Assembly: GCA_026982695.1 (NCBI GenBank)
Contig: JALSGS010000034.1
Coordinates: 1-64,000 of the forward strand
From: Saprospiraceae bacterium
GTDB taxonomy: Bacteria; Bacteroidota; Bacteroidia; Chitinophagales; Saprospiraceae
Length of the DNA stretch: 64,000 nucleotides
Reading direction: 5' to 3'
In this document: positions 1 to 64,000 of the stretch, in pieces
Layout: each line of letters starts with the position of its first letter
How positions within the stretch are numbered: position 1 is the stretch's first letter
Made by a program: the position numbers and the translations under genes
The notes under the pieces: generated by a model
The model's input: only the letters and a program-made list of their open reading frames with translations
Database searches by the model: none
Told to the model about the DNA's origin: nothing

Positions 1-907
1 TAGCCAACTGATCTTTCCAGTATTGCTGCCACTTAGTTAACACATGTTTTTCCAATAGCTGGTGTGCACCAATAATGATCAATGGAGCTGCTGCCTCAAA
101 GCCCACGCGTCCCTTTATGCCGATAATCGTATCGCCCACATGCATGCCACGCCCCACTGCATACGGAGCTGCTAAAGATTCAAGTTGCCGAATAGCAGCC
201 ACTGGCTCGAGTACACGATCGTCAATACCACGTAGCTCACCCGATTCGAACTTCAGGGTCACCACACGGGGTGCTGTGGCCTCAGGTTGCGTTGGCCATG
301 CTTCCGATGGCAAAGGTTTATGAGAAGTAAGCGTCTCAGCGCCACCCACGGAAGTACCCCAAAGCCCCTTGTTGATGGAATACTGCGCTTTTTCCCATGC
401 GATGGATATGCCGTGCTTGCGCAAATAGCTGACTTCCTCCTGTCGGCTGAGTTTTAAGTCTCGAATAGGCGTGATAATCTCGAGCTCAGGAGCCAACACT
501 TGAAATGCCAGGTCAAAACGCACCTGATCATTACCAGCGCCCGTACTTCCGTGAGCTACTGCCTGAGCACCAATTTTTTGTGCAAATTTTGCCGTCTGAA
601 TAGCTTGAAACAAACGCTCAGCGCTCACACTTAACGGATAAGTATGGTTGCGCAATACATTGCCAAAAATCAAGTACTTGATACACTGATCGTAATATGA
701 TTGCACCGCATCGATCAATGTCCAAGAAGCAGCCCCTAACATGTGTGCACGCTGTTCTAAAGCAGCTCGCTCTGCCGCATCGAACCCTCCTGTATCTACT
801 GTAACGGCATGTACTTCCATGCCCATATCTTCACTCAAATACTTGATGCAAAAGGAAGTATCGAGCCCACCACTATAGGCTAATACCACTTTTTTTTGGT
901 CACTCAT
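1..907 (-). CDS. argG: Argininosuccinate synthase (C-terminus outside window)
   Basis: Joins citrulline and aspartate with ATP to make argininosuccinate, the penultimate step of arginine synthesis, in the cytosol. The first 302 codons are visible. The protein begins MSDQKKVVLAYSGGLDTSFC, with the PP-loop SGGLDTS that defines the N-type ATP pyrophosphatase fold, followed by the family segments HGSTGAGNDQVRFD and PIRDLKLSRQEE. The ATG at 907 lies inside the end of the upstream acetyltransferase gene (ATGAGTGA, 8-base overlap), so translation is probably coupled. The stop codon lies left of the window. Regulation is probably through the leader peptide and hairpin upstream of the operon. Confidence 0.96.
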   Translation of the reverse strand, partial: MSDQKKVVLAYSGGLDTSFCIKYLSEDMGMEVHAVTVDTGGFDAAERAALEQRAHMLGAASWTLIDAVQSYYDQCIKYLIFGNVLRNHTYPLSVSAERLFQAIQTAKFAQKIGAQAVAHGSTGAGNDQVRFDLAFQVLAPELEIITPIRDLKLSRQEEVSYLRKHGISIAWEKAQYSINKGLWGTSVGGAETLTSHKPLPSEAWPTQPEATAPRVVTLKFESGELRGIDDRVLEPVAAIRQLESLAAPYAVGRGMHVGDTIIGIKGRVGFEAAAPLIIIGAHQLLEKHVLTKWQQYWKDQLA

Positions 908-1496
908 GGTTTGTGTTTGTAGCGATGAATGAAGAAGTAGATGTACCCTTTTTTGCCACAGCTTCTTCCTCAGCAGAAGGCGCCAACATGCCTGTACACA
1001 AGCACATGCGCCGATTGTTGCGTTGCAAGATGTCGTAATTGGGGCAGCTACGACAGCCATCCCAAAAAGCTTCATCCTGCGTCAACTCAGAAAAGGTCAC
1101 AGGTTTGTAGCCCAGCTCAGTATTGATCTTCATTACAGCCAAACTGGTCGTAATGCCAAAAACACGGGCCGAAGGATATAAGCTTCGGGCTAAGTGAAAT
1201 GCTTTCTTCTTAATAGCTTTGGCTAACCCTTGCTTGCGATACTGCGGCGCTACTACCAGCCCTGAGTTAGCCACATAACGACCGTGTTCCCACGTTTCGA
1301 TATAGCAAAAGCCGGCCAGTTCTGCGCCATCAAGTGCAATGACAGCCTTACCCGAAATGATCTTCTCCGCAATGTACTGGGGTGCACGCCGGGCAATACC
1401 TGTACCACGTGCCCGTGCCGAATCCTCAATGAGCTGGCAAATAGCCTCAGCATAATGAGCATGTGCAGGTCCTGCTACTTCTATGCGAATAGACAT
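900..1496 (-). CDS. GNAT N-acetyltransferase, ArgA-like (arginine pathway)
   Basis: About 198 residues with a single GNAT acetyltransferase domain: an acetyl-CoA loop YRKQGLAKAIKK, SGLVVAPQYR just before it, and a C-terminal NYDILQRNNRRMCLCTGML segment. Direct placement before argG with an 8-base overlap implies a role as the glutamate N-acetyltransferase that begins arginine synthesis, as seen in other Bacteroidota arginine operons. That role is inferred from context, not from catalytic residues. Two starts are possible. ATG 1514 lies in a predicted hairpin; ATG 1496 (MSIRIEV) begins exactly where the domain begins and was chosen. Several cysteines near the end (CRSCPNYD, CLC) are typical of the family but of unknown use. 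Confidence 0.85.
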   Translation of the reverse strand: MSIRIEVAGPAHAHYAEAICQLIEDSARARGTGIARRAPQYIAEKIISGKAVIALDGAELAGFCYIETWEHGRYVANSGLVVAPQYRKQGLAKAIKKKAFHLARSLYPSARVFGITTSLAVMKINTELGYKPVTFSELTQDEAFWDGCRSCPNYDILQRNNRRMCLCTGMLAPSAEEEAVAKKGTSTSSFIATNTNHE

Positions 1497-1586
1497 GTGC
1501 CACGTGATTAGCATCTGGCCTTGTAGGCAGATGTGGTGAAACCATTAGTTGCGTAAAATATTTGGGAAATGCGACTTGCTCTTTTC

Positions 1587-1613
1587 AAAGAAAGATGGCA
1601 GCTACCAGCTACC
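1587..1613 (-). terminator. Candidate attenuator terminator in the arg operon leader
   Basis: On the minus strand GGTAGCT pairs with AGCTGCC across a three-base loop (seven pairs, one G-U), followed at once by ATCTTTCTTTG. It sits 19 bases after the stop codon of the Arg-rich leader peptide and about 90 bases before the first structural gene. The same six bases as the 3' arm (GCTGCC) occur earlier in the leader, within codons 6 to 8, and could pair with the 5' arm. This is a possible but unproven antiterminator. Confidence 0.55.
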
Positions 1614-1631
1614 CTAGGTGGGTGATATGAC

Positions 1632-1715
1632 TCATACGCGCCCCGAAGGGCGGCGACGAAAACGGCGCTGCATGTGCTGTGCAGCACATACAGGCAGCGT
1701 GACGATATGTCGCAT
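1632..1715 (-). CDS. Arginine-rich leader peptide (27 codons) of the arg operon
   Basis: A short frame in the transcribed leader of the acetyltransferase-argG operon. It starts at ATG 1715, about 10 bases after the likely transcription start, and stops at TGA 1634-1632. It encodes 27 residues, of which 7 are Arg. Five of the seven are in the run RRFRRR (CGC CGT TTT CGT CGC CGC), encoded immediately ahead of a terminator-like hairpin. An upstream in-frame ATG at 1727 would add MLQA but lies at the transcription start. A leader peptide rich in the end-product amino acid, between promoter and terminator, is the classical layout of ribosome-mediated attenuation. Its translation is inferred. Confidence 0.72.
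   Translation of the reverse strand: MRHIVTLPVCAAQHMQRRFRRRPSGRV
1672..1689 (-). promoter_or_regulatory. Perfect inverted repeat inside the leader-peptide frame
   Basis: ATGTGCTG and CAGCACAT form an eight-base perfect inverted repeat with a two-base centre. As RNA it would be a strong hairpin just before the arginine codons; as DNA it could be an operator. A second small stem with a UUCG loop (CGCCC/GGGCG) lies within the Arg codons and after them. It does not resemble the known E. coli ARG box. Confidence 0.4.
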
Positions 1716-1731
1716 TGCTTGAAGCATGGGG

Positions 1732-1762
1732 CAAAGATAGACATCGCTCTGTCTTAAGCAAA
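1732..1762 (-). promoter_or_regulatory. Bacteroidota-type promoter of the arg leader and operon
   Basis: On the minus strand TTTG (1762-1759) and TATCTTTG (1739-1732) are separated by 19 bases, an exact match to the Bacteroidota housekeeping pattern TTTG-N19-TAnnTTTG. Transcription would begin near 1725 and give a leader of about 210 to 230 bases. Confidence 0.75.
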
Positions 1763-1821
1763 CTTTGCCCCCCTGTACTTTACGATTTCCAATGCGCATT
1801 CGATCACACAAGCACGTGACA

Positions 1822-2649
1822 CTATGGCAACCATGATGATATAAATTGTTGCCAAGCAGCGGCATGTGTCAGCCCATTGTAGCCACATGATGTAGCTAAC
1901 TGCCGTATTCGATCGATTCGATCTTTGGAAATTGGCCCATGTGTGCGTACCCACTCGAGAGACTGCCCTTCATCTTGTTGCATCTTTTCCAGCAAGCATG
2001 CCAATGCTTGCGCATCATAGCGAAAAGGGCACAACACCTCCACGCATACCGAGTCTGCCTCCACGACGGCATTCGCTGGCCAGCTAATGGAAGCTGCTGC
2101 CTGTGCTGCCTCATCAAGCCCTTCTACCGGATTGCCCAGTACAATATCGCCTAACAAGAATCCCCCCGTAACCGCCCGCAGTTGTTCAAAAGCTACTTCC
2201 CTATCGGCATAGTATAACTCATGGGCGATGAGTGCCAATGCTTGGCTTTCATCTTCTATATAACGCAACAAGCCCGTAGTGATAAACAAATGCCCACCAG
2301 GCAATATAAAGGCATGAGCTAAAGAATCGTCGTAAATGAGATCCACACTCCATTCGTAATAGTCTCGATATTGGTATTGTGGCGTACGCACCACCATCAA
2401 TAACAATTGCTCCATGTAGGCATAGGCCTCCTCGTACTGGCTGCGACTCAGCATGGGAAATTCAGCTGGCATACGCCGTATCTGCTGACGAAAAGCGGAA
2501 CCTATCAAGCGCATCTGTTCGGGCGTAGCTACTTCCAAGTTTTGACTGACCACCACCCCCTTTTCTGGCTGGCACGACAATAGCGTCCATATCATCCCCA
2601 GCCCATACAGCATACCCCGCACGTGCAATTGTATCTCAAAACCACCCAT
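1822..2649 (-). CDS. Lipoprotein of M48 metalloprotease type with altered zinc motif
   Basis: About 275 residues. The start at 2649 gives a signal peptide ending in WTLLSC, a lipobox, so the protein is probably anchored in an envelope membrane. The middle resembles M48 (Zn-dependent, Oma1/BepA type) peptidases: LPGGHLFITTGLL, then IAHELYYADREVAF where the family has HExxH, then VVEADSVCVEVL carrying the usual third-ligand Glu, and a RYDAQAL segment. The second zinc-binding His is Tyr (HELYY), so proteolysis is doubtful; a chaperone-like or decayed role is possible. An upstream start at 2778 is open but gives a cysteine-rich N-terminus unlike a signal peptide. Confidence 0.75.
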   Translation of the reverse strand: MGGFEIQLHVRGMLYGLGMIWTLLSCQPEKGVVVSQNLEVATPEQMRLIGSAFRQQIRRMPAEFPMLSRSQYEEAYAYMEQLLLMVVRTPQYQYRDYYEWSVDLIYDDSLAHAFILPGGHLFITTGLLRYIEDESQALALIAHELYYADREVAFEQLRAVTGGFLLGDIVLGNPVEGLDEAAQAAASISWPANAVVEADSVCVEVLCPFRYDAQALACLLEKMQQDEGQSLEWVRTHGPISKDRIDRIRQLATSCGYNGLTHAAAWQQFISSWLP

Positions 2650-2731
2650 GTATTCATCCGTTAAAAGTGAAGGAGGGCATAAGTTCTTGCCACTAAAATC
2701 ATTCCGTTTTCGCCCCTTGTAAGTGCACAAC

Positions 2732-2764
2732 AAAAAAGCCCGCCCCTTACATACAGGACAGGCT
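2732..2764 (-). terminator. Rho-independent terminator after the EF-G paralogue
   Basis: On the minus strand AGCCTGTCC pairs with GGGGCGGGCT (some G-U pairs) around an eight- to ten-base loop and is followed by six T. It lies about 100 bases after the stop codon at 2864. Confidence 0.7.
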
Positions 2765-2863
2765 CGCCACCTTGGCACTGACGCTGCATTTCTCAGTGTA
2801 CTTCACAAGGAAGTCTTGCGAAAACACATGTGGCCAAAACTTTTCGCTTTTAGCTCATCAGGT

Positions 2864-4990
2864 TCACGCCTCTGCTTCTTGTGCCTTGTGCTCCTCGATG
2901 AGCCGCTGTTGCACATCATGTGGCACAGGAGCATATTCGGCAAAACGCATCTTGAATTTAGCCCTACCTTGAGAAATGGAACGCAGCGTGGAAGAGTACT
3001 GGTACATCTCTGCCAAGGGTACCTTGGCAATGATCTTCTGATAGTGCCCTTCTGCTGACATACCTTGAATAATAGCTCGCCGCGTCTGCAAATCACCCAT
3101 GATATCGCCCATGACGTCATCAGAGCACAAAATTTCTAATTCGTAAATAGGCTCTAACAGCTGTGGGCCTGCATGCTCAAATGCTCGCTTAAAGCACTGT
3201 AAAGCAGCTATCTGGAATGCCATATCATTGGAATCGACAGGGTGCATCTTACCATCATAAATGTACACTCGAATGTTTTGGCACGGTGAACCAGTAAGTG
3301 GCCCCTCCTCCATTTTTTGCATGATGCCCTTCTTAATGGCATTGCTAAACTTCGAGTCGATCGATCCACCTACAATACACCAATAATAGGAAAGTACACC
3401 ACCCCATGGCAATTGCTCTTCTTCTTTATTCCTGATAGTCAGGTCTTCAGGATCGGGCATCCCCTCATACCACGGCTCTATTCGCATATGCACTTCGGCA
3501 AACTGGCCAGCTCCACCTGTCTGCTTTTTATGCCTATACGACTCATTGGCCTGTTTGGTAATCGTTTCTCGGTAGGAAATTCGGGGCTTTTCAAATTCCA
3601 AATGCACACCGTTGACTTTTTCCAAACGATACTTGATTAGGTCTAAATGCAATTGGCCTTGCCCGTGTAAAATGGTTTGCTTCAGCGTACGAGACTGCTC
3701 AACGATCAGCGTGGGATCTTCCTCTGCTATGGTAAAAAGAGCTTTCATGGCCTTTTCCATCTCGTTCTTGCCTTCGGCACGAATGGCTGTGCGAATGCGT
3801 GGTTCGGGCCAATGAATGGGCTCTATCTTGTGGGTTACCCCCTTTTGATTGAGCGTCTGATTGGTATGCGAGTTTTTGAGCTTGACCGTCACGCTCAAAT
3901 CACCTGCCTTGAGCTCAGTAATAGGCGTGCGGTTTTTTCCATTGGCCACGTAAATAGCACTGAGACGCTCCACTGTGCCATTATCAGCGTTTACCAGCTC
4001 ATCACCAGCCTTCAATGTGCCAGAATACACCTTAAAATAGGATACATTACCTACGCGCGGCTCTGAAATCGTTTTGTAAATAAATATAGTGGTAGGACCT
4101 TGAGGGTCACAAGGCAATGAGCCGCCTCCAACCAATTTCGCCGGAGGGCGATCAGCAGGAGATGGACATACATCATTGATAAAACCCATAACGCGCCCTG
4201 ATCCCATATTCTTGGCTCCCGACGCACAAAATAGCGGCACCAAATCACAGTTGGCAATAGCCAAACGCAAACCGTACGACAACTCCTCCTCACTGAGCGT
4301 GCCTGCTTCAAAAAAGCGCTCCATGAGATCTTCATCGTTCTCTGCTGCTGCTTCTATAATGGCATTGTGCATCTCCTGTGCTCGTGCCTGTTCACTTTCA
4401 GGGATGGGTTGTTTTTCGGGTTTACCCCCCTCTGGCCCAAAGACATACATCGTCATGCGCAAGGCATCTACAATGGCGTGAAAATCGGGGCCTACTTGCA
4501 ATGGATACTGGAATGGCAACACCTTGTTGCCAAAGCGAGCACGTGCTTGCTCTACTGTAGCTTCATAGTTGGCTTTATCATGATCCAGCTGGTTCACCAC
4601 AAATAATGCAGGTGTGCGAAATGCTTCAATATATTCCCATATGAGCTCTGTTCCCACTTCGACACCACTGCGAGCGTTGAGCACCATACATGCCGTATCA
4701 GCCACTTTCAAAGCAGAGATCACTTCCCCCACAAAATCATCCAGCCCAGGGGTATCAATGATATTGATTTTAGAATCTTTCCAATTGGCATGCATGAGCG
4801 TGGCAAAAATCGAGCCTTTGCGCTCTTGCTCAATAGAGGAATAATCCGACACGGTGTTGCCTTCATCTACTGACCCTCTGCGATCGATTGCCCCTGCCTC
4901 AAATAGCATGGCCTCCGCTAAAGTCGTTTTGCCGGAGCCCGAATGGCCTAGCAAAGCGACATTTCTAATGTCTTTGGTGTCGTAGCTCAT
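2864..4990 (-). CDS. Elongation factor G paralogue (EF-G2 type)
   Basis: A 708-residue translational GTPase of full EF-G length. Visible parts: P-loop GHSGSGKT (15-22), switch I EQERKGSI, G3 DTPGLDD (79-85), NQLDHDK (133-139) in place of NKxD, then the beta-barrel, domain IV (SYRETITKQANESY) and domain V. In canonical EF-G the G3 sequence is DTPGHVDF; here the catalytic His is Leu83. This agrees with the Bacteroides EF-G2 paralogue, reported to promote translocation without GTP hydrolysis under starvation. The start at 4990 (MSYDTKDIRN) was preferred to 5062 because the extra 24 residues are unlike the family. It appears monocistronic, with its own terminator. Confidence 0.9.
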   Translation of the reverse strand: MSYDTKDIRNVALLGHSGSGKTTLAEAMLFEAGAIDRRGSVDEGNTVSDYSSIEQERKGSIFATLMHANWKDSKINIIDTPGLDDFVGEVISALKVADTACMVLNARSGVEVGTELIWEYIEAFRTPALFVVNQLDHDKANYEATVEQARARFGNKVLPFQYPLQVGPDFHAIVDALRMTMYVFGPEGGKPEKQPIPESEQARAQEMHNAIIEAAAENDEDLMERFFEAGTLSEEELSYGLRLAIANCDLVPLFCASGAKNMGSGRVMGFINDVCPSPADRPPAKLVGGGSLPCDPQGPTTIFIYKTISEPRVGNVSYFKVYSGTLKAGDELVNADNGTVERLSAIYVANGKNRTPITELKAGDLSVTVKLKNSHTNQTLNQKGVTHKIEPIHWPEPRIRTAIRAEGKNEMEKAMKALFTIAEEDPTLIVEQSRTLKQTILHGQGQLHLDLIKYRLEKVNGVHLEFEKPRISYRETITKQANESYRHKKQTGGAGQFAEVHMRIEPWYEGMPDPEDLTIRNKEEEQLPWGGVLSYYWCIVGGSIDSKFSNAIKKGIMQKMEEGPLTGSPCQNIRVYIYDGKMHPVDSNDMAFQIAALQCFKRAFEHAGPQLLEPIYELEILCSDDVMGDIMGDLQTRRAIIQGMSAEGHYQKIIAKVPLAEMYQYSSTLRSISQGRAKFKMRFAEYAPVPHDVQQRLIEEHKAQEAEA

Positions 4991-5261
4991 ATACCGAATG
5001 GGTTTTATTGTTGAAAAAATTAGTTGCTTTGCACAGCTTATACCCAATAGCATTAAATACAAGGCTGACCATATGAGTTCAGCCTACTCCTTCACCATTA
5101 GAAACTGGCTTTGAAATTAGAAATTAAATGCCAATCGCAAAACTATTATGGGGAAATTGCCGCACCACTAATTTTTGACACTCCCAATTCGATACTTCTT
5201 TGCAAAGAATTGTGGAGCTTGGCCTCTTTGCCATATAAGTGAAGTTTAACCAACCATAACC

Positions 5262-6116
5262 ATGATGCGCTATTACATGCTGAATGGGACACTCACTCCT
5301 ATAGACCAAGCAGTAGTACCGGTGTCCGACTTAGGGTTGCTTCGGGGTTACGCCATTTTCGATTATCTGCTAGCACGACAAGGGCGTCCCATGTTTATAG
5401 ATGACTACCTAACCCGCTTGCTCCGTTCTGCACAATTGTTACACATAAACCTCCCCTTTTCACAAGAAGTACTGCATCAGCAAGTCAAAGAACTCATTGC
5501 CGCCAATGACATTCGCGAAGCGGGCATCCGTTTCCTGGTCACAGGTGGAGCCAGCCTTGATGGCTACACACCGAGCTCAACACCTACGGTGGCTATTTTG
5601 GCACACCCCATGCCACCTTTCGACCCTGTCACATACGAACGCGGCTTAAAATTGCTCTTACACCGTTATCAACGAGATATACCCGAAGTAAAAACTACCA
5701 ACTACCTCATCGGCATTCATGCTTTGCCCCGGCTAAAAGCAGCAGGAGCCGCCGAAATCCTCTACCACGATGGCACACACATTTTTGAAACCACGCGCTC
5801 TAACTTTTTCCTCGTGAAAAGAGATGGCACCATCATTACTCCAGCTAAAGGAGTACTTCAAGGCATCACCCGTAAACATGTGATCACATTAGCTCGTGAA
5901 GAATTTGAGATAGTACTACGTCCGTTGGCTATTGAGGAATTACATCAAGCGAGCGAAGCTTTTATCACCAGTACCATCAAGCGCATAGCACCGGTAGTGC
6001 AAATAGACGACATCCCTATCGGCAATGGACAGCCAGGGCCTGTAGCACGGCATTTGCTCCAAAAGCTCGTTGCATTAGAGCAAGCATACTTGGAAGCCCT
6101 GACGCATTCTTCCTGA
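5262..6116 (+). CDS. Class IV PLP aminotransferase (BCAT / D-amino acid / aminodeoxychorismate lyase fold)
   Basis: 284 residues of the fold type IV PLP family. Arg29 in LLRGYAIFDY, the lysine that binds PLP at about 144 (EVKTTNY), the cofactor-site Glu at 176 (IFETTRSNFF), GVLQGITRK and the late STIKRIAPV segment are all present and in order. The substrate cannot be assigned from sequence alone: branched-chain aminotransferase, D-alanine aminotransferase and PabC share these motifs. A phosphopantetheinyl transferase gene follows after 23 bases and the cutC remnant overlaps that, so the three formed one operon. Next to a carrier-protein-activating enzyme, a secondary role is conceivable but not shown. 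The start may be either of two adjacent ATGs. Confidence 0.85.
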   Translation: MMRYYMLNGTLTPIDQAVVPVSDLGLLRGYAIFDYLLARQGRPMFIDDYLTRLLRSAQLLHINLPFSQEVLHQQVKELIAANDIREAGIRFLVTGGASLDGYTPSSTPTVAILAHPMPPFDPVTYERGLKLLLHRYQRDIPEVKTTNYLIGIHALPRLKAAGAAEILYHDGTHIFETTRSNFFLVKRDGTIITPAKGVLQGITRKHVITLAREEFEIVLRPLAIEELHQASEAFITSTIKRIAPVVQIDDIPIGNGQPGPVARHLLQKLVALEQAYLEALTHSS

Positions 6117-6139
6117 AGCATGACCACCACTAGCCAATT

Positions 6140-6799
6140 ATGCCGCTACAACTTCGACAAGCCATTAAGCCACATGAAGGGTTATTGGGTATGTGGCACA
6201 TTACAGAGTCGGAAGAGTTTTTCCGCCATCATCTATCCCTATCAGCCGCCGAACAAGCACAACTACAACCACTTAAAGGCCGTCGTCGTATCGAGTGGTT
6301 GGCTGTGCGCTATCTCGTCCACGTACTTTCTGAGCGCAAGGTGCGCGGTAGCATTCTTAAAGACTCATATGGCAAGCCCCAATTGGAAGGGTCCAAATGG
6401 CACATATCGATCAGCCACTCACGAGATCGCGCCGCAGTCATCGCCTCGCCTCATATAGTAGGCGTTGACATACAAGTTGTCGTGCCGCACATCGCCCGTA
6501 TTGCACACAAATTTATGCGGTCTGAAGAGCGCGCAGCACTCGACCCTCATCACCTCATCCCACACATGCACGTGTATTGGGGAGCTAAGGAATGCTTGTA
6601 TAAAGCATGGGGGCGCCGCCAACTCGATTGGTGCACACACATGCGTATCGCACCTTTCCCCTTTCTACCAGAAGGTGGACACAGTCTAGGATATATTGAA
6701 AAAGAAGACCAATCGCTCGCTTTCGATCTGTACTACCGGCTCATTGATGGATTCGTACTCACTTGGGTAGTGCAAGTCATCCATCCCTCTGACTCATGA
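6140..6799 (+). CDS. 4'-phosphopantetheinyl transferase superfamily protein
   Basis: 219 residues. Transfers the phosphopantetheine arm of CoA onto acyl- or peptidyl-carrier proteins. The Sfp-type motifs are clear: HISISHSRDRAAVI (88-101), GVDIQ (108-112), FMRSEERA and WGAKECLYKAWG (147-158). In most relatives the second motif is GxDIE; the Glu is Gln here, so metal binding may differ although the Asp and the KE pair remain. Its stop overlaps the ATG of the cutC remnant (ATGA). No carrier-protein gene or synthase cluster is nearby, so the likely substrate is the housekeeping acyl-carrier protein or one encoded elsewhere. Confidence 0.88.
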   Translation: MPLQLRQAIKPHEGLLGMWHITESEEFFRHHLSLSAAEQAQLQPLKGRRRIEWLAVRYLVHVLSERKVRGSILKDSYGKPQLEGSKWHISISHSRDRAAVIASPHIVGVDIQVVVPHIARIAHKFMRSEERAALDPHHLIPHMHVYWGAKECLYKAWGRRQLDWCTHMRIAPFPFLPEGGHSLGYIEKEDQSLAFDLYYRLIDGFVLTWVVQVIHPSDS

Positions 6800-7522
6800 C
6801 ACTCGAGATATGTGCCAATTCGATTTCCTCTATCTTGGCAGCCCAACGGGCGGTGCACACCGCATCGAATCGTGCAGCTATGTCGAACGTGGCGTACTCA
6901 CACCTGGCCCTGGTATTATAGAACGGGCTTGCGAACTGCTCCACATCCCAGCCACGGTACTACTACGCACTCAGCAAGACATTTTTGCTACAGTTTAGAT
7001 GAAAAAAAGGCCATGCTGGCTTCCGCCAAACTTTGCCGTATAGCAGGTGCCTCCGGGATTGTAGCTGGCGCACACTCAACTTATCGCCAGCTAGATATAT
7101 ACCTTCTCCAACAGCTGCGTGAAGAGGCAGACTCGATGAAATGCACTTTTTATCGAGCGCTCGATTACTGTCTCAATTCATTAACGGCTATCGACCAATT
7201 AAAGCTATTGGGTTTTCACCGCATCCTCAGCTTAGGTGGTACAGCCACGGCATGGGGAGGCATACCCCAGCTGTAAGTATGGCAATAGGCTGCAGCACCC
7301 CACCTCGAGTTGATGGCAGATGGTAGCCTGCGCCCCGAACAGATGGCCCATTTGCACTACAATACGGGTGTGCGAGCCTTTCACCTCTCTGACAAGGTTT
7401 GGCACACTGTACTACATACAGGGCCGCCTTTAGGCCCCGAAGATTCCAATGGACGGTTTGAAACAGATGAAACTATTGTACGCCGAGCAAGAGCGGTACT
7501 CGATCGTTTAGGGTGGGCCAAC
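6796..7522 (+). pseudogene. cutC: CutC family protein, broken by frameshifts and stops
   Basis: The frame begins with ATG 6796 (MTLEICANSISS, the family N-terminus) overlapping the preceding stop. It must then shift by one base near 6855 to read HRIESCSYVERGVLTPGPG, and again near 6970 to read FCYSLDEKKAML up to TFYRALDYC and GFHRILSLGG. Stops TAA 7274 and TAG 7286 follow (or two more shifts) before the C-terminal part ELMADGSLRPEQM to RARAVLDRLG. All pieces of a CutC TIM barrel are present in order, so the gene decayed recently or the sequence has errors. CutC has been linked to copper handling. Its 3' end meets the 3' end of rpoN. Confidence 0.85.
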
Positions 7523-9055
7523 TCAAAGCTCTTTGCGCAATCGAGCTACAGGAATGCCCAACTGCTCGCGGTACTTAGCTACTGTACGACGCGCAATATT
7601 GTAGCCACGCGCTTGCAGCATATTTTTGAGTTTTTCGTCCGAATAAGGCTTTCGCTTGTCCTCGTGCTCAATAATTTCGGTAAGAATTTTTTTCACTTCA
7701 AGAGTTGAAACTTCCTCACCGTCTTGTGTTTGCAAGCTCTCAGAGAAGAAGTCCTTCAATCGCTTAGTACCAAATTCTGTTTGTACAAACTTACTATTGG
7801 CCACACGCGAAACCGTAGAAATATCCAAACCTGTAATATCTGCAATATCTTTCAAAATCATAGGGCGCAACTTCTTGGGATCGCCCGTCAGAAAGTAATC
7901 GTACTGGTATTGCATGATGGCATACATCGTCTTGTACATCGTCTCCTGACGTTGCCGAATGGCGTCAATAAACCACTTGGCACTGTCGATCTTTTGTTTG
8001 ATAAACATTACCGCTTCCTTCTCCTTCTTGTTAGGCCGCTTGCCTTTGGTGCGTTCCTTATATGCACGCAACATTTCCTTATAATGATCGCTGATACGCA
8101 AGTCAGGTGCATTGCGCGTGTTGAGTTGCAATTCCAGCTCTCCATCTCTGTTGGCAATGATAAAATCGGGCACCACATAATGCGTATTGCGCGTACCGGA
8201 TGTATACCCACTAGCTGGCTTAGGATTGAGCTTGAGTATCTGCTCTATGGCGTCTTTGAGCTGCGACTCGCTAATGCCCAACTGCCGCTGAAGCTTCTGA
8301 TAGTGTTTTTTGGAAAACTCTTCAAAATAGCCTGTGATAATGCGCAAAGCCAATTGCAGTGAAGCCAACTCATCAGAGTCGTATTGATCGGCTTGCTCGA
8401 GCTTGCGTTCCAGTTGAATTTTAAGGCATTCTTGCAAATTGCGCGCTCCCACACCCGGAGGGTCAAACTGCTGAATGCGCTTGATCCACGCTTCTATTTC
8501 TTCCTCTGTAGCTTGGATGTTTTGCGAAAAGAGCAAATCATCCACAATGGAGGCTACAGTGCTGCGCAAATAGCCATCGTCGTCGATACTCCCTATCACC
8601 TGCTGGGCAATGAGTTCATCTCGTTCATCTTTGGTCTCAATCATGCCCAATTGCTGAATAAGATACTCGTGAAAAGTATTCTCGACGGCTAGAGGCATGT
8701 TTTTTTCCTCTTCATCAGGATTGTAATTGTCAGCCTTGTATTTGTACCCAGGCTCGTCGTCTTCCAGATATTCTTCGTAGTATTCCTCTATGTCAAACTC
8801 TTCTGGTGCTGGCTCTATTTCTTCTTCATCTTCCCCTTCTCCCTTGCTCACATCTTCTTCTACCGCACGCCCTAACTCCAATGTCTCTTCCTCTTCCATG
8901 CTGACATCCCCCTCTTCAAGCGCTGGATTGGCTTCGAGCTCTTCCTTGATCCGCTGTTCTAAAACTGCTGTCGGAATTTGCAGCAGCTTCATTAATTGAA
9001 TCTGCTGCGGCGACAGCTTTTGAATCATTTTTTGAGTCTGGGTCTGTTTGAGCAT
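7523..9055 (-). CDS. rpoN: RNA polymerase sigma-54 factor
   Basis: 510 residues, the alternative sigma factor that needs AAA+ activators. Region I is glutamine-rich (QKMIQKLSPQQIQLMKLLQ, the activator-contacting segment). A strongly acidic region II follows (about 48-105), then the core-binding domain, and the C-terminal DNA-recognition helix ends with the RpoN box ARRTVAKYRE (488-497). A sigma-54 activator of NtrC type lies at 43708-45093 in the same window and is a plausible partner. The 3' end abuts the decayed cutC gene on the other strand. A good promoter lies 48 bases upstream of the start. Confidence 0.96.
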   Translation of the reverse strand: MLKQTQTQKMIQKLSPQQIQLMKLLQIPTAVLEQRIKEELEANPALEEGDVSMEEEETLELGRAVEEDVSKGEGEDEEEIEPAPEEFDIEEYYEEYLEDDEPGYKYKADNYNPDEEEKNMPLAVENTFHEYLIQQLGMIETKDERDELIAQQVIGSIDDDGYLRSTVASIVDDLLFSQNIQATEEEIEAWIKRIQQFDPPGVGARNLQECLKIQLERKLEQADQYDSDELASLQLALRIITGYFEEFSKKHYQKLQRQLGISESQLKDAIEQILKLNPKPASGYTSGTRNTHYVVPDFIIANRDGELELQLNTRNAPDLRISDHYKEMLRAYKERTKGKRPNKKEKEAVMFIKQKIDSAKWFIDAIRQRQETMYKTMYAIMQYQYDYFLTGDPKKLRPMILKDIADITGLDISTVSRVANSKFVQTEFGTKRLKDFFSESLQTQDGEEVSTLEVKKILTEIIEHEDKRKPYSDEKLKNMLQARGYNIARRTVAKYREQLGIPVARLRKEL

Positions 9056-9102
9056 ATATTCCCCCTTATATGATGGTTAAAGACAATTCCTCATTCACTC
9101 TT

Positions 9103-9135
9103 CAAAAATACATGTTACGGAACTTTTAATACAAA
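9103..9135 (-). promoter_or_regulatory. Bacteroidota-type promoter of rpoN; rest of the 9056-9388 gap empty
   Basis: On the minus strand TTTG (9135-9132), a 21-base spacer and TATTTTTG (9110-9103) match the Bacteroidota consensus. Transcription would begin near 9096, about 40 bases before the rpoN start codon. No convincing promoter for the rightward subtilase gene was seen in the remaining AT-rich part, 9136-9388. Confidence 0.65.
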
Positions 9136-9388
9136 TGCAAGCACATTAAACCCTATTGACAAGGAAGGTACAGACAAGCTTAGGGCCAGCATTCATCAAC
9201 ACTTAAAAGCCAAAAAATATGCCAATTTGTCTTAATATGAAGACGCTTAACCACACATGCCTCAATGCCCTTTCACAAAACTGCACTTTTTGCAAAGTAA
9301 TCAACATTCATCCAAAGAAGTTGCCTTTTACCTTTAACTCTTCGTATTATAGGGTACATGACTTTCGCCATCCAACAAGCTCTCAATT

Positions 9389-11155
9389 ATGCGCTACATT
9401 ACTTGTACTTGCTTGCTCTGCACACTAGCACTACACCTTCGATCTCAGTCTGCACGGATAGATTCCACCTTACTTGACGAACTGGCTACTAAGGGGTATG
9501 TGGACTGCTTTGTAGTGATGCGAAAGCAAGCTAATGTATCAGCCGCAAAAGCTCTACCCGATAAGCAAGCCAAGGGACGCTTTGTATATGCCCAACTACA
9601 GGCTACTGCAAAAGAGACACAACACCGCGTGCGCTCCTTGTTACAAGCGGAAAGGGCGTTATTTAGGCCGTTTTTTATCGTCAATGCCATCTTTGTAAAG
9701 AACGCTTCGTCGGCGCTTATCTGGCGCTTAGCACAATTGCCCGAAGTAGCTCAAATCCTGCCCAATCCACAGGTCAAAATGGCCGATCCAATTCCAGCCC
9801 CCGCTATCCGTGGGCCTCAAGCAATAGAATGGGGCATCGAACAGATCAACGCGCCTCAAGCATGGGCATCGGGTTATGAGGGCCAAGGCGTCGTCATTGG
9901 GGGGCAAGATACTGGCTACGATTGGCTACATCCAGCACTCAAGACCAAGTATAGAGGTTACTATTCCCCCACCGACACGATAGATCACAACTACAACTGG
10001 CACGATGCCATCCACGAGATTAGCCCGTTGCACGGCGACAGTGTCCCTGACCCTAGTCTCAACCCCTGTGGCTTAGATGCCCCAGCGCCTTGCGACGACC
10101 ACAACCACGGCACGCATACAATGGGGATTATGGTGGGCAGCGATGGCGACAATCAAATTGGTGTAGCACCCCAAGCTCAATGGATTGGCTGCCGCAACAT
10201 GGAACGAGGCTATGGATCTCCTTATACTTACTTGGAATGCTTTGAGTGGTTTTTAGCACCCACTGATCTCAATGGGCAAAACCCCAACACTGATCTGGCA
10301 CCCCATGTAATCAACAATTCATGGGCATGCCCTCCGATAGAAGGTTGCCACCCTGGCAACTTCTTTCTTTTAGAAACAGCCGTCAACAATCTAGATATGG
10401 CTGGCATTGTCGTAGTGGTCTCAGCTGGTAATAGTGGAGGATCGGGCTGTGGTACCGTCAATGCACCTGCCGCCATTTTTGAGCACAGTTTTTCGGTAGG
10501 TGCTACAGATGCAAACGACTATGTAGCTGGATTTTCGAGTCGTGGCCCTGTAACAGTCGATAGCAGCTTTAGACGCAAGCCTGATGTAGTAGCACCAGGG
10601 GTGAGTATACGTTCTTCCATTCGCAATGGAGCTTATGCTACTTTTAGCGGCACCAGTATGGCCGGACCTCATGTAGCCGGCACCATCGCTCTGATGCTCA
10701 GTGCACGCCCCGAATTATCTGGCCATACACAACTCATCAAAGACATTTTACAACAAACTGCAATACCACTTACGGATTCTGTGAGCTGTGGCGGATGGCC
10801 TGGCGATAGCATCCCAAATAACACGGCAGGCTACGGCCGCATCGATGCTTGGGCAGCAGTACAAATGGCACTGAATTGGCAGCTTACGCCTACCATAGAG
10901 GCAACATCACGGGTCGAGGTACAAGTGTTTCCCAATCCTACTACTGGGCCTCTTTTCTTCCTTTGGCCAAAAACACACCGTGCTACACACATTTACCTCT
11001 ATGACGCGATGGGCCGAATGGTGCAAATGGTAAAGCCCGACATCCATACGTACGCCGCACAGCTATTTTTACCCAATAACGCAGTAGGTATATGGTTCTA
11101 CTTAATCGAAGGGCCAGGATGGCAAGCACGGGGAAAGGTCATACGCAGCTGGTAG
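9389..11155 (+). CDS. Secreted subtilisin-like serine protease (S8) with T9SS C-terminal domain
   Basis: 588 residues. A signal peptide (about 1-20) is followed by an I9-like propeptide region, then the S8 catalytic domain with the triad Asp174 (GGQDTGYDWLHP), His240 (DHNHGTHTMG) and Ser423 (SGTSMAGPHVAG). The oxyanion Asn is in VVSAGNSG. The last 85 or so residues (VQVFPNPTTGPLFF to GKVIRSW) form a type A T9SS sorting domain, so the enzyme should be exported across the outer membrane and either released or attached to the surface. It stands alone in orientation and operon context. It probably degrades extracellular protein; no specificity can be read. Confidence 0.93.
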   Translation: MRYITCTCLLCTLALHLRSQSARIDSTLLDELATKGYVDCFVVMRKQANVSAAKALPDKQAKGRFVYAQLQATAKETQHRVRSLLQAERALFRPFFIVNAIFVKNASSALIWRLAQLPEVAQILPNPQVKMADPIPAPAIRGPQAIEWGIEQINAPQAWASGYEGQGVVIGGQDTGYDWLHPALKTKYRGYYSPTDTIDHNYNWHDAIHEISPLHGDSVPDPSLNPCGLDAPAPCDDHNHGTHTMGIMVGSDGDNQIGVAPQAQWIGCRNMERGYGSPYTYLECFEWFLAPTDLNGQNPNTDLAPHVINNSWACPPIEGCHPGNFFLLETAVNNLDMAGIVVVVSAGNSGGSGCGTVNAPAAIFEHSFSVGATDANDYVAGFSSRGPVTVDSSFRRKPDVVAPGVSIRSSIRNGAYATFSGTSMAGPHVAGTIALMLSARPELSGHTQLIKDILQQTAIPLTDSVSCGGWPGDSIPNNTAGYGRIDAWAAVQMALNWQLTPTIEATSRVEVQVFPNPTTGPLFFLWPKTHRATHIYLYDAMGRMVQMVKPDIHTYAAQLFLPNNAVGIWFYLIEGPGWQARGKVIRSW

Positions 11156-11208
11156 CTCTCGTTTCATAAATCGACGTAAACGCATTCGTCTAAACAAAAC
11201 GACAAACC

Positions 11209-12228
11209 ATGTTGAAGATTGACATGCACACGCACATCATTCCGGAAAAACTGCCTCGATGGACTGACAAATTTGGTTATGGCGACTTTATCTATTTGGA
11301 ACACCACAAGCCCGGCTATGCCCGCATGATGAAGGGCAATGAATTTTTTAGAGAGATCAAAAGCAACTGTTGGGACCCCAAATTGCGCATCGAGGAATAC
11401 GCCGCCCAGGGCACCCAAATACAAGTAGTATGCACTATCCCTGTCATGTTTTCTTATTGGGCCAAACCCAAAGACTGCCTAGAGCTCTCGCAATACCTCA
11501 ATGACCATATTGCCCAGCTGGTACACGACTACCCCCAACATTATATTGGCTTAGGTACAATCCCCATGCAAGATGCCGAGCTAGCCATTCAAGAGCTCCA
11601 ACGATGCAAAGAAATTGGTTTAGTTGGCATACAGATAGGATCCAACATCAACGACAAGAACTTAAGCGAACCGGAATTCTTCCCCATTTTTGAAGCTATG
11701 GAAGCCTTAGACATGGCACTATTTGTTCATCCATGGAACATGATGGGCTTTCATAGCATGCGCAAATACTGGCTGCCATGGCTAGTAGGCATGCCTGCAG
11801 AAACTGCACGGGCAATATGCTCAATGATATTTGGTGGTGTATTCGAACGACTGCCCAAACTACGCGTCAATTTTGCCCATGCGGGCGGCTCTTTTTTGCC
11901 TACCATCGGCCGCATAGAACACGGCTTTCACTGCCGCCCCGACTTAGTAGCCGTAGACAACCCAGTGCCCCCTAGTGCCTATTTGGGCCGTTTTTGGGTC
12001 GATTGCATCACTCACGACATACGCATGCTCAAGTACGTACTGGAAATGATAGGCCCTCACCGCGTCACGCTCGGATCAGACTATCCATTTCCCTTGGGCG
12101 ACCTCACCATCGGAGCTTTTATCGAAACCTCTGACTTACCTACCCCGACAAAACAGGCTATATTTGCTGACAACACACTCGAATGGCTACAGCTGCCCAA
12201 AACTCATTTTCACTCTGAAAACACTTAA
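11209..12228 (+). CDS. 2-amino-3-carboxymuconate-6-semialdehyde decarboxylase (ACMSD)
   Basis: 339-residue amidohydrolase-fold enzyme. ACMSD decarboxylates the unstable product of 3-hydroxyanthranilate oxidation and diverts the kynurenine pathway from quinolinate/NAD towards catabolism. Zinc ligands are visible: HTH at 7-9, His174 in LFVHPW, His224 in NFAHAGG and Asp291 in LGSDYPFPLG. The segments NCWDP, PVMFSYWAKP, GLGTIPMQ and KYWLPWLVGMPAET are characteristic of ACMSD rather than of generic amidohydrolases. The position of the HTH and the length match the family. No other kynurenine gene is in the window, so the pathway must be completed elsewhere. The gene is convergent with the acyl-CoA ligase, only five bases apart. 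Confidence 0.92.
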   Translation: MLKIDMHTHIIPEKLPRWTDKFGYGDFIYLEHHKPGYARMMKGNEFFREIKSNCWDPKLRIEEYAAQGTQIQVVCTIPVMFSYWAKPKDCLELSQYLNDHIAQLVHDYPQHYIGLGTIPMQDAELAIQELQRCKEIGLVGIQIGSNINDKNLSEPEFFPIFEAMEALDMALFVHPWNMMGFHSMRKYWLPWLVGMPAETARAICSMIFGGVFERLPKLRVNFAHAGGSFLPTIGRIEHGFHCRPDLVAVDNPVPPSAYLGRFWVDCITHDIRMLKYVLEMIGPHRVTLGSDYPFPLGDLTIGAFIETSDLPTPTKQAIFADNTLEWLQLPKTHFHSENT

Positions 12229-12233
12229 ACCCT

Positions 12234-14039
12234 TTACCTTTTGGGAGCAGGTAAATATGTGGACTTTTTTTTGTACAAACGATCCAGCTGGCGCCTATAG
12301 CGCTGAGCAATGCGAGCGCGATTGAGCTTCATGCTGACAGTGATTTCGCCTGTCTCCACCCCCCACTCATCTGCTAACAACTGAAACTTGCGCACTCGTT
12401 CATGGGGCGCCAGCAGGGCATTTGCCTTGTCCACTTCTCCTTCCAATAGTTTTTCGACTCTTGGATTAAGTACCATAAAGGTAGGTGCCGTCCAGTGTAC
12501 TTGATGCTCCATACACCAACGATGTAGCAAAGTAAAGTTGGGAACGATAAGTGCACTAACCCACGGCTTGCCACTACCAAAAGCCATACATTGCGCAATG
12601 TAGGGGGAACGCAATAATGCATTTTCTACTACCTCTGGTACGACAAACTTGCCCGAAGAGGTCTTGAATAGCTCACTTTTACGGCCTATCAATTGCAAGA
12701 ATTTGCCATCGACCCATCGACCTAAATCACCTGTGCGCAACCATCCACGGGCATCCAACACTTGCCGTGTTTCCTGAGGCATCCCGTGATAGCCTACCAT
12801 TACGTTGGGGCCACGTACCCATACCTCAAAGGTGTCGCTCTCATCTACCTGTTCGAGCCGCACCTCTATACCGGGAATGGGTATACCTACTGTACCAAAG
12901 CGATACTTTCCCGATTCAAAACAATTAAGGGTGATGACAGGCGCCGTTTCAGTCATGCCATATCCTTCCCGCACCTCAATGCGTGCTGCAGAAAACAAAC
13001 TCGATAGCGATGCCTGTAGTGTAGCTGCACCCACCACTACTCCCTCTACTCGCCCACCCAACAAGCGCCGCCAATGACGGTAAATCAGTAAATCAGCTAT
13101 ACTGCGCTTCCACCAATAGCCCAATGGCATGTGCCCCCCCGCGTACTTCATACCCACACGTACAGCCCAAGCCAACATTTGCCTGTGAAGCACACTGCGC
13201 TGAAGCGCCTGCTCCCAGATATAGTCGTAAGCCTTCTCCAAAAGACGAGGTACTGTAGTGAACCAATGAGGGCGTACTTCTTTGAAATCTTCGAGGAGCA
13301 TTCGATCTGAAGCATAATATACAGATGCTCCTAAGGCCATGTACAAGTAACACACCATGCGCTCAAATAGGTGATTGAGTGGCAAAAAAGTCAATACTCG
13401 CTTACCCCTGCGAATGGGTATAAGCTCACTCACCGACTTGATGTTGCTCACTATATTGCGGTGCGACAACATCACACCTTTGGGCATACCTGTCGCACCT
13501 GAGGTATAGACAATGGTGGCAAGGTCGTCTTCATGAATAGCAGCTTTGTAAGTTTCAAAAATTGCTTGATGGGTCTCAGTCGGTAAGGTGAGCATATCGT
13601 GAAAAGACCTCAAGCCTTCTACTTGCTCTAAGCTGTAGACTTCTACCAAATGAGGCACACTCTCGCGTAGCGTTTCCAAACAACTGTAAGTGTACGCATC
13701 GGCCACAATACAATGACGCACCCCCGCATCGTTCAATATGTGGATAATGTGCTCGCTACTTAAATCAGTGTGCAGCGGCACAACCACAGCTCCTATTTTC
13801 TGCAATGCAAAATCGGCCAAATGCCACCAAGGGCTGCTGCGCCGCGCCATGATCGCCACGCGTTGCCCTTTGCGAATCCCACGCTCAAGCAAGCCCGCAG
13901 CATAGTGTTCCATCAATCGTATACACTCCTGCGTGGACAATGCATGCCATCCCAAGTGATCGCGATAGTTTAGGGCACGTTTGTTGGAGTAGCGCCCCAA
14001 CTGAAAAGGTAGTATCTCAAATAATCGGTTAAACTCCAT
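12234..14039 (-). CDS. Long-chain fatty acid--CoA ligase (AMP-forming)
   Basis: About 601 residues of the adenylate-forming superfamily, activating long-chain fatty acids as acyl-CoA. Motifs: the phosphate-binding loop IVYTSGATGMPKGVMLSH, LPLNHLFER, the adenine-site motif GYGMTETAP, RTGDLGRW and the hinge LIGRKSELFKTSSGKFVVPE with the C-terminal subdomain following. The length fits the FAA1/FadD15-like group common in Bacteroidota. The start could be 14045 (MFMEF) or 14039 (MEFNRLF). Membrane-peripheral or cytosolic; it supplies beta-oxidation or lipid synthesis. No linked fatty-acid genes are present. Confidence 0.92.
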   Translation of the reverse strand: MEFNRLFEILPFQLGRYSNKRALNYRDHLGWHALSTQECIRLMEHYAAGLLERGIRKGQRVAIMARRSSPWWHLADFALQKIGAVVVPLHTDLSSEHIIHILNDAGVRHCIVADAYTYSCLETLRESVPHLVEVYSLEQVEGLRSFHDMLTLPTETHQAIFETYKAAIHEDDLATIVYTSGATGMPKGVMLSHRNIVSNIKSVSELIPIRRGKRVLTFLPLNHLFERMVCYLYMALGASVYYASDRMLLEDFKEVRPHWFTTVPRLLEKAYDYIWEQALQRSVLHRQMLAWAVRVGMKYAGGHMPLGYWWKRSIADLLIYRHWRRLLGGRVEGVVVGAATLQASLSSLFSAARIEVREGYGMTETAPVITLNCFESGKYRFGTVGIPIPGIEVRLEQVDESDTFEVWVRGPNVMVGYHGMPQETRQVLDARGWLRTGDLGRWVDGKFLQLIGRKSELFKTSSGKFVVPEVVENALLRSPYIAQCMAFGSGKPWVSALIVPNFTLLHRWCMEHQVHWTAPTFMVLNPRVEKLLEGEVDKANALLAPHERVRKFQLLADEWGVETGEITVSMKLNRARIAQRYRRQLDRLYKKKSTYLPAPKR

Positions 14040-14231
14040 AAACAAAGAAGCATATGCCCAACTCCCCGATGATCACCTTTGAGTGACACACCATTCGGAT
14101 AGGCCGTTTTCACTTTATAGATCAACAACTTACGATATGCTCATAGAAACTGCCAGATAAGATTTAAACATGCCCCTCTAAACTATAAAATCCCCGAGGG
14201 ATAGCGAAATGGCGTTTGCCCTACTCCTCAT

Positions 14232-14239
14232 TACCTTTG
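14232..14239 (+). promoter_or_regulatory. -7 element TACCTTTG for ybaB
   Basis: TACCTTTG matches TAnnTTTG exactly and lies 21 bases before the ATG at 14261. The only TTTG upstream (14215-14218) is 13 bases away, shorter than usual. It supports the start at 14261, since the alternative ATG at 14216 would lie upstream of transcription. Confidence 0.5.
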
Positions 14240-14260
14240 CACCATAAAATACGAAGTACG

Positions 14261-14569
14261 ATGTTTGGAAACTTGTTTGGCGATTTAGAAAAAAAGCAAG
14301 AAGAAATTCAACAACGCTTAAGTGCCATGCTTGTAGAGGCTTCTGTACAAGATGGTGCTGTACGCGTTACAGCTACAGCAGCAGGCGAATTGCGCGACCT
14401 GTTGATCGACCCGCAAAAAGTAGATGTGCACGATGTCGAAGCACTACAAGACTTAATACTAGAAGCCGTCAACCGTGCCTTGACACAAGCCCGCACTATC
14501 CAATCAGAGACCTCTCGTGAGCTGATCAAAGAAATGCTACCACCCGGCTTCGATAAATTGTTTGGATAA
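14261..14569 (+). CDS. YbaB/EbfC nucleoid-associated protein
   Basis: 102 residues, a small DNA-binding dimer of the YbaB family. Begins MFGNLFGDLEKKQEEIQ, with the amphipathic helix leading into the central sheet (VRVTATAAGELRDLLID) and the C-terminal helix, which ends PPGFDKLFG. In this family the protein binds DNA without strong specificity and is often cotranscribed with recR or dnaX; neither is adjacent here. It is separated from the next gene by 56 bases and has its own -7 promoter element. Length and ends match the family. Confidence 0.9.
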   Translation: MFGNLFGDLEKKQEEIQQRLSAMLVEASVQDGAVRVTATAAGELRDLLIDPQKVDVHDVEALQDLILEAVNRALTQARTIQSETSRELIKEMLPPGFDKLFG

Positions 14570-14625
14570 ATCACGTACTTGCTAAAATGCTTCACGCATC
14601 ATCTGCGTTGAGGCTAAAATTATCT

Positions 14626-15900
14626 ATGCAAACGCTCAAACACCATCTCCTCATGCGTTTTCTGACTACGGTGCTACTAACCTTAGCCACTTGCCTTTGG
14701 GCAAAAAGTCAGGTCAGTGATGGCCTCATTGCCTGGTACACTTTTGATGGCGACTCGTGTCAAGCTATAGATGTACTGGGCACAGTAACCAATAATGGTT
14801 TTATGAATGGAGCAATCGAATGCGGATGCGGCGTAGTAGGTAGTAGCCTTTACCTCGACGGAATAGATGATTATGTCGTGTTTCCAGGTACAGCACTTAA
14901 TGAAAATTACTTCAACACCACTGACTTTACTATCAGCTTTTACTTTAAACCTACTAGCTTGTCAAGCCAAGACCAGGTGATTCTCTCACGCCGCGACGGT
15001 TGCGGTATAGAGCGTGCCTTTGCTATCCGGTATAATCCATTTTCGCGCAACCTCAGTGTCTTGCTCAGCGAAGCTGCTGGCCTCAGTGGTACGATCTCAG
15101 CTCAACTCCCGCCTAATCAGTGCTGGTATCACGTAGTGGTCGTACGCGTAGGAGCTCGTACTAGACTCTACATCGACACCAAGTTTATGGGTGAAGTCAA
15201 CGCACTTCAAAGAGTTGACATCTCCAATGATACCCTCTTACTCACTTTAGGTGCCAGCAATTGTACACTCGAACGCCCCTTTGAAGGATTTATAGACGAA
15301 CTCCGTTTTTATGCAAAGGCACTTACTGCAGATCAAATTGAAACGCTTTTTTTCCAACCAGATCAAATCGGCATAGCGCGCTTTACCCAAGAACTTAAAG
15401 ACACAATCATTTACTTGGGCCACTCCGTAGCTACCTATATCACGCCATCCTGTGCCTCTAACTTTGAATGGCAACCTCATACAGGTGTGGCCGATCCTTA
15501 TGCACCGTATACGCTAATCACTCCTGAAGCTTCCACACTCTATACACTTTCCTTTTCCGATGCATACTGCACAGCTATAGACAGCCTACACATCACCGTG
15601 ATCGATCCTTCAACGCTCGATTGCTCGCAAGTTTTTCTACCAAAAGCATTTACCCCAAATGGGGATGGACTCAACGAGACATTTGGCCTTAGCAACCCAT
15701 TCATTATTGAGTCACCTTTTACTTTCGAGATCTTTGACCGGTGGGGCAACCGCTTGTTTTTTACAGACGATCCTTATGCTCGATGGGACGGCACCTACCG
15801 AAGCCAACCTGTTAGTCCAGCTGTACTGCTTTATCGCGTACAATGGCACTGTAAAGGGGAAAAGCTCATCTATACGGGTACTGTCAGTGTGATTCGATGA
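14626..15900 (+). CDS. Secreted LamG-domain protein with gliding-type (CHU_C) T9SS C-terminal domain
   Basis: About 424 residues. The signal peptide (MRFLTTVLLTLATCLWAKSQ) is followed by a LamG/concanavalin-like jelly roll (GLIAWYTFDGDSC, SLYLDGIDDYVVFPG, FTISFYFKP, WYHVVVVR, GFIDELRFYAKALT). A short linker with PKD-like strands leads into a C-terminal gliding-motility-associated domain: FLPKAFTPNGDGLNETF, FEIFDRWGNRLFF, WDGTY and YTGTVSVIR. This is a type B T9SS signal as in SprB-like adhesins. The role is probably surface display of a carbohydrate- or protein-binding module. Starts at 14587, 14626 and 14653 are possible; the choice affects only the signal peptide. Confidence 0.88.
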   Translation: MQTLKHHLLMRFLTTVLLTLATCLWAKSQVSDGLIAWYTFDGDSCQAIDVLGTVTNNGFMNGAIECGCGVVGSSLYLDGIDDYVVFPGTALNENYFNTTDFTISFYFKPTSLSSQDQVILSRRDGCGIERAFAIRYNPFSRNLSVLLSEAAGLSGTISAQLPPNQCWYHVVVVRVGARTRLYIDTKFMGEVNALQRVDISNDTLLLTLGASNCTLERPFEGFIDELRFYAKALTADQIETLFFQPDQIGIARFTQELKDTIIYLGHSVATYITPSCASNFEWQPHTGVADPYAPYTLITPEASTLYTLSFSDAYCTAIDSLHITVIDPSTLDCSQVFLPKAFTPNGDGLNETFGLSNPFIIESPFTFEIFDRWGNRLFFTDDPYARWDGTYRSQPVSPAVLLYRVQWHCKGEKLIYTGTVSVIR

Positions 15901-16211
15901 CACAACGTGCTACCCTCCATCACACCGCGATGAAAAAATCCCCTACTTTACGTGGCACAAAAACAATTTACTTTTTTCCAAGAAAGACAAGGCCCAGCAT
16001 AAAATCAAAAAGCAAGCACATCACCCAATGATGGCCATCACATATTCACCAAACATGTGATACCATTTTGGTAAATGGCAAACTTTTTGTTCCTTCTTCT
16101 TGGAGCATAGCACTCATTCACCCTACATGCTACTAATCTTTACTCCCAGTGTCGTCCTTTGGCATTCCTATCAATAAGCCTCATTTTCTTAGCTGTTTTC
16201 ACGCACTTTAT
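15901..16211 (+). other. Intergenic stretch without recognisable gene
   Basis: AT-rich sequence between the LamG gene and the histidine-kinase remnant. No open frame with protein-like features, no RNA gene and no clear terminator or promoter were seen. It may hold eroded upstream parts of the kinase. Confidence 0.5.
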
Positions 16212-17038
16212 ATGAAAAAGAGCCAATCACTACATCTTACCACACCAGCTCCCACACTCCATCCCACACTCCAAGACAATGCTCAGGAAAAAATGCCTTG
16301 AAAAGAACGATTTGAACAACTCCAGTAAACACACAGCCAGTTGGTACAGCAAGTGAACGGACTTCAATACTTCGCGTACGCCATATCCCATGATCTGAAG
16401 ACAACTTTGCACACCCTCTCTGGCTATATAGGCCTACTCAAAAGATCAGTATCAAAACAAAGCAATCAAGAGATAGATAACTACCTTGACGAGCTCACAA
16501 AAGCCATTCAGCAGACACAGGCATTTTTAGAGTCTACGCTGCACTATGCAACCCTGCCTCACCTGAAGGTGAAAATGGCACCTGTACCACTCAATGGACT
16601 AATTGAAGAAGTGTTGCAAGCTGGAGCACAGAGATCCAAAAGAAGCGTGCATGTATTAAAGTAGATGCATTGCCCACCATATACACCGACTCAACACTCC
16701 TAAGTCAAGTATTTCAGCACCTCATTAGCAATGCACTGAAATACACTCCTTCCTACCGGAAGCCACATATCCACATCTATGCCTCATCTCACACAAGCGA
16801 TTTAGTAGTCATCCACATAGCTGACAAATGGTATGGAGGCATCGCCAAAGCAGAGCAAGAAAAGGTATTTCAAGCCTTTCACCGAGCACATACCTGCACC
16901 TCATTGCCAGGCACAGGCTTGGGACTATCCATTGTCAAATACATTGTCGAGCACTTGAGTGGCCATATTGACTCACAATCTCAAGAGGGTAAAGACACTA
17001 CCTTCAGAGTGAGCTTGCCTGTAAGGCGCCCATCGTGA
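16212..17038 (+). pseudogene. Sensor histidine kinase remnant (HisKA and HATPase parts)
   Basis: In one frame from ATG 16212 a coiled-coil-like segment is interrupted by TGA (16299) and TAA (16326). It continues as QLVQQVNGLQYFAYAISHDLKTTLHTLSG, the dimerisation helix with the phospho-accepting His in SHDLK. A one-base shift near 16660 is needed to reach LPTIYTDSTLLSQVFQHLISNALKYT (N box) and PGTGLGLSIVKYI (G2 box). The G1 motif, normally DNGxGI, reads DKWYGGI and is degenerate. All pieces are collinear. This is a decayed kinase of the phytochrome/PAS-like class without its sensor domain. No response regulator is adjacent. Confidence 0.82.
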
Positions 17039-17098
17039 ACAATGCCTCCTATAGTAGAATAGATGCAAGTGTGTAATGTATCCATAGGCTAGGGAGCG

Positions 17099-17106
17099 TA
17101 GCTTTG
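17099..17106 (+). promoter_or_regulatory. -7 element TAGCTTTG for the YhhN gene
   Basis: An exact TAnnTTTG match 15 bases before ATG 17122. It overlaps the alternative TTG start at 17104, which argues against that codon being used. No TTTG lies at the expected -33 position. Confidence 0.45.
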
Positions 17107-17121
17107 TCCAAAAGCAAAAAA

Positions 17122-17844
17122 ATGAAACGCATCCCTTTGCCGATCAAACTCTATGTGGTAGTCTCAGGCGTGCACTTGCTTGCCCTATGGTATGGTTGGC
17201 CTCGTATTGCATGGGCTACCAAGCCATTGCTCATGATTGTCCTAGGATGGTATTGGCTTACTTCACAGCATCAATTCAAATATCACACAGTAAGTCATTG
17301 GATCAGCGCTGCGATCATGTGTGCACTCTTAGGCGATGTATTATTAGAGATAGCCAAGCAATCCTCTACGTCTTCATTGTTGTGGTTCTCAAGTGGACTT
17401 GGCGCTTTTTTACTTGCGCAAATATGCTATATCGTTGCCTTTGTACTATTTCCTCCTCGAGGTAAAGGATTAGTTCAATATCGCCCTTGGTGGCTCATTC
17501 TGCTCATGGCATACTCGATTTACTTGTTATGGTCGCTTTGGCCAGGGCTACCCACTCCTTTGAAAGGTCCTGTAGTGGTGTATAGCCTGGCACTTACCCT
17601 GATGGTAGCAACCACCATGAATCTGGGTGGGCGCCTTGCATCTGCCCATTACCGTGCCATTCTATGGGGTGCGCTGCTCTTTTTGCTTTCCGATAGCCTA
17701 ATTGGCATCAGCCGCTTTCGCCCGCAGATGTGGTCTTGGCCTCACGCCCAATTCTGGATTATGCTCACTTACATTACGGGGCAAGCACTTATCGTAAAGG
17801 GAGCGGCGCAAGCACTCAGCACCCATCCAAAGCCCGGTTTATAG
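17122..17844 (+). CDS. YhhN/TMEM86 family membrane protein (lysoplasmalogenase-like)
   Basis: 240 residues with about seven to eight hydrophobic segments. Family hallmarks: ALLGDVLLEI with the conserved Gly-Asp (71-72), LGAFLLAQICYI, and late LFLLSDSLIGI with the second conserved Asp. Animal TMEM86B hydrolyses lysoplasmalogens; bacterial members are less studied, so the activity here is by family only. An inner-membrane location is expected. The next gene, a PlsC-type acyltransferase, begins 67 bases downstream on the same strand, which suggests a shared lipid theme. Confidence 0.82.
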   Translation: MKRIPLPIKLYVVVSGVHLLALWYGWPRIAWATKPLLMIVLGWYWLTSQHQFKYHTVSHWISAAIMCALLGDVLLEIAKQSSTSSLLWFSSGLGAFLLAQICYIVAFVLFPPRGKGLVQYRPWWLILLMAYSIYLLWSLWPGLPTPLKGPVVVYSLALTLMVATTMNLGGRLASAHYRAILWGALLFLLSDSLIGISRFRPQMWSWPHAQFWIMLTYITGQALIVKGAAQALSTHPKPGL

Positions 17845-17911
17845 TGGCGCCACACAAAAGGCTATTAGTATTATCTTTTCCCTTTCAGAAGGAAAACAAT
17901 ATTGCACGGAC

Positions 17912-18472
17912 ATGCTCAAGCAACTTAGTAGCTGGTTACTACACCTTTTGGGATGGCGTATTGAAGGGTTCAACCCCAAACAGCTGGACAAGTACATCAT
18001 CATTGCCATACCACATACCTCCAATTGGGACTTTCCGTTGGGTCTGCTGGTACGCAATGCCTGGGAGCTCAACGAGGTAAAGTTTTTGGCAAAAGACAGC
18101 TTATTCAAACCACCTTTTGGATGGTTGTTTAGATGGTTAGGTGGCTATCCCGTAGATCGCTCTAAGCGAAATAAGTACGTCGACACGGTGGCTGATATCT
18201 TCGATCAGCACGAGCGATTTGCCATCACCATTGCACCTGAAGGTACACGCAGCAAAGTAGATCGCCTGCGCACGGGGTTTTACTATATCGCACGAAAAGC
18301 CCAAGTGCCTATAATCATGATTAAATTTGACTTTGGCAAAAAAAAGGTCACCTTTAGCCCTCCCTTTTATCCCACGAATGACAAAGCAGCTGACTTTGCC
18401 CACATTCGGGCCTTTTACAAAGGCGTACAAGGAAAAAATCCCGAATTGGGCATATGGTATGAACAAGGATAA
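17912..18472 (+). CDS. PlsC-type 1-acyl-glycerol-3-phosphate acyltransferase family protein
   Basis: 186 residues. The HxxxxD active site is His35-Asp40 (IPHTSNWDFPLG), then FLAKDSLFKPPFGW, GGYPVDRSKRNKYV and PEGTRSKVDR (109-118), the four usual acyltransferase blocks. It is shorter than PlsC proper and lacks an N-terminal membrane anchor, as in the small group often annotated as glycerol acyltransferase. It acylates a lysophospholipid or related alcohol at the inner membrane. Same orientation as the YhhN gene, 67 bases after it. Confidence 0.87.
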   Translation: MLKQLSSWLLHLLGWRIEGFNPKQLDKYIIIAIPHTSNWDFPLGLLVRNAWELNEVKFLAKDSLFKPPFGWLFRWLGGYPVDRSKRNKYVDTVADIFDQHERFAITIAPEGTRSKVDRLRTGFYYIARKAQVPIIMIKFDFGKKKVTFSPPFYPTNDKAADFAHIRAFYKGVQGKNPELGIWYEQG

Positions 18473-18579
18473 TAGGATACAAATACGCACTTTTTTACAC
18501 CTAAGTGACTAATCAAACACACGGGCGCCGCAGCTTTAACTTCTAACGTCATCAATTCCATATAAAACAACTACTACAC

Positions 18580-19464
18580 ATGAAACACCACACGCTCTAC
18601 ACACTCTTTGCACTGAGCTTTGCCCTATTCATATGGAGCGCTAGCTCCGGTGGGCGTGCCACAGTAGCTGGCGAAGGCAACACGGGTGCACCGGGCGATG
18701 CCACTACCGCCAATGGCGCACCAAAAACTTGCGTCACCTGTCATAGCTCCAGCTCTACAATGAGTGTATCGCTACAGATTACCGTGCTCGATGACAATGA
18801 CGAAGCGATAACCTCTTACGAGCCCGGGCAGACATATAAAGTTCGCGTAGCAGTCACCCCAACTATGGGTATGCCTCAACGCTACGGCTTTCAGATGGTG
18901 GCACTACAAGCACCTGAAGGGCAAAACGGCCCTGCCCTCAACGATAGCTGGGCCAACCCCTCTGACAATGCAAAAATTGCCCAAGCCAGTAATGGCCGAA
19001 AATACGTAGAACAAAAGGCTCCCAGCTCAACTAATGAATTCAGTGTAGATTGGACTGCCCCAGCTGCCGGCAGTGGCCCAGTTACTTTTTATGCCTGTGG
19101 AAACGGCGTCAACAACAACGGAAGCAATAGTGGCGACGCAGCAGCTTGCACCACCCTAAGCCTAAGTGAAAGTGCAGTAAACGCTGCCGAAGAAGTAGAG
19201 GTAAATACAAACCGCTCACCGCTGGCAATTGCACCCAATCCTTATTCGGGAGGTAGCCTTAGCCTGTGGGCACCGTTCATCCACGATGGGCAAGCTGTGC
19301 TTACCATATTCGATTATATGGGCAAACAAATAGCTCAGTACCCCATACAGATCGACCATCAACAAGGACAAATAACCTTGAGTAACTTACCCGCTGGCGT
19401 GTTTTTACTCACCTTGCAGCAAAGCAATACGATGTATGCCACACGCCTGGTTAAAATGCGATAA
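18580..19464 (+). CDS. Secreted choice-of-anchor V (Reeler-like) protein with CxxCH and T9SS signal
   Basis: 294 residues. A signal peptide is followed by GEGNTGAPGDATTANGAPKTCVTCH, a conserved N-terminal block whose CVTCH could bind haem c covalently or form a disulfide. A beta-sandwich resembling the reelin/Reeler or choice-of-anchor V domain comes next (YEPGQTYKVRVAVTP, GFQMVAL, FSVDWTAPAAGSGPVTFYACGNGVN). The last 75 residues (LAIAPNPYSGGSLSL to TRLVKMR) are a type A T9SS sorting domain. Function unknown; probably surface-attached or released. Convergent with the lipoprotein gene at 19476. Confidence 0.8.
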   Translation: MKHHTLYTLFALSFALFIWSASSGGRATVAGEGNTGAPGDATTANGAPKTCVTCHSSSSTMSVSLQITVLDDNDEAITSYEPGQTYKVRVAVTPTMGMPQRYGFQMVALQAPEGQNGPALNDSWANPSDNAKIAQASNGRKYVEQKAPSSTNEFSVDWTAPAAGSGPVTFYACGNGVNNNGSNSGDAAACTTLSLSESAVNAAEEVEVNTNRSPLAIAPNPYSGGSLSLWAPFIHDGQAVLTIFDYMGKQIAQYPIQIDHQQGQITLSNLPAGVFLLTLQQSNTMYATRLVKMR

Positions 19465-19475
19465 GTTAGGCGCGT

Positions 19476-19880
19476 TCAGTACCGCTCATGTCCTTGCGCA
19501 GACACCGAGTCGCTCATTTGCCACTGCTGTAGGAGCGAATCAAACCAGGAGGTATCGCGCAATAAAGGCATGAGCGGTATTGTGTCAGTAGGAAAGTCGA
19601 CCATTGGTACTGGAGGGCGTCCTAATCGATGGGCTCCGTGCAGCAAAAACTGCTCACGACGCACTCGCTCGATAATGATCGAGTCGGCTCGACGGCTCGC
19701 TTCGGCATACACTTCTTCCCAACAACGGGCTTCCCAACCTGCTTCCCATTGGCGCGTACGGCGCGCCACTTCCCGAGCAATTAACTCCTCTTTAGATACA
19801 GGTGGATCGGCCGGCGTACATCCCGCATATATCAGTAGTACTGTTGCAAAAAGCACCACAACGACCAATAGACTTCTCAT
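19476..19880 (-). CDS. Small lipoprotein of unknown function (first of a pair)
   Basis: 134 residues. The signal peptide ends in LLIYAGC, a lipobox. The mature part is highly charged and helical (EELIAREVARRTRQWEAG, EEVYAEASRRADSIIIERV) and ends in a proline-rich, aspartate-containing tail. No catalytic motif is visible. Its ATG overlaps the stop of the gene upstream by four bases (ATGA), so the two are coupled. The neighbour has a similar ARDSI...RVEEI segment, so they may be distant paralogues. I do not recognise a named family. Confidence 0.7.
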   Translation of the reverse strand: MRSLLVVVVLFATVLLIYAGCTPADPPVSKEELIAREVARRTRQWEAGWEARCWEEVYAEASRRADSIIIERVRREQFLLHGAHRLGRPPVPMVDFPTDTIPLMPLLRDTSWFDSLLQQWQMSDSVSAQGHERY

Positions 19881-20197
19881 TGCTCCCCATTTTCAGGCCA
19901 CGACCCCTGTGCCCGCAAACGGGCCTCGATCTGTTGTTTGCGCCTGCGAATCTCTTCGACGCGCGCTCGAACGATTGAATCGCGTGCTTGGCGCACACGT
20001 GTTTCCCACAATGCCTGGCAAATACTGTCGAGTTGTGGCTTGCGCTTCTGTACGTATTCGCGAAAAAGACTGTCGATTAGCATACGATCGCGATGTACCA
20101 AAGTAGGAGGGGGTGGCTCCGTACAACTTTGCCATGTGAGCAGCACCCATATTAATAATAACGCCATGTACTGCTCAATTTTGCCTTTACGCGGCAT
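19877..20197 (-). CDS. Small lipoprotein of unknown function (second of a pair)
   Basis: 106 residues with a signal peptide ending TWQSC, a lipobox. The mature part is almost entirely charged helix (MLIDSLFREYVQKRKPQLDSIC, then RQARDSIVRARVEEIRRRK), compatible with a periplasmic coiled coil. It lies 24 bases after the large metalloprotease gene on the same strand and overlaps the next lipoprotein gene, so the three probably form one transcript. No known domain is recognised. Confidence 0.68.
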   Translation of the reverse strand: MPRKGKIEQYMALLLIWVLLTWQSCTEPPPPTLVHRDRMLIDSLFREYVQKRKPQLDSICQALWETRVRQARDSIVRARVEEIRRRKQQIEARLRAQGSWPENGEQ

Positions 20198-20221
20198 AAA
20201 AACGCTTTCATACGCTGATAA

Positions 20222-23200
20222 TCAAGGATGCATCACCACCACACGGCCCATGGCCACTCTCCTCGACCGATGGCGCAACTCGACCCAATATAGCCCTGAA
20301 GACCACACTGATACATCGATTACTCGTTGCCTTCCCACATCGGCCACATCTATATTCTCTACATGTACAATTCGACCAGCTACATCCAACACGCGCAGTT
20401 CGATCTGCCCATCATTAATACGTGGACTTTCTGCCCACTGAATCCACAATTGCTGATTCGTGGGATTTGGCGCCAGCCGCAACACCTCTACCTCATCGCG
20501 CCCAATCTCAGAAGTAGCCACAGGAGCATCGGGATCAACGACTATATGATAAGCAGTAATAGGCAACCATCCGCCTGTCCCATCAGTAATTGTAAACAAG
20601 AAGCTGTCAATGGTGGCATTTGTGCCATTGTGCTCATACCACACCTGGCCCCCATTGACTTCACTTTGGGTAAACGTACTCCCCACATCAAGCCATTGGC
20701 CATCGCGCCACAAAGTACCATGTGATACCGGTGCTACAATGGTATAGGTAAGCACCGACTCGGGGCTATCCTCATCTTGAGCCACTAAAGTATAGTTATT
20801 CACCTCACGCACACCACCCGGTGGCACACGCAGCGTATCATTTTTGACTAAATAAGGACTCTTGGGCTGAATGGCACCACAAAACTCAACAGTCCATTCT
20901 TCGAGCTGCCCCCCATTACCAAAGGTATTGAGCACTTCAATCTCTAACGCCCACGTACCCTGAATTTCCTTACCATCAAAATCGGATAACATTCCCTTGG
21001 GCTGATAGAGCATCCCGCCTGTAGGCGGGCAATCTAAAGGATCCGGCGCCTCATCGTCAAAACCCAAGTCGAACAGTTGCGTATTGCCACAATCTTCCGA
21101 CATGAGTACCACTTTGGTGGCGTCAGGACTTACTAATCGCATCTCAATATGGCGCACTGCATCATGTTTTCCTTTCACTTTCAACACATTGACATCATCA
21201 ATAACACCTGTTTGCGACACTGCTATCTGAGAAGAGATCGTGGGCAAGCCAGCAGCCGATATATTAATCGGGGTGTCGTTAGCCGTATAACTAGTACATG
21301 ATTGGGCCACGGTAGCAAAAGCCTGCACGGGTGTCCATGAGCCATAACCACATTCGTTGCCTGGACGTACGCGCCAATAATACACAGTACTGCCCTGCAA
21401 CGTCACCGTCGGTTGATAAGTTGCTATTGCAACTGCCTGGGCTTGGTCCACTATTGTCGCACTGTCGAAAGCCGGGCTTGTAGCTATCTGGATATCGTAA
21501 TAATTACCTTGCGGCAAATCGGTCCAAGTGAAGATAGGCAACACTTCTACGCCACTGGCGCCATTGGCAGGGCTCATCAATTGCAGTTCAGTGAAATCGT
21601 TATACACCACATTGAGGTTGAGTGGACGCACTACAGTGTCTATCCCTGGTGCTATCACTACTACCTCAACAGTAAAAAGACTATCAAGCTGTACGGAGCT
21701 GAGGTCTAAAGCCACACTCAGCGTGTCGCCTGCCTGTACATAAGGCTGTGGCAAATTTAACCCAGCATTGGGTGGTAGCCCTAATACCTGAACTTCCAAA
21801 GTTGTATCCAGCCCTGAGAGGCCTGCAGTCACCACTTCAAACGAAAAGCTATCTGGCACACATACCATAGCATTATGAGGCAGCAACTGAGCAAACACAG
21901 CAGGCTCATTGGGAAGTGTGATAGGGAAATTATGGTTTGAGATATCGAAAAAGATATTGTCAGCAGCTTCCACACGTACCCGCGCCTTGTCAGTGACTAC
22001 ATTGGGTACCACCACAAAAGCTGCGCCATCATTTGGGGTCTGTTCGAGCAAGGTAATTGGGTAAGTGTAGCCTCCATCAAGCGACAATTTGATGTGTACG
22101 TACTGACAATTCACTTGGCTATTAGTCGTATTGGCTACATCCCAAGTTACCTCGACATAATCGCCAATAGTCCAACTATCGGTAGCATTGTTAGGGCTTG
22201 TCACCTGAAATGGGCCGGCTGATGCAATAGCCTGAAACGCTATTTCATCGAAATCATAACTCCCCCCACCTGGATGATTGTCGCGTACAGTAAACCGGAA
22301 AGTGAGCCCTCGGCTATAGGCAGGCAATACCTCTGTAGGATGATTCACATTATTAACCAGGTAATCGTAGCGCGGAAACGTGCGCACAGGTGAGCTCGAA
22401 GGAGGTACCGACCGGAAGATAGGTGGAGTGCCATACTGAGGGTTGCCTAACTCTGTGGGAGGTCCCAAATCGTACTCCTCCCACACATAGGTTAAACCAT
22501 CGCCATCGGCGTCGGTCGCTGTACCGCTAAGTTCGAAGGGCGTACTGATGGGAATGTAAAACCCGCCTTCAATGGGGATGTCAGCCTCAGGAGCCGTGTT
22601 ATTGAGCTCAACCACTTGTGCACAGGTGGCTCCATAATCTTCGCGTGTGTAGTAATATATGCGCTCCATCGAGTTGATGTGATAATAGTCGTCGTCGATA
22701 TTTTGCACATAGTTAGAACCACAATTGCTGGCACCAGCATAACACATGATGGTACTGCCACTACCAGGCTCATATGCAGTTGAAGGGCTTTCGTTTTCCC
22801 CATCACAGTTGTTGAAGGTGTGCAGCGCGTTGAGTTGGTGTCCCATTTCATGGGCTACAATAATGTAAAAGTTGTTGCCCGAATAAGCACCAAAGGTACA
22901 AGACACACCACGCGCTTTGCCCGAACGGCAGACTACTGCTACGCCCGCCAATCCACCCGCATTAGTACCAAACACGTGGCCAATGTCAAACAAATTATTG
23001 CCAATCGAATCTGCCAATACCATGGGGTTTTCTTGAATCATTTCACCAGTATTGCCATTGGTATAGGGGTCGGTAGCCCCATCGAAAAAGAATACTTTAG
23101 TCGTCTCATCTATGAGCATCATCCGGATGCCCAAGTCTCGCTCCATCACGCTATTTACCTGATTGATGATATAAGTTACTGCAGAAAGAACATTAGCCAC

Positions 23201-23896
23201 AGAGCCTCCCGCCCCCCCATGTGAAACCGAAAATTCACCTGTAGTCGCCACCGCTAGCCGGTAGATATGTAGATTCTCAGGGCTGTGACTTTGGAAGCCC
23301 CGGCTAATTGCGTGGCGTTGCAACCAGTCGAGCGAGGGATCTACGCCTTGCACATCGCCAGCTACAGCACAAGGTGGAGGGGCATCCAAGTCCACATCTG
23401 CCAAGCGATAACTGATATAATATGCGCCCTGCCCCTCGTCGCTCCAAGGCTCAATGAGCACCGTCTCACCAACAGGATGGATTATGGCACGCAAGCCACG
23501 TGTACCCCATGCCATACGCATACTAATAGCCGGATCGAGTGTGCTTTGACCGCGCCAGGTGCGAATCATGGGAAAACGCGCCTGTAGGTCTGGCTCCAAT
23601 ACAGGTGACTCATATACTTCAAATGGATGGAGACTTCCTTCGCCTACAGGTAACCATACGATGACTGGCGGCGCATCACTCCCTTCCATTGGTGCTTGAC
23701 GCAAGATGTTTTGTAATGCTTGGATATCCACTTGCCAGGCGTCAAATCGGGAAGGTAGCGGCATGGTACGCGGCAGATTTTCAGCCCACTGAATATCAGC
23801 GACATTGTGCAGGACCCAAAGAATAGTAGACCGTTGCTGAGCCAGCACATTTTGAAAGAGCATTAAAACACATATTACATTATATATGTATCGCAT
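20222..23896 (-). CDS. Large secreted reprolysin-like metalloprotease with P-domain and T9SS C-terminus
   Basis: About 1,224 residues. Signal peptide (MRYIYNVICVLMLFQNVLAQ), a propeptide-like region, then a zincin domain with HEMGHQLNALH (near residue 350) and the Met-turn EPGSGSTIMCYAG. Fibronectin/Ig-like strands follow, then a proprotein-convertase P-domain (VKGKHDAVRHIEMRLVSPD, WALEIEV, EEWTVEFCG), a cadherin/CshA-like repeat (GTLWRDGQWLDVGSTFTQ) and a type A T9SS domain (LRLAPNPTNQQL to GRVVVM). It should be exported across the outer membrane. A paralogue lies 733 bases upstream on the same strand. The ATG at 23896 gives the best signal peptide; 23911 and 23956 are alternatives. Confidence 0.88.
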   Translation of the reverse strand: MRYIYNVICVLMLFQNVLAQQRSTILWVLHNVADIQWAENLPRTMPLPSRFDAWQVDIQALQNILRQAPMEGSDAPPVIVWLPVGEGSLHPFEVYESPVLEPDLQARFPMIRTWRGQSTLDPAISMRMAWGTRGLRAIIHPVGETVLIEPWSDEGQGAYYISYRLADVDLDAPPPCAVAGDVQGVDPSLDWLQRHAISRGFQSHSPENLHIYRLAVATTGEFSVSHGGAGGSVANVLSAVTYIINQVNSVMERDLGIRMMLIDETTKVFFFDGATDPYTNGNTGEMIQENPMVLADSIGNNLFDIGHVFGTNAGGLAGVAVVCRSGKARGVSCTFGAYSGNNFYIIVAHEMGHQLNALHTFNNCDGENESPSTAYEPGSGSTIMCYAGASNCGSNYVQNIDDDYYHINSMERIYYYTREDYGATCAQVVELNNTAPEADIPIEGGFYIPISTPFELSGTATDADGDGLTYVWEEYDLGPPTELGNPQYGTPPIFRSVPPSSSPVRTFPRYDYLVNNVNHPTEVLPAYSRGLTFRFTVRDNHPGGGSYDFDEIAFQAIASAGPFQVTSPNNATDSWTIGDYVEVTWDVANTTNSQVNCQYVHIKLSLDGGYTYPITLLEQTPNDGAAFVVVPNVVTDKARVRVEAADNIFFDISNHNFPITLPNEPAVFAQLLPHNAMVCVPDSFSFEVVTAGLSGLDTTLEVQVLGLPPNAGLNLPQPYVQAGDTLSVALDLSSVQLDSLFTVEVVVIAPGIDTVVRPLNLNVVYNDFTELQLMSPANGASGVEVLPIFTWTDLPQGNYYDIQIATSPAFDSATIVDQAQAVAIATYQPTVTLQGSTVYYWRVRPGNECGYGSWTPVQAFATVAQSCTSYTANDTPINISAAGLPTISSQIAVSQTGVIDDVNVLKVKGKHDAVRHIEMRLVSPDATKVVLMSEDCGNTQLFDLGFDDEAPDPLDCPPTGGMLYQPKGMLSDFDGKEIQGTWALEIEVLNTFGNGGQLEEWTVEFCGAIQPKSPYLVKNDTLRVPPGGVREVNNYTLVAQDEDSPESVLTYTIVAPVSHGTLWRDGQWLDVGSTFTQSEVNGGQVWYEHNGTNATIDSFLFTITDGTGGWLPITAYHIVVDPDAPVATSEIGRDEVEVLRLAPNPTNQQLWIQWAESPRINDGQIELRVLDVAGRIVHVENIDVADVGRQRVIDVSVWSSGLYWVELRHRSRRVAMGRVVVMHP
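22744..22771 (-). repeat. 28-base segment identical in both metalloprotease genes
   Basis: The stretch encoding the Met-turn (EPGSGSTIM) is identical to 27121-27148 in the paralogue. Flanking bases differ. It marks the shared origin of the two genes and gives a short homology for recombination. Confidence 0.85.
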
Positions 23897-23980
23897 AGGA
23901 AGGATCATCATTTTTTGTTTTTTGGATATAGAGTTTTCGCCGAAATACCCACTCAACGAATCAGCTCTTCATATTCATAT

Positions 23981-24556
23981 TCAGTCTACGATCTCCACGA
24001 TCATGTCAATTTCACAAGCAATATTTCTCGGCAGTGATCCCATACCCACGGCTGCACGTGTATGCTTGCCCCTCTCGCCAAACACTTCAACCATCAAGTC
24101 GGAAAAGCCATTGATCACTTCGGGGTGTTGTTCAAACTCAGGGGCAGCATTGACCATACCCATCACCTTGACAATGCGCTTGACGCGGTTGAGATCGCCT
24201 AACGTAGCTTTCAACACAGCTAACTGATTGATGGCAGTAAGCCGAGCAGCTTCATAAGCTGCTTCCACATCCAAGTCGGCTCCAACTTTACCTGTAACAA
24301 AGGTGCCATCGGCACGACGAGGCCCCTTGCCCGCTAAAAACAGCAAGTTGCCTACGCGTTGGGCATTGACGTAGTTAGCCATGGGCGAACCTACCTCGGG
24401 CAATTCGATGCCTAAGTCTGCGATTCGCTGCTCCACATCGTAAGTATAAAGGGGAGGCTGTGAGGAATACTCGGTTTGAGACGATTGGGTGGGATGTTCA
24501 CAGGCGCCCAGCAAACCAAGAAGGGAACATAAAAGAAAGAAACGCATGGTGTTCAT
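23981..24556 (-). CDS. RidA-family protein with lipoprotein signal peptide
   Basis: 191 residues. The N-terminus ends in LLGLLGAC, a lipobox, followed by a 25-residue linker and a full RidA/YjgF domain: NAQRVGNLLFLAGKGPR, ARLTAINQLAVLKATLGDLNRVKRIVKVMGMVN and HTRAAVGMGSLPRNIACEIDMIVEI. The active-site Arg in TRAAVG is present. RidA proteins normally deaminate reactive enamine/imine intermediates in the cytosol. A lipidated version would act in the periplasm or on the outer membrane, where its substrate is unknown. It sits between two large secreted metalloprotease genes, all in one orientation. A second ATG at 24547 is equally possible. Confidence 0.85.
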   Translation of the reverse strand: MNTMRFFLLCSLLGLLGACEHPTQSSQTEYSSQPPLYTYDVEQRIADLGIELPEVGSPMANYVNAQRVGNLLFLAGKGPRRADGTFVTGKVGADLDVEAAYEAARLTAINQLAVLKATLGDLNRVKRIVKVMGMVNAAPEFEQHPEVINGFSDLMVEVFGERGKHTRAAVGMGSLPRNIACEIDMIVEIVD

Positions 24557-24628
24557 CTTTTTATCGTACAGGTAGATCGAAGTATCTATCAGCCTTGACG
24601 AGACGTAGGGAAGGTGTAGCCACTTTCC

Positions 24629-27600
24629 CTAGGAGTTTATTTTGACTATTTTCCATGTACGCAAGCCCTCTAAAGCCGCAATACGCAATAAGTAGATACC
24701 TGGCGGCAAATGCACCAAGCGCAATGTCAAGTTTTGCGAAAGCACCGGTAGAAAGGTGCGATAATGAGTACGCCCTTGTAGGTCTATCAAGTTAACGTGT
24801 ACTTCATGCAACGCTTGACCTACCAGCTGGATCTGTAACTGATCGGTAGTAGGGTTAGGTACAGGCAAAAGCGGTAAGTCCTCATGGAGAGCTTCTCCAG
24901 TAGCTACGGGCGCTTCTGGATCAATGGCGATGTAATAATGCGTCACACCAATAAAACCACCCTGTCCATCAGCAAGTACAAAGGCAAATCGATCAGTAGA
25001 TAGGTCAGTAGCAGTATGTTGATACCGCACAAAGCCGTCATTGACTTCTTTCTGCGTAAAAGACTGCCCTACTTCCAATGGTTGCCCATACAAACTAAGG
25101 GTACCTTTTTGCGGCAGTGCCACTAAAATATAGCTCAGTTCTTGGGCTGTATTGTCTTCATCTTCTGCCAACAAGGTATTGCTATTAATTTCACGCATGC
25201 CCGCAGGCGGTACGTGCAGCGTGTCATTGACCAGCAGCCAAGGGTGCTTGGGTTCAAAGTCAGCACACAACTCGATCCCCCACTCTTCGAGCGTGCCTCC
25301 ATTGCCAAAGTTGTCCAGTACTTTGACTTTGAGTTGCCATTCACCCATTGTACTTTCGCCCACAAAAGCCGAAAGGGGCTCTTGGGGCTTGTACTTCAAA
25401 CCCGAAGTAGGGGGGCATTCAATTTCGAAGGCGGCCTCGTCGTCGAAACCGAGGTCGAAATCGGAGGTGTTGCCACAAATGTTGTTAAATAGGACTACAG
25501 AAGTACCTTGTGGGCTGACGAGCCAGACTTTCAGATGGCGCACTGCATCGTGATTGCCCTGCACGCGATACACGTTCATGTCATTGATAAGTGCATTTTC
25601 GAGGATAGTCAGCTTAGAGGTAACTGTAGGCGTACCTGCTGAAGGAATGTTGAGAGGTACGTCATTACTGGGAAAAGCTGTACAAGAAAGTGTCTTGGTA
25701 TGCAAAGCATAGGGCTCGAGCCAATCACCTTGGCCACATTCGTTGATGGGCCGGATACGCCAGTAATAAAGTGTATTTTCCAGTAAAGCTTCCTGAGGTA
25801 CAAAACTCGTATCGTTCAGCCCAAAGGCCTGATCCAATAGCGTGCCAGGTAAAAAGGTAGGTGAGGTAGCGATCTGTATGTCGTAACGATCGGCATTATC
25901 CACTCCCTGCCAGCTAAAGGTGGGCAGTGGCGGAACCCCACTGGCACCGTTGGCCGGTTGGTCGAGAGCCAAGCCAGAAAAGTCGTTGTATACTACGTAG
26001 AAATAGAGCGTTTGATATACCGTGTCGGTTCCTGGCGCTGTGGCCCGAAGGAGTACTTCAAACGTACCATCAGCAGTTACCTGGCCCATATCCAAAGTCA
26101 ATTGAGTGCTTTGACCCGGCACAACGGGATTTTGACTGAACCACACTTCCACACCATCAGGCAATCCACTGATCACCTCCAGGGTAATGAGCGTGTCAAA
26201 CCCACCTACTGCTGAAGTATGCAACGTGAGCACAGCTACATCAGGCACACACACCTGTTGGGTAGCAGGCACGGGCACCAGTGTAAAAGTAGGTACCTGA
26301 CTAGGCTCAATAATGAAATTCTGATTAGACAAATCGAAGAAAATATTGTCAGCAGCTTCTACGCGAATACGGGCAGCTGTTGTTTGTACGTCGGGCAACT
26401 GTACCGCCTGATGCCCGTCGTTGGGTACGTAGTTGGCCAAGGTATAGGGATAAGTATAGCCGCCATCAGTGCTCAACCGAATATGTACATGTTGGCAATT
26501 GACGGGTGGCTGATCAGTTTGAGCCACATCCCAAGTGACATCGAGCCATTGACCTGCTGCAAAGGTACCTGCTGTGTTGGGAAAAGTCACTAAAAAGGGA
26601 CCTGCTGCAGCCGTAGCGTGAAAAGCCACTTCACCCCAAGTAGCAGCCCCTGCGCCAGGATGGTTATCGCGCACCGTGCATTTAAAGGTCAAATTGCGCG
26701 AATAAGTAGGCAATACTTCCGTAATGTCATTGCTATTGGTCAGGATAGTGGACAAACGCGGAAATGTGCGTACGGGACTGTCCGTAGGGGGGAAGGATCG
26801 GAAAGCCGGCGCATTGCCTTGAGGACTACCCAGCTCGCTAATCGGCCCCAAATCGTACTCTTCCCAACAGTAAGTAAGGGCATCATCGTCCACATCGGTA
26901 GCAGTAGCTCGTAGCTCGAAAGGCGTACCAATTGGAATATAGAAGCCATCCTCATAGGGCAAAGACAACTGTGGAAACGTATTGCCTGGATATTCACTCG
27001 TTCCGCATTGGGTGCCGCCAGCTAAGCGCGCAAACTGGTAAATCTGCTCGAGCGAGGCCACGTGGTAATAATCATCCGACTGGAATTGCACGTTCTGGTC
27101 GCCACAAGAGCCTGAATACGACATGATGGTACTGCCACTACCAGGCTCGAAGGCGGTGCCTGAAGCAAGCTGGCTGCCTATGCCCGGGCAATTGCTCCAT
27201 GTATGCGAAGCCGAAAGTTGATGGGCCAGCTCGTGTGCCATGATCTCTTCGGCAATGTACTGAATGTTGCTAGAGAAATGGCAAGTGACTCCAGCGCCCT
27301 TGTTGGTGCCACACACCGCGCCACCAGCTACACCTCCTACATCCGTACACGCCTGTGTAAAGATGTGGCCAATGTCGTAGTTGTCGAACCCTATGATGCC
27401 ATTGAGCACATTGACGTTCTGACTTAGCAAACCACCACCATTATTTGCATTTTGAAAGGGATCATTGTCGGGATCTAGAAATATGAGCTGGTCATTGTTA
27501 GGTACCAGGACTAAGCGAATAGCTACCTCTCGCTCCCAGATTTCATTGATGCGATTGATCGCAATAGCAAAAGCGTCCATCACTGAGCTTACCGTACCTC

Positions 27601-28273
27601 CATGTGCCTGTGCAAACTCGCCCGTACAGGCTAAAGCTAAGCGGTATATACGTACTTCAAGTAAGTCTTCTGTACGCCCTCCACCATAGGTAGAGGCTTG
27701 TGGGCCAGGCTGCTGCAACCACTGTGCATCGAAGGGTACGCCACATGCCAAAGGAGGCAATTCCAATTGACTTACATCTACATCTTTTGTGAAATACGCC
27801 ATGTAATACCGCCTCTGATGAGCTGCCCATGGATCGACATACACTGATCCTTGCTCGGTATGCACCACAGCATGAAAGCCCGCACCCGTCACGCCCAGCC
27901 TAGCGGTGTAAGTGGGGTGATCGATACCTCGTCCAGTAAAAGTGCGTATCTTCGGAAAGCGCGCCGATAACGAAGGAGGTAGAATGGGAGATTCCCAGAC
28001 CTCAAAGCGTTCCATGCGCCCATCAGGTAAGGGTAGCGTTACTTCCAAGCCCGGTTGTTGCCCATAGTCCAACAGCGGGGCTTGTCGCAAATGCCTAACC
28101 ATGGCTTGCAAATCGAGTTCGAGCAAGCGATAACGCGTCGGATGCACATCCCACACAGCCGTTTCGGGCAATAACATTTGCTGAGGGCGGATATCTTCCC
28201 ACAGGGGTTGAGCCGACATTGCAGTACTCAACATTATCCATGCCAAGCACCACAAACATTTTATACCTTGCAT
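24629..28273 (-). CDS. Large secreted reprolysin-like metalloprotease, paralogue of the 20222-23896 gene
   Basis: 1,214 residues with the same architecture as its neighbour. Signal peptide to about AMSAQ, propeptide, zincin domain with HELAHQLSASH and Met-turn EPGSGSTIMSYSG, Ig-like region, P-domain (VQGNHDAVRHLKVWLVSPQ, WQLKVKV, EEWGIELCA), CshA-like repeat (GTLSLYGQPLEVGQSFTQ) and type A T9SS domain ending RTWKIVKIN. The zinc ligands are intact in both copies, so both should be active. The catalytic and P-domains are the best conserved parts. They arose by tandem duplication with the RidA gene between them. Confidence 0.88.
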   Translation of the reverse strand: MQGIKCLWCLAWIMLSTAMSAQPLWEDIRPQQMLLPETAVWDVHPTRYRLLELDLQAMVRHLRQAPLLDYGQQPGLEVTLPLPDGRMERFEVWESPILPPSLSARFPKIRTFTGRGIDHPTYTARLGVTGAGFHAVVHTEQGSVYVDPWAAHQRRYYMAYFTKDVDVSQLELPPLACGVPFDAQWLQQPGPQASTYGGGRTEDLLEVRIYRLALACTGEFAQAHGGTVSSVMDAFAIAINRINEIWEREVAIRLVLVPNNDQLIFLDPDNDPFQNANNGGGLLSQNVNVLNGIIGFDNYDIGHIFTQACTDVGGVAGGAVCGTNKGAGVTCHFSSNIQYIAEEIMAHELAHQLSASHTWSNCPGIGSQLASGTAFEPGSGSTIMSYSGSCGDQNVQFQSDDYYHVASLEQIYQFARLAGGTQCGTSEYPGNTFPQLSLPYEDGFYIPIGTPFELRATATDVDDDALTYCWEEYDLGPISELGSPQGNAPAFRSFPPTDSPVRTFPRLSTILTNSNDITEVLPTYSRNLTFKCTVRDNHPGAGAATWGEVAFHATAAAGPFLVTFPNTAGTFAAGQWLDVTWDVAQTDQPPVNCQHVHIRLSTDGGYTYPYTLANYVPNDGHQAVQLPDVQTTAARIRVEAADNIFFDLSNQNFIIEPSQVPTFTLVPVPATQQVCVPDVAVLTLHTSAVGGFDTLITLEVISGLPDGVEVWFSQNPVVPGQSTQLTLDMGQVTADGTFEVLLRATAPGTDTVYQTLYFYVVYNDFSGLALDQPANGASGVPPLPTFSWQGVDNADRYDIQIATSPTFLPGTLLDQAFGLNDTSFVPQEALLENTLYYWRIRPINECGQGDWLEPYALHTKTLSCTAFPSNDVPLNIPSAGTPTVTSKLTILENALINDMNVYRVQGNHDAVRHLKVWLVSPQGTSVVLFNNICGNTSDFDLGFDDEAAFEIECPPTSGLKYKPQEPLSAFVGESTMGEWQLKVKVLDNFGNGGTLEEWGIELCADFEPKHPWLLVNDTLHVPPAGMREINSNTLLAEDEDNTAQELSYILVALPQKGTLSLYGQPLEVGQSFTQKEVNDGFVRYQHTATDLSTDRFAFVLADGQGGFIGVTHYYIAIDPEAPVATGEALHEDLPLLPVPNPTTDQLQIQLVGQALHEVHVNLIDLQGRTHYRTFLPVLSQNLTLRLVHLPPGIYLLRIAALEGLRTWKIVKINS

Positions 28274-28382
28274 AGAGATAAGTTTTGCTCAAAGGCTTTT
28301 GCTAAAAAGGAGCATACGCTGTATGGCACAATGGCACGTCCAAGCATTGTCTCTTCCTATGTTACACAAGATAAAAGCCTTT

Positions 28383-28390
28383 CAAAGGTA
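28383..28390 (-). promoter_or_regulatory. Possible -7 element (TACCTTTG) for the upstream metalloprotease
   Basis: An exact TAnnTTTG match on the minus strand, about 110 bases before the start at 28273, without a clear TTTG partner. It is the only such match in the gap 28274-28550. Confidence 0.3.
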
Positions 28391-28550
28391 GGAGGATTCC
28401 ACACTTTATGGGTTTCCACATATGCCCAAGTGAACATACTAATGTCGGATACATGCCAAAAATGCCGCTACCGGCTGGAAAAGCCCATAACGGCACTTAG
28501 TCGATGAGGAATACATCGAAAGAAATTAGGAGTTAAAGGCAATACATTAC

Positions 28551-28835
28551 TCAGGAGGCATTGCCTTCCTTTTCCTTGAGTTGCTTGATTTCGGCTTCAA
28601 GTCGTTGGCGCTCAGCTTCGAGTCGCTTGCGTTCGGCTTCGAGTCGCTCTTGTTCGCGCATGCCCTCTTGCAGTTCGCGCTCCAGGGTACCTCGAGCAGC
28701 ATTGAATTCGCGAATGCCCTTGCCTATGCCACGCATTAGCTCTGGGATCTTTTTACCTCCAAAAAGTAAAAGGATGGCAAAAAAGACCACTAGCATCTCT
28801 GGCCCCAAAAAGTTGAACAACAGAATGGTATTCAT
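28551..28835 (-). CDS. tatA: Twin-arginine translocase subunit TatA/TatE
   Basis: 94 residues. A short N-terminal membrane helix ([16 protein letters not shown]), the conserved hinge [20 protein letters not shown] forming the amphipathic helix, and an unusually regular coiled-coil tail ([20 protein letters not shown]) fit TatA. It forms the pore for folded Tat substrates with TatC, not encoded here. The start at 28835 (MNTILLF) was chosen because the only good promoter -7 element, 28872-28879, lies downstream of the alternative ATG at 28898, and the extra 21 residues do not fit the family. Confidence 0.92.
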
Positions 28836-28871
28836 CTCTTTCTTATTTTCAAAAATCAGGCGATCATGCCA

Positions 28872-28879
28872 CAAAAGTA
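28872..28879 (-). promoter_or_regulatory. -7 element TACTTTTG for tatA
   Basis: An exact TAnnTTTG match on the minus strand; transcription would begin near 28865, 30 bases before the start codon. No TTTG is seen at the expected -33 distance. Confidence 0.45.
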
Positions 28880-29022
28880 CACCTTTTGCGGCGTACACGC
28901 AGGAAATTCACATACCTCCAGCCCCGATATGTACATGATGGCTTGGCCGCATGCAAAGTTTAATTCCGCATTGCCTTCCCCCTACCTGCTCGACTTGTAT
29001 ATGAGCAGCTAGTGGTAGTTGA

Positions 29023-29979
29023 TTATTCTTTCAATCCAATTTCGCGCAAGCGCTCGTCCAGGTACTCACCTGCAGTAATGGGCGAATATGCCAAGGGACG
29101 ATCCTCACTCACACATTGAGGCAGGCAACTCAAGTCCATTTCGCTACGTGGATGCAGAAAGAAGGGAATCGATAGGCGCGGAATATGCCATTCTTCACGC
29201 GGCGGATTGACCACACGATGAGTGGTAGACTTTAGATAGTCGTTAGTCAGACGCTGTAGCATATCGCCAACATTGATCACTATCTCATCGTGTTCGGGCA
29301 ATACATCTACCCACTCACCTTCTTTGGTCAAAATCTGCAAACCACCTGCCGAAGCACCCACCAATAGAGTAATGAGGTTGATGTCTTCGTGTTGTTCTGC
29401 ACGAATAGCCGATTTGGGCTCTTGTGTAATAGGCGGATAGTGAATGGCGCGCAAAATAGAGTTGCCATAGGTGATGGGGTCGTCAAAATAGTCCTCTGGT
29501 AGGTCTAAATATAGGGCAATACCGCGCAGCAAAGCAGCTCCTGCCTTTTCAAACTGCCAATATAGCTCTATGCCTGTAGCGACAAAGTCAGGCACTTCTG
29601 CTACATGCACATTGTCGGGGTACTCCTTGCGCAGTGGATGACCCTGAGGTACTTCTTGCCCGATCTGGAAAAACTCCTTGAGGTCGCCGACATTGCTGTG
29701 CTTGGCGTGTTCTTTGCCAAAAGAAGTATAGCCACGCTGGCCTGCCAACCCTTCAATCTCATACTTGCGCTTCACCTCTTCGGGCAATGCAAAAAAGGCT
29801 TGGGCTCTATCATAGAACTTATCCACTAGCTGCTGAGGGATACCATGTCCAACCACCCCTACAAACCCGATTTCGTGAAAAGCTTTGCCTAATTCGTCCA
29901 CAAAGGATTGGCGTTGTCGGGGGGTACCTTGCGTAAAGTCGCGCAGGTCCACTACAGGAATGTTTCGCTTTTTACTCAT
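29023..29979 (-). CDS. 2-oxoglutarate/Fe(II)-dependent oxygenase, isopenicillin N synthase family
   Basis: 318 residues. The iron ligands are His197 and Asp199 (AEQHEDINLITLL) and His254 (STTHRVVNP); the co-substrate-binding RxS is Arg268-Ser270 (PRLSIPFFLHP). The N-terminal DIOX_N domain begins IPVVDLRDF and includes FVGVVGHGIP. These are all features of the plant/fungal/bacterial IPNS-like oxygenases. The substrate is unknown; bacterial relatives hydroxylate or desaturate diverse small molecules. It stands alone, with no biosynthetic cluster adjacent. ATG 29979 fits the domain start; a 5' extension to 30006 adds nine unconserved residues. Confidence 0.88.
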   Translation of the reverse strand: MSKKRNIPVVDLRDFTQGTPRQRQSFVDELGKAFHEIGFVGVVGHGIPQQLVDKFYDRAQAFFALPEEVKRKYEIEGLAGQRGYTSFGKEHAKHSNVGDLKEFFQIGQEVPQGHPLRKEYPDNVHVAEVPDFVATGIELYWQFEKAGAALLRGIALYLDLPEDYFDDPITYGNSILRAIHYPPITQEPKSAIRAEQHEDINLITLLVGASAGGLQILTKEGEWVDVLPEHDEIVINVGDMLQRLTNDYLKSTTHRVVNPPREEWHIPRLSIPFFLHPRSEMDLSCLPQCVSEDRPLAYSPITAGEYLDERLREIGLKE

Positions 29980-30230
29980 GTGTTGCAATTTGGTTTTACT
30001 CATCATTCATTGGGCAAAGTTCTCCATAAGCTGCCACTTTTACAAAAGCGAACCAACTAACACACTATATACAAGTGAGTTAACGCCTTTCCCCATGCTA
30101 AAAAGCTGCACCAGTCGTTGCCGACCGACACAGCCAAAGCCTCGTAATTACCCACACAATGAATTTACTCAAGAAGAAGTGATGGAAAGCACAGCTGTTT
30201 TGTAAAAGCACTTCGTCTTGGGGGTGGGGT

Positions 30231-31433
30231 TTATTCTGGCCTATTGATTAAAAAACTGTGTGTATGTGTAGATCCACTCCTATCTGACGCCGAGAATCGC
30301 TTTCTCCCATGCCGTTCCAAAAGTTGAGTGGGCACTTCACCTACCGTTTCAACAATCTTTTGTTTCATATGTACTATACTGAATTTTTGTGCACTTATTC
30401 GTGCTTGGGCTGCCATATGTGTATACAAAGACTGATCTTTAGCCAATAACTCTATGGCATGGGCCAGTTGGGCGATATCTTTCGGTTGAATTAATAGTCC
30501 ATTTTGCCCATGTTGTACCAATTCCGTGGGTCCGCCTACGGGCGGAGCAATTACTGGTTTGCCATACCACATGGCTTCGAGTAGCGTCATTCCAAAAGTT
30601 TCTATCCATCGCTCTGGATAAGAGAGGTTAAGTACAAGATGTGCCCGTTGATAGAATGGATGCACGTTGCGTTGAGCAGGGAATACGATCAAATTATCTG
30701 TGATTTCAATTTGGCGCAGCGCAAACCACTGCCGAATCTCTTCCATCGTGGCATTGAGCACTAGTTCAAACTGAAATTGGGGCAGGCGAGCAGCCAGTGC
30801 GACAAATTCAGCAACACCTTTATAATCCTTTAGCGAGCACAGCATCAGTACAGTGAACGGGCGGCGCATGTCGCTTACCTGCTGGTACTGCTCTGCCTGC
30901 CTAATGAAATCTTCTGAAAGTGCGTTGTATACCACACTACTGGGTACGCCTTTAAGTGCCTCCTGCTTTTGTAAAAAGCGCGATACGAATATGGCGTGAT
31001 GTGCCGTATGTCGAGCTACAAAGCGCAACCAACGTTTGAGCACAGGTGGGCGCACAGAGGTTTCGTGAATGTGATACACGACGCGTTTGCCCAATATTTT
31101 GCCCGCAAGGGCGGCACCAAAAGGCATAAGCGTGTTGAGGTAGAACACCACGTCTGAATTTGAATAATGCCGGTAACGCCCAACAAGCCGAACAAACAGC
31201 CAAAGCTGCACACGGAGCAATGCCCACAGGCGCATCCATTTGTTTTCGTGGAACCGATAAGGCATCTGCCATAAACAGCAGCCATCACATGCACTTAAAA
31301 AGCCTGGCCCTTTACTGGTGTACAAGTCGATCTGCCATCCTGCCTTTTGAAAGCCAGTGATAGCAGTGGCCAATACACGTGGACTTCCACTATAGTCGTT
31401 AAGTAAATGAACGACGACGATTTTCTTTTTCAT
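30231..31433 (-). CDS. Glycosyltransferase family 4-type protein (last gene of polysaccharide operon)
   Basis: 400 residues, GT-B fold. N-terminal acceptor half begins MKKKIVVVHLLNDYSGSPRVL (GT4 glycine-rich loop as YSGSPR). The C-terminal half has VLMLCSLKDYKGV, LNLSYPERWIETFGMTLLEAMWYGKPVIAPPVGGPTELV with the EX7E-type Glu residues, and GLLIQPKD. It transfers a sugar from a nucleotide sugar to the growing repeat unit on the cytoplasmic face of the membrane. The gene before it ends 24 bases upstream. The C-terminal tail of about 40 basic residues is unique. Donor and linkage cannot be read. Confidence 0.9.
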   Translation of the reverse strand: MKKKIVVVHLLNDYSGSPRVLATAITGFQKAGWQIDLYTSKGPGFLSACDGCCLWQMPYRFHENKWMRLWALLRVQLWLFVRLVGRYRHYSNSDVVFYLNTLMPFGAALAGKILGKRVVYHIHETSVRPPVLKRWLRFVARHTAHHAIFVSRFLQKQEALKGVPSSVVYNALSEDFIRQAEQYQQVSDMRRPFTVLMLCSLKDYKGVAEFVALAARLPQFQFELVLNATMEEIRQWFALRQIEITDNLIVFPAQRNVHPFYQRAHLVLNLSYPERWIETFGMTLLEAMWYGKPVIAPPVGGPTELVQHGQNGLLIQPKDIAQLAHAIELLAKDQSLYTHMAAQARISAQKFSIVHMKQKIVETVGEVPTQLLERHGRKRFSASDRSGSTHTHSFLINRPE

Positions 31434-31457
31434 AACGTGTTCGATTTTTTGGGCTTT

Positions 31458-32804
31458 TCAAACAAAATAGTTTTTGGCTGCCCATTTGTGCTTAGTGACT
31501 GCTTGACGCCCAGGTGGGCGAGATATAATCGTGCGATCTTGGAGCATGATCTCCTTGTAAGTATTGTAAATATGCCTTGCCTTGATCGAATAGGTGTAGT
31601 ATTGTTGATAACGCAATCGAGCAGCCTCGCCCATCTCTTTACGCAAATGCCCATGGTGCATAAGTCGATCTAACCCTTGGGCAAACGCTTCTATAGATGC
31701 TTCATAAGTAGTGTATGGCACTCGGATGGCACACCGATCATCAGTAAATTCACCAGGACCGTAGTTGCGGAAGCACAACACAGGCAGGCCATAGGAAAGA
31801 GCTTCTATCACCACCATACCTGCTCCTTCATGCGAAGGAAAAAGAAAGACCGAAGCTGAATTGTAGTATTCAGGCAGCTCGGCCCGGTCAAGCCAGGGCA
31901 CAAAGCGCACTACTGATGAGGGCATACCTAGGTCTTTCACCATCTGACGTAACCGTTGCTCTTCAGGACCACGGCCAATCAATACTAACTCCATGCGGCT
32001 TCTCCACGCAGATGACTGCCGATTCCAGCATCTGGCAAAAGCCCCAATGGTCACATCAAACCCTTTCAGCGCTACAAACCTGCCTATGCTCAACACGCGA
32101 AATTTGCTGCATGATGCTACATCATCGCGTAATACAGGAGGCTCGGCAGCAACTTGGGGAATGCGCACTTCTTTGTCCGAAGGTAATGGCAACACTTTCG
32201 CCACGCTACTATTCATTGTGAGTATCTTGCGCGCCTTGTTCATCGAGATCTTGAGAAAAGGATCAAGCCTCCAGAACATTTGCTTGAGCAGCCATAAGCT
32301 CCGATCTGTTAAATAGGCCCGCAGGCCATAGGGCTCCAGCCACGCTGCTGGAGTTTTATGATGATGCCCTATAGGCCCCCATACCAAGGGCTTGCCCAAT
32401 TGCCACAGAAAAGAGGGTGTCCAATCATTGTGAAAATTGAGATGGTGTGCAATGTCAAAGGAAAAACGCCGGCGCCGAATGAAATGCACCACTCCCATAT
32501 GCCACAAATAGTGATAGACCATGGCGCCGCGTTCGCCCCGCTTCCAAAAACGCATCCACTTCGGCAAATCGTAATACGCAAAATGCAAGGATACATGCGG
32601 TGGCAAAGGGTGCTGCTGCAAATAGTGCTGAATAGCTGGTGCATTGTTCTTGCGAGTAATGGCAATGACAGGTGTATGTGCCGCCACATGCCGTATGATA
32701 TTCCAACCGGTGCCATCTTCCGAACCTTTGTAGGGGTTAACCGCATAAGCGGTTACCAAGACGGTAGGGCGCACTACAGGTTGCTCGTACATTTGTTTTT
32801 TCAT
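31458..32804 (-). CDS. Glycosyltransferase family 4-type protein
   Basis: 448 residues. The N-terminal half VLVTAYAVNPYKGSEDGTGWNI and HHLNFHNDWTPSFLWQLGKPLVWGPIGHH are typical of Bacteroidota polysaccharide GT4 proteins. The C-terminal half has RVLSIGRFVALKGFD, LVLIGRGPEEQRL and FPSHEGAGMVVIEALSYGLPVLCF with the conserved Glu pair. It belongs to the polysaccharide operon, 30 bases downstream of the acyltransferase gene. It probably adds one sugar of the repeat unit. Confidence 0.9.
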   Translation of the reverse strand: MKKQMYEQPVVRPTVLVTAYAVNPYKGSEDGTGWNIIRHVAAHTPVIAITRKNNAPAIQHYLQQHPLPPHVSLHFAYYDLPKWMRFWKRGERGAMVYHYLWHMGVVHFIRRRRFSFDIAHHLNFHNDWTPSFLWQLGKPLVWGPIGHHHKTPAAWLEPYGLRAYLTDRSLWLLKQMFWRLDPFLKISMNKARKILTMNSSVAKVLPLPSDKEVRIPQVAAEPPVLRDDVASCSKFRVLSIGRFVALKGFDVTIGAFARCWNRQSSAWRSRMELVLIGRGPEEQRLRQMVKDLGMPSSVVRFVPWLDRAELPEYYNSASVFLFPSHEGAGMVVIEALSYGLPVLCFRNYGPGEFTDDRCAIRVPYTTYEASIEAFAQGLDRLMHHGHLRKEMGEAARLRYQQYYTYSIKARHIYNTYKEIMLQDRTIISRPPGRQAVTKHKWAAKNYFV

Positions 32805-32834
32805 AATTGCGTGGGTTAAAGATCTACATGAGTA

Positions 32835-33602
32835 TTACCTGGCTGCTTCTAAAAATGCCGACTTTGTCTGGGCCTTCATTTCTTTAGGCTGCTGACTTGG
32901 GTGCTCCCCTTCATGCAGGGGCCTAATTACTCGAGCAGGTACGCCAGCAATAAGACTATTGGGCGGCATCGAACGCGTCACTACAGCACCAGCGGCCACC
33001 ACACAGTTGTCGCCAATCGTCACCCCATCCAGTATCGTTACCTTTGAGCCAATCCAGCAATTGTGACCAATGCGAATGCCTTTGCGCGTCACGCCTTGTA
33101 GGCGGATAGGCTTGTCGGCTCGGGTAAACACGTGATTTTCTGGATGGCAGCTCAAATACTGACCGATAATGCACTCATCGCCTATTTCAAGGCCGCCGCC
33201 GCCACCCAGATAAGCGTACTCGCCAATGCCTACATTATTGCCTATGCGGATGTAGCTACCTACATTGTTGAAAGACGTGGCCGCTACAATTCGACTAAAA
33301 GCCCCGATGTGTACATTGTGGCCAAAGCTCACTGGGCGCCTCGACAAGGCACTGACAAAGACGTAATCGTCAAGCTGAACCCACTTGCCAAAACGTATAT
33401 TAGACAGATGAAAAAAGCGCACACCACGCCCCAGAAAAAGCATCTGAGGCACGCGCCCATATAGGAGCAAACGCCAACCGCGCCACCAAGCAAATAGCTT
33501 CATCCAGCTCAAAGACAAAATTTGGCTCATTGTGATAGCCTCATCCCAGCTAAAATGAGGGGCTTTACGCCGGATGAGGCGTTGCAATAATTCCTTTAGC
33601 AT
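32835..33602 (-). CDS. Left-handed beta-helix (hexapeptide) acyltransferase
   Basis: 255 residues built of hexapeptide repeats (for example VHIGAF, IRIGNNVGIGEYAYLGGG, IRIGHNCWIGSKVTILDGVTIGDNCVVAAGAVV) and ending with the acetyltransferase signature SLIAGVPARVI. The N-terminal 60 residues are helical. WbbJ/Maa-type enzymes transfer acetyl groups to sugars; in a polysaccharide operon the natural inference is O-acetylation of the repeat unit. The active His would be in HPENH. It lies 74 bases after the kinase-like gene. Confidence 0.88.
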   Translation of the reverse strand: MLKELLQRLIRRKAPHFSWDEAITMSQILSLSWMKLFAWWRGWRLLLYGRVPQMLFLGRGVRFFHLSNIRFGKWVQLDDYVFVSALSRRPVSFGHNVHIGAFSRIVAATSFNNVGSYIRIGNNVGIGEYAYLGGGGGLEIGDECIIGQYLSCHPENHVFTRADKPIRLQGVTRKGIRIGHNCWIGSKVTILDGVTIGDNCVVAAGAVVTRSMPPNSLIAGVPARVIRPLHEGEHPSQQPKEMKAQTKSAFLEAAR

Positions 33603-33676
33603 AGCTTATTGATTTTTTTTTCGGTTTTCCCGCAAATCGGTATGTAGTATGCAGATTCTATTACCAGTTAGGGGGC

Positions 33677-34975
33677 TCAAGCAATGCGGATGTATTGACG
33701 CACCAAGGTGTCGAGCGTACGTTCCATTTCCACATTCTCTACTGGTAGATATATCGCATGGTCAGTTTTGCCACTCAGGTCTTCAAATAAACGTTTATAT
33801 CTATGCGTCAACTCACCAATTGTGGCGGCATCCAACTCCCGCTTCCGAGCACGAATGAGGCGCGCATCAGCGTATAGAAATATATTTAAATCCGGCTCGA
33901 ACAAAAAACGATATAGCCATTTGGGCAACCATTCTTCTAGCTCCAAATTAGTACGGCGTGCATCTACAATAAAATCAAAGTAATACCTATCATATAACAC
34001 AATGTAGTTTCGCATTTTATAACGCATTAACACGTAGAACTGCCCGATGAGATAATCGATAAAGTAATAAGCAAACCGCAACAAGGAGGCGAGTTTGTTT
34101 CTGTTTTTCCCCTGTCGAGGAAGCGATTGAATGCTCCGCATTTCTGCATTTTTCTTGCCGTATATCCAAGCACTCAAAATAGGGAGCAATGAGGGCCTAT
34201 GGCGTAGTATCACCACTTTTTGACGATAGCGCTTGCGCAAAATGTTGGCAAAGGCTTCCAAGATGGTACTCTTGCCCGCACCATCCACACCACTGAAAGT
34301 AATGATACGTCCACGCGAGTGAAATAAGTCTTTCAACGTATTAATTGCATATTGCAATGCATGTTTGAAGCGCTTCCATGGCGCATTTTCAGGTAAACGA
34401 CGCACATAAATCAATAGCTTTTTATGGGTTGCCATATTCCAATCGGCCATCTGGCTAAAAGAGACAAACGTCGTCCCGTATTTTGCATTGAGATAGTCGA
34501 GCAAAAATTGCTGGCGCGCTTGCGGCAGTTGCATGTAGTAAAGCAAGTACTTAGGTGGTAGACCTGCACCGTTCAGATAATTAAACAGTAATACATGCTC
34601 CAACATGGCCAAATCGCTGTAAGTCACGACACCATTGACAATCTGCTTGTTGGCCAGCACCTCTCGATTGGGTAGGTACACTAAGTCCTTGCGAATCAGT
34701 TTATAGAGTATATCTAGCTGCAAAAAGCTCCCGTCTCGGAAAAAGATAAAAGCTTGCGTCATGTAAGATCGCCTTCTCATGCGAAAAGTGAGCACCTCCG
34801 GCTGATGCTCCAACCACAAGGCCAAGTCGTGATCTTCACCATCTGGCAATAGGATATCCAGATCTGATGATTCGGCTAATTGGCTAAGATCATGACGCAA
34901 GTACTTGAGCAAATAATACGCCCGATCGTTGAGCCACGTGAATAGCTTTGGTATAAACTTATTGCGAAGCTCCAT
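33677..34975 (-). CDS. Nucleotidyltransferase-like / thymidylate-kinase-like fusion protein of the polysaccharide operon
   Basis: 432 residues, two parts. N-terminal about 1-200: SSDLDIL (36-42) and LQLDIL (85-90) fit the acidic pattern of a nucleotidyltransferase fold. C-terminal part: FSGVDGAGKST (227-237) is a Walker A loop of the thymidylate-kinase type, and YDRYYFDFIVDAR (328-340) matches the DRY/lid region of that family. It is not a housekeeping dTMP kinase, since a normal enzyme has about 210 residues and no such N-terminus. It sits between a hexapeptide acyltransferase and an APH-fold kinase. A role in making or recycling a phosphorylated sugar or alcohol for the polysaccharide is an inference. 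Confidence 0.7.
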   Translation of the reverse strand: MELRNKFIPKLFTWLNDRAYYLLKYLRHDLSQLAESSDLDILLPDGEDHDLALWLEHQPEVLTFRMRRRSYMTQAFIFFRDGSFLQLDILYKLIRKDLVYLPNREVLANKQIVNGVVTYSDLAMLEHVLLFNYLNGAGLPPKYLLYYMQLPQARQQFLLDYLNAKYGTTFVSFSQMADWNMATHKKLLIYVRRLPENAPWKRFKHALQYAINTLKDLFHSRGRIITFSGVDGAGKSTILEAFANILRKRYRQKVVILRHRPSLLPILSAWIYGKKNAEMRSIQSLPRQGKNRNKLASLLRFAYYFIDYLIGQFYVLMRYKMRNYIVLYDRYYFDFIVDARRTNLELEEWLPKWLYRFLFEPDLNIFLYADARLIRARKRELDAATIGELTHRYKRLFEDLSGKTDHAIYLPVENVEMERTLDTLVRQYIRIA

Positions 34976-35061
34976 ATAGCTTTAATGTTGTTTGGATTTG
35001 ACCATAACTTCACCCTTGAAGGACGATTCCAGTATTATGCCCATCCAAATTTAATTGAAAA

Positions 35062-36516
35062 TCAAACTATTATATAAATATCATTTTTACACACATTCCC
35101 ACTTTTATCTCCATTCCCAATTTGAGAAAGTGCCTGGTCAAGTGCTGCATTCCACACATTGATGAGCCAAAATGCTTGTGTGTGCAAATTGATCTGCGTC
35201 AGGTAGCGCGGCAAGTAATAGCTCATAATCCAACAGAGATAAAAGTGGTAATGCCATTCAAAATCCACCTGGTACTCTAGGCATATTGCTTGGCATACAG
35301 GATGTTTTTGTAACGTTTTCAAGGCAGGTTGTAACCCTTCAAAATCGCGATGCGACACCAAGACACCTGATTGAAATATAAAATGGAATGCATCCCACAA
35401 CAATGGCATAAGTGGCTCGGACAACTCCCAGTCATATGCAAATACGTTCCCTTGTTCGTCGATAAAGTTGTTCCAAGGTGTAAAATCGCCATGTGCCCAG
35501 CCCACCGGCACGCGATAATGGGCCTGCTTGTACAGGTACTCGGTAAGCAGCTCGAGGCGGTCAATGAGTCGTTCCATTGCATAAGGCACAAAACGCCTAG
35601 TTTGCATAGCCGCATCTCTTGCCTCAGATTGCCACAAGCGCAACTTGTCCCATACAGGCAACTCACTTGCCCGCTTATGCTGTACACTTCGATTGTACAA
35701 CTCGTAAAGTGCTTCCAAATGAGGGCGCATCAACTGGTGAGGTGAGCGAGCTTTGCGAGGCTGCACATTGCTCACCGCAATACCTGCAAACAACTCTGTA
35801 GCTTTTGGAAAATGGAGCACTTTCCAAGAATAGGCGCCCAGCGCTGCCAACGTATTGAGTTCTCTACGCACTAGGTGGCTAGCCTGTTCGGTGAGTGGCA
35901 TTTTCACAAAGTGAGTCACTTGGCCTTGGCTATCCGCTAAAGCAATGACAGCCTTTCTGTTGTGCCCTACTGTACCCGTAAATACGGCATAATACTCATG
36001 AGGTATTGCAGCAAGTAGCCTTTCGAGTGGATGTTCTTTCTTGTACCACAAAACTATGTGGTGCTGCGCCGCCAGCACCTTTTGCATACCCAAATGAAAG
36101 CCCAAGCGAAAGCCATAACGGATCAATCGCCCTTTCCAGCCCTGTGCATTGTACAAGCTCAGAAAAACTGGATGGGGCATATGCACATCGAACAAAAAAC
36201 GCATCGTGCCATCAGGATTCGACAACCACGTATAACGAGTATGTGGCGCTGTAGCCCTTAGCTGACCACTATCGATCAGCCAATCCACTTGTGGCCACTC
36301 GAAGCAATCGCGCAGCGACTCGCCCGAAAGATTGATCACACCACAATACCCACCTGCAATCTCGATTTGATTCTTCAAAGCGCGTTTGCTCCGCACAAGC
36401 CCAATGCGAGGATCTGCTGATACATTAGGCAAAGGAGCGTACACCAGTACGCGTGTGGACGCCCACCCGAAAAGCTTGGTGCAAACGACGATGTCTTCGG
36501 AATGTAGTAGTTTCAT
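35062..36516 (-). CDS. Aminoglycoside-phosphotransferase-fold kinase in polysaccharide operon
   Basis: 484 residues. The C-terminal half is a kinase fold: THFVKMP (Lys205) and RRELNTL (Glu219) in the N-lobe, HGDFTPWNNF (342-351, Brenner motif) and YDWE (361-364) for metal. The N-terminal 170 residues have no recognised domain (GLVRSKRALKNQIEIAGG, YTWLSNPDGTMRFLF). By family it phosphorylates a small molecule, sugar or alcohol, in the cytosol. It is directly upstream of the thymidylate-kinase-like gene, suggesting joint action. The annotated start lies 92 bases inside the polymerase gene; a later start (GTG or ATG) cannot be ruled out, but the next ATG would remove about 100 residues. Confidence 0.75.
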   Translation of the reverse strand: MKLLHSEDIVVCTKLFGWASTRVLVYAPLPNVSADPRIGLVRSKRALKNQIEIAGGYCGVINLSGESLRDCFEWPQVDWLIDSGQLRATAPHTRYTWLSNPDGTMRFLFDVHMPHPVFLSLYNAQGWKGRLIRYGFRLGFHLGMQKVLAAQHHIVLWYKKEHPLERLLAAIPHEYYAVFTGTVGHNRKAVIALADSQGQVTHFVKMPLTEQASHLVRRELNTLAALGAYSWKVLHFPKATELFAGIAVSNVQPRKARSPHQLMRPHLEALYELYNRSVQHKRASELPVWDKLRLWQSEARDAAMQTRRFVPYAMERLIDRLELLTEYLYKQAHYRVPVGWAHGDFTPWNNFIDEQGNVFAYDWELSEPLMPLLWDAFHFIFQSGVLVSHRDFEGLQPALKTLQKHPVCQAICLEYQVDFEWHYHFYLCWIMSYYLPRYLTQINLHTQAFWLINVWNAALDQALSQIGNGDKSGNVCKNDIYIIV

Positions 36517-37765
36517 ATCGTTGCCTTTTGGTAGAAGCTCGAATAACGAAGAAGAAAAAGATGAACTGGTAAAACATGATCCCGTAATTCGATTCGCCGA
36601 AAATCCCGAACTCAGTCATTGAGTTGATCAGCACAGGTACGAGCATGAGCGAAGCCATTAGCCTGAGACTGGGGTCCTGGGCCCGAATAACCGCTCGAAA
36701 CGTGGCGACCATCTGGAGAAAAGTGACCCAAATACCCACCATCCCCAAATTCATCAATACTTGGATAAAGGTGTTGTGCGTCATCTTGGCCGCATAGCTA
36801 TGAATCGAATCAAAGTAATCGGTGTAATAAATGCGCATAAAGCCATAACCCAACCAAGGCCGCTGGGGAAAGCCATCTGTGATGAGGTCTTGCCAAAAGG
36901 GCAAACGGCCCGTCATACTCATCACTTCCTCCATGTCGCCTTGCTTGACAACTATGGTCTGTACCAATATGGGCACGACCAACACAGCACCTACCACACT
37001 AGCTATTTGCAACTTGACATTGCCCGACTTGAGGATATACACGCCCGAACTGAGCATAAATGCACCTAGTGACGAACGCGACTGCGTCAGTAATAATATA
37101 GCCACACAAATCAGAAGGTTGAATACGTGAAAGCCTTTGGGCTTCCCACGCAACATCTCGATATAACTGGCTGTAGCCCCAATCACGGCTAGCATCCCCA
37201 GCTCATTGGGGTTGATGATAAACCCACCCAAGCGAGATACCTCTCCGCCATGCGTGTCGCGAAAAAAGGTGTCGGGATCCACGCCCAGACCAATGAGAAA
37301 CGCAATACCTACAATGCACACCGCTCGAGAAAGCACCATGGCATAGCGGGCGTGGTCCCCACTGATGGCATTGTACAAGATGAGCAACTTGTAGTGAAAA
37401 TACACGAAGAAGATACTCTCCAATGCCATCAGAAGCTGCAAGGTAGAATACTGGATGGAAGAAGTCCACAGCAAAGAAGCAATACCCAATAGCAAATACA
37501 GCACATACAGAGCGGCAGCAAAAAAGTTGTCATATTCAAATTTTACTTGCTTATACCTCTCCCTGAGCCAATAATAGAGCAACACACTCAGGCCACTTAG
37601 CGACAATCGCAGGCCTACTTTCGCAATTTGTGTAAGCGCCACAGACTTAGTGAACAGCGTAAAATAGCTGGTGATGCGCAAGGCCATCATAACGACCAAC
37701 AGGATCATAAACCACCGCTTGCGCCACAGAATGAGCTGCCCTGTATCAGTAGTTCTAACCGACAT
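36425..37765 (-). CDS. O-antigen ligase/polymerase-like membrane protein (Wzy/WaaL type)
   Basis: 446 residues with about ten to twelve hydrophobic helices. Features: GGFIINPNELGMLAVIGA, LLTQSRSSLGAFMLS (the O-antigen ligase RSR motif) and the periplasmic loop RPWLGYGFMRIYYTDYF with SIHSYAAKMTHNTFIQVLMNLGMVG; the segment GYG..HNTFIQ is typical of Wzy_C/O-antigen ligase. It polymerises or ligates undecaprenyl-linked repeats in the periplasm. The hydrophilic, basic C-terminal tail (about 35 residues) lies in the part overlapping the next gene by 92 bases. Confidence 0.87.
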   Translation of the reverse strand: MSVRTTDTGQLILWRKRWFMILLVVMMALRITSYFTLFTKSVALTQIAKVGLRLSLSGLSVLLYYWLRERYKQVKFEYDNFFAAALYVLYLLLGIASLLWTSSIQYSTLQLLMALESIFFVYFHYKLLILYNAISGDHARYAMVLSRAVCIVGIAFLIGLGVDPDTFFRDTHGGEVSRLGGFIINPNELGMLAVIGATASYIEMLRGKPKGFHVFNLLICVAILLLTQSRSSLGAFMLSSGVYILKSGNVKLQIASVVGAVLVVPILVQTIVVKQGDMEEVMSMTGRLPFWQDLITDGFPQRPWLGYGFMRIYYTDYFDSIHSYAAKMTHNTFIQVLMNLGMVGIWVTFLQMVATFRAVIRAQDPSLRLMASLMLVPVLINSMTEFGIFGESNYGIMFYQFIFFFFVIRASTKRQRYETTTFRRHRRLHQAFRVGVHTRTGVRSFA

Positions 37766-38924
37766 ATGTCATCGCGATTTGTTTGGTCTTGGCCAACTGA
37801 CCATAATGAGCTGCAGCATATACCTCTGCCAGTTGCTGTGCAATCTTGTGCCAGTCAAAAGCTTGCTCAGCCATCTGCCGTGCCCTCCGCCCATAGGCCG
37901 ATAAGCTGCCCTGCTGTACAGCATCATGTACCCGAGCCATCGCATCAGCAATAGCTACCGCATCGCCTGGCTCCCGTACGGGAAAACCTGCTTTACACTG
38001 CCGGATATAACTGTTGATATTGGTCGGTTCGGTAGTCAAACAAGGCAAGCCCAATCCCGCGGCTTCCAATACCGCCATAGGGAAACCTTCCATGCGCGAG
38101 GTATGCACAAACACATGTGCACGCGCCATAAGCCTGTATTTCTCCTCACCGTAGCGTGCACCATAGAAGGTGACCTTATCGGCTATGCCTAGTACTTTTG
38201 CATGCTGCTCAAGCCACTGGCGATCAGGACCGTCACCAATGAGCTCCAATCGGCCTTTCAGACCCCATTTTAGGTAGTGCTCAAACGCATCGAACCACCG
38301 ATCAAGGCCTTTATGATATCTGTCTAACCGCCCGCAAAATCCGAACACTAAAGTTTCAGAGGGCTGAGCTGGTACCACATTGGGTAGCTCATTTAAGTCA
38401 ATGCCATTGGGTATCAAGCACTTGTTGCGAAGTGGCAACAATTCGTCCAAATAACGAAACTCTTGAATGCCCAACAGTTGTACCTTATGTGCGCCCTTCA
38501 AGATGCGCGACTCGAATAAGCGAAAATACACGCGCTTCAGCAAGCCATTCTTAGTCATAGCAGCTCGAGTAAGCGCGCCGTGAGGTGTATACACATAAGG
38601 TATTCCACGCGCCTGCAACCGACGTGCCACCCAGTAAAACTCTGGCACGAACGAACCATGTATGTGCACTATGGCATGCGTACCTAAGCGTGCAAGCGCT
38701 CGCTCAAACGACGGATCAAGTTTCCATTTTTGCGGAAGCTGTTGAAAAAGCTCTGTAGGATAAACGCGAGGTGGATAATCATGACACGTATTTGAGGCAA
38801 TACCCCATAACGTCACCTCATGCCCCAATTCGGTAAGAGCCGTAGCCAAATGATGGGCCACCTTATTGACCCCATTCATTCGTTCAGGGTTGGCTTTGCC
38901 CAATACGAGTTGAATAATGCGCAT
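37755..38924 (-). CDS. Glycosyltransferase family 4-type protein
   Basis: 389 residues, GT-B. The N-terminal half MRIIQLVLGKANPERMNGVNKVAHHLA and IVHIHGSFVPEF, IPYVYTPHGAL are typical of GT4. The C-terminal half has LVFGFCGRLDRYHKGLD, RLELIGDGPDRQWL and VHTSRMEGFPMAVLEAAGLGLPCLTTE with the conserved Glu pair. It overlaps the polymerase gene by 11 bases at its 3' end, so coupling is likely. It adds one sugar of the repeat unit. Confidence 0.92.
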   Translation of the reverse strand: MRIIQLVLGKANPERMNGVNKVAHHLATALTELGHEVTLWGIASNTCHDYPPRVYPTELFQQLPQKWKLDPSFERALARLGTHAIVHIHGSFVPEFYWVARRLQARGIPYVYTPHGALTRAAMTKNGLLKRVYFRLFESRILKGAHKVQLLGIQEFRYLDELLPLRNKCLIPNGIDLNELPNVVPAQPSETLVFGFCGRLDRYHKGLDRWFDAFEHYLKWGLKGRLELIGDGPDRQWLEQHAKVLGIADKVTFYGARYGEEKYRLMARAHVFVHTSRMEGFPMAVLEAAGLGLPCLTTEPTNINSYIRQCKAGFPVREPGDAVAIADAMARVHDAVQQGSLSAYGRRARQMAEQAFDWHKIAQQLAEVYAAAHYGQLAKTKQIAMTYVG

Positions 38925-38958
38925 CTTGTTTTACTTTTAATTCGTTGCCAATCAAGCA

Positions 38959-40308
38959 TCAAGCACGACTACCCTCCACATGCACCCCAACGCGCGCCAA
39001 AGAAGTATCTGCAGGGGCTACATCGGGGCGTAGCGACCGAATTTTTTTGCGTATAGCAAGAAGGTAAATTGCCAGAGGAATAAACTGACTGAGAATAAGC
39101 CCTGCCAGCACACCAGGCATTTGCCACCATTGCACCATGAGCGTAGCTGCAAACAAGCTGAACGTAGCACTGGCTGCATAACCCCAAAAAATAGGACGCG
39201 TATGTTCAAAAGTCCGAATGACAAATTGTGCCATTAGTGTAGCAAAAACCAATACGTATAACCCACAGTACCCCTGCACTACCCAAGCCCAAGCTGCCGC
39301 TCCATGGCCATAGAGCAAACTCACTATTGGACGAGCCCACAAGGCCAATCCAGCTAAAATGATCAAAGTAAGCCCCCCATAGCGCACAGCCTGGGCATGC
39401 ATGTAGTGTAAGAAAGCATTAAGACCATTTCGGTGTAAGTGATATGAAGCGCGTAACGGAATAATGCTTTCAAGGGCGAGAAATAGCACATGTGTCAAGC
39501 CCAATATGTTTTGCGCAATGCGCACTGCCCCTGCTGCTGCAGGCCCCAACACGCTAGCTGCTGCAATGATAAATGCATTGCCCGACAGCCACTGAAGCAA
39601 TGCCTTGCCCACCAACCACTTCGAAAAGGCATAATGTGCAGACAACACCCGGCGACTACATCGCCGCACACCAGAGAGCGGACCACAAGCCTGCACAAAG
39701 CGCTCGGCTATGGGGCACATCCATACAAGCGACATTAAAATGGCCGCACTCCACACCCCAAATACCGCTACTAAACCCAATGCCCCAGCCCACCACAATA
39801 TCCCTAACCCAATGACTAACAAAACAAAACAGCACACATCAGCCAGCAATGGCCTGATGATTTGCCTTTCGGCAAATGCTGCTTTGCGCAAAAATTCCTG
39901 TAACAGATACACAGGTGTAAATACAGCCGTTGTCACGCCAATGTAAACCCAAACCTGTGAAAGCATTCCCCAGCGGCCCAATAACCCAATAATCCCTCCC
40001 ACAGCCACAAGGATCACCCCTACAGGCAAATGCAACCACAACAAAACACCTAACCATGCCTTGCGATCACCCTCAGACTGTTTGCCCAATAGGGTAAACA
40101 TGGGCTGAGTCACAAATGCCTGGTGCAAACTCAACGCAAAAAGTACTGCCATCCATGCCAAGGCAAAATGACCAAATCGCGACACCCCCCACAGCCGAGC
40201 CAAGGCAATGACAAGCAAAAAGTTGCCACCGCTTAACACCATTTGGTCCAGGATAATGCCGTAGCGCTTTAACAAGCGAAAGAATATGTCCTTAATGCGG
40301 TACTCCAT
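38959..40308 (-). CDS. Polysaccharide flippase, Wzx-type (MOP superfamily)
   Basis: 449 residues with about twelve to fourteen hydrophobic segments and the usual N-terminal block (LARLWGVSRFGHFALAWM) of Wzx. It flips lipid-linked repeat units across the inner membrane. The long hydrophilic C-terminus contains few charges until RKKIRSL. The ATG follows the stop of the Wzc-type gene directly (40309). It belongs to the operon that also encodes the glycosyltransferases. Confidence 0.88.
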   Translation of the reverse strand: MEYRIKDIFFRLLKRYGIILDQMVLSGGNFLLVIALARLWGVSRFGHFALAWMAVLFALSLHQAFVTQPMFTLLGKQSEGDRKAWLGVLLWLHLPVGVILVAVGGIIGLLGRWGMLSQVWVYIGVTTAVFTPVYLLQEFLRKAAFAERQIIRPLLADVCCFVLLVIGLGILWWAGALGLVAVFGVWSAAILMSLVWMCPIAERFVQACGPLSGVRRCSRRVLSAHYAFSKWLVGKALLQWLSGNAFIIAAASVLGPAAAGAVRIAQNILGLTHVLFLALESIIPLRASYHLHRNGLNAFLHYMHAQAVRYGGLTLIILAGLALWARPIVSLLYGHGAAAWAWVVQGYCGLYVLVFATLMAQFVIRTFEHTRPIFWGYAASATFSLFAATLMVQWWQMPGVLAGLILSQFIPLAIYLLAIRKKIRSLRPDVAPADTSLARVGVHVEGSRA

Positions 40309-42609
40309 TTATGCGCGATTGAGCAATTTGAGCTTCCTGAACATCCATCGTTGGGCCTGCTGCCGCTGCTTGCCGATATCTTTCTTCTTCATGCGCACAT
40401 CATTGAGCAGCGCCATGCTATTGAACAGCTCCCACTCCTGGATGAGCTTGTCCAACAGCTTCACCTTGCGCACCTTCGAGTAGCGCGCCCGTACTACGAA
40501 AAGATTCAAATGACTTTGCTGCATTACCGCTACTGCATCAATAGCTAGACTCAGGGGTGGCGTATCGACAATGACGATGTCGTAAAGGCTTCCCATAGTC
40601 TGCAGCATGAGCTGAAACTCTTCAGAGAAGAGCATACCCGGATTGCAACCATTGACATCGCCCGCAGGAATAAGCTCCAGCCCTTCTGTAGCCGTCAGCA
40701 AAGGCGCCTGATGAATAGATATTTGCTCCGAGAGCACCCCACACACACCACCAAAATTGATTGCATCTACAAATTGGTGTAAAGTGGGTTTCCAAATATC
40801 CAGGTCGATGAGCAGTACGCGTTTACCTGTCTGGGCTAAGGCTTTGCCTATCTGTGCCGCTACAAAGCTTTTACCCTCTAAAGGAGCATACGACGACACA
40901 GTGATAAACATGCCGTTTCTATGATGCGCAAAGAGCTGGGTGAGCTTGGCCACCACCTTGGCATGTAGCTCAAACGAATCCATATCGCCCTGAGCTACAT
41001 GGGCCAACGCTCCTAGTATCGGAATATTGACAAGCTCTTCTAGCTTTGACAAGCTATACACCTTCGCCCGCCAATAATCCCATGCATAGGCCACGGCCAT
41101 TCCTAGCAACAAGGCCAGAAAGAGGGTTACACCTAAAATCAGCGGCCGGTTAGGCGAAGAAGGACTAGTAGGCAATAATGCCCGATCGATGATTTGATGG
41201 GGGTACAAGTTAGCCGACCGTGCAATTGCCAGTTCCGTACGCCGCTTGCTCAAATAATTGTACATCGACTCACGCAACTGCACCTCGCGTTCCAACGCTA
41301 CAAGACGACGCTGTTTCTCTGGATAAGTCTTTAACATGGCATCCAGCTGAGCCATCTCTTTGTCGACTTTGCGCAAGCGCACATCCAGATTGCGCAGTGT
41401 ATTGCGCACCGACTCATTGAGCATGGTGCGCAGCTCATCGATCTTGTACTGCACCGTCATTACTTCCTCACTGTGCGGCGGATAGCGCACTAGTAAATCG
41501 TGCTTTTGCAACTCTAAATCCTGTATTTTCAAATAGGTAGATCGAAATACATCTTCTTTCAGCGCCTGAAAATTTGGAGTAAAGTCGCGCAAATCATTCC
41601 CCGAAGCCAAATACTTGAACAACCGTTGAAGCTCCTCGCGTTGCAGCTCTAAATCGAGCTTCTGCTGACTGAGTTGCATCGTTTCCTTGAGCAAAGCATC
41701 GCTCTCTTGAGTGGGATTTACCAAACCACTAGCTGCCTTGAAAGCCGCCAACTCTGCCTCTGCTGCACGCAATGCACGCTCAGCCGAATCGAGCTTTACA
41801 TCCAAATAGGCCAGCATTTCATCAGCCTTCTTCACCAACTTTTCGCGGTAGTAGTCCATGTAGGCATCCATCAGCGCATTGACAAACTGCATAGCTCGCC
41901 GGGGCACATCATTGAGGTAATAGATTTTGAGGATGGGCACATCTTTATCAACAGGCTTGATAAACAAATCCGCATCGTTGACCGAGTTGACCAGGCCGTC
42001 AATGGAATTGATACGAAAGGCAAACACATCACCTGGCTGTAAACTGTAGGGGTTTTCTCGCAAAAAGGGCAAGTTCAGTTGCAGCTTAAAGCGCAGGCCT
42101 TCGGCCACTACTTCCTTGCCCACTTCAAACTGCATCGTATGGGCTTTAGGATCTTCGCTTTTGCCAAACGAAAAACGCCGATTGCCCAAATAAAACAGGT
42201 AGAACAACTTATCGTAACCACGCTGGTCCAACACCTCATATGTGAGCGTAAAGGGGCGTTCATCTATCAAGGGCAAAGTCTTCATCTCGCCTTTGCGATA
42301 CAAATCGAGTTCAAAATCCAAGCGCTCAAAAGTCTTTTTGAGAATTTCCCTGGATTTGAAAACTTCTATCTCGGCAATAAAGGCATCTACCTTACCTGAT
42401 CCACCACCACCAGGTGCAGGAAATAAATCTTCCGCTAAGTGGTTTTCCTTGAGGTTGATGCGAATAGCACCACTAGCCCTGTATTTGGGCGTCATGTAGT
42501 CAATCATGCGCGACACAATCAGATAAGTACATGTCAAAATGATGACTATAAAAGGTGCGCCTCTCAATAGAGGCATTAGCACATTTAGTATATCTTTCTT
42601 AAATCCCAT
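40309..42609 (-). CDS. Wzc-like chain-length determinant and ATPase (polysaccharide copolymerase)
   Basis: 766 residues. Membrane helices near 17-33 and 489-511 flank a large coiled-coil periplasmic part (KADEMLAYLD to ALEREVQLRES). The cytosolic ATPase has Walker A at about 571-582 (YAPLEGKS), A' IDLDIWKPTLH and Walker B DIVIVDTPP, as in BY-kinases. The C-terminal tail (QRQQAQRWMFRKLKLLNRA) lacks the usual run of tyrosines, so autophosphorylation on a Tyr cluster is unlikely. It acts with the export lipoprotein to control chain length and export. The gene before it ends 51 bases upstream. Confidence 0.92.
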   Translation of the reverse strand: MGFKKDILNVLMPLLRGAPFIVIILTCTYLIVSRMIDYMTPKYRASGAIRINLKENHLAEDLFPAPGGGGSGKVDAFIAEIEVFKSREILKKTFERLDFELDLYRKGEMKTLPLIDERPFTLTYEVLDQRGYDKLFYLFYLGNRRFSFGKSEDPKAHTMQFEVGKEVVAEGLRFKLQLNLPFLRENPYSLQPGDVFAFRINSIDGLVNSVNDADLFIKPVDKDVPILKIYYLNDVPRRAMQFVNALMDAYMDYYREKLVKKADEMLAYLDVKLDSAERALRAAEAELAAFKAASGLVNPTQESDALLKETMQLSQQKLDLELQREELQRLFKYLASGNDLRDFTPNFQALKEDVFRSTYLKIQDLELQKHDLLVRYPPHSEEVMTVQYKIDELRTMLNESVRNTLRNLDVRLRKVDKEMAQLDAMLKTYPEKQRRLVALEREVQLRESMYNYLSKRRTELAIARSANLYPHQIIDRALLPTSPSSPNRPLILGVTLFLALLLGMAVAYAWDYWRAKVYSLSKLEELVNIPILGALAHVAQGDMDSFELHAKVVAKLTQLFAHHRNGMFITVSSYAPLEGKSFVAAQIGKALAQTGKRVLLIDLDIWKPTLHQFVDAINFGGVCGVLSEQISIHQAPLLTATEGLELIPAGDVNGCNPGMLFSEEFQLMLQTMGSLYDIVIVDTPPLSLAIDAVAVMQQSHLNLFVVRARYSKVRKVKLLDKLIQEWELFNSMALLNDVRMKKKDIGKQRQQAQRWMFRKLKLLNRA

Positions 42610-42660
42610 TGGCGTTCAATTCCTTAATTGGGCAATAAGTGCAACTGCAGCACAAGGTGC

Positions 42661-43398
42661 CTAACGAGCTAAGACAGAAATGACGACTGCCAGGCTGGTC
42701 AGAATGCTCACAATTGGAGTGGCTTTGTTGACGCTTTCGCGAAACTGCTTGTTGGGGTGAGGAGGTACGTATACAATATCGCCAGGCTGTAGTGTGATGT
42801 TCTTGGTAGCTAATCCCTGCACAGCGGTCAGATCAACTTTCCAAGTAACCGTTTTACCTCTGATGTTGCGCACTACTTCTACTTCCGTAGGGTCCCCGTA
42901 ATCCCCTAATCCGCCGGCTTGAGCAAGCATCTCCACCAGAGTGGGAGTCTCATTATTGAGCTGGAAACGCCCCGGAGTATTCACCTCGCCCAATACAGTC
43001 ACATAGTGGTTGAGCACTTTAACATTGATGACTGGATTGTTGATGTATTCCGTATAGCGCTGTTCCAAATAAAAGCCGGCCTCCTTCACCGTAAGGCCTG
43101 CCAAACGCACACGCCCTACCTTGGGCAAGTTTACCTCACCATCTGCATTGACTGTCAACCAGTTACCTGTCGACTCGTTGGCATTAAACGTGTTGTTCAC
43201 CGAACCAATGCTCAGTTCGTCGTGCCCCCAGATACTGACTGTGATCTTGTCGCCAGGCTGAATCACCGGCTCACTCGGCTTGAAATATTGATAAAGCTGT
43301 GCAGTAGGAATGTACGCCTCAGACTGGAATAAACGCGGCATGGTACTGCATCCACTCAAGACAATACCTAAAAATATAACTGATACCATCCATCTCAT
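42661..43398 (-). CDS. Polysaccharide export lipoprotein (Wza-like; first gene of operon)
   Basis: 245 residues. The signal peptide ends in VLSGC (lipobox). The poly_export domain (IQPGDKITVSIWGH to VNADGEVNLPKVGRVRLAGLTVKEA) and a SLBB/soluble ligand-binding domain (VTVLGEVNTPGRFQL, TLVEMLAQAGGLGDYGD) are complete; a C-terminal helix ends with the hydrophobic stretch IVSILTSLAVVISVLAR. It forms the outer-membrane export pore with the Wzc-like protein. The start codon directly follows the 3' arm of a long-range stem in the leader. Confidence 0.93.
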   Translation of the reverse strand: MRWMVSVIFLGIVLSGCSTMPRLFQSEAYIPTAQLYQYFKPSEPVIQPGDKITVSIWGHDELSIGSVNNTFNANESTGNWLTVNADGEVNLPKVGRVRLAGLTVKEAGFYLEQRYTEYINNPVINVKVLNHYVTVLGEVNTPGRFQLNNETPTLVEMLAQAGGLGDYGDPTEVEVVRNIRGKTVTWKVDLTAVQGLATKNITLQPGDIVYVPPHPNKQFRESVNKATPIVSILTSLAVVISVLAR

Positions 43399-43454
43399 CT
43401 TCTGGCATTTTTCGTGAACACCTCATTGCGTTCGTCCCTTGTCATTGCCAGAAG
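43399..43454 (-). promoter_or_regulatory. Nine-base inverted repeat in the leader of the polysaccharide operon
   Basis: CTTCTGGCA (minus strand, 43454-43446) pairs with TGCCAGAAG (43407-43399) around a 38-base loop, and the ATG of the export gene follows immediately. The stem could hide or set the start region. No -33/-7 promoter or clear sigma-54 site was found in the 309-base gap 43399-43707 for this direction; the rest of the gap is AT-rich with no gene. Confidence 0.45.
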
Positions 43455-43571
43455 TGGACCACAAGACACATAACACTACAATCCATTGAAAACAAACCAC
43501 TTAAAACAAAAAACAACTTACTACTGAGCTCTCATTTTGGGAATTGGCCCAGAAAATGGAACGGCTTTTGA

Positions 43572-43587
43572 TGGCAGTAGGAGGGCA
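43572..43587 (+). promoter_or_regulatory. Weak sigma-54-like GG-N10-GC element before the response regulator
   Basis: The sequence TGGCAGTAGGAGGGCA has the minimal GG and GC ten bases apart, but the downstream half differs from TTGC. It lies about 120 bases before the ATG at 43708. A six-base inverted repeat (TAGGAG...CTCCTA) overlaps it. Confidence 0.25.
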
Positions 43588-43707
43588 CTACTCCTAAGTG
43601 CTTTGTACCCCATAATCCCCCACCCCCTCAACTTCTTCCCGAAAAACCCGACTCCTCATACACCCTAAAAGCGGACGCACACAAAACGCAGTAGAAGCTA
43701 AGGTCAT

Positions 43708-45093
43708 ATGAGCCAAAAGAAAACGACGCACACACGCATCTTCGTAGTCGAAGATGACTTCATGTACCGAAAGATGGTCAAGTACATCATGGAGTTGAAT
43801 CCCGATCACGAAGTGCATGCCTTCGAAACGGGAAAGGAATGCCTCGATCACCTACATCTCAAACCAGATATCGTCTCGCTCGACTATGCACTGCCCGATA
43901 TGAGCGGTGAAGAAGTATTCGAAAAAATAAAGGCCTTTGACAATCGCATTCGGGTCATCATCCTTTCGGGGCAAAAGGACGTAGCCACCGCGGTGCGTTT
44001 GGTGCAACGCGGCGCATACGATTACATTACCAAAGATCCCGAAACTAAAGAGCGCCTCTTAAGCGTATTGGCTCGCGCCAAACGCGACCTGGAAACCCAA
44101 CAAGAACTGGAGGAGCTACGCCAAGAAGTCCAATCCAAGTACAACTTCAAGCGAGCTATCATCGGTGCTAGCCCCGTGATGGAAGAAATCTTTCTCCTCA
44201 TCGGCAAAGCCGCACGTACCAATATAACCGTAAGTATTACAGGCGAAACGGGAACAGGAAAAGAACTGGTAGCCAAAGCGATCCACTACAACTCTCCACG
44301 TAGTAAAGGCCCATTTATCGCTGTCAATATCGGCGCCATCCCTCGAGAACTATTTGAAAGTGAGCTATTCGGATACGAAAAAGGCGCTTTCACCGGCGCA
44401 CATAGCCGAAAACCTGGGCAGTTTGAATTGGCCAACAAAGGCACGCTTTTCCTTGATGAAATTGCAGAGTTAGATCTCAACATGCAGGCCAAGCTACTAC
44501 GGGCCTTGCAAGAACGAGAAGTGATGCGCGTTGGCGGTACCAAGCCCATCAAATTTGACACACGCATTATCACTGCCACACATAAAGACTTAGCCCAACT
44601 GGTTAAAGAGGGCAAATTCCGAGAGGATCTCTACTATCGCCTCTTGGGCCTACCGATCAAGTTACCCCCCTTGCGCGAGCGCGACAAAGACATCATCCTA
44701 TTAGCCAACCACTTTCTCAAAGAATTTGCCCGCGAAAACAACATAATCGCTCCGAAGTTGTCGCGCGAAGCCAAAAACAAACTTATGAGCTACCCCTGGC
44801 CCGGCAATGTACGCGAGCTAAAAGCCGTTATCGAACTGGCCGCTGTAATGGCATCCGACCAGATAATAGAATCCAGAGACATACAATTCTCTGGGGCCCG
44901 AGAAGCCTACAACTTCCTCACCCATGAAATGACTATGGAAGAATACAAGTATCAGATCGTCTTCCACTTTTTGGAAAAATACGATAATGACGTGCAGCTG
45001 GTGGCCAAAAAACTCGACATAGGAAAATCCACCATATATCGCATGCTACAAGAATACAGAGAAAAGCGCAAAAAACAACTGCAACCTCAATAG
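43708..45093 (+). CDS. Sigma-54-dependent response regulator, NtrC family
   Basis: 461 residues. Receiver domain with the phospho-acceptor Asp59 (SLDYALPDMSG), acidic pair in VVEDD and Lys in TKDPET. AAA+ domain with Walker A GETGTGKE (179-186), the sigma-54-contacting loop GAFTGA (226-231) and Walker B TLFLDEI. C-terminal Fis-type helix-turn-helix (VQLVAKKLDIGKSTIYRML). It activates transcription from sigma-54 promoters with RpoN (7523-9055). It diverges from the polysaccharide operon, which makes that operon the natural candidate target. No cognate kinase is adjacent; the nearby kinase remnant at 16212 is not linked. Confidence 0.95.
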   Translation: MSQKKTTHTRIFVVEDDFMYRKMVKYIMELNPDHEVHAFETGKECLDHLHLKPDIVSLDYALPDMSGEEVFEKIKAFDNRIRVIILSGQKDVATAVRLVQRGAYDYITKDPETKERLLSVLARAKRDLETQQELEELRQEVQSKYNFKRAIIGASPVMEEIFLLIGKAARTNITVSITGETGTGKELVAKAIHYNSPRSKGPFIAVNIGAIPRELFESELFGYEKGAFTGAHSRKPGQFELANKGTLFLDEIAELDLNMQAKLLRALQEREVMRVGGTKPIKFDTRIITATHKDLAQLVKEGKFREDLYYRLLGLPIKLPPLRERDKDIILLANHFLKEFARENNIIAPKLSREAKNKLMSYPWPGNVRELKAVIELAAVMASDQIIESRDIQFSGAREAYNFLTHEMTMEEYKYQIVFHFLEKYDNDVQLVAKKLDIGKSTIYRMLQEYREKRKKQLQPQ

Positions 45094-45224
45094 TAAAAAT
45101 ACACTATTTGTCGCTTGGACAGGCCAAAAAGCAAAAACACATGTGCCCAATAGATGCTCCGCATTTGTACAACTCATAAATTGCATAGTATTTCAACATT
45201 GTTGACCAATTTACTGGCCATTTA

Positions 45225-46454
45225 ATGAAAAGCATCTCTGTTGCGTTTGAAAACAATCAAGGCCTTCGCCTATCCGCTCAAATCGACCTCCCTGTCAATC
45301 AACAACCGTACACCTACGCCATCTTTGCTCATTGCTTCACTTGCAACAAAGACCTAAAAGCTGTACGCTATATCAGCAGAGGCCTCACCAATGAGGGCAT
45401 AGCCGTACTGCGATTCGACTTCACGGGGTTGGGCCAAAGCGAAGGGGACTTTGCCGATACCAACTTTTCGGCCAATACCGAAGACTTGAAAGCCGCAGCG
45501 AGATTCCTTGAAAAGCAATATGAGCCCCCTTCGATCTTAGTGGGCCACAGCCTTGGTGGAGCTGCTGTACTGTACGTGGCTGCCGAACTACGCTCAGTAC
45601 GTGCGGTAGCTGCCATCGGTGCCCCAGCTGGCACCGAACATGTCGTCCATATTTTTGGCGAGCACCTGAAAGAAGTAGAAGAGAAGAGTAGTGCAGTGAT
45701 CACCATCGGCCCTCAGAGCTACCGCGTAAAAAAGCAGCTACTCGATGACCTGCGCAGCATCCGGCTATTAGAACGCGTGCGACAGATGCGCAAGCCACTA
45801 CTCATCATGCATTCGCCCCAAGACCGCATCGTCGGCATCGACAATGCCGCCAGACTGTACCAAGCTGCCTGGCACCCTAAAAGCTTTGTCTCGCTCGACG
45901 GTGCCGACCACTTGCTCAGCCGCAAAGAAGACGCCCTCTATGCCGGCACCATGATCGGATGCTGGGCACGGCGCTATTTGGCTGCCCCAGTGCGCACACC
46001 TTCAGACAAGAAACACAAAGTGTACGTATCGCTGGGTAATGTAGGCTACACAACCGACATCATGGCGCGCCACCACCACCTTACTGCTGATGAGCCTGAA
46101 GAAGTCGGTGGCGATGATTTAGGTCCCTCGCCTTATGAGTTGCTTAGTGCTGCTTTGGGAGCCTGCACGGCCATGACCCTACAGATGTATGCACGCAGAA
46201 AAAAATGGGATTTACAAGAGGTAAGCGTTTGGCTCGACCACTACAAAGACTACGCTGCCGATGTAGCTGCTGCTGCCGAGCGCCCAACGCGTATCGATCA
46301 CTTCGAGCGCGTCATCCATTTAGAGGGAACACTCGATGCGCAGCAGCGTGCCCGCTTACTCGAAATTGCCAATCGCTGCCCGGTGCATCGCACGCTACAC
46401 AGCCCTGTAGTGGTGCAAACGCGCTTCGACAATCCAACGCAACAAGCCGACTAA
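45225..46454 (+). CDS. Alpha/beta hydrolase fused to OsmC-family domain
   Basis: 409 residues. The N-terminal half is an alpha/beta hydrolase with nucleophile Ser109 in VGHSLGG, acid in HSPQDRIVG and His in LDGADHLLS. The C-terminal half (about 270-405) is OsmC: LGPSPYELLSAALGACTAMTLQMYA and IANRCPVHRTL carry the two redox cysteines that reduce organic peroxides. The fusion is common in Bacteroidota and Proteobacteria, where it is annotated as a bifunctional protein; the hydrolase substrate is unknown. Convergent with recJ, overlapping by four bases at the stops. Confidence 0.92.
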   Translation: MKSISVAFENNQGLRLSAQIDLPVNQQPYTYAIFAHCFTCNKDLKAVRYISRGLTNEGIAVLRFDFTGLGQSEGDFADTNFSANTEDLKAAARFLEKQYEPPSILVGHSLGGAAVLYVAAELRSVRAVAAIGAPAGTEHVVHIFGEHLKEVEEKSSAVITIGPQSYRVKKQLLDDLRSIRLLERVRQMRKPLLIMHSPQDRIVGIDNAARLYQAAWHPKSFVSLDGADHLLSRKEDALYAGTMIGCWARRYLAAPVRTPSDKKHKVYVSLGNVGYTTDIMARHHHLTADEPEEVGGDDLGPSPYELLSAALGACTAMTLQMYARRKKWDLQEVSVWLDHYKDYAADVAAAAERPTRIDHFERVIHLEGTLDAQQRARLLEIANRCPVHRTLHSPVVVQTRFDNPTQQAD

Positions 46455-48151
46455 GCAGAGCAAAACCGAAAAGCGCGCACTTGAAGCCGCCAATGCCCTC
46501 TACCCTCAAAGCGATCTTCCTCGATTTTGTAGCATATGTCAAAGGGCTGCCCAGAACTCACCGCTTCTAAGTGTTGACCCTGGTAAAAAGCAATGGCAGG
46601 GAAGGTGACGTGCGCACCGTCGGTCAACTGCATGCTCAGATGGGTATCCTTAATGACTCGCGTGCTCCCGTGTTGTCGCACCTGTCGCGCCAGAAAAAGT
46701 GGATTGGGGTTACCCGGCCCAAATGGCGCAAATTGCTGCAAGATGCGCCAAAACTTGGGCGTAATGCGACACAGCGGCAGCTCCGCTTCGACTTCCAAGC
46801 GGGGTCCTTGCGGCCTGGTGGCCCGTTGGCGAGCTATTGCTTTGACAAATGCAGCCTTAAAAGGCTCGAGATCGGCCATACGCAATGAAAGACCAGCAGC
46901 ATGAGCATGCCCGCCAAACTGTTCCAGCATGGGCGCACAAGTACGTAGTGCTGCATACAAGTCTAAGCCCTCTACCGAGCGGCCAGAACCCACCAAGAGA
47001 CCTTCTTCTTTCTGCGAAAGCAACACTACTGGCCGCTGAAGCTGCTCAACCAAACGGGCCGCACCAATGCCCAACAGCCCTCGATGCCAATCGGGATGAT
47101 ACAACACTACCGCAGGCTCATGCTCCAAGCCAACTGCCTGAGCCATGGCCTGTTGGGTGAGTAGCTGATCTTTTTGCTTGCGCAACTCATTGAGTTGAAT
47201 CAGCTTGCGCGCATAAGTCTCAGCAACCTGCTTGTTCGCGGCAAGCATCAATCGTACGGCGACCTCAGCATGTTCGAGGCGACCTGCAGCATTGAGCGCT
47301 GGCGCCAGCCCAAAGACAATATCGCTAATGCGCAAAGGACGCCGCCGCCCACTCATAGATATCAGCATGCGCAGCCCCAGACGGCGCGAGGCCTCGAGTT
47401 GCTTGAGCCCCATGGCCGCCAACACTCGGTTTTCTCCCGTAATGGGCACAAGGTCAGCTGCAATACTAAGAGCTACCAGGTCGAGCCAAGGCACTAATGC
47501 CTCTACGGGATTGCCCATGTGCTGATGCCAAGCTTGCACGAGCTTCAAGGCGATCCCACAACCACTCAATTCTTTGTACGGATACGCACAATCTGCCCGC
47601 AGTGGATCCAGTACGGCTACTGCAGGTGGCAATGCAGGCGGCGGCAGATGATGGTCGCATACGATGAAATCGAGACCCCGCGCCACACCTTGTGACATTA
47701 CTTCATGCGACTTGATACCACAATCTACCGTAATGACCAGTGACACCTGACGCGCCTGCGCATAGGCGATGCCTTGAAGCGAAAGTCCATATCCCTCGCG
47801 CTGCCGGTCGGGAATATAGTAGTGGACACGCCCCGGCATTAGCGAATTCAAAAAGTCAAACAGCAGTGCTGTAGCTGTGATACCATCCACATCGTAATCG
47901 CCATAGATGAGTACATGCTCGCCATTCCCCACCGCCCGATGTATGCGCTCCAAAGCCCGATCCATATCGGCCATGAGTAAAGGGTTATGTAGGTGCTCCC
48001 AGCGCGGCCGAAAGAAACGGTAAGCTTCTTCGTAGGTAGTCACGCCGCGCAAAACCAGCAGGCGACAAAGCACCTCATCGATGCCAAGTACGCGCTGTAA
48101 GTGTTGCACGAGCCCTACATTCACCGACTTAATTTTCCACTGTTCGCTCAT
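46451..48151 (-). CDS. recJ: Single-stranded-DNA-specific exonuclease RecJ
   Basis: 566 residues. DHH phosphoesterase motifs: IYGDYDVDGITATALL (motif I), VITVDCGI (II), IVCDHHLPP (III, DHH), VALSIAADLVPI, and the DHHA1 motif with GLLGIGAARLVE and QFGGHAHAAGLSL. A C-terminal OB-like domain (LPLCRITPKFWRILQQFAPFGPGNPNP) is complete. Degrades single-stranded DNA 5' to 3' in recombination and mismatch repair. The start at 48151 (MSEQWKIKS) fits the family; the longer form to 48199 adds a hydrophobic stretch that is not expected. Divergent from the TonB receptor gene. Confidence 0.95.
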   Translation of the reverse strand: MSEQWKIKSVNVGLVQHLQRVLGIDEVLCRLLVLRGVTTYEEAYRFFRPRWEHLHNPLLMADMDRALERIHRAVGNGEHVLIYGDYDVDGITATALLFDFLNSLMPGRVHYYIPDRQREGYGLSLQGIAYAQARQVSLVITVDCGIKSHEVMSQGVARGLDFIVCDHHLPPPALPPAVAVLDPLRADCAYPYKELSGCGIALKLVQAWHQHMGNPVEALVPWLDLVALSIAADLVPITGENRVLAAMGLKQLEASRRLGLRMLISMSGRRRPLRISDIVFGLAPALNAAGRLEHAEVAVRLMLAANKQVAETYARKLIQLNELRKQKDQLLTQQAMAQAVGLEHEPAVVLYHPDWHRGLLGIGAARLVEQLQRPVVLLSQKEEGLLVGSGRSVEGLDLYAALRTCAPMLEQFGGHAHAAGLSLRMADLEPFKAAFVKAIARQRATRPQGPRLEVEAELPLCRITPKFWRILQQFAPFGPGNPNPLFLARQVRQHGSTRVIKDTHLSMQLTDGAHVTFPAIAFYQGQHLEAVSSGQPFDICYKIEEDRFEGRGHWRLQVRAFRFCSA

Positions 48152-48271
48152 GGTATATGCACAGGTTAACAGTAAGGAATGAAAGATAACAAAAAGCACA
48201 CACCCCCAGCCTTTTTTTCAGAGAAAGCGTAACCACTAAGTGGCTCGTCTACACCTCCTTCCATTTGTCGA

Positions 48272-48303
48272 AATGTGACAGCTGGCGGTGTAGCCGTCAC
48301 ATT
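48272..48303. promoter_or_regulatory. Eight-base inverted repeat between recJ and the TonB receptor gene
   Basis: AATGTGAC and GTCACATT are perfect complements separated by 16 bases, with a further GGC/GCC pair inside. It could act as an operator for the divergent genes or as a leader hairpin for the receptor gene (followed by TTTCTG). A weak -7 element TACCTTTC lies at 48335-48342. Confidence 0.45.
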
Positions 48304-48371
48304 TTCTGTGTGATTAGTGCAAAAAATAAATATTTACCTTTCCTTTCCGTTTATCCATCAAAAAGCCCAAA

Positions 48372-50720
48372 ATGCTTCGATTCCTCTTCGCTGTACTGTG
48401 GTTGGGGTGTAACCTTGTACATGGCTGGAACCAAAACAACGGGCAAGTGACCGTAAGCGGCACCATTCGCGATGCCGATACAGGTGAAACCCTCATTGGC
48501 ACTACGATATATGCACTTGAGCTAGGCCTTGGCACTACCTCCAATGAATACGGCTTCTATGCCCTAAATTTGCCTCTTGACACCGACAGTGTCACGCTCG
48601 AGTTTAGTTATGTGGGCTACCAAACAGTGCGTCGACGCATCGTGCCTCAAACCGACCTCAACCTCAACATAGAATTGGGTACAGGTATCAACCTCCAAGA
48701 AGTAGTCGTCAAATCGAATAGTTCCGAAGAACAGCTGCGCACTACCGATATGAGCGTCGAAAACATTAGCGCACACCAAGTCAAAGTCATCCCTGCGCTA
48801 CTTGGCGAAAGCGACATCATCAAAACGCTTCAGCTCAAGCCGGGTATCCCCTCAGGATCCGAAGGCAGCACGGGCATTTATGTGCGAGGAGGCGGCACCG
48901 ATCAAAACCTAATCGTGCTCGATGAAGCAATAGTCTACAACGCCAATCACCTCTTTGGCTTCTTCAGCACTTTTAACACCGATGCAGTCAAAGACCTCAA
49001 ATTGTATAAAGGAGGCTTTCCCGCCCAATACGGTGGCCGCCTATCTTCTGTAATCGATATCCGAATGAAGGAAGGCAACAACAAAAAGTTCTCCGGCACA
49101 GGAGGCATCGGCTTGATCTCATCTCGCCTAACTATAGAAGGCCCCATTAGTGGACCCCACACTAGTTTCATCCTATCCGGTCGCCGCACATATGCCGATC
49201 TCATCACCCAACGTATCAATCAAGCAAATAAAAACAGAGAAAATTTTACCCCCATACCGGACTATTACTTCTACGACCTAAACGCCAAGGTAAACCACAC
49301 CTTCAATAACAAGAACCGCCTCTATCTAAGTGGATATTTTGGCCGTGATGTATTCCAGTTTAATGGTGAATTCTTCGACTTTAGTTTCGATTGGGGGAAT
49401 ACCACAGGCACGCTACGGTGGAACCACGTGTTTTCTCCACGCCTTTTCACCAACACAACGTTCACCGCTAGCAATTACCAATACAACATACGCAACAAAG
49501 TCACAGGATTCTCCTTCAATATCGGCTCTAAAATCCAGGACATAAGCCTCAAAACAGACTTTTACCACACCCCCAACAACGATCACATCTTGCGTTACGG
49601 AGGAGTTGCAATCATACACCGCTTCGAAGTAGGCCGGCTCAAGGCAGGAAGCGACGATGGCGAAATATCATTTTCTTCAGGCCAACAATTTACCGCTACT
49701 GAATTAGGTGCCTACATCATGGACGAATGGACTGTCAACTCCTCACTTACCCTACAAGCTGGCCTACGCCTCAGTGGCTTTATCAACGACAGCACAACTT
49801 ACACAGGAATAGAACCTCGCCTTTCGGCAAAATATAGCCTTACCGACCACCTGTCATTAAAAGCGAGTTATGCCCGTATGCGGCAATACCTGCACCTTGT
49901 ATCAAGTTCGGGAATCGCTCTTCCCACTGATGTGTGGTATCCTTCTACTCGCAACGTCAAACCTCAAATATCTGATCAAATCGCTGCCGGATGGCACATG
50001 AAACTAAGCAACAACTGGTGGATAAAAAACGAATACTACTACAAGTGGCTGTACAACCAAGTGGACTTCATCGACGGAGCACAACTTTTTGCCAACGATC
50101 GCATAGAAGAGGAGTTTGCTTTTGGCAATGGATATGCCTATGGCATGGAGCTCAGCGTAGAAAAAAAAGAAGGTAAATTGACTGGATGGATAGGATACAC
50201 TTTAGCATTTGTGCGTAAAGGTAACTTTAGAGGAATAAAACGCGACATTATGGACGGGCGCTACTTCGCCCCCCGATACGACCGACGCCACGACCTATCT
50301 ATCGTGTCCATCTATCAGCTCAGCCACCGCCTCACCCTCACTGCCACAGCCGTATATGGATCAGGCGATTTAGCGTGGCTACCCACCGGCCGATTGGTCT
50401 TCCAAGACGTATATGGCGAGCAGTTCGAACCCATAGTACCCTATTTTGAAGATCGCAACAACTTCCGCCTTCCCTACTTTTTTCGCCTAGATTTAGGTGT
50501 TGTCATCAAATTTTCACCAAAATGGGGCAAAAGCAACCTGACAATTAATGTCTTCAATGCTACAGATCGGCGCAACGCATTTTTCATCTACCTCGAACCC
50601 ATATTCCGAAAAACAACTTCACCAGACGGGCAACTCATCCAAGTACCTGAGCGCATCGCAGCCAAGCAAGTCTCTTTGTTCCCTATTCTACCGGCCATCA
50701 CTTGGAATTTCAAATTCTAA
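48372..50720 (+). CDS. TonB-dependent outer-membrane receptor with carboxypeptidase-like N-domain
   Basis: 782 residues. Signal peptide (to about residue 20), then a carboxypeptidase-regulatory-like domain (VSGTIRDADTGETLIGTTIYA, SYVGYQTVRRRIV), a plug domain (STGIYVRGGGTDQNLIVLDEAIVYNANHLFGFFSTFN, GFPAQYGGRLSSVIDIRMKEG), and a beta-barrel with alternating strands ending in a terminal aromatic (TWNFKF). Energised by TonB, it imports a ligand that cannot be identified. The DUF4249 lipoprotein follows within about 40 bases, a common Bacteroidota pairing. No sigma/anti-sigma pair is adjacent. Confidence 0.92.
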   Translation: MLRFLFAVLWLGCNLVHGWNQNNGQVTVSGTIRDADTGETLIGTTIYALELGLGTTSNEYGFYALNLPLDTDSVTLEFSYVGYQTVRRRIVPQTDLNLNIELGTGINLQEVVVKSNSSEEQLRTTDMSVENISAHQVKVIPALLGESDIIKTLQLKPGIPSGSEGSTGIYVRGGGTDQNLIVLDEAIVYNANHLFGFFSTFNTDAVKDLKLYKGGFPAQYGGRLSSVIDIRMKEGNNKKFSGTGGIGLISSRLTIEGPISGPHTSFILSGRRTYADLITQRINQANKNRENFTPIPDYYFYDLNAKVNHTFNNKNRLYLSGYFGRDVFQFNGEFFDFSFDWGNTTGTLRWNHVFSPRLFTNTTFTASNYQYNIRNKVTGFSFNIGSKIQDISLKTDFYHTPNNDHILRYGGVAIIHRFEVGRLKAGSDDGEISFSSGQQFTATELGAYIMDEWTVNSSLTLQAGLRLSGFINDSTTYTGIEPRLSAKYSLTDHLSLKASYARMRQYLHLVSSSGIALPTDVWYPSTRNVKPQISDQIAAGWHMKLSNNWWIKNEYYYKWLYNQVDFIDGAQLFANDRIEEEFAFGNGYAYGMELSVEKKEGKLTGWIGYTLAFVRKGNFRGIKRDIMDGRYFAPRYDRRHDLSIVSIYQLSHRLTLTATAVYGSGDLAWLPTGRLVFQDVYGEQFEPIVPYFEDRNNFRLPYFFRLDLGVVIKFSPKWGKSNLTINVFNATDRRNAFFIYLEPIFRKTTSPDGQLIQVPERIAAKQVSLFPILPAITWNFKF

Positions 50721-50756
50721 TCGCCTATGTCAACTCCTCAAAACCGCATACGCCCT

Positions 50757-51617
50757 ATGTATGTAAAACTCGCACTACCACCATCAAATGAATTCATCGC
50801 CCTAACACTTACCCTTTTGCTCACTTCCTGCAACCTCGAGAAAGAAGTGGAAATTCAACTGCCGTCCCATAACAGTGTCCCCGTGGTAGAATGTTACCTG
50901 GAACCTGGAAAACCCTTTACACTGCTACTTACTCGAACAAGTAGCTATTTTACACCTTTCCCCCAAGATGAGCTTGAGTTCTTGAGTAGCATCCTAGAAG
51001 ACAGTGCCCAAGTGATCATTAGCACCAATGGTATCGAATACGAATTGGAAAACACCTTAGGCATCAATCCACTCACCTCAAAAGTCTTTAACTATTATAA
51101 CCCCACACCTGTACCCCACGATGCCGAATATGAGTTCGCGCTCAGTATTCGCCTCAAAAATGGGCAGACCATTTACAGCCAAACGCGATTGCTCCCTCCA
51201 GTACCTATTGACAGCATAGTAGTCCAATTCAATGCCGATAGCCTAGCACGCGTACTTACTTATTTCACCGATCCTGATACCGCTGGAAACTATTATCGCC
51301 GCATGCTTCATCTAAGCAGTATCGATAGCCTACCTCTTCAAGACTTCGTATCTACAGACCAATTTTTGGACAACAACATAGGCATATTTGGCACTACCTA
51401 CCAATTTGAGGTAGGTGACACCCTTATCAACACCCTTTTCCACATAGAAAAAGCCTATGCCGACTTCCTCCAAAGTATTGAAGAAGCTACCCATGCTAAC
51501 GGCAATCCATTCAGCCAACCCAGTACCATTATTTCTAACCTACAAGGCGATGCTCGTGCCATCGGCATCTTTACAGGATTGAGTTATGACCGGGTCATAA
51601 CCATCATTTCCCCATAA
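50757..51617 (+). CDS. DUF4249-type lipoprotein, partner of the TonB receptor
   Basis: About 286 residues from the chosen ATG (50757); a start at 50727 is also open. Signal peptide ends LLLTSC, a lipobox. The mature protein is beta-rich, beginning VPVVECYLEPGKPFTLLLTRT and continuing VPHDAEYEFALSIRLKNGQTIYSQTRLLPPVPIDSI, which matches DUF4249 architecture. In Bacteroidota such lipoproteins follow a TonB receptor and are thought to cap it or bind ligand at the surface. Function not known. The tsaB promoter element overlaps its stop codon. Confidence 0.8.
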   Translation: MYVKLALPPSNEFIALTLTLLLTSCNLEKEVEIQLPSHNSVPVVECYLEPGKPFTLLLTRTSSYFTPFPQDELEFLSSILEDSAQVIISTNGIEYELENTLGINPLTSKVFNYYNPTPVPHDAEYEFALSIRLKNGQTIYSQTRLLPPVPIDSIVVQFNADSLARVLTYFTDPDTAGNYYRRMLHLSSIDSLPLQDFVSTDQFLDNNIGIFGTTYQFEVGDTLINTLFHIEKAYADFLQSIEEATHANGNPFSQPSTIISNLQGDARAIGIFTGLSYDRVITIISP

Positions 51618-51622
51618 CTTTG
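51615..51622 (+). promoter_or_regulatory. -7 element TAACTTTG for tsaB
   Basis: An exact TAnnTTTG match whose first three bases are the stop codon of the preceding gene, 35 bases before ATG 51658. No TTTG was seen at the -33 distance. Confidence 0.45.
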
Positions 51623-51657
51623 CCTCTTTATCTCATCAAGGCAATATACAGCAGCCA

Positions 51658-52362
51658 ATGGATACACAGCCCAAATTGTTGTTAATCGAAACCGCTACAG
51701 AAATATGTGCGGTAGCTGTCACAGAAGGCCCCACCATACGTGCACAACGCATTCATACACAGAGCATGGCCCATGCTCGACTCATCACTGTATTTATCGA
51801 GCAAGTACTCAAAGAAGCGGGCTGGGACATACAAGCACTCCATGCCGTGGTGCTCAGCAAAGGTCCTGGATCCTATACTGCTTTACGCGTAGGCACATCT
51901 GCAGCCAAAGCCATTTGTTATGCACTTGACAAACCGCTCATAGCCGTAAGTACTTTACAAGCACTTGCTTGGGCAGCCCGCGACACATACGGCAGCTCCT
52001 CAAATGTCTATTATGTCCCTATGATCGATGCACGTCGCATGGATGTATACACTGCTATATATGATGGTCACCTCCAACCCATATCTCCACCTCAACCACT
52101 CACACTTGAAGCGCATACTTTTGACACTTTCTTGGCTCAGGGCTATACACTTGTCTTTGCCGGAAACGGTGCGGCAAAGTACCAAGAATTACGCAGCCAC
52201 CCCCATGCAGTATTCCTCGATCAACTGCAATGCTCAGCAGCCTACCTAGCAGCCTTAGGCCTAGAGGCTTTCACCAAAGCACAATTTGAATCTATAGCAC
52301 ACTTCACCCCTGAATATATCAAGCCGCCTCACATCACCACACCGAAAAAAAAACTATGTTAG
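51658..52362 (+). CDS. tsaB: tRNA threonylcarbamoyladenosine biosynthesis protein TsaB
   Basis: 234 residues. An ASKHA-fold pseudo-enzyme that binds TsaD and TsaE for making t6A on tRNAs reading ANN codons. Begins KLLLIETATEICAVAV, with MAHARLITVFIEQVL and the family signature VVLSKGPGSYTALRVGTSAAKAICYAL. It has the expected length and C-terminus. It lies 41 bases after the DUF4249 gene but has its own -7 element, and it is followed by an AT-rich gap of about 320 bases. Confidence 0.94.
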   Translation: MDTQPKLLLIETATEICAVAVTEGPTIRAQRIHTQSMAHARLITVFIEQVLKEAGWDIQALHAVVLSKGPGSYTALRVGTSAAKAICYALDKPLIAVSTLQALAWAARDTYGSSSNVYYVPMIDARRMDVYTAIYDGHLQPISPPQPLTLEAHTFDTFLAQGYTLVFAGNGAAKYQELRSHPHAVFLDQLQCSAAYLAALGLEAFTKAQFESIAHFTPEYIKPPHITTPKKKLC

Positions 52363-52522
52363 GGAAAAGCCAATGCAATAGCTGCCTAAGTAAAAATCCC
52401 ATACCTAACTACCTTAGCTAACCACATCAAAAATCAAAATGTTATAACAATTTTTTGCCTAAAAACCACATAGCAATTACAGCTAGTCGCACACCTCCCT
52501 CTATTAATACGTTCAAATTTTA

Positions 52523-52632
52523 TATACCAATTTTCTTTTCATTGTGCAAATAACCCTTTTATTTAGTGCTGTGAAATGTTAGATTATACATGCAGGTACA
52601 TTTAGATTTTTTCAATTGGTATAGTTTTGGTA
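52523..52632. promoter_or_regulatory. Operator-like inverted repeat before the first ArsR-type gene (gap 52363-52684)
   Basis: TATACCAATT (52523-52532) and AATTGGTATA (52614-52623) are perfect ten-base complements about 80 bases apart. A third TTGGTA follows at 52627-52632. The second repeat overlaps the -7 element, as expected for a repressor site. The rest of the gap is AT-rich with no gene or RNA structure recognised. Confidence 0.5.
52601..52629 (+). promoter_or_regulatory. Promoter of the first ArsR-type gene
   Basis: TTTA (52601-52604), a 17-base spacer and TAGTTTTG (52622-52629) resemble the Bacteroidota consensus. Transcription would begin near 52636 and give a leader of about 50 bases to ATG 52685. 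Confidence 0.5.
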
Positions 52633-52684
52633 AAAACACCTAATGTGCATACATACTAAACATCATACTATTAAAAACATAATT

Positions 52685-53023
52685 ATGGGAAAACAAAAGA
52701 ACGAATCCGTTACACTACGGAAGGGACAGGAAGACATTCATCTCGACTACGGCGAACTGCGCAAGGCCGTATTAGTACTCAGAGCTGTCAACCACAAGTT
52801 GCGCCAACGCATCATCGAACTTCTGGAAGAAAATGAGCGCATGACCGTTACTGAGATTTACATCAAATTGCGCCTCGAACAATCCGTAGCTTCCCAACAT
52901 TTAGCTATCCTGCGCCGTGCAGGAGTCGTAAACACCGAACGCCAAGGGAAGTATATCTACTATTCTCTCAACAATGAGCGCCTAAGCCAGATCTCGCGCC
53001 TTATTGAAGAGCTGGCCTCTTAG
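52685..53023 (+). CDS. ArsR-family winged-helix regulator (first of a tandem pair)
   Basis: 112 residues. Winged helix with VNHKLRQRIIELLEEN, VTEIYIKLRLEQSVASQHLAILRRAGVV (recognition helix) and the wing ERQGKYIYYSLN. No metal-binding cysteines of the ArsR/SmtB type are present, so the signal is probably not a metal held at the alpha-3 or alpha-5 site. The start at 52685 gives MGKQKNES; ATG 52643 would lie only about seven bases after the predicted transcription start. It is followed by a strong terminator and a similar gene with its own promoter, an arrangement suggesting duplication. Confidence 0.88.
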   Translation: MGKQKNESVTLRKGQEDIHLDYGELRKAVLVLRAVNHKLRQRIIELLEENERMTVTEIYIKLRLEQSVASQHLAILRRAGVVNTERQGKYIYYSLNNERLSQISRLIEELAS

Positions 53024-53156
53024 GGAAAGCTTAATCACTAAGTGTAAATGCCTTGAGTTCGCAATCCCATGGATTAAAGATACATCATGCCACACATACT
53101 CCCTTAAATGGTATAGCATTGCTATAGACATGTGCAAAATGAAGTTCAATTGGCGC

Positions 53157-53193
53157 AAAAAAGCTGAAAGCAAGATTGCTTTCAGCTTTTTTT
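53157..53193. terminator. Strong bidirectional-type terminator after the first ArsR gene
   Basis: A 16-base perfect stem (A-tract, GCTGAAAGCA / TGCTTTCAGC, T-tract) with a four-base AGAT loop, A-rich before and T-rich after. It ends the first regulator transcript 130 bases after its stop codon, ahead of the promoter of the second gene. Confidence 0.9.
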
Positions 53194-53203
53194 CTTTATG
53201 AAA

Positions 53204-53234
53204 TTTGAAAAAATAGACGAAAAACGCATATTTG
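53204..53234 (+). promoter_or_regulatory. Promoter of the second ArsR-type gene
   Basis: TTTG (53204-53207), a 19-base spacer and CATATTTG (53227-53234), which has one mismatch to TAnnTTTG. Transcription would begin near 53241, about 33 bases before ATG 53274. Confidence 0.6.
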
Positions 53235-53273
53235 CTTGACGCTTTCCTATTACACCAAAAACATACAACTTCT

Positions 53274-53681
53274 ATGAGAAAGGCTGAGGTAAAGCTCGAT
53301 ATCGAGCAATTACAAGAATCATCAGAGGTATTACGTGCTTTGGCACATCCATTACGTATGAAGATTCTTGAATTCATTGATGAACAGGGGTCTACCCATG
53401 TCAACAAGATCTACAACACCCTCCATTTGGAGCAGTCCATTACATCGCAGCATTTACGCGTACTCCGATTAGCAGATCTCGTGCATACCAAGCGCGAAGG
53501 GAAGTACATCTTTTACACGGTCAATTACCCCAAACTGCATAAAATAATAAAGGCCATTAACAAGTACTTGGCTTATGTAGCACGAGAAGATGAAGAGCGA
53601 AAGAAGCAAAAAAAAGCTGTTATTATACCTATTACTGAAGAGGAGTTCGAGCGGGAGCAACGCCAAAAAAAGCACATCTGA
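53274..53681 (+). CDS. ArsR-family winged-helix regulator (second of a tandem pair)
   Basis: 135 residues. Winged helix: SSEVLRALAHPLRMKILEFIDE, VNKIYNTLHLEQSITSQHLRVLRLADLV and the wing TKREGKYIFYTVN. It shares the LEQS(V/I)xSQHL recognition helix with its neighbour, so the two may recognise related DNA. The C-terminal extension (about 35 residues, KKQKKAVIIPITEEEFEREQRQKK) is highly charged and unique to this copy. No metal-site cysteines. ATG 53274 was chosen; a longer frame from 53232 would begin before the predicted transcription start. Confidence 0.88.
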   Translation: MRKAEVKLDIEQLQESSEVLRALAHPLRMKILEFIDEQGSTHVNKIYNTLHLEQSITSQHLRVLRLADLVHTKREGKYIFYTVNYPKLHKIIKAINKYLAYVAREDEERKKQKKAVIIPITEEEFEREQRQKKHI

Positions 53682-53882
53682 TCATTTCACAGACACTACG
53701 GCTCTTCCCTTATCCCTTACCGTGTGTCCCTTGCAATATTCCGTCCCAAAAGGCCACTATTGATTTTAGCACATGCATATACACTACATATGCAGTGTAA
53801 GGGAGGGGCTTGTAGTATAGCTTCACAAAAAGCATACAAGAGCGCTAAGCACAAATTCACGTGCCGACCAAAAACAATAAGC

Positions 53883-54668
53883 TCACTGGTAATCTGTAGC
53901 TGATGAGCCATGGCGTGGCGATTGTGGTGTTGGAATGCGCTCCTCTTTCTCACGAAATGCCACACCACTTTTGCCATCCATAGTCGCCACCTTGGCGTGC
54001 CCATTTACCTCTTCCGAGTCACGAAAAAAGTCTCTGTGAAAGAACAACAAGCTAAGCACCCCGATGGTGATGGAAGCATCCGCGATGTTAAACACGGGGC
54101 GAAAAAACTCTACGTACTGCCCTCCCCAAAAAGGTACCCACTCTGGCAATACACCTCGATAAATGGGAAAGTGAAACATATCTACCACTTTACCATACAG
54201 AAAACCACCATAGCCACCATCAGCAGGAAAGAGCTCCGCTGGTGTACGCACGTGCAGCGGCGACTCACTGAAGATTAGCCCGTAAAAAGCACTATCGATA
54301 ATATTACCTATAGCACCAGCTAGAATAAGCGCAAAACACACCAACAAGCCAAAAGAGGCCCCTTGCTTTACAAGCTTGCGCAAGTAGTAAAGCAACATGC
54401 CAACTGCTGCTATGCGAAAAAGGCTAAGAGTCAATTTGCCCCATCCTTCGCCATCGCCCAACGACAAGCCAAAAGCCATTCCTTTGTTCTCCACAAAGTG
54501 GAGTAAGGCCCAATCAAGCCCCAATATGGGAATCTCTTGCCCATAATACATGTGGGTCTTCACCCATATCTTCAAAGCCTGGTCAGCAACCAGTATCGCT
54601 AAAACTATTAATCCCAGTTTGTACGTCTGTTTCAAGGCGTAGCCTTTTTTAAAACCAACAGATATCAC
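53883..54668 (-). CDS. lspA: Lipoprotein signal peptidase (signal peptidase II)
   Basis: 261 residues with four membrane helices. Cleaves prolipoproteins at the lipobox, needed for the many lipoproteins seen in this window. The catalytic aspartates are Asp163 (KVVDMFHFP) and Asp197 (PVFNIADASITIG); the family GNxxDR motif reads GNIIDS here, and an insert of about 30 residues lies between GNIID and VVDM. A hydrophilic C-terminal tail of about 45 residues follows the last helix and is longer than in E. coli. The dksA-like gene upstream is on the same strand but separated by a terminator. Confidence 0.93.
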   Translation of the reverse strand: MISVGFKKGYALKQTYKLGLIVLAILVADQALKIWVKTHMYYGQEIPILGLDWALLHFVENKGMAFGLSLGDGEGWGKLTLSLFRIAAVGMLLYYLRKLVKQGASFGLLVCFALILAGAIGNIIDSAFYGLIFSESPLHVRTPAELFPADGGYGGFLYGKVVDMFHFPIYRGVLPEWVPFWGGQYVEFFRPVFNIADASITIGVLSLLFFHRDFFRDSEEVNGHAKVATMDGKSGVAFREKEERIPTPQSPRHGSSATDYQ

Positions 54669-54753
54669 AACCCTCCTCTAACAGAAGAAAAAATTGCTAG
54701 GTTGAATTCCTATAACACAAAAACTGACAAACTCAACACCAAGCTGCTAAAAC

Positions 54754-54792
54754 CTGGCCCTTCCTCGTAGCAGTTGTATGAGGAAGGGCCAG
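54754..54792 (-). terminator. Terminator between the dksA-like gene and lspA
   Basis: A 13-base perfect stem (CTGGCCCTTCCTC with GAGGAAGGGCCAG, 13-base loop) followed on the minus strand by GTTTTAG. It lies about 46 bases after the stop of the dksA-like gene. Confidence 0.8.
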
Positions 54793-54838
54793 AGCAAAGG
54801 TAGTACCTAAATTACTAATTTGGTCCATGCACATTACA

Positions 54839-55213
54839 CTAACGACGCTGCATCTTTGCTTCCACACTCAGCGTGGCATGGGGTACTGCACGAAGGCGCG
54901 CTTTGGGAATCAACTTACCCGTTACGCGACAAATACCATACACCTTGTTATCGATTCGGATCAATGCATTTTCGAGATGTTGGATCAACTTGCGCTGGCG
55001 AGCCGCCAACATGGCCAATTGCTCGATCTCTTCAACCCCCGTAGTATGATCAAAACCACGCATCTTGGCATCGGGATTTTCTGCTAGCTCCTTTAGTTGG
55101 CTCTCATACCACTTGAGTTGTTCGCGTGCACTTTCCAAACGCCTCTCGATCAATTCGCGAAATTCCTGAAGTTCTTCATCAGAATACCTCGTTTTTTCTT
55201 GACTTTTCGACAT
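54839..55213 (-). CDS. DksA/TraR-family protein without zinc cysteines
   Basis: 124 residues. N-terminal coiled coil (LQEFRELIERRLESAREQ to QRKLIQHLENALIRI) and a C-terminal globular part (NKVYGICRVTGKLIPKARLRAVPHATLSVEAK) that keeps the DksA zinc-finger outline. Of the four zinc cysteines only one (GIC) remains. Bacteroidota members of this family commonly look like this. It presumably binds RNA polymerase through the secondary channel and modulates transcription with or without ppGpp. A -7 element is 38 bases upstream of the ATG. Confidence 0.88.
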   Translation of the reverse strand: MSKSQEKTRYSDEELQEFRELIERRLESAREQLKWYESQLKELAENPDAKMRGFDHTTGVEEIEQLAMLAARQRKLIQHLENALIRIDNKVYGICRVTGKLIPKARLRAVPHATLSVEAKMQRR

Positions 55214-55250
55214 GGGGCTTTTATTTCAGTGAACAAATCAAATGCAAAGG

Positions 55251-55258
55251 CAAAAGTA
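55251..55258 (-). promoter_or_regulatory. -7 element TACTTTTG for the dksA-like gene
   Basis: An exact TAnnTTTG match on the minus strand; transcription would begin near 55244, about 30 bases before the start codon. No close TTTG partner. Confidence 0.4.
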
Positions 55259-55329
55259 GGCATTTTTCGGCACTCCTCATCCGTTGCCAAACCTGGTTTC
55301 ATATATACCCCATATCGCAAAACACAATT

Positions 55330-56454
55330 TTACCGAGCTCGAGCTGACCATTGTCGACTGAGCTGATCTAAGTGATAAAAAGCTTCATCGCGTAAGGCCC
55401 AAGCATGGATATTATCGGGCTCTTGAGCAATCACCTCGTTACAGCGAGTAATCGCTTCTCTATATGCACCCAAAGCTAACAACGACTCACCGTAGGCCAA
55501 TATATATCTCGTAGATGAACTCAATTCTAAAGCAGCTTCAAAACTGATCAATGCTTCTTCATGCTTGCCTGCATGTTGCTCAATACGACCAATAGTATAA
55601 TATACCTCGGCCTGTTCAGGATCCAGATACAAAGCCTCCATAGCATCTTGCAATGCTGCCTTTAACTCGTGCTGCAACAACCAACATCTACTTCGGTATA
55701 AATATACCTGTACCATCGGTTCTGGGGAGTGTGCCAAAGCTTGATCAAAAGCCCTCAAAGCAGCAGACAAATCACCTATCTCCATACAGGCTCTGCCTAA
55801 GTTAATCCACCCTTCGACCAACGAAGGTACCAAGGTGACCACTTCTTCATAATGCCGACGTGCTTCATGCCATTGCCGTAATTCCCCCATGATATTACCC
55901 TTCTCAAGTAGCGCATATACATTATCTGCATTGAGTCGAAGTGCTTTGTCCAAATCTTGGAGTGCTTCTCGATAACGATGCAGTTTCTTATAAGCCAATG
56001 CCCTGTTAAACAAAACCCGAGCATCGCAAGTCATCAATAACGCCATGCTGTAATCACTTACCGCCTCCTCGTAATGCCCAATATTATAATGCGCAAAACC
56101 ACGTAATGACCAAGCATCAGCTATTGATGGTCTTGATGACAATACATCGTCCAATAACGACAAAGCAGCTTGGTATTGGCTTTGCTCTAACCATGCTCGC
56201 GATCGTTCAACTTGCCGTCGCAATTCAGCTGCATTGACTATCGTCGATATGGGCACTATCACTTGTTGGTCTTTTTCGCCCAACGCACGCGCATAAAAAA
56301 TCTCTTGGCCCATTACCGGTACAACACCAACCAACCACCATATCCCATAGAAGCACACGAAAAGGAAGCCATGTCTCAAGCATTTTTGTTCCAAACACTG
56401 CTGCTGTGTAGGTGCGATTCTACATAACTTGAAACTCGGGGGCGATGCATACAT
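55330..56454 (-). CDS. Tetratricopeptide-repeat protein, probably exported
   Basis: 374 residues. An N-terminal hydrophobic segment (GFLFVCFYGIWWLVGVVPVMG) may be a signal peptide or anchor. It is followed by about eight TPR units, for example SIADAWSLRGFAHYNIGHYEEAVSDYSMAL, DNVYALLEKGNIMGELRQWHEARRHYEEV and AEVYYTIGRIEQHAGKHEEALISFEAAL. A protein-interaction scaffold of unknown partner. The true start may lie after the cysteine-rich first 25 residues. Upstream gap 56455-56700 is AT-rich with nothing recognised. Confidence 0.82.
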   Translation of the reverse strand: MYASPPSFKLCRIAPTQQQCLEQKCLRHGFLFVCFYGIWWLVGVVPVMGQEIFYARALGEKDQQVIVPISTIVNAAELRRQVERSRAWLEQSQYQAALSLLDDVLSSRPSIADAWSLRGFAHYNIGHYEEAVSDYSMALLMTCDARVLFNRALAYKKLHRYREALQDLDKALRLNADNVYALLEKGNIMGELRQWHEARRHYEEVVTLVPSLVEGWINLGRACMEIGDLSAALRAFDQALAHSPEPMVQVYLYRSRCWLLQHELKAALQDAMEALYLDPEQAEVYYTIGRIEQHAGKHEEALISFEAALELSSSTRYILAYGESLLALGAYREAITRCNEVIAQEPDNIHAWALRDEAFYHLDQLSRQWSARAR

Positions 56455-56700
56455 GGAGAAAAGTAATTTCTATCAAGAAATCATATGGCGTTTTTTTGTA
56501 TTCAATTTTCGTGCAACTTTCTAATCATATTAAAAATAATCACATAAAAATTTTCACTACAGCTAATTGTGGAACACTATCAAAAACAAACAGTTTTTAT
56601 TTTTTTTAATATAAAATATTGGTATTGGCTTTGCTGTGGTCTCTATGCCACAAAGTCTATACCACAGGCACCTTAGAGGCACCTATCAAAAACATACTAT

Positions 56701-57444
56701 ATGAGAAAACGAAGCACCTTGTGCTTGTTGGCACTTGCATGTCTATGCAGCACCACAGTCCAGGCTATTACCCCTTCAGAGCAACAAGCCTATCTAATGC
56801 GATTTGCACCTTTAGCTATTGCTGAGATGCAGCGATTTGCCATACCCGCAAGCATTAAGCTGGCACAGAGCATTGTCGAATCCAATTGGGGTACGAGCAA
56901 ACTAGCTCGCGAAGGCAACAATTACTTTGGCATCAAGTGCAAAGACTGGTGGGATGGAGAAACCATTCGAGAATGGGATGATGACTACGACGAACAAGGC
57001 CAGCTCATGGCCTCTTGCTTTCGCAAGTACCCCAATGTAGCTGCCTCTTTTGAAGACCATTCATTATTCTTGCTTCAAGACCGATATCGAATATTGTTCA
57101 CACTGGATGTACGCGACTACAAAGGGTGGGCTCAAGGGTTACAAGCATGCGGTTATGCCACCAATCCACACTATGCCGAGCTACTCATCCAAACCATCGA
57201 GACTTACCAACTATATCGATACGACGAAATGGCTCTCCAAGCTAATCACATGCCATCTCTATCCAATCAGCTAGCTACACCGCCGCTTGCTGCTCAACAA
57301 GATGGGGCTACTACTTTAGTACACGAGGAGCGCATGTCAACTCAATCGCGCAAGCCCCCCAAGCCACAAAATACCACATGGTATCACACTCAAGCAATCA
57401 TTCAAGAAGTAGCCCTGATCGAAGCGGCACCTATTTTGCCGTGA
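56701..57444 (+). CDS. Exported glucosaminidase (GH73, FlgJ-like)
   Basis: 247 residues. Signal peptide (CLLALACLCSTTVQA), then a GH73 domain: RFAIPASIKLAQSIVESNWGTSKLAREGNNYFGIKCK with the catalytic Glu in IVESNWG, WDDDYDEQGQLMASCFRKY, ASFEDHSLFL and YKGWAQGLQACGYATNPHYAELLI. It cleaves N-acetylglucosamine links of peptidoglycan. The C-terminal 60 residues are low-complexity without a LysM domain. A longer paralogue with LysM is at 60422-61894. Confidence 0.9.
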   Translation: MRKRSTLCLLALACLCSTTVQAITPSEQQAYLMRFAPLAIAEMQRFAIPASIKLAQSIVESNWGTSKLAREGNNYFGIKCKDWWDGETIREWDDDYDEQGQLMASCFRKYPNVAASFEDHSLFLLQDRYRILFTLDVRDYKGWAQGLQACGYATNPHYAELLIQTIETYQLYRYDEMALQANHMPSLSNQLATPPLAAQQDGATTLVHEERMSTQSRKPPKPQNTTWYHTQAIIQEVALIEAAPILP

Positions 57445-57471
57445 ACACAGCAATGGAGCCACAGCTCATTA

Positions 57472-58572
57472 TTATTCCTCAGCATCAGAAAAAGTCATGT
57501 CATTAACATCATCACTATGCCCCTCTTGTGGTAAAGAGGAAGTAAGCGAAGTTTGTTTTGCTGCCTCCAGTTCTTTATAGCGCCTTCGGTTGCGGAAAAC
57601 GTCAATAGCAGTAAAAATTGCCTTCAACATAGACCCCGGATTGGCACGCCCCTGCCCCGTCAAGTCATAACCCGTGCCATGATCGGGTGAAGTGCGCACA
57701 TAAGGCAAACCAGCTGTAAAGTTACAGCCAGCACCAAAAGTGAGCAACTTGAAGGGGATCAGCCCCTGATCGTGATACATTGCCATAATGCCATCAAAAC
57801 GCAAGTGCTGCCCACTGCCAAAGAAACCATCGGCAGGGTACGGCCCCATAACCATAAAATTGCTCTTCTTTAGCTCTTCTATAGCAGGTCGAATGATTTC
57901 CCCCTCTTCGTTACCAATGAGCCCACCTTCTCCTGCATGGGGATTTAGGCCAAGTACCGCTACCAAAGGCCGATCGATCCCAAAATCGATGCGCAAGCTT
58001 TCTTCCATCAAGCGCACTTTTTCTATCACGCGATCTTGATGAATTTGACTGGCTACCTTGCCTATGGACACGTGATTAGTCACCAACCCGATGCGCACCT
58101 CATCGCTAACCATAAACATCAAGCTTTGCCCCGCACCTAGCTTCTCGGTCAAGTACTCTGTATGGCCAGCCCACTGAAAGCCTGCCATCTCCATAGCCTG
58201 TTTGTTGATTGGCGCTGTGACTAACACATCGATGTAGCCCTTTTTGAGCTCTTCTACTGCACAATCCAACGAGCGCCAGGCATACTTCCCGCCATCCTCT
58301 GTAGCACGCCCCAGCGTAATGTTCACACTTTCACTCCAACAGTTAACTACATTGAGCTTGTGCGCGTGGAGCTGGATAGCCGAGGAAGTTCCTTGAAAAC
58401 TAAGATTGAAGTTAGGTATGATGTTTTTGTGATAGGACACTACTTTGGTCGAGCCATACACCACAGGTGTACAAAGCTCGAAAATTCCCTCGTGCTGCAG
58501 GGCTTTGAGTATCACTTCCAACCCTATACCATTAATATCTCCTACTGTAATGCCTACTTTTACTTTTCCCAT
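57472..58572 (-). CDS. pdxA: 4-hydroxythreonine-4-phosphate dehydrogenase PdxA
   Basis: About 366 residues. Oxidises 4-hydroxythreonine 4-phosphate in vitamin B6 synthesis. The PdxA signatures are GITVGDINGIGLEV, LVTAPINKQAM, GHTEYL (metal His), LGLNPHAGEGGLIGNEE, PADGFFG, YHDQGLIPFK (metal His) and TSPDHGTGYDLTGQGRANPGSM. The C-terminal 35 residues are acidic and extra. Starts with MGKVKVGI at 58572. In many bacteria pdxA and rsmA are neighbours; here they are divergent with a regulatory gap of 177 bases. The 3' end faces the glucosaminidase gene. Confidence 0.95.
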   Translation of the reverse strand: MGKVKVGITVGDINGIGLEVILKALQHEGIFELCTPVVYGSTKVVSYHKNIIPNFNLSFQGTSSAIQLHAHKLNVVNCWSESVNITLGRATEDGGKYAWRSLDCAVEELKKGYIDVLVTAPINKQAMEMAGFQWAGHTEYLTEKLGAGQSLMFMVSDEVRIGLVTNHVSIGKVASQIHQDRVIEKVRLMEESLRIDFGIDRPLVAVLGLNPHAGEGGLIGNEEGEIIRPAIEELKKSNFMVMGPYPADGFFGSGQHLRFDGIMAMYHDQGLIPFKLLTFGAGCNFTAGLPYVRTSPDHGTGYDLTGQGRANPGSMLKAIFTAIDVFRNRRRYKELEAAKQTSLTSSLPQEGHSDDVNDMTFSDAEE

Positions 58573-58623
58573 CAACCGATATTTGGATTTGATAGTTAGT
58601 CAATCGCTGAAAAATCAATCGGC

Positions 58624-58631
58624 CAAAGTTA
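58624..58631 (-). promoter_or_regulatory. -7 element TAACTTTG for pdxA (divergent TATGTTTG at 58635 for rsmA)
   Basis: On the minus strand TAACTTTG matches TAnnTTTG, about 52 bases before the pdxA ATG. On the plus strand TATGTTTG (58635-58642) is also an exact match and could drive rsmA with a leader of about 100 bases. Neither has a clear -33 partner. Confidence 0.45.
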
Positions 58632-58700
58632 GCGTATGTTTGTCATAAGTATGGGAAAGTAGCTTATGCCCACTAATGCCATTGATATTTCATTTTTTTG

Positions 58701-58730
58701 AATGAGTATAAAGAATTGCCTATACTCATT
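58701..58730 (+). promoter_or_regulatory. Ten-base inverted repeat just upstream of rsmA
   Basis: AATGAGTATA and TATACTCATT are perfect complements around a ten-base loop, ending 19 bases before the GTG start. No T-run follows, so it is not a typical terminator. Either an operator or a leader hairpin. Confidence 0.5.
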
Positions 58731-58749
58731 TACGAAAAACTTCTAATCG

Positions 58750-59517
58750 GTGAAAGCAAAAAAATCATACGGGCAACACTTTTTAACCAACCACCAATTG
58801 GCAAAACGTATTGCCCGAAGCATTCGATATGAAGGTCCCATACTCGAAATAGGTCCAGGTACTGGCATGCTCACACAATATTTACTCGAGCTGGGCTACC
58901 CACTGAAAGTAGTAGAAGCAGACCCTGACATGGTACAGTGGCTGCACCAGCGCTGGCCACCATCTACCATCCACGTAATTGCTTCTGACTTTTTGCACCT
59001 CCCCCTAGACAGTATCTTTGACGGGCAGTCCTTTAGTTTAGTTGGTAATTTTCCCTACAACATCAGCACCCAAATCGTATTCCACATGCTGGAATACAAG
59101 ACATATGTACCCGAAATGGTGGGTATGTTTCAATTGGAAATGGCACGGCGCATTGTAGCCAAGCCCGGCAATAAAGACTACGGTATCATCAGTGTATTGA
59201 CTCAGGCATGGTATGAAGGTAAGCTACTGTTTCAAGTTTCTCAAGGCAACTTCAACCCACCACCTAAGGTACAATCAGCCGTCATACGGTTAGTACGTAA
59301 AAACAACCGAGACTTGGCATGTGACACTGACTTATTCAAAAAAGTCGTAAAAACTGTATTCAACCAACGCAGAAAGATACTGCGCAACACCGTCAAGCAG
59401 TTATTGCCTTCCAACACTCCTCTTGACATGCCATTGCTCAGTCGACGCCCCGAACAGCTTGGCCTCGAAGAGTTCGTGGCACTCACCAACTGGGTGGCGC
59501 AAGCTCAATCCACGTAA
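58750..59517 (+). CDS. rsmA: 16S rRNA dimethyladenosine transferase RsmA (KsgA), GTG start
   Basis: 255 residues. Dimethylates two adjacent adenines in helix 45 of 16S rRNA. Begins with GTG (MKAKKSYGQHFL) and shows SAM site LEIGPGTGMLT, KVVEADPDM and the catalytic NFPYN in LVGNFPYNIS. Later QLEMARRIVAKPGNKDYGIISVL and FNPPPKVQSAVIRL, FNQRRKILRN complete the family. The GTG is the family start, since the conserved YGQHFL follows it. The 3' end overlaps the next minus-strand gene by 13 bases. Confidence 0.95.
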   Translation: MKAKKSYGQHFLTNHQLAKRIARSIRYEGPILEIGPGTGMLTQYLLELGYPLKVVEADPDMVQWLHQRWPPSTIHVIASDFLHLPLDSIFDGQSFSLVGNFPYNISTQIVFHMLEYKTYVPEMVGMFQLEMARRIVAKPGNKDYGIISVLTQAWYEGKLLFQVSQGNFNPPPKVQSAVIRLVRKNNRDLACDTDLFKKVVKTVFNQRRKILRNTVKQLLPSNTPLDMPLLSRRPEQLGLEEFVALTNWVAQAQST

Positions 59518-60242
59518 ATCACCTTGCGCAAGAAGCGCAAGCCCAAGCTAAGCTCAAAAGAAATATTGCGAATTAGCCGCTCTGGAATGGTCGTTGTCTG
59601 GCCCGTATATGGATTTTGTACATTGGGTATAGCGGGCTGCCGGTATTGATAAGAAAAGTCAGGGTTGACACTGAATTCGAGCAAGCCCCCCATCAACTCG
59701 CCAAAAGAGAGTTCTACACCACCACCTACTGTCACACCGTAATTAAATCGATTGACAAAAAAAGGCCACGGGTAAATGGAGTAAGCTGGATTGGCCTCAT
59801 TGAACGCCTGGTAGGCATCCAAGTTGGTAGTGATCGTGTATTCGCCCCGTATGCCTAGCAGATAATACACTTTTGCATCGCCGTAGGGATACTTGCGCTT
59901 GCCACCAAACGTGAGCGAAAGATTGTGAAAGAGAAACTCACGAGCAGGTGGCCGATATACATTTCCACTAATAGGATTGAAGAAATTTCGATTTCTGATG
60001 GCACTACCCTTGAGATGATAGCCGGCCTGGACAAATATGGCAAACGCATCATTGGCTTCATCCAAAGATTCAATAAAAGCTATCCCATGATACTTAAAAA
60101 GTGGATCTTGCTCCAAACCATTCCAGTTTTGCAGGCCCAAGGTCAGCCCTCCTTTGAACCCAAAAACAAAGCCTCCTTGCGCATATCCATCCACACCAAA
60201 ACTCATGCTCAATAAAAAACTAAAGAAGAAAAAGCGCATCAT
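59505..60242 (-). CDS. Outer-membrane beta-barrel protein (PorT/OmpW-like)
   Basis: About 245 residues. Signal peptide (FFFFSFLLSMSFGVDGYAQ) followed by alternating strands: FVFGFKGGLTLGLQN, FAIFVQAGYHLKGSAI, REFLFHNLSLTFGGKR, KVYYLLGIRGEYTIT, NYGVTVGGGVELSFGELMGGLLEFSVNPDFSYQY and a terminal strand ending in an aromatic. Predicted outer-membrane barrel of about eight to ten strands. Resembles PorT-family proteins but I could not assign it. The ATG pair at 60242/60239 gives the signal peptide; a start at 60299 is less likely because the -7 element at 60266-60273 lies downstream of it. Confidence 0.75.
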   Translation of the reverse strand: MMRFFFFSFLLSMSFGVDGYAQGGFVFGFKGGLTLGLQNWNGLEQDPLFKYHGIAFIESLDEANDAFAIFVQAGYHLKGSAIRNRNFFNPISGNVYRPPAREFLFHNLSLTFGGKRKYPYGDAKVYYLLGIRGEYTITTNLDAYQAFNEANPAYSIYPWPFFVNRFNYGVTVGGGVELSFGELMGGLLEFSVNPDFSYQYRQPAIPNVQNPYTGQTTTIPERLIRNISFELSLGLRFLRKVIYVD

Positions 60243-60265
60243 CGTATCTTTTATTTCACCACCTC

Positions 60266-60273
60266 CAAAGGTA
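60266..60273 (-). promoter_or_regulatory. -7 element TACCTTTG for the outer-membrane barrel gene
   Basis: An exact TAnnTTTG match on the minus strand; transcription would begin near 60259, about 17 bases before ATG 60242. No -33 partner. Confidence 0.45.
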
Positions 60274-60421
60274 AGATCTTCTGCCACACATATGCCCACC
60301 CCTCTGAACGATTTTCCCCACTTCTTGCAATCGCTGTTTGCTATGTGGACTACGCACCAAATAACTGATGCTTGACGACCTCCTTCATTTACTTAACCAC
60401 CTCTGGCAAATAGGCACAGAT

Positions 60422-61894
60422 TTACTGGCGAACGAGGAGTTTTTGTCCTGGCTTGATCAAGTTAGAAGACAACCCATTGAGCTTCTTGAGCTCTGTTACC
60501 GACAACCCATGACGACGGGCTATGCTATACAGAGTGTCTCCCTTGACTACTGTATAGTACACTGGAGTGTCGTCGGTAGAGGGTTGAACAGGAGGAGAGG
60601 GTGTAGGTGGTTGTGGTACATCAACAGGCGGCGTCGTAACTTCATCAGTAGATGGCGTCGAAATACCTGGTCGATCCTCATTTTTAGGGAGTTGTTCAGC
60701 AGGAGTATCAACTGACACAGGCTGCCCACTAAAGGGATCTTCAAAGAGTGGCGTATCGTGCTCCTCATCAGGTGTAGGTAGCGGTGTGGTTTCTGGTGTT
60801 TGTGGCAAAGGTTCATCTGGAGTCACCACTTCACCGTGATCAAAAAACTCATCCTCAGGTAGCGGCATCAACGGGTCAGACTTCCGTAGGCGCGGCACTT
60901 CATTGGGCTTTACGCGCCCGCGCAAAACAATGCGTTCACCTACCGCAGGCTCACTACCTGAAGGCATGCGATTGCGCCAATACAGCTTTTCGAGCTTGAT
61001 GCCATAAAGATTGGAAATATAAAGCATCGTCTCCCCCTCTTTGACGTAATGCCATTTGCGATGACCACGCCAAAAATTGCGCTTGGGTTGAATGTATACC
61101 GGTGTACCCGCTTCGAGCACTTGATAAGGATCCGAAAGATGCTCATTATAAGCAAGCAAACACACCACAGGCACGCGGACGCGCTCTGCAATGTAGGCTG
61201 GTGTTTCTCCAGCCCGTGTCAATACTAGCTTCGCGTCATTATTGATTATTATCTCATGCGAGCTGGGAAAAGTGGAGTAGGGCAACTCGCCTTGATCAAA
61301 AGGCACTTCAGGCACTGATGGATGAGGCGTTATCACCACCTCCTCTTGCAATGCGACCAGATCAAATTGATGCAAATTGTAAGTCTCTATAAGGCGAATC
61401 AGCTTTTTGTCGTAATCAGGAGCTGTAGCATAACCCGCCTTTTTCAACCCCCGTGCCCAACCTTTGTAATCAGTAGGGTCAAGCTCAAAGAGAAAACCGT
61501 AGCGATGTGCTTTCTTCGGATCACGCAAAAACTCCGAATGTGCCACAAAAGACTCTTCTGGGCTCTTATAGGCTCTAAAACACGATTTGACCAACTTGCC
61601 ATCGCGGTAGTCATCATCTTGCCTCCACACTTTTTTTCCCCTCCAATCCTTATGGCACTTAATGCCAAAATGGTTATTGGCACGAGTGGCCAAATAACTA
61701 GTGCCCGCAGCAGACTCCAAAATCCCTTGTGCCAACTTAATACTGGCAGGAATCCCTGTACGCATCATCTCAGCTATTGCAATGTCTTTATAGCGCTGTA
61801 CATAAGCTTCTGGATCCGGCTTTTGCGCAAGCAAAAAAACACTATTCCACAATGTGCAAATCAGCAGTACAAAAGACGAGGATAAAAAATTCAT
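60422..61894 (-). CDS. Exported glucosaminidase (GH73) with three carbohydrate-binding LysM-like regions
   Basis: 490 residues. Signal peptide to about LLAQ, then a GH73 domain (TGIPASIKLAQGILESAAGTSYLATRANNHFGIKC, DYRDGKLVKSCFRAYKSPEESFVAHSEFL, YKGWARGLKKAGYATAPDYDKKLI). Two degenerate LysM-like regions follow (LVLTRAGETPAYIAERV, WHYVKEGETMLYISNLYGIKLEKLYWRN), then a long Pro/Thr/Glu-rich linker and one clear C-terminal LysM (YYTVVKGDTLYSIARRHGLSVTELKKLNGL). It should bind and hydrolyse peptidoglycan. Paralogue of 56701-57444, which lacks the binding modules. Confidence 0.92.
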   Translation of the reverse strand: MNFLSSSFVLLICTLWNSVFLLAQKPDPEAYVQRYKDIAIAEMMRTGIPASIKLAQGILESAAGTSYLATRANNHFGIKCHKDWRGKKVWRQDDDYRDGKLVKSCFRAYKSPEESFVAHSEFLRDPKKAHRYGFLFELDPTDYKGWARGLKKAGYATAPDYDKKLIRLIETYNLHQFDLVALQEEVVITPHPSVPEVPFDQGELPYSTFPSSHEIIINNDAKLVLTRAGETPAYIAERVRVPVVCLLAYNEHLSDPYQVLEAGTPVYIQPKRNFWRGHRKWHYVKEGETMLYISNLYGIKLEKLYWRNRMPSGSEPAVGERIVLRGRVKPNEVPRLRKSDPLMPLPEDEFFDHGEVVTPDEPLPQTPETTPLPTPDEEHDTPLFEDPFSGQPVSVDTPAEQLPKNEDRPGISTPSTDEVTTPPVDVPQPPTPSPPVQPSTDDTPVYYTVVKGDTLYSIARRHGLSVTELKKLNGLSSNLIKPGQKLLVRQ

Positions 61895-62100
61895 GGCAAG
61901 GGTTTTTGGTCAGTGCATTCGTTGCATCCTCATAGGATCATCAACTACAAATATCAAATATGATGCTTGCCCTGCACGCAATGTAAACTGTACGCAAAGA
62001 AAGATGCAGTACATGCCCCACCTGTAAACGATTTTTCTGTTTACAACGTACACAGCTTGATCTGAAAGAATCACAAGGGACAGCGCAGTTGGCCCTTAAC

Positions 62101-63300
62101 CTAAGCAAAAAAAGCAATCAAAAAAGTGAGCACCGTAAGTATGAAGCCCACCATAAACACATTGTAGGATATGGACAGATATCGGTACTTCTGATCGAGC
62201 ACTCGCCCTAAATGGTACAGATCACGCACCATATTTCCATATAGCAATTCTCCATGGCGTAGCACTGAGTCCATCATTCGCTCAAACTCGCATTCCTCCA
62301 ATGAGGCAAAGTTGCCAAAAAATATCAGATGCCGTTTGAGCTCGTCAGGACTTACAGACTTTTCAGCCAAACGCGTCACTTTAGGCCTAGCCGAAAGGAT
62401 GGCGAAAGTAAGTGAGACAAGCCCTGTCACTAAAAATATGACTGCTGGCATCAACACCATAGGATTAGTCTCTGTAATATTTCGATAGCTAAGCACCGAT
62501 ATGATGATCGATATTAGAATCGCATTGACACTGATCATAATATGTGCCTTATTGTCGGCAATAGCACTGAGGTTGATCTGCGTGCGATATGCACTGCGCA
62601 GGTAAGTCTGCACCGCACTATTGGGCACATTGCGTTCAATTCCTTGAAATAGTTGATCAGCATGCGCTTGTACGGGAGGCTCGTATTTATCGCGTGCAAT
62701 GCGGCTTTTCAATACCTGAATGCGATGAGCCACTTCATCAGCAAAGAGCTGATGACCCGACGCCGTGTACCAGCGTACTTCCATGAGCTCTTGCCACAAT
62801 TGCTGGCGCCACACATGTGGCGGTACTGAAGCATTAGTCATCAGCTCGTATTCCGCCAGCCGCCATGCACTGCGCGTTTTAAACTCCCCATTGGCACAGT
62901 ATAATGCCTGAAGTGCATCGGCAAAGACGCGAACTGCTGCAGGTGCATTTATCTCAGGATAACGCTGCTGCCTTAGGCACTGGTGCACAAGCGGAAGCCG
63001 CATAGATGCTTCCTTTTCCAAAGCCTCCAAGGCCTGCTCACTGGCGTTTATCCCTTCAGGATAATCGATAGCGTAGCCCGTAAAAACAAGCCACGCAGCA
63101 ACCACCACTGCGCGCTGATGCGCATCAGTCAACTGTTCAGCTACCGCCAACCGCTCGACCAAAGTGACCAACTCAGCACTCCGTTGATAATTGTGGAAAA
63201 GCAAACGGCTATCTCCATGGCGAATAAACCACGCTAAAGCAAAGCGCTGAGCAAGCTGCGGAGCACTATCAGGTGTAACTGGCAAATGACGGTTTTGCAT
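62101..63300 (-). CDS. Degenerate HD-domain protein with C-terminal Pycsar-effector-type membrane domain
   Basis: About 399 residues. N-terminal helical part aligns with an HD phosphohydrolase (LLFHNYQRSAELVTLVERLA, AAWLVFTGYAIDY), but the key HD pair is Val-Phe (AAWLVFTGY) and the HNxxH second His is Ser, so metal binding is probably lost. The C-terminal 160 residues match the Pycsar-effector (PycTM, DUF5706-type) domain: TQINLSAIADNKAHIMISVNAILISI, two more membrane helices, and a cytosolic loop. This domain can be a cyclic-UMP-sensing effector. No cyclase is adjacent, so a housekeeping or orphan role is equally possible. The start at 63300 was chosen. Confidence 0.72.
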   Translation of the reverse strand: MQNRHLPVTPDSAPQLAQRFALAWFIRHGDSRLLFHNYQRSAELVTLVERLAVAEQLTDAHQRAVVVAAWLVFTGYAIDYPEGINASEQALEALEKEASMRLPLVHQCLRQQRYPEINAPAAVRVFADALQALYCANGEFKTRSAWRLAEYELMTNASVPPHVWRQQLWQELMEVRWYTASGHQLFADEVAHRIQVLKSRIARDKYEPPVQAHADQLFQGIERNVPNSAVQTYLRSAYRTQINLSAIADNKAHIMISVNAILISIIISVLSYRNITETNPMVLMPAVIFLVTGLVSLTFAILSARPKVTRLAEKSVSPDELKRHLIFFGNFASLEECEFERMMDSVLRHGELLYGNMVRDLYHLGRVLDQKYRYLSISYNVFMVGFILTVLTFLIAFFA

Positions 63301-63506
63301 GGATTCGGTATCAAAGATGCAAGAAGCACTACAACAAAGAATGTGCTTTTTACTCGAAAAAAACAAAATCCCTGTAAAAAATGATTACCTTTACCATCAT
63401 GCAAGCCTTCGCATTTCTAGCTGCACATACCTGAAGTGCATTAATCTGGATACCCAGCTACTTAAAACCTAAGTCAATTTGTTCACTCTTTTCACATTTA
63501 TTTATT

Positions 63507-64000
63507 ATGGGTACTCATCTTATGGATTTCCTACAGCAGCAATTGTTGCAAAACGACCAATTGGTTGATTCAATAAGGCAGCAACTTGGCGGTGTAGAAA
63601 AAGAACAAGCCACTACTGCTGCTCAAACAGCGCTGACGGCCTTAGTCACTACCTTGGCCAAAAATGCTCAACAACCCGAACAAGCTCAAAATATGCTCCG
63701 TGCTATTGATCGCGATCATGATGGTAGCCTTTTGGACTATGCCCAAGAATTCCTCTCTGGCCAGTTCCAACCCGAAAACCCCAAATCCACAGATGGTGCA
63801 GGTATCCTCCGTCATTTGCTAGGCAAACGACAAGACGCCATTGCACAAGTTGTGGCACAAACCAGCGGAATTTCTCTCGAGCAAGGATCTTCTTTACTGA
63901 AAATGCTGGCCCCACTTGTAATGGGTGCCGTAGGCAAAGTACGACGAGAATCAGGCCTTGGCTTAGACGATATAGTACAAATGCTTTCTGGCTCAGTTCA
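63507..64000 (+). CDS. DUF937 family protein (C-terminus outside window)
   Basis: The first 164 codons of a DUF937-type protein: MGTHLMDFLQQQLLQNDQLVDSI, GGVEKEQATTAAQTALTALVTTLA and the tandem four-helix pattern (GILRHLLGKRQDAIAQVVAQTSGISLEQGSSLLKMLAPLVMGAVGK). An acidic loop DRDHDGSLLDYAQEF resembles an EF-hand-like calcium loop and is usual in the family. Function unknown. The right end is cut by the window edge. The upstream gap of about 200 bases has no recognised element. Confidence 0.85.
   Translation, partial: MGTHLMDFLQQQLLQNDQLVDSIRQQLGGVEKEQATTAAQTALTALVTTLAKNAQQPEQAQNMLRAIDRDHDGSLLDYAQEFLSGQFQPENPKSTDGAGILRHLLGKRQDAIAQVVAQTSGISLEQGSSLLKMLAPLVMGAVGKVRRESGLGLDDIVQMLSGSV

Follow-up and report, generated by a model that had tools for sequence, protein, structure and literature searches.

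The his, trp, and leu attenuators of Proteobacteria consist of a short frame rich in codons for the operon's own amino acid, a hairpin at these regulatory codons, and, between it and the first gene, hairpins that exclude one another. In the his and trp leaders, the polymerase undergoes a hairpin-stabilized pause. The leader described here shares this general layout but would sense arginine, has its start codon at or beside the expected start point of the promoter, contains five alternating C/G segments where those attenuators have four, carries a conserved CATAT box, mostly lacks a U-tract, and is found in Bacteroidota.

Arginine codons have been implicated in leader-mediated control elsewhere. 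In the Salmonella speF leader, consecutive Arg codons in the upstream frame orf34 alter RNA folding and expression with the arginine level (PMC6386406). That system differs in that it has only two Arg codons, targets an ornithine decarboxylase rather than standing before an arginine biosynthesis operon, and involves Rho, unmasking of the ribosome-binding site (RBS), and RNase G (PMC6386406). The short frame rbfL of Staphylococcus aureus senses arginine shortage through rare Arg codons, but it overlaps and blocks the rbf RBS (PMC13009471), whereas about 136 nt separate the end of the arg leader frame from its gene. Within Bacteroidota, clues to leader-peptide attenuation before amino acid operons have been described in Flavobacterium psychrophilum (PMC9723704), and Bacteroides thetaiotaomicron has long 5' UTRs with sORFs that resemble leader peptides (PMC7366714), in both cases with no link to arginine or argG in the main text. 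Our search of the published literature, which covered the main texts of these two papers (PMC9723704, PMC7366714), found no arginine attenuator in Bacteroidota. ArgR likewise exerts arginine-dependent control of arg operons, but it is a DNA-binding protein and was absent from the leader-bearing genomes tested.

The leader locus and its promoter

The window, i.e. the whole 64-kb stretch of DNA that was analyzed, carries the leader of an arginine operon on its minus strand, between a Peptidase M48 family gene on the 5' side (1822-2778, minus strand, directly upstream) and a GNAT gene on the 3' side. The features are as follows.

1732..1762, minus strand: Bacteroidota-type promoter TTTG-N19-TATCTTTG, the sole exact match in the 64-kb window (0.35 expected)
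1632..1727, minus strand: predicted near-leaderless 31-codon leader frame MLQAMRHIVTLPVCAAQHMQRRFRRRPSGRV; the sister species G001 has MTCTKRHIVHHPVAPAARTRRRFRRRPSGRA at an equal distance from the promoter
1705..1710, minus strand: 5' ACATAT motif, which relatives keep 15-18 nt past the leader AUG
1650..1667, minus strand: putative regulatory Arg codons CGC CGT (TTT) CGT CGC CGC; relatives show Arg-only enrichment and clade-specific codon choice
1639..1652, minus strand: hairpin P1, CGCCC-UUCG-GGGCG, where the Arg run ends; stem kept in G001
1622..1629, minus strand: CATATNAC box, here CATATCAC, 9 nt past the base of P1 (spacing read from the sequences)
1611..1623, minus strand: hairpin 3:4, ACCC-N5-GGGU, which excludes hairpin 4:5
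1587..1613, minus strand: hairpin 4:5, GGUAGCU-GGU-AGCUGCC (stem 1613-1597), with the tail ATCTTTCTTT (1596-1587), terminator-like
900..1496, minus strand: GNAT-family acetyltransferase, ArgA-like (PF00583), first gene of the operon; adjoins argG in relatives
1..907, minus strand: argG, argininosuccinate synthase (PF00764, PF20979, NCBIfam argG), truncated at the contig end

The original prediction had described an exact Bacteroidota promoter, a seven-pair hairpin with a T-rich tail, and an ArgA-like gene and argG following the leader, and all of these were recovered, the two genes by their family matches (GNAT start 1496, argG start 907). The window opens inside argG, so the remaining arg operon lies outside it; a longer operon in one relative contains GNAT, argG, argC, argD, acetylornithine carbamoyltransferase (argF'), and argB. 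The leader frame, which ends at 1632, does not overlap the GNAT gene, unlike an RBS-occluding frame of the rbfL type.

The frame (MRHIV..RRFRRRPSGRV) holds seven Arg codons, five of them within six codons at 1667-1650, and those of the window and the sister leader are common ones (CGC, CGT). This Arg content had been assigned to a frame of 27 codons, and here the start needs revision. Most likely, the leader begins at the upstream ATG at 1727 and comprises 31 codons, as G001 retains that ATG only, which in both sequences lies 4 nt past the -7 element of the promoter.

An exact TAnnTTTG was located at most 45 nt before the frame start in 75 of the 119 Arg leaders obtained by pooling both sets of relatives, mostly at a distance of 4-8 nt, compared with 5/119 in a control window. 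Because the -7 box is so close to the frame start, we infer that the leader messages of the family are leaderless or nearly so. Shine-Dalgarno sequences are mostly ignored by Bacteroidota ribosomes. At the sequence level, the upstream placement of the promoter implies one transcript for the frame and the operon.

Arginine specificity and the absence of ArgR

Among named loci, those nearest to the lineage of the window are from Saprospiraceae. Regions upstream of GNAT came from three sources: whole genomes, named species from different parts of the phylum, and a sample spanning the phylum. The first sets (whole genomes and named species) gave 161 non-redundant regions, in whose short ATG frames Arg was counted per eight codons. 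Conservation of the frame and its Arg run, on which the original prediction depended, was strong: at least five Arg in eight codons occurred in 68/161 regions, whereas dinucleotide shuffles averaged 0.40 and never exceeded 2, an excess that, as in all shuffle comparisons here, is inflated by the relatedness of the sequences. With at least four Arg in eight codons, the numbers were 98/161 and 4.05. No amino acid other than Arg was enriched over shuffles in the short frames of the 161 regions. Typical frames are MAMTELNIISFPFTCRRRLARRRP and MNELTLHITFTPYRRRFVRRP, and in Balneolaceae MQIKSRNRISTSFLRRIPRRR. Christiangramia echinicola DSM 19838, Gracilimonas mengyeensis DSM 21985, and Neolewinella lacunae are carriers available in culture.

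Codon choice in the leaders departs from that of the operon they precede. CGG makes up 79% of the Arg codons in Balneolaceae leaders versus 6% in the same operon, CGC 64% versus 4% in Flavobacteriaceae, and AGG 27% versus 2% in Lewinella-type loci. This use of rare codons is consistent with a leader that senses particular charged tRNA-Arg species, and the GC-rich stem may contribute to it.

A covariance model of the leader searched over 298 genomes returned 47 matches, all of which (47/47) lie before the operon's GNAT gene. One match that appeared to be a new target, G035:C293, is the same locus again, in a second copy that sits where a contig ends. Ten leader loci gave no Rfam match at the gathering score, and the window produced implausible sub-threshold matches alone. 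The arginine specificity of the leader is well supported by the sequence comparisons.

ArgR was absent in 61/61 nearest relatives by a search whose positive controls (E. coli, B. subtilis, and a Bacteroides) all gave a match, and none was found in the leader-bearing named genomes searched. Among 60 sampled GNAT-bearing genomes, ArgR was clear in one, where it lies next to GNAT and no convincing leader is seen, with weak helix-turn-helix matches in two others. At locus L279 (genome G542), argR directly adjoins GNAT and the leader is missing. The genomes that combine a clear ArgR with no convincing leader are two Alistipes, one Paludibacteraceae, and one f31 genome. Some lineages, for example genus g147 of the phylum sample (L263-L271), have GNAT with neither an Arg leader nor ArgR.

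Hairpins and the CATAT box

The UUCG-loop stem originally proposed near the Arg codons is present at 1652-1639 and conserved in the sister species. Across the family, 77 of the 119 leaders have a P1 stem of at least 5 bp over the end of the Arg run, where shuffles give 28.8, and the stems differ by clade (CGCCC/GGGCG, AGACCC/GGGTCT, CGCAC/GTGCG). The main class of relatives has its UAG stop codon inside the P1 loop. The window and its sister have a UUCG loop, and their frame continues four codons further. The perfect inverted repeat noted around the Arg codons does exist at about 1690-1665 but is not conserved, and we rejected it as a functional stem since it is absent in the sister species.

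Downstream of P1, hairpins 3:4 and 4:5 overlap in the window, and both are also found in the sister species. Two mutually exclusive hairpins occur downstream in 21 of 40 sequences (200 shuffles averaged 0.28 and reached 3 at most), and stems at the 4:5 place were found in 68/119 leaders versus 15.4 in shuffles, the stems themselves differing between sequences. An earlier copy of GCTGCC, suggested as a competitor for the 3' arm, did not survive comparison, as it is not kept in relatives. Folding energy was modestly lower than in shuffles at the end of the frame (mean z -0.64) and downstream of it (-0.99), compared with -0.15 in a control stretch.

The CATAT core of the box, at 1629-1625, is kept in the sister species, and in relatives the CATATNAY box stays 9 nt after P1 even when the stop codon is displaced. 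This constant distance resembles that of a hairpin-stabilized pause. The 5' ACATAT falls in two different reading frames among relatives, which makes it a nucleotide motif not driven by the peptide. Polymerase pausing is a possible role for ACATAT and CATAT. Pairing of the P1 3' arm and spacer with the CATAT box was judged by eye to be inconsistent across sequences. A promoter-ATG-ACATAT pattern was found at 17 sites in the whole genome (reversed-pattern control, 5), of which only the arg site is a leader, and the idea of a general pause motif was dropped.

Constrained equilibrium folding was carried out with a ribosome at the first Arg codon, the last Arg codon, or the stop. Hairpin 4:5 had a mean probability of 0.68 without a ribosome and 0.80-0.86 with one, and no clear change of fold was seen at any of the three positions, and a simple static switch was set aside. 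As 4:5 is favored at every ribosome position, static pairing does not explain the switch. If the pause is indeed hairpin-stabilized, timing rather than equilibrium pairing would act as the switch.

The loop of the second hairpin, UACGU or UAUGU, recurs on dissimilar stems in loci L065, L084, L166, L178, L059, L091, and L273.

The attenuation model and its alternatives

An amino acid attenuation layout working with arginine, as originally suggested, is supported by the relatives, by its placement before the arg operon only, and by the absence of ArgR. The leader is probably a phylum-wide, near-leaderless, ribosome-mediated arginine attenuator. The polymerase would start a few bases before the leader AUG, or at it, so that a ribosome could load immediately and read a short peptide in which the Arg codons are concentrated in the last part. 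When charged tRNA-Arg is low, the ribosome would stall on these codons, and its location would set whether P1 forms. Polymerase timing, of which a P1-stabilized pause at the CATAT box is perhaps a part, would together with the competing hairpins 3:4 and 4:5 decide whether transcription enters GNAT-argG-argC-argD-argF'-argB. Arginine shortage would turn the operon on, and plenty would lead to an early end of transcription. Three observations count against this model: folding favors 4:5 wherever the ribosome stands, a U-rich tail follows 8 of 28 of these hairpins, and lineages such as g147 possess neither the leader nor ArgR.

Sensing of charged tRNA-Arg by a translated leader could also be coupled to an output other than intrinsic termination. 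Stalling would then govern termination by Rho or decay of the mRNA, as in the speF leader, for which Salmonella orf34, acting via Rho and RNase G, is a precedent (PMC6386406). The U-tract after 4:5 is missing in most relatives (a U-rich tail follows 8 of 28 hairpins), and canonical terminator-like sites show no excess in the genome stretch (19 versus 16.9 expected), both of which favor such an output. However, the window's own 4:5 hairpin bears a T-rich tail, and the mutually exclusive hairpins are conserved as in classical attenuators, at fixed positions and with varying sequence, which makes Rho or decay an unlikely route.

Many leaders end in RRP with the stop codon directly after it, inside the P1 loop, as might be expected if this end of the nascent peptide halted the ribosome and the exit tunnel sensed free arginine or another signal. 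Such an arrest is quite improbable, since the ends vary (RRPSGRV, RRPLGA, RIPRRR, RRRI, RRRIRE) while Arg richness is constant, and the clade-rare codons suit decoding better than peptide identity. The leader peptides are alike in Arg richness with no single common sequence, which speaks against an arginine attenuator peptide of the fungal type.

That selection acted on a GC-rich RNA structure or motif and produced the Arg run only incidentally, in a frame that is never read, is hardly credible despite the CGCC-rich repeats that build the P1 arm and the conservation of ACATAT and CATAT regardless of frame, because the enrichment is limited to Arg and lies in frames that open with ATG at the promoter, the family draws on all six Arg codons (AGA and AGG among them), and Arg persists while the P1 stems change across clades.

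If ribosome-mediated attenuation holds, Bacteroidota lacking ArgR gain a way to sense arginine, arginine joins the amino acids read by this mechanism at a biosynthetic operon, and the leader lets transcription-translation coupling in Bacteroidota be studied in a natural setting. It is quite possible, though we propose it tentatively, that most ArgR-less Bacteroidota use a distinct class of attenuator in the stead of ArgR, characterized by a near-leaderless Arg leader, a CATAT pause, a five-segment hairpin ladder, clade-specific rare codons, and tandem leaders in Flavobacteriaceae.

Two Arg-rich short frames stand in tandem upstream of GNAT, at distances of about 300 and 100 nt, in L254, L093, L097, L085, L072, L253, and L260, whose hosts are Flavobacteriaceae or a family with the same frames. 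One example is MKNLKNKIRCSVPGLPARNRRRRF with MRRIFPRRP. In several of these loci, a strongly conserved hairpin with the loop UUAGGUGAGUCCG and a covarying stem comes after the tandem frames.
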